A DNA stretch of 10,095 bases, from assembly GCA_030613765.1 (NCBI GenBank), contig JAUWLI010000083.1:1-10095 (forward strand). The letters are read 5' to 3'. The notes below the pieces were generated by a model that searched no databases, had not been told where the DNA came from, and worked only from the letters and a program-made list of their open reading frames with translations. The position numbers and the translations under genes were made by a program. The DNA comes from Phycisphaerae bacterium. GTDB taxonomy: Bacteria; Planctomycetota; Phycisphaerae; Sedimentisphaerales; SG8-4. Below, one piece after another: positions 1 to 10,095 of this stretch; position 1 is the first letter of the stretch, and each line of letters starts with the position of its first letter.

Positions 1-1
1 A

Positions 2-205
2 CCTGACCGAGTTGGCATATCGCTGCACGAGTTGGGGCTGGGTGGGGCCCTGGCAATGACCAAACAGCTTGGCTGTGAGCCGAAGGAAGTAGTGGTTTTT
101 GGTATTAAACCCAAGGATATTAGCTGCGGATTGGAGCTTTCCGAAGAAATCACGGCTTCGTTGCCCAGGGTTGTGGAATTAGTATTAGCAGAAATCGCAA
201 AGTGA
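2..205 (+). CDS. Hydrogenase maturation protease, C-terminal part (5' end outside window)
   Basis: Only the last 67 codons are present, reading in frame from base 2 to the TGA at 203-205. The visible protein has the hallmarks of the C-terminal half of HyaD/HybD/HycI-type endopeptidases: a SLHELGLGGAL segment, whose His is expected to be one of the nickel-contacting residues of this family, then EVVVFGIKPKDISCGLELS and a final amphipathic helix. These proteases clip the C-terminal tail from the large subunit of [NiFe]-hydrogenase after nickel insertion, in the cytoplasm. The match to the VFGI.P..I..G.ELS pattern is seen directly; the exact hydrogenase group served cannot be told because the upstream structural genes lie outside the window. 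A 302-base spacer with its own promoter separates it from the next operon, so it is probably the last gene of a hydrogenase operon and not functionally tied to what follows. Confidence 0.85.
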   Translation, partial: PDRVGISLHELGLGGALAMTKQLGCEPKEVVVFGIKPKDISCGLELSEEITASLPRVVELVLAEIAK

Positions 206-445
206 ATATCCCGGATAGCATATCTGCCCTTATTGGCATGATGAAGATATGTGAAACCGAGCCAATGGTATGCGAACCCACGACCTCATATATGCCATAT
301 ATGATTTCTACTCATAAATGCTTATCCTACCGTTTGTTACGAGCGTTTATTGGACGTCAACACAGATTGCGTACTTGTTGTGGGCAGGCGATCTATATAT
401 TTTTCATCGCCACCTATAAAATCGGTAATTACGCGAGAACTTTTG
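206..445. other. Non-coding spacer between hydrogenase gene and amidohydrolase operon
   Basis: No convincing gene is present. One open frame begins with a GTG overlapping the upstream stop (202) and runs to 471, but it is Cys/Met-rich, has no recognisable domain and ends inside the promoter -10 element. No strong GC-rich hairpin followed by a T-run is visible that would end the hydrogenase transcript. The spacer is AT-rich in places (around 285-305 and 390-405) and contains the paired palindromic octamers at 287-303, annotated separately. Confidence 0.6.
287..303. repeat. Two abutting CATATATG palindromes, possible operator
   Basis: CATATATG occurs at 287-294 and again at 296-303, separated by one C. 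Each octamer is its own reverse complement, so the element is a direct repeat of palindromes. It lies about 145-160 bases upstream of the -35 hexamer of the operon promoter. Such an arrangement could be a regulator-binding site or simply AT-rich spacer sequence; the distance is large for a classical repressor. Confidence 0.3.
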
Positions 446-474
446 TTGACATAGCTGATAAATCCTGTTAAAAT
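446..474 (+). promoter_or_regulatory. Sigma-70-type promoter with extended -10 for the amidohydrolase operon
   Basis: A perfect -35 hexamer TTGACA lies at 446-451. After a 17-base spacer comes the -10 hexamer TAAAAT at 469-474, preceded by TG at 466-467 (extended -10, TGnTAAAAT). Hexamers, spacing and TG dinucleotide all match the housekeeping consensus closely. Transcription would begin near 481, leaving a leader of only some 12-27 bases depending on the start codon. This is the only strong promoter I see for the downstream genes, so the whole array is probably one transcript. Confidence 0.75.
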
Positions 475-494
475 GGGGGTTCTTGTCAATTTAT

Positions 495-500
495 GGAGAG
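495..500 (+). promoter_or_regulatory. Shine-Dalgarno GGAGAG that favours the GTG start at 508
   Basis: GGAGAG at 495-500 is seven bases before GTG 508 and four before GTG 505. The alternative ATG at 493 would have only about 12 transcribed bases in front of it and no Shine-Dalgarno, because the G-run at 475-479 is upstream of the predicted transcription start. The GTG start also gives a cleaner signal-peptide n-region. Confidence 0.5.
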
Positions 501-507
501 TCTGGTG

Positions 508-1812
508 GTGATAGGCCATAAGAATATTATTCTCATTTCATCTTTGCTTCTGCTATTCATCTTCACAAGCGCCTTCGGCAGTCAGGACATAGCAATTCGG
601 GCCGGCCATATCTTTACCATCAGTGATAATCCCATCGAAAACGGTATAGTCCTGATAAAGAATGGGAAGATTGAAGCACTCGGCCGGAATGTGGTATTAC
701 CTGCGGATGTTCGGCTTATTGATGCAAATGACAAGTTCGTCATGCCCGGTCTTATAGATGCCCAATCCCGGCTGTTCGTGATGGACAGCGAGTTAAATGA
801 AAGCCGGACCATCGCGCCGGAGCTTAATATTCTCGATGCGATTGATCCCTTCATTAAGGAATACAGGGAAGTCTTAGCGCAAGGAGTCACAGCCGTATGT
901 GTCGCTCCGGGCAGTCGCGGCTTAATCGGCGGCAGAAGCGCGGTGTTAAAACTTAACGGCTCTAAAAATGTTGACAGGATGGTTTTGAAGGCGGATGCCA
1001 CTCTCAAAGCCGCCGTTGGCATGTCATCAGGTAATGCATCCTCATCGCTGGCCCGTTTGGAACATTACTCATCGATTCGTGAAGCCTTGATTGCGACAAA
1101 AGTTTACATGCAGAGAAAGGAAAAAGCCGATCGAGAGCTGGCTGAATACAACAGGAAAAAGGCTGAATACGAAAAGAAAGAACGCGGAAAAGAGACAGAA
1201 AAAAAAGAGAAGCCAAAAAGACCGGCCAAATTCAAATCCAGTCCTGCCAATGATGTTCTTGCTCAGGTCCTTCGCAAAGAAATTCCACTCCAGGTCGAGG
1301 CTCATCGGGTCGTTGATATCTTGAACGCTTTGCGGTTGGCTGATGAGTTTGGCTTTACTCTGATTTTAGATAAATGTACCGAGGGCTACTTAATAGCTGA
1401 CGAGATTGCCCGGCGAAAGGTCTCTGTTATTGTCGGCCCTGTTTCCACGTCTTTCGTCGACATGCCAAGATTAGAGTATCGCAACCATGATATGAGCAAT
1501 GCCGCAATCTTATCGAAAAGAGGTGTTAAAGCAGCGCTGGGTGTATCGGGAAGAGACGGCGCAAGTTCGAAGTTCATAACACTGGCAGCAGCGATGGCCG
1601 CAGCCAACGGCATGGACAAAGGCGCTGCACTGCGGGCAATCACACTGACTCCTGCTGAGATGCTTGGCGTGGCTGACCGAATCGGCAGCTTGCAAGTCGG
1701 CAAAGATGCCGACCTGGTTATACTCAACGGGCATCCTCTGGACATACGCACCCGAGTCGAAATGGTTATGATAGAGGGCAGAGTCGTTTTTGAGAGGAAA
1801 TCACAGCAGTGA
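508..1812 (+). CDS. Exported amidohydrolase-fold protein lacking the metal ligands (domain 1)
   Basis: About 434 residues from GTG 508 (439 if ATG 493 is used). A Sec signal peptide (hydrophobic core about residues 7-20, cleavage near AFG|S) precedes a complete imidazolonepropionase-like amidohydrolase fold: N-terminal beta-sandwich strands, the VMPGLIDA lead-in, the TIM barrel and the closing RIGSLQVGKDADLVIL segment. The HxH that should follow VMPGLIDA is replaced by QSR (Q86, R88). The strand-5 His is E264, the strand-6 His is K289, and the strand-8 Asp falls at S347. All five protein metal ligands therefore appear lost while the frame stays intact, so hydrolysis is unlikely and a structural or binding role is inferred. 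Residues about 197-241 form a Lys/Glu-rich, probably helical insertion. It is the first gene after the promoter, and its TGA overlaps the next start by four bases. The alignment of ligand positions was made by eye. Confidence 0.85.
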   Translation: MIGHKNIILISSLLLLFIFTSAFGSQDIAIRAGHIFTISDNPIENGIVLIKNGKIEALGRNVVLPADVRLIDANDKFVMPGLIDAQSRLFVMDSELNESRTIAPELNILDAIDPFIKEYREVLAQGVTAVCVAPGSRGLIGGRSAVLKLNGSKNVDRMVLKADATLKAAVGMSSGNASSSLARLEHYSSIREALIATKVYMQRKEKADRELAEYNRKKAEYEKKERGKETEKKEKPKRPAKFKSSPANDVLAQVLRKEIPLQVEAHRVVDILNALRLADEFGFTLILDKCTEGYLIADEIARRKVSVIVGPVSTSFVDMPRLEYRNHDMSNAAILSKRGVKAALGVSGRDGASSKFITLAAAMAAANGMDKGAALRAITLTPAEMLGVADRIGSLQVGKDADLVILNGHPLDIRTRVEMVMIEGRVVFERKSQQ

Positions 1813-2981
1813 AAAAAACCATAATATTGAGCGTACTGATTTTGCTAAGCATGCCGTGTTACATGGTTAAGGCTGCGGATGCGCCTCAAAATCTTGCCAT
1901 TCGCGCAGGCAGGATTTGGACGGTAACGGATGGTATCATCACGGACGGCGTCATCATTATTAAAAATGGCAAAATTCAGGCTGTGAGAAAAAAGCCGGAC
2001 GTTCCGGCAGGAATGAAATTGCTGGACTTCTCAGACAAGGATGTTATGCCGGGCCTGATTGATGCACATTGCCATATCGGCCTGTCACTTGATATCTACA
2101 GCGAAATCGATGAAACAGTTTTAGCTGTCACTCCGGATATGCAAATTATCGATGCCTTCAATCCACTGGCAGATGATGTCAAAAAGGCCCTTCGCTCAGG
2201 CGTGACAACTGTCTTGCTGGCGCCGGGCAATAGAAATCCGATCGCCGGGCAAACGGCTGTTGTGAAATTGTATGGCAAAAAAACAAAAGACTGGATATTG
2301 AAACGCAGTGCTGGTGTTAAGTTTTCATTGAGGAACGAAGCCCTGATGTCTGACCGCCGACCGACATCCCGAGCCGGCCTGATGGCGCTGATTAGAGAAG
2401 AGTTAAATAATGCGAAGACACACAAGGAAGATAAACCCGACTTACGCATTGAAGTTCTCAAAAGCGTAGTAGATGCGAACTTCCCGGTATATATTTGTGC
2501 ATATACCGTTGATGAAATCGCTGCTGCTGTGACACTCGTCGATGAATATGACCTAAATGCGGTACTCATTGGGGCCGAGCAGGGAGATGAAGCTGCAAAG
2601 TTAATTGCCGGGCAGAATATTCCTGTCATATATTCTCCGCTTCTTCTTTTCAGCAGGGACAAGGACCTCAAACGGGTAGTCAAGATGGCTGACAGTGGAA
2701 TCAAGGTTGCATTTTCTTCAACCGCTCCCAGAACGCCTTTGAGTGATTTGAGGACATCAGCCATCACCGCCGTTAAATATGGGCTCGATACGGAAGCGGC
2801 CCTAAAAAGTTTGACTATCAATGCTGCCCAGATTCTCGGCGTTTCTAAACGTGTAGGCAGCATCCGGAAAGGCAAAGATGCTGATCTTGTTATCTTGAAT
2901 GGTGACCCGCTGCAGCCGACATCCACAGTTGAAATGGTCATTATTAATGGCAATATCGTGTATCAAAGGCAGAAAATATGA
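1809..2981 (+). CDS. Exported amidohydrolase-fold protein keeping only HxH (domain 2)
   Basis: 390 residues, starting at a GTG that overlaps the previous stop (GTGA), with AGAGGA at 1793-1798 as ribosome binding site. The signal peptide has a core at about 4-16 and likely cleavage at VKA|ADA (22/23). The fold is complete and the shortest of the set, because the charged helical insertion is reduced to a few residues (about 203-210). After VMPGLIDA the HxH motif is preserved (H87, H89). By alignment, however, the strand-5 His is C230, the strand-6 His is G255 and the strand-8 Asp is T305 (in AFSSTAP). The closing VGSIRKGKDADLVILNGDP segment is canonical. Retaining HxH without the other ligands makes a normal mono- or binuclear centre improbable, though weak or altered metal binding (with C230, for example) cannot be excluded. 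The TGA overlaps the next ATG by four bases, which suggests coupled translation. Confidence 0.85.
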   Translation: MKKTIILSVLILLSMPCYMVKAADAPQNLAIRAGRIWTVTDGIITDGVIIIKNGKIQAVRKKPDVPAGMKLLDFSDKDVMPGLIDAHCHIGLSLDIYSEIDETVLAVTPDMQIIDAFNPLADDVKKALRSGVTTVLLAPGNRNPIAGQTAVVKLYGKKTKDWILKRSAGVKFSLRNEALMSDRRPTSRAGLMALIREELNNAKTHKEDKPDLRIEVLKSVVDANFPVYICAYTVDEIAAAVTLVDEYDLNAVLIGAEQGDEAAKLIAGQNIPVIYSPLLLFSRDKDLKRVVKMADSGIKVAFSSTAPRTPLSDLRTSAITAVKYGLDTEAALKSLTINAAQILGVSKRVGSIRKGKDADLVILNGDPLQPTSTVEMVIINGNIVYQRQKI

Positions 2982-4192
2982 AAGCTTGCATCATATCACT
3001 CAGTTTTTTGTTGCTTATGCCTGCATCTGCAAAGGATGAGCAGTCAGAGATCACGGCTATTAAAGCAGGCAAAATCCTTACAATGTCAGGTTCTCCTATA
3101 ACGGATGGTATCATACTGATAAAAGACGGGAAAATCACAGATATTGGTACGGGGATTGAGATCCCTGAAAATGCCTCTATCATTGATGCCGGCAAAAATA
3201 TCGTCATGCCGGGCCTTGTTGATGCAAGTGCTGTGCAGCCGGTTCGTGGTGACCTGAACGAGCAGTCCGACGAGATAACGCCGACGATTCGGATTTCAAC
3301 TGCACTCGATCCGCAGAGCAAGGTACTAAAGCGTGTGGTCCAGACAGGAATCACAACCTTATATATATCTCCCGGCTGGCGAAATGTCATCGCCGGACTG
3401 GGCGCAGTTATCAAGCCAACAGGCAAAACGCCAAAGGAAATGATAATCAAGGAAGACGCAGCATTGACAATCGTCATGAGTTTGGATTCTACATACGGCA
3501 ATCAAATTCCACGAAGTCAACCGCCTCGAAACTTCTACTTTAGACGACCGACAACACGCATGGCTATTATCTGGATGCTGCGTAAGAGTTTCTTTGATGC
3601 ACAGAAGTATGCGGCATCGAAGGAAAAAGATGACCCGGATATGCAAATTCTGGCCTCTGTACTCGATGATAAAATTCCCGTCCGCCTCAATGTCAGACGC
3701 GCAATAAACATCCGTACAGCGCTGAAACTTGCCGATGAATATGATTTCCAGCTTATCCTTGACGAATGCACAGAAGGCTACAAAGTCGCAGAAGAAATAG
3801 CTCAAAAGCAGGTCCCTGTCGTTTTGGGACCTTTCTATTACTACCCCGGCAGTTCAGGCCAATATCGTGAGGGCCGGGAAGTAAACTGGAACAATGCGGG
3901 TATCCTGACAAAGGCGGGTGTAAAAGTCGCACTGACATCGGGCGCCCAGCTTCAATCAATCGATCTTTTAACAGCGGCGGCTTTTGCCGTCAGGCACGGT
4001 ATGCCGAAAGATGAAGCTCTGAAAGCGATTACAACGACGCCTGCTGAAATACTCGGCGTTGCTGACAAAGTCGGAACGCTTGAAAAAGACAAGCACGCCG
4101 ACATCTTAATTCTCAGCGGGGATCCACTGAAAGTAACAACCCGTATTGAAAAAGTTATTTTAAATGGCAAGACTGTTTATAAAGCAGAGTGA
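2978..4192 (+). CDS. Exported amidohydrolase-fold protein lacking the metal ligands (domain 3)
   Basis: 404 residues from an ATG overlapping the upstream stop (ATGA), with AAAGG at 2965-2969 as ribosome binding site. A short signal peptide ends at about ASA|KDE (18/19). The family landmarks are all visible: VMPGLVDA (about 77-84), the PGW-loop (132-146), TTRM with LRKSF (192-205), TEGYKVAEEIA (265-275) and VADKVGTLEKDKHADILIL. The catalytic set is gone: HxH is S84-A-V86, the strand-5 His is N238, the strand-6 His is E263 and the strand-8 Asp is G322. The barrel is otherwise well kept, including the alpha-helix signatures between strands, so loss is confined to the active site. This points to a retained pseudoenzyme. 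A Tyr-rich stretch (FYYYPG, about 286-291) follows strand 7, where active enzymes place substrate loops. No neighbour reveals the substrate. Confidence 0.85.
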   Translation: MKACIISLSFLLLMPASAKDEQSEITAIKAGKILTMSGSPITDGIILIKDGKITDIGTGIEIPENASIIDAGKNIVMPGLVDASAVQPVRGDLNEQSDEITPTIRISTALDPQSKVLKRVVQTGITTLYISPGWRNVIAGLGAVIKPTGKTPKEMIIKEDAALTIVMSLDSTYGNQIPRSQPPRNFYFRRPTTRMAIIWMLRKSFFDAQKYAASKEKDDPDMQILASVLDDKIPVRLNVRRAINIRTALKLADEYDFQLILDECTEGYKVAEEIAQKQVPVVLGPFYYYPGSSGQYREGREVNWNNAGILTKAGVKVALTSGAQLQSIDLLTAAAFAVRHGMPKDEALKAITTTPAEILGVADKVGTLEKDKHADILILSGDPLKVTTRIEKVILNGKTVYKAE

Positions 4193-4203
4193 GGAAAGAG
4201 GCT

Positions 4204-5481
4204 ATGAAATCCAAGTTTTATATAGCTTTAATTGCAATGTTCCTGATGGCATGTGTCATGAATGCGTCGGTACGTGCCGCCCCGGTTCGCAAAAAGCTCG
4301 CCATTAAAGCAGGCAGCATTATCACCATATCCGGAGCGGATATCAAAAACGGTACCATCTTAATCGAAGATGGGATCATAAAGGCTGTTGGAAAGAAAGT
4401 GGAGATACCCTGGGATGCTTTTGTCATTGAAGCAAAGGACCGGGTTGTGATGCCAGGTTTTGTACTGGCTCACACATCAAGCGGCTTAGACAGGGCAAAT
4501 GAAAACGTCCCTGAAGTACCTTTCCTCTCGACGTTCGACTCCATCGACCCTGTAAGCTTTTATTTTGAGGACTCCCTTCGGGACGGCGTGGTTGCAATGC
4601 TTGTACTTCCGGGCAATAATACCCTACTTGGCGGAACAGGAACGGTTGTAAAACCTCACGGCCGAACCGTGGAGGCAATGCTTATCAAACGATATAAAGG
4701 CTTGAAAATCTCCCTGCGACCAGCCCGTAACACCAGCCGAATGGGACATATGCAGCGATTCAGACGATATATGTCCGACCTGAAAGATTATCTCGAAGAA
4801 TACGAGCAGCGAAAGGCCGATGCCAAAGAAGAAAAAAAGCCTTTCGATGAAGAAATCGACATTCGCAAACAGCCGATGGTCGACCTTTTGAACAAAAAGC
4901 TCACCGCCTTTATCTATTGTGACAGGGCTGCTGACGTACCAAAAGCAATTGAGGTCCATGAAACTCATAAATTCAACACCGTTCTGGTCTTGAGCCCCAA
5001 TTGTTATAAAGCCGCCGGCCTTATCGCTCAGAAAAAGCTTCCCGTAATTTTGCCCTCACAGCTTACCATCTGGGAAACCAACGAAGAAACAAACGAGGAA
5101 GAGATGAAAGTCATTCCGATGATTTTCAATAAAGCCGGTGTAAAGTTCGCCTTCCAGACCGATACCTCCCAGTATGGCAGTCGGTACCTGTGGTATCAGG
5201 CTGCAACCGCAGTCAGGCATGGAATGAAGCGAACCGAAGCTCTGAAATCCATAACGCTTTATCCTGCACAGTTCATCGGCGTCGACGACCGACTCGGGAG
5301 TATTCAGGCGGGTAAAGAAGCGACTTTCATCTTCCTGACGTCTGACCCGTTGGACGCCCAGGCCTGGGTGGACAAGGTAATGATTGCCGGCGAAATCGTC
5401 TATGAAAAGGAAAAAGACAAGCGCTTAAAAAAGCTGTTGGAAAAACCGGAGGAAATCCAAAAGCCTAAAGATACGGATTAA
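4204..5481 (+). CDS. Exported degenerate amidohydrolase-fold protein with charged C-tail (domain 4)
   Basis: 425 residues from ATG 4204, chosen because GAGGAAA at 4191-4197 is well spaced before it; an in-frame GTG at 4189 overlaps the previous stop and is the alternative (430 residues). The signal peptide core is about 5-19 with likely cleavage at VRA|AP (25/26). The first His of HxH is kept (H90) but the second is S92. The strand-5 position is Y238 and strand 6 is L263, while the strand-8 Asp is retained (D320, in FQTDTS). The closing segment is also drifted: GKEATFIFL replaces GKDADLVIL. A charged insertion lies at about 195-225, and there is a Lys/Glu-rich tail beyond the last strand (about 400-425) that the other members lack. 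It is the most diverged single-domain member and probably not catalytic. After it comes the operon's largest gap (53 bases to the next ATG). Confidence 0.85.
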   Translation: MKSKFYIALIAMFLMACVMNASVRAAPVRKKLAIKAGSIITISGADIKNGTILIEDGIIKAVGKKVEIPWDAFVIEAKDRVVMPGFVLAHTSSGLDRANENVPEVPFLSTFDSIDPVSFYFEDSLRDGVVAMLVLPGNNTLLGGTGTVVKPHGRTVEAMLIKRYKGLKISLRPARNTSRMGHMQRFRRYMSDLKDYLEEYEQRKADAKEEKKPFDEEIDIRKQPMVDLLNKKLTAFIYCDRAADVPKAIEVHETHKFNTVLVLSPNCYKAAGLIAQKKLPVILPSQLTIWETNEETNEEEMKVIPMIFNKAGVKFAFQTDTSQYGSRYLWYQAATAVRHGMKRTEALKSITLYPAQFIGVDDRLGSIQAGKEATFIFLTSDPLDAQAWVDKVMIAGEIVYEKEKDKRLKKLLEKPEEIQKPKDTD

Positions 5482-5534
5482 GATTAAATTATATAAGGAC
5501 CGAATCGCATAATAGTCTGGGACAAGATTTGGCT

Positions 5535-8042
5535 ATGAATAGACGCTATAAACATTTTGATAATCGACGGGCAATTTATGTTGCTGCGATTTCAATCCTC
5601 ATCAGCACGTTTATAGTGCCGACCGTTTCAGCGCAGGAAAACTCCGTCGTGGCTATCAGAGCAGGCACAATCCTGCCGGTAACATCGGCACCGATTCAGA
5701 ATGGCATTGTGCTTATTCGCGATGGTAAAATCGAAGCCGTTGGCAAAAATTTGAAAATACCCGATGGCGCCGAAGTAATTGACGCCACCGATAAGGTGGT
5801 CATACCCGGATTGATAGATGCCTTTACGACACTCGCAGAGAGAAGCAGGGACGATGAAGAGTCCGTGACACCGGATATTCGGGCAAAAGATGCCTTTGAT
5901 TTCTATGGCAAATATCGGCGGTTGCTGGCCGGCGGCGTAACAACTGTTTATATTTCACCCGGCCAAAGGCGGTTAATCAGCGGCTTGGGTGCAGTGGTCA
6001 AGCTTGCCGGTGGTTCTATTGATGAACGCTGTCTCAAGGATACATCGGCGCTTCGCATCACGCTTGGGGAGCTTCCCAAGAACCCGCCTTCCATTTTCAA
6101 GCCGCCCCTCCCACCGGACCCGTGTCATCCACTCCTGCCGGTGGAAAATCAACTGCCCACGACGCGAATGGCTGAAATGGCTGTATTACGAAAAGTCTTT
6201 ACCGATGCAAAATGGGCGATGAAACAGAAAGAAACCGAAACAGATTCTAAAATGCAGGCCCTGCTGCCTGTTTTGAAGCGTAAACTGCCTGTCCGAGTAA
6301 ACTGTCATACTGCCCAGGATATTCGCAACGCCATTCGCTTTGCCGAGACATTCAGGTTAAAACTTATTATAGAAGGCGCCACGGAAGCGTATGAAGTCAT
6401 TGATGAGATTAAATCGAGCAAATCACCGGTCGTCGTCACCGGAATCTTTGAACCCGGTCGACAGCAATTGAAAGACTACACGACCGATATCGCCCTTGGG
6501 CGTGTCAATCCCGCGAATCCCGCCCTGTTGGCAAAAGCGGGTGTCAAGTTCGCAATTACCTCTCCCACCGACGAGACCATCCCCGACCTGCAATTCATCG
6601 CAGGCTATGCTGTTAGTCAGGGTTTGTCACCTCAAAATGCGCTTAAAGCAGTTACAATTACACCTGCTGAAATCCTTGGTCTTTCGGACCGGATTGGAAG
6701 CATCGAAAAGGGCAAAGATGCCGACCTTGTAATTCTAACTGCCGAGCCTTTTGAAATTCACTCGATTATTGACAAGACGCTCATCAATGGCAAGGTTGTA
6801 TATACCCGCCCAGAAGTAGAACCAAAGAAAGAGGAAACAGAACAAGCGTCCATCACAGCTATTCGAGCGGGTAAGATTCTGACGGCAAGTCACGGACGAA
6901 TCAACGATGGACTCATTCTCATAGAAGGCAACAAAATCACTTACGTCGGCGGGCCAAAAGAGATTCCAAAGAAGGCAACGGTCATTGACGCAACAAAAAG
7001 CGTTGTCATTCCCGGCATGATCGATATCCACTCACATCTCGGCCTGCACGCCGAAAGTGAACCGGTCAAAATGAATCCTTCTGCACCGACCAGCGGGCCT
7101 GATTCCGGCAATATGCGTCTCGTCAGCATCGCCAACGCCGTCAAGCCGAATGACGAAGGCTTCCGCGAAGTTTTGCGCTCCGGCGTAACATCAGTGCTGC
7201 TCGCCCCCCGAACACGCGGATTTATAAGTGGAAATGCCGCGCTCATCAAGCTCACCGGTGACAGCACAAAGGAGATGATTGTTAAAGAATACGCGGCTGT
7301 TAAATTCTCTATGCTTGGAGAGCGGGCAAGAATGGCGAGAATCTGGGATGCACGCGACCAGCTCAAAAGAGCAAAAGAATATGCCGAGAGGTGGGATGAT
7401 TACGAACGAAAGTATAAGGAATATGAACGACGTCGGCAATACGAACAGGATAAAGACCCTGATAAAAGGCAGGAAATCAAAGAGCCCCCCCGCCCGGGCC
7501 GCGATACCAGCCTCGAACTATTACGTGGACTCTTTAAGCGTCAAATGCCCGCGCTCGTGCACGCCAATCGCGCTGACGAAATCCGTACGACATTGAAAGT
7601 TTTTAAAGACGAGTACAACCTTAATGTCATAATTCTTGGCGGCAGCGATGGCTTCCGTGTCACTGATGAGCTGAGAAAGTATAACATTGGAGTAGCCATA
7701 GGCCCCAATATCATCCGCTACGAAAAAGGAAAGCCGATAAACAACGCGGACCTTTTGACTCGCAATAAGCTATGCGTTGCGTTCCACACCAGCGCAACTT
7801 CGGGAACACAGTATTTGCCGATGAACGCCGCTTATGCCGTGAGGTATGGAATGGATGAAGAAGAAGCCTTTCGAGCGATAACTATTTACCCGGCCAAACT
7901 GCTCCACGTCGATGACAGGATTGGAAGTATAGAACAGGGCAAGGACGCGGATTTGGTGATTCTATCCGGCGGGCCGTTTGATTTTCGAAGCCGGGTGGAA
8001 AAAGTCTTCGTAAACGGAAAAATTGTTTATGAGAATAAATAA
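5535..8042 (+). CDS. Two-domain exported amidohydrolase-fold fusion (domains 5 and 6)
   Basis: About 835 residues, roughly twice a normal member. ATG 5535 is used; TTG 5529 is two codons earlier and better placed behind GGGA (5519-5522), so the start is uncertain by two residues. A signal peptide (core about 13-30, cleavage near VSA|Q, 33/34) leads into domain A (about 37-424), a charged linker (about 425-438) and domain B (about 439-835), which restarts with SITAIRAGKILT but has no second signal peptide. In domain A, HxH is F97-T-T99, strand 5 is N256, strand 6 is G281 and strand 8 is P344: no ligand remains. Domain A also has a Pro-rich loop (about 179-203). Domain B keeps HSH (H499, H501) and the strand-5 His (H676), but strand 6 is G702 and strand 8 is S753. 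Domain B carries a long Glu/Lys/Arg/Tyr helical insertion (about 611-650). Both domains keep the closing GSIExGKDADLVIL segment. The continuous frame through the linker argues for a true fusion rather than an assembly artefact. Confidence 0.85.
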   Translation: MNRRYKHFDNRRAIYVAAISILISTFIVPTVSAQENSVVAIRAGTILPVTSAPIQNGIVLIRDGKIEAVGKNLKIPDGAEVIDATDKVVIPGLIDAFTTLAERSRDDEESVTPDIRAKDAFDFYGKYRRLLAGGVTTVYISPGQRRLISGLGAVVKLAGGSIDERCLKDTSALRITLGELPKNPPSIFKPPLPPDPCHPLLPVENQLPTTRMAEMAVLRKVFTDAKWAMKQKETETDSKMQALLPVLKRKLPVRVNCHTAQDIRNAIRFAETFRLKLIIEGATEAYEVIDEIKSSKSPVVVTGIFEPGRQQLKDYTTDIALGRVNPANPALLAKAGVKFAITSPTDETIPDLQFIAGYAVSQGLSPQNALKAVTITPAEILGLSDRIGSIEKGKDADLVILTAEPFEIHSIIDKTLINGKVVYTRPEVEPKKEETEQASITAIRAGKILTASHGRINDGLILIEGNKITYVGGPKEIPKKATVIDATKSVVIPGMIDIHSHLGLHAESEPVKMNPSAPTSGPDSGNMRLVSIANAVKPNDEGFREVLRSGVTSVLLAPRTRGFISGNAALIKLTGDSTKEMIVKEYAAVKFSMLGERARMARIWDARDQLKRAKEYAERWDDYERKYKEYERRRQYEQDKDPDKRQEIKEPPRPGRDTSLELLRGLFKRQMPALVHANRADEIRTTLKVFKDEYNLNVIILGGSDGFRVTDELRKYNIGVAIGPNIIRYEKGKPINNADLLTRNKLCVAFHTSATSGTQYLPMNAAYAVRYGMDEEEAFRAITIYPAKLLHVDDRIGSIEQGKDADLVILSGGPFDFRSRVEKVFVNGKIVYENK

Positions 8043-9327
8043 CAGAAAAAGTCCCCTGGTACAAAAGCACGATGGCTGTTTACCTGTCCAAAGAGGTAAA
8101 GGGCGAATAATTCGTCTAATCGCCGTTCTGGTTATACTATGCACCAGCCGGTTGTGCATCGCCGAAGCCGCCGAACCGACAAAATATGCCATCAAAGCGG
8201 GAAAGATACTGACTGTCACCAAAGGGACAATCGATCACGGCATCATACTCATAGAAGATGGAGTGATTAAAACCGTTGGAAAAGCAGCCGATGTAGACAT
8301 TCCGAAAGAATACAAGGTAATTGACGCTTCGAACAAATGGGTCATGCCCGGAATGGTCGAAATTCACTCACACCTTGCCGGCGAGGGCGGCCTAAATGAT
8401 ATGGTTGTTCCGACGAACCCCGGACTTCGAATTGCAGATGTCATCGACCCGGAAGCCCGGGCAATTCAACAAGCTGTGGCAAGCGGGGTGACGACCGTCC
8501 ACACAATCCCGGGCAGCGGAACAAATTTAGCGGGTTTTGGTGTCCTGTACAAACTACACGGCAAAACCATAGATGAAATGCTCGTCCGCAAGCTTGGCTC
8601 GATGAAAATCGCACAAGCTTATAATCCTGAAAGAGGAGGTGGCGACCTCGGGCTCACGAGAATGGGAATGTCCTGGATACTAAGAGACATCCTTAATAAA
8701 GGCAAGGCTTATACACAGGCTTGGCAGGCTTATGAGAAAGGCGAGATTAAAGACGAACCCGGAGAAAGATTAGAGTTCGAAAACATGAGGCAAGTCCTTG
8801 AAGGGTCTATCCCGACATTGGTTCATACGGCATCGGCACGGGACGTGATGGCGACGGCACGAATCTTCCACGATGAATACCAGCTCAGAACCATCGTTTC
8901 TCACGCGACTTTTCACGGCTACAAGGTCGCAAAGGAAATGGCCCAGCGCGATGTTCACGTCAATGTTGGCCCGAGGCAGTATGATTACTCCTTCTCAATG
9001 GATAATAAGTTTTATGGCCTGGCGGCGGAATATAAAGCCGCCGGCGTAAAAAATCTCTCGATCAATACAGACGCACCCGTTCTGCCGCAGGAGGATTTGT
9101 TCTTTCAGGGCTCGATGGCCATACACTTCGGTCTGGACGAAAAAACGGCCCTGGAAAGTGTCACCATCAACTCCGCCCGGGCCATTGGAATTGACGACCG
9201 TGTCGGAAGCATCGAAGCCGGGAAAGATGCCGACCTGATTATTAAGGCCGGGAGCCTCTTTGATGTAACTATCCCGGTGGACATGGTCTTTATAAACGGC
9301 AAAATCGCATATAGCAAGGTACAATGA
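8029..9327 (+). CDS. Exported imidazolonepropionase-like amidohydrolase, full metal site (domain 7)
   Basis: 432 residues from ATG 8029, overlapping the fusion gene by 14 bases; TTG 8023 is an alternative. It is the only complete member with every expected ligand: HSH (H113, H115) after VMPGMVEI, the strand-5 His in LVHTAS (H266), the strand-6 His in IVSHATFHGY (H292) and the strand-8 Asp in INTDAP (D348). It also has H158 in TTVHTIPGSGTN and K193 in SMKIAQ, both possible active-site residues. It is most likely a metal-dependent hydrolase acting on a C-N bond outside the cytoplasm. Related exported amidohydrolases include dipeptidases and amidases, but the substrate cannot be read from sequence. 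The signal peptide is odd: about 29 polar residues precede the hydrophobic core (about 28-39), with likely cleavage at AEA|AEP (47/48). The moderate insertion (about 228-250) has the YTQAWQAYEKGE pattern shared with the next gene. Its TGA overlaps the next ATG. Confidence 0.88.
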   Translation: MRINNRKSPLVQKHDGCLPVQRGKGRIIRLIAVLVILCTSRLCIAEAAEPTKYAIKAGKILTVTKGTIDHGIILIEDGVIKTVGKAADVDIPKEYKVIDASNKWVMPGMVEIHSHLAGEGGLNDMVVPTNPGLRIADVIDPEARAIQQAVASGVTTVHTIPGSGTNLAGFGVLYKLHGKTIDEMLVRKLGSMKIAQAYNPERGGGDLGLTRMGMSWILRDILNKGKAYTQAWQAYEKGEIKDEPGERLEFENMRQVLEGSIPTLVHTASARDVMATARIFHDEYQLRTIVSHATFHGYKVAKEMAQRDVHVNVGPRQYDYSFSMDNKFYGLAAEYKAAGVKNLSINTDAPVLPQEDLFFQGSMAIHFGLDEKTALESVTINSARAIGIDDRVGSIEAGKDADLIIKAGSLFDVTIPVDMVFINGKIAYSKVQ

Positions 9328-10095
9328 AGAACGGAATCCTAATATATTCAGTTATCATCCTCATAATCATCGGCTCAGTATATGCCAAAGACAAGCCGAC
9401 ACCTCCAAAGTATGCCATCAAGGCCGGCAAAATCTTAACGATGGCACCTGCTGATAAATCCTCCGCAGATACGGTTGTTATAAACCACGGAATCATTCTT
9501 CTAAGCAATGGAAAAATCGAGGCCCTGGGGGCAAACATCCCGATACCGAAAGGATACAAGGTAATTGATGCATCGGACAGATGGGTAACACCCGGTATCG
9601 TCGAGGCCCATACTCATATCGGGACCGAAGGCGGGTTCAACGATATGGTGACACCTATAAATCCAGAGTTACAGATTGCAGAATGTGTGAACCCGGAGGA
9701 TATTACCATTGAAAAAGCCGTGACCGGCGGGGTAACAACAATCCACACAATGCCGGGAAGCGGTACGAACCTGGCAGGTTTCACCGTCATCATCAAACTG
9801 GATAGCTCCGATCCCGAAAATATGATTCTTCGCGAGCTCGGCGCAATGAAAATAGCGCAGGCCTTCAATCCTGAACGACGCGGCGGCGATTTGGGCAATA
9901 CGCGCATGGGCATGTCCTGGTCTTTGAGGCAGATTTTAAAACAGGCGAAACAATATACAGAAGCGTGGCAGGCTTATGAACAAGGCGAGCGTAAGGAAAA
10001 ACCTGAGTTAAGACCCGAACTGGAAAAGATGCGAAAGGTCTTCAACGGCGAAATTCCAACCATTAACCACACCTATTCACCCTGGGGCGTCATGC
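9324..10095 (+). CDS. Exported imidazolonepropionase-like amidohydrolase, N-terminal part (domain 8; runs off window)
   Basis: The first 257 codons are present, starting at an ATG that overlaps the previous stop (ATGA) with AAGG at 9316-9319 upstream; the 3' end lies beyond the window. The signal peptide is short, with cleavage near VYA|KDK (21/22). It is clearly the sister of the preceding gene: over the segment from PGSGTNLAGF to NPER, 27 of 42 positions are identical by direct count. All ligands within reach are present: HTH (H96, H98) and the strand-5 His in INHTYS (H249), plus the shared H141 (TTIHTMPGSGTN) and K176 (AMKIAQ). The strand-6 His and strand-8 Asp would lie outside the window. 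A short insertion (about residues 42-56, Ala/Asp/Ser-rich) splits the first beta strands compared with its sister. Likely an active periplasmic metal hydrolase and a recent duplicate, with the array possibly continuing downstream. Confidence 0.85.
   Translation, partial: MKNGILIYSVIILIIIGSVYAKDKPTPPKYAIKAGKILTMAPADKSSADTVVINHGIILLSNGKIEALGANIPIPKGYKVIDASDRWVTPGIVEAHTHIGTEGGFNDMVTPINPELQIAECVNPEDITIEKAVTGGVTTIHTMPGSGTNLAGFTVIIKLDSSDPENMILRELGAMKIAQAFNPERRGGDLGNTRMGMSWSLRQILKQAKQYTEAWQAYEQGERKEKPELRPELEKMRKVFNGEIPTINHTYSPWGVM

What the first reader, a model, noticed from the sequence alone, without database searches (positions are those of the whole stretch)
508..8042. Six successive domains have lost active-site metal ligands: a pseudoenzyme series
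Manual alignment at the HxH / strand-5 His / strand-6 His / strand-8 Asp positions gives: domain 1 QSR/E/K/S; domain 2 HCH/C/G/T; domain 3 SAV/N/E/G; domain 4 HTS/Y/L/D; domain 5 FTT/N/G/P; domain 6 HSH/H/G/S; domain 7 HSH/H/H/D. The fold motifs and closing GKDADLVIL segment stay conserved and no frame is broken, so these are not decaying pseudogenes. Non-catalytic amidohydrolase relatives with structural roles are known, for example the inactive dihydroorotase-like PyrC' chain needed for some aspartate transcarbamoylases, and the CRMP proteins. A whole series in one operon would be a notable extension.
Basis: partly seen in the sequence, partly recalled or inferred. Interest (0 to 1): 0.8.

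Follow-up and report, generated by a model that had tools for sequence, protein, structure and literature searches.

The report
One enzyme, eight dead look-alikes
Planctomycete bacteria carry a conserved row of nine neighbouring genes for apparently exported amidohydrolase-fold proteins in which only one kind of subunit keeps its metal-binding active site and eight others have lost it, which suggests a single multi-part enzyme built mostly from non-catalytic copies.

Summary
The window is the left part of a ten-position cluster, D1-D2-D3-D4-[D5+D6]-D7(1-5 copies)-D9-D10, found in the same order across Planctomycetota. Over 54 stretches, 83 of 83 countable D7 copies are complete and 0 of 402 other domains are (22 of 507 rows set aside for gaps); nine more stretches give 7 of 7 and 0 of 42. 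Allowing +-6 residues changes nothing. D5 and D6 are fused in 53 of 53. Near orthologues show purifying selection (dN/dS 0.08-0.16 in pseudo-domains, 0.07-0.11 in D7/D8). The lost-ligand columns are conserved roughly like ordinary ones (mean percentile 21-65; D7 98). Smaller active+inactive pairs and triples, and single active genes, exist. Best reading: an exported hetero-oligomeric hydrolase with one catalytic subunit type and eight non-catalytic paralogous positions. That the chains bind each other is inferred; the substrate is unknown. The paper listings seen show no description of it.

The parts
446..474 (+). promoter-like site (TTGACA-17-TAAAAT, 11 of 12, TG before the second hexamer) just upstream of D1
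   Evidence: consensus match only, best-scoring of 22 in the window (12.9 expected from shuffles)
493..1812 (+). D1: amidohydrolase-fold protein without the metal ligands (QSR/E/K/S), N-terminal signal-like segment
   Evidence: orthologues in other clusters
1809..2981 (+). D2: keeps HxH and the strand-4 Lys, lacks strand 5/6/8 ligands (HCH/C/G/T)
   Evidence: GTGA stop-start overlap with D1
2978..4192 (+). D3: no ligands (SAV/N/E/G)
   Evidence: ATGA overlap with D2
4189..5481 (+). D4: HTS/Y/L/D; AlphaFold2 model matches 3OOQ
   Evidence: GTGA overlap with D3
5535..6818 (+). D5: no ligands (FTT/N/G/P); N-terminal half of a fused protein
6819..8042 (+). D6: HSH/H/G/S (keeps HxH, Lys and strand-5 His; lacks strand-6 His and strand-8 Asp); C-terminal half of the fused protein
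8023..9327 (+). D7: catalytic subunit type, complete HSH / K / H / H / D
9324..10095 (+). D8: second copy of the catalytic type, cut by the window end; H, H, K and strand-5 H present
   Evidence: complete in L012, L013, L015; ATGA overlap with D7

Best explanation
The cluster encodes one exported, hetero-oligomeric hydrolase of the 3OOQ-like branch of the amidohydrolase superfamily. One subunit type (D7; 1-5 copies, D8 being a second copy here) carries the metal centre and does the hydrolysis; eight paralogous positions (D1-D6, D9, D10; D5 and D6 always one chain) have lost it and serve as fixed, non-interchangeable subunits that assemble with, stabilise or gate the catalytic one. Shown: gene order, the loss of ligands and its phylum-wide conservation, one copy of each inactive position, the fusion, co-occurrence, purifying selection. 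Inferred: export (from N-terminal hydrophobic segments), physical assembly, and the role of the inactive chains. The substrate is unknown; a peptide-like amide is only a weak lead (a peptide transporter gene beside the related pair in Qipengyuania, and resemblance to Xaa-Pro dipeptidase and L-Arg carboxypeptidase).
For: 47 of 54 stretches hold all positions in one order; the other seven are the window, L003, L004, L015, L050 and L017, which run into a contig, fetch or window end, and L016, the other half of L017's cluster, where D1 is a remnant. D7 complete 83 of 83 plus 7 of 7; others 0 of 402 plus 0 of 42. Each inactive position occurs once as a full domain (repeated D1 or D6 labels are complementary pieces, plus two short pieces in L036 and L050), while D7 varies from 1 to 5. 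D5-D6 fused 53 of 53. Of 294 genomes, D7 in 73, D4 in 70, both in 67, Fisher p 5e-55. All nine mismatched genomes were opened: of six 'D7 only', three hold a whole D4 (G314, G338, G357), two a piece of it at the contig edge (G290, G451), and one contig starts at D7 (G415); the three 'D4 only' contigs (3.3-11.9 kb) end before D7. Stop-start overlap possible at 227 of 389 junctions, against a mean of 28 (same frame) and 6 (other frames) with the stop shifted. Near and distant clusters join by position for D4, D5, D6, D7, D9, D10. dN/dS 0.076-0.160 in inactive, 0.069-0.113 in active domains. Ligand columns at percentile 98 in D7, 21-65 in the rest. No widely shared flanking gene. Active+inactive pairs and triples of the same subfamily exist.
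Against: No binding, oligomer-size, expression or activity data. In D4 the first His and the Lys are conserved (percentiles 92 and 93), and in D1 the strand-5 and strand-6 columns (87 and 95), so a pocket function in these two is possible. Related single genes in other phyla have complete sites and no paralogue in the 3 kb on either side, so the active type does not inherently need partners. Signal-like segments were scored only by a hydropathy window; 41 of 54 for D1. D1 is broken in G110 and lies in two ORFs in L023 and L024, so D1 may be dispensable or these assemblies faulty. D2 near and far do not join in the tree.
Confidence: 0.6

Rival explanations
1. The inactive proteins are separate exported binding proteins (for example for substrate, product or an envelope component) that work next to, but not in one complex with, the catalytic protein.
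For: Separate signal-like segments on most chains; no structural proof of contact. D4 keeps a conserved His and Lys in the pocket.
Against: Former ligand columns are about as conserved as ordinary columns, or less, in D2, D3, D5, D6, D9 and D10, unlike a conserved binding pocket; the D5-D6 fusion and strict gene order fit subunits better.
Confidence: 0.2
2. Some of the 'inactive' domains (above all D4, D1, and D2/D6 of the window's lineage) are enzymes with a changed site or chemistry.
For: D4: first His in 45 and Lys in 49 of 53 D4 rows, percentiles 92 and 93. D6 of the near lineage keeps HxH, Lys and strand-5 His; D2 keeps HxH and Lys. Two D2 domains keep four of five ligands (L048, L061).
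Against: D6 and D2 ligands are not kept across the phylum; the strand-8 column is at percentile 0-61 in every inactive position.
Confidence: 0.12
3. Ordinary tandem duplication: redundant, drifting copies with no joint function.
For: Tandem paralogues are common (recalled), and D1 is broken in G110 and lies in two ORFs in L023 and L024.
Against: Purifying selection in all domains compared, same order and positional orthology in distant clusters, no full-length duplicate of any position except the active one.
Confidence: 0.04

Closest known systems
Thermotoga maritima amidohydrolase 3OOQ (solved structure)
   Same: First match for D7 and D2 by sequence and for the D4 and D5-D6 models by fold; complete ligand set like D7
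   Different: A complete site; the window has six domains without it, arranged as subunit-like positions
Metformin hydrolase MetCaCb (PMC11271267; passages read)
   Same: A metal-bearing subunit with a metal-free paralogue as binding partner, encoded by paired genes; neither works alone
   Different: Ureohydrolase (arginase) superfamily, one inactive partner; here amidohydrolase superfamily and eight inactive positions
Aspartate transcarbamoylase-pseudo-dihydroorotase complex of Pseudomonas aeruginosa (PMC7053772; start of abstract in the listing)
   Same: An inactive dihydroorotase-like chain that is needed for the activity of a complex
   Different: Its active partner is a different enzyme (ATCase); one inactive chain type; no such partner gene in this window
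CRMPs (PMC4051505; listing only)
   Different: Cytosolic proteins of neurons (listing); not a one-active-many-inactive operon (recalled)
Active+inactive pairs and triples of the same subfamily (G110, G435, Qipengyuania, Novosphingobium)
   Same: Active copy with adjacent inactive copies, sometimes fused
   Different: Two or three domains instead of nine or more; their inactive members group apart from D1-D10 (support 89, not starred)

Membership tests
Amidohydrolase superfamily (PF01979, PF07969) | Profile match over the curated cut-off | tested here: met
   6 of 7 ORFs over the cut-off for both families; the cut D8 ORF no match
Amidohydrolase superfamily, catalytic members | Metal ligands HxH, strand-5 His, strand-6 His, strand-8 Asp | tested here: not met
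   D1-D6: 0 of 6 complete; D7 complete. Phylum-wide 0 of 402 and 0 of 42 against 83 of 83 and 7 of 7
3OOQ-like subfamily (name used here) | Closest in sequence and fold to 3OOQ | tested here: met
   phmmer 1.4e-48 for D7 and 9.5e-56 for D2; Foldseek TM 0.80/0.85 for D4 and 0.86 by target for D5-D6; the other chains among the 50 listed reach at most 0.58 (D4) and 0.63 (D5-D6) by target. D1 and D3 not tested against structures on their own
Pseudo-dihydroorotase (PyrC') | Dihydroorotase relative encoded with an aspartate transcarbamoylase | tested here: not met
   Nearest structure is 3OOQ, not dihydroorotase; dihydroorotase models listed are far under their cut-offs; no ATCase gene among the window's ORFs
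Enzyme-pseudoenzyme hetero-oligomer | Conserved genetic linkage of active and inactive paralogues | tested here: met
Enzyme-pseudoenzyme hetero-oligomer | The chains bind each other in a defined complex | not testable with these tools
   Only single chains can be modelled; the D5-D6 fusion is the only covalent link seen throughout
Enzyme-pseudoenzyme hetero-oligomer | The inactive chain is under purifying selection | tested here: met
   Pairwise NG86 among four near clusters

The most novel reading that the evidence does not exclude
A bacterial counterpart of the multi-paralogue machines of eukaryotes: one particle of nine or more different domains of one fold, only one of them catalytic, exported from the cell, and grown stepwise from a single enzyme through active+inactive pairs and triples to an array with eight fixed inactive positions and an interchangeable, amplifiable active one.
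Probability: 0.4. Interest if true: 0.88.

Novelty: new variant of a known kind. Interest (0 to 1): 0.78.

Why it matters
The enzyme-pseudoenzyme partnerships I could name are mostly pairs. Here many planctomycetes keep eight different dead copies around one live one, and possible intermediates (single, pair, triple, array) survive in sequence databases. It makes a general question, why complexes accumulate non-catalytic paralogues, testable by biochemistry in a named species such as Engelhardtia mirabilis, and it warns that many proteins annotated as amidohydrolases in planctomycete genomes are unlikely to be hydrolases.

Tried and rejected
Own-genome search: no genome is held, so context came from relatives. 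Conserved neighbour genes outside the cluster: the largest shared set covers 12 of 54 stretches (a glycosyl transferase family 3 protein in L040); FG-GAP, AhpC/TSA, LAB_N, SnoaL-like and others differ by lineage; flanks seen were short, often about 1 kb upstream. RNA families: none at gathering threshold. Alignment slip as the cause of the losses: spoken against by the +-6 residue test. D7 without partners: six apparent cases opened, none shown to be real (one contig starts at D7 and cannot tell). Background rate of ligand loss in unrelated amidohydrolases of G110 and G435: alignment to this profile too poor to score. One common origin of all inactive types: the tree puts all 26 complete-ligand rows together (98), but with ligand columns and their neighbours masked and ten long rows dropped the free tree does not; holding them together is not rejected (p-AU 0.918), so this stays open. 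Papers: nine searches, of which some were aimed at planctomycete clusters and the rest at precedents; only titles and starts of abstracts of the listed rows were seen (20 of 21, 15 of 35; none found), open-licence PMC only. Other phyla were looked at only through the plasmid collection, not systematically.
Full report
What was claimed and what is there. The window holds seven ORFs of this kind on the + strand, 493 to its end: D1, D2, D3, D4, a fused D5-D6, D7 and a cut D8. The six complete ORFs are over the Pfam cut-offs for Amidohydro_1 and Amidohydro_3; the cut D8 ORF gave no match. The nearest solved structure is 3OOQ, an amidohydrolase of Thermotoga maritima, tested with D7 and D2. D6 also keeps HxH and the strand-5 His, so it might still bind a metal.

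Where it comes from. The closest proteins with a name given are from Planctomycetota, Sedimentisphaerales and Phycisphaerae metagenome genomes (D2 up to 95% identical). No genome is held for the window itself.

The whole array. Relatives were reached through four contigs, family and phylum searches and fetched stretches. A profile of the window's domains finds the array D1, D2, D3, D4, D5-D6, D7, sometimes more D7-type copies, D9, D10. Of 54 stretches (53 clusters; L016 and L017 are halves of one), 47 show every position; the others are the window, L003, L004, L015 and L050, which end early, and the two halves L016 and L017, where D1 is a 49-residue remnant. D7 copies per stretch, cut ones included: one in 34, two in 12, three in 2, four in 4, five in 1, none in 1 (L016). 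D5 and D6 are one ORF in 53 of 53. Labels other than D7 that occur twice in a stretch are complementary pieces of one domain (D1 in L023 and L024, in two ORFs; D6 in L046, L049, L053 and L054, in one ORF) or short pieces of unsure label (L036, 57 residues; L050, 127 residues at the contig end).

The key count. Among domains with a residue at every ligand column, D7 is complete in 83 of 83; D1 0 of 47, D2 0 of 51, D3 0 of 52, D4 0 of 52, D5 0 of 53, D6 0 of 49, D9 0 of 49, D10 0 of 49; 22 of 507 rows were set aside for a gap at a ligand column, two of them cut D7 copies. The nearest misses keep four of five ligands (two D2 domains: L048 HLKHHD and L061 HHKDHD). Looking for HxH, H, H and D within +-2, +-4 and +-6 residues leaves the counts unchanged. 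Nine further stretches, opened because the profile search showed D7 without D4 or the reverse, add 7 of 7 and, by my tally of the printed table, 0 of 42. Position names come from profiles that include the ligands, so the D7 label is not wholly independent of them; the gene order is an independent check. The stretches were chosen because they hold D2, D4 or D7 relatives, so these are counts over known clusters, not over random amidohydrolases. A background rate from unrelated amidohydrolases of G110 and G435 was sought and could not be scored.

How wide. In 294 genomes drawn evenly from the phylum, the D7 profile hits 92 and the D4 profile 74 at 1e-60; at stricter cut-offs, chosen after seeing the tables, 73 and 70, both in 67, Fisher p 5e-55. 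In the order of G001, 2 of 118 genomes, and in its family 7 of 89, have a D2 orthologue at 1e-80, so close relatives of the window's D2 are not universal. One cluster, in G435, belongs to Engelhardtia mirabilis: the D4 query from it matches that species at 100% on a contig of the same 6,902,109 bases.

Orthology by position. In a tree of 112 rows, near and distant clusters join by position for D4 and D7 (100), D5, D6, D9 and D10 (99) and, more weakly, D1 (82); D3 near and far fall in one 26-row group together with D5, and D2 near and far stay apart. A second tree of 127 rows agrees for D3, D4, D7 and D10, and but for one stray row each (L051) for D5 and D6; D1, D2 and D9 hold together less well, several of their rows being long.

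Selection. Pairwise NG86 among the window, L012, L013 and L015 gives dN/dS 0.076-0.160 for the inactive domains and 0.069-0.113 for D7 and D8; synonymous change reaches 1.7 in the widest pairs, so these are approximate. The five ligand columns lie at mean conservation percentile 65.0 (D1), 37.6 (D2), 37.6 (D3), 55.0 (D4), 42.8 (D5), 36.6 (D6), 21.0 (D9) and 24.0 (D10), against 98.2 in D7, while 13 fold positions stay in the top tenth in at least six of the eight inactive types. So the site drifts while the fold is kept. Exceptions: D4 keeps its first His and Lys, D1 its strand-5 and strand-6 columns.

Structure. AlphaFold2 models: D4 mean pLDDT 93.3, pTM 0.87; D5-D6 85.0 and 0.69. Both match 3OOQ first, TM 0.80/0.85 for D4 and 0.86 by target length for one domain of D5-D6. 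No coordinates are given out, so pockets and the D5-D6 contact could not be examined.

Expression and export. A promoter-like site (11 of 12) lies at 446-474, before D1; 22 such sites were found in the window against 12.9 expected, and terminator-like sites are at chance level (11 against 11.8). Four junctions in the window are ATGA or GTGA overlaps; over all stretches a 4- or 1-base stop-start overlap is possible at 227 of 389 junctions, against a mean of 28 when the stop is shifted in frame (185 at the best shift, since a 3-base shift turns one kind of overlap into the other) and 6 out of frame. Signal-like hydrophobic segments were seen in 76-95% of proteins per position by a simple hydropathy test (41 of 54 for D1 to 81 of 85 for D7). 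No flanking gene is shared by more than 12 of 54 stretches.

Smaller relatives. G110 has an inactive+active fused protein followed by an inactive one; G435 an inactive one followed by an active+inactive fusion, and an active-inactive pair. Among plasmid records, Acetoanaerobium, Nonomuraea, Cytobacillus and Monoglobus have single complete genes, Qipengyuania and Novosphingobium active-inactive pairs, and Hymenobacter a set of short pieces. The active members of these (Hymenobacter not included) and D7 form one clade in one tree (98), but not in the free tree with ligand regions masked, where the grouping is merely not rejected. A single-to-pair-to-array path is therefore plausible, not shown.

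Mechanism. The simplest account is a hetero-oligomer with D7 catalytic and the others structural or regulatory, as in metformin hydrolase, where a metal-free paralogue is the needed binding partner (PMC11271267, passages), and in the ATCase-pseudo-dihydroorotase complex (PMC7053772, start of abstract in the listing). Assembly itself is inferred. The substrate is unknown; the peptide MFS transporter next to the Qipengyuania pair and weak similarity to a Xaa-Pro dipeptidase model, far under its cut-off, are leads only.

Novelty. None of the listings of nine paper searches showed such a cluster; only titles and starts of abstracts of the listed rows were seen, and the library holds open-licence PMC papers only. 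I rate it a new variant of a known kind, because enzyme-pseudoenzyme complexes are known, but the number of inactive positions and their conservation across a phylum are, as far as I could see, undescribed.

Noticed in passing
L016:12946-13212 and L097:3107-4180 (G110:C1 554068-554205 and 1325214-1326107): D1 of G110 is in two pieces some 770 kb apart: a C-terminal remnant at the cluster and an N-terminal part elsewhere; a rearrangement or an assembly fault.
   Followed up: partly
L038, L040, L041, L062, L063: The catalytic D7 type is amplified to four or five tandem copies while every inactive position stays single, as if active subunits for different substrates shared one scaffold.
   Followed up: partly
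L116:1087-6087 (Qipengyuania citrea plasmid): An active-inactive pair of the same subfamily lies between a peptide MFS transporter and an FKBP-type isomerase gene; a lead to the substrate class.
   Followed up: no
L111:3935-8353 (Hymenobacter volaticus plasmid): A Bacteroidota relative of the triple appears as several short overlapping ORFs, annotated as hypothetical proteins and amidohydrolases; perhaps decayed or mis-sequenced. Left as pieces.
   Followed up: partly
D4 across clusters (window 4189-5481): D4 has lost the metal set but keeps the first His and the strand-4 Lys in most clusters and is about as well conserved as the active subunit.
   Followed up: partly
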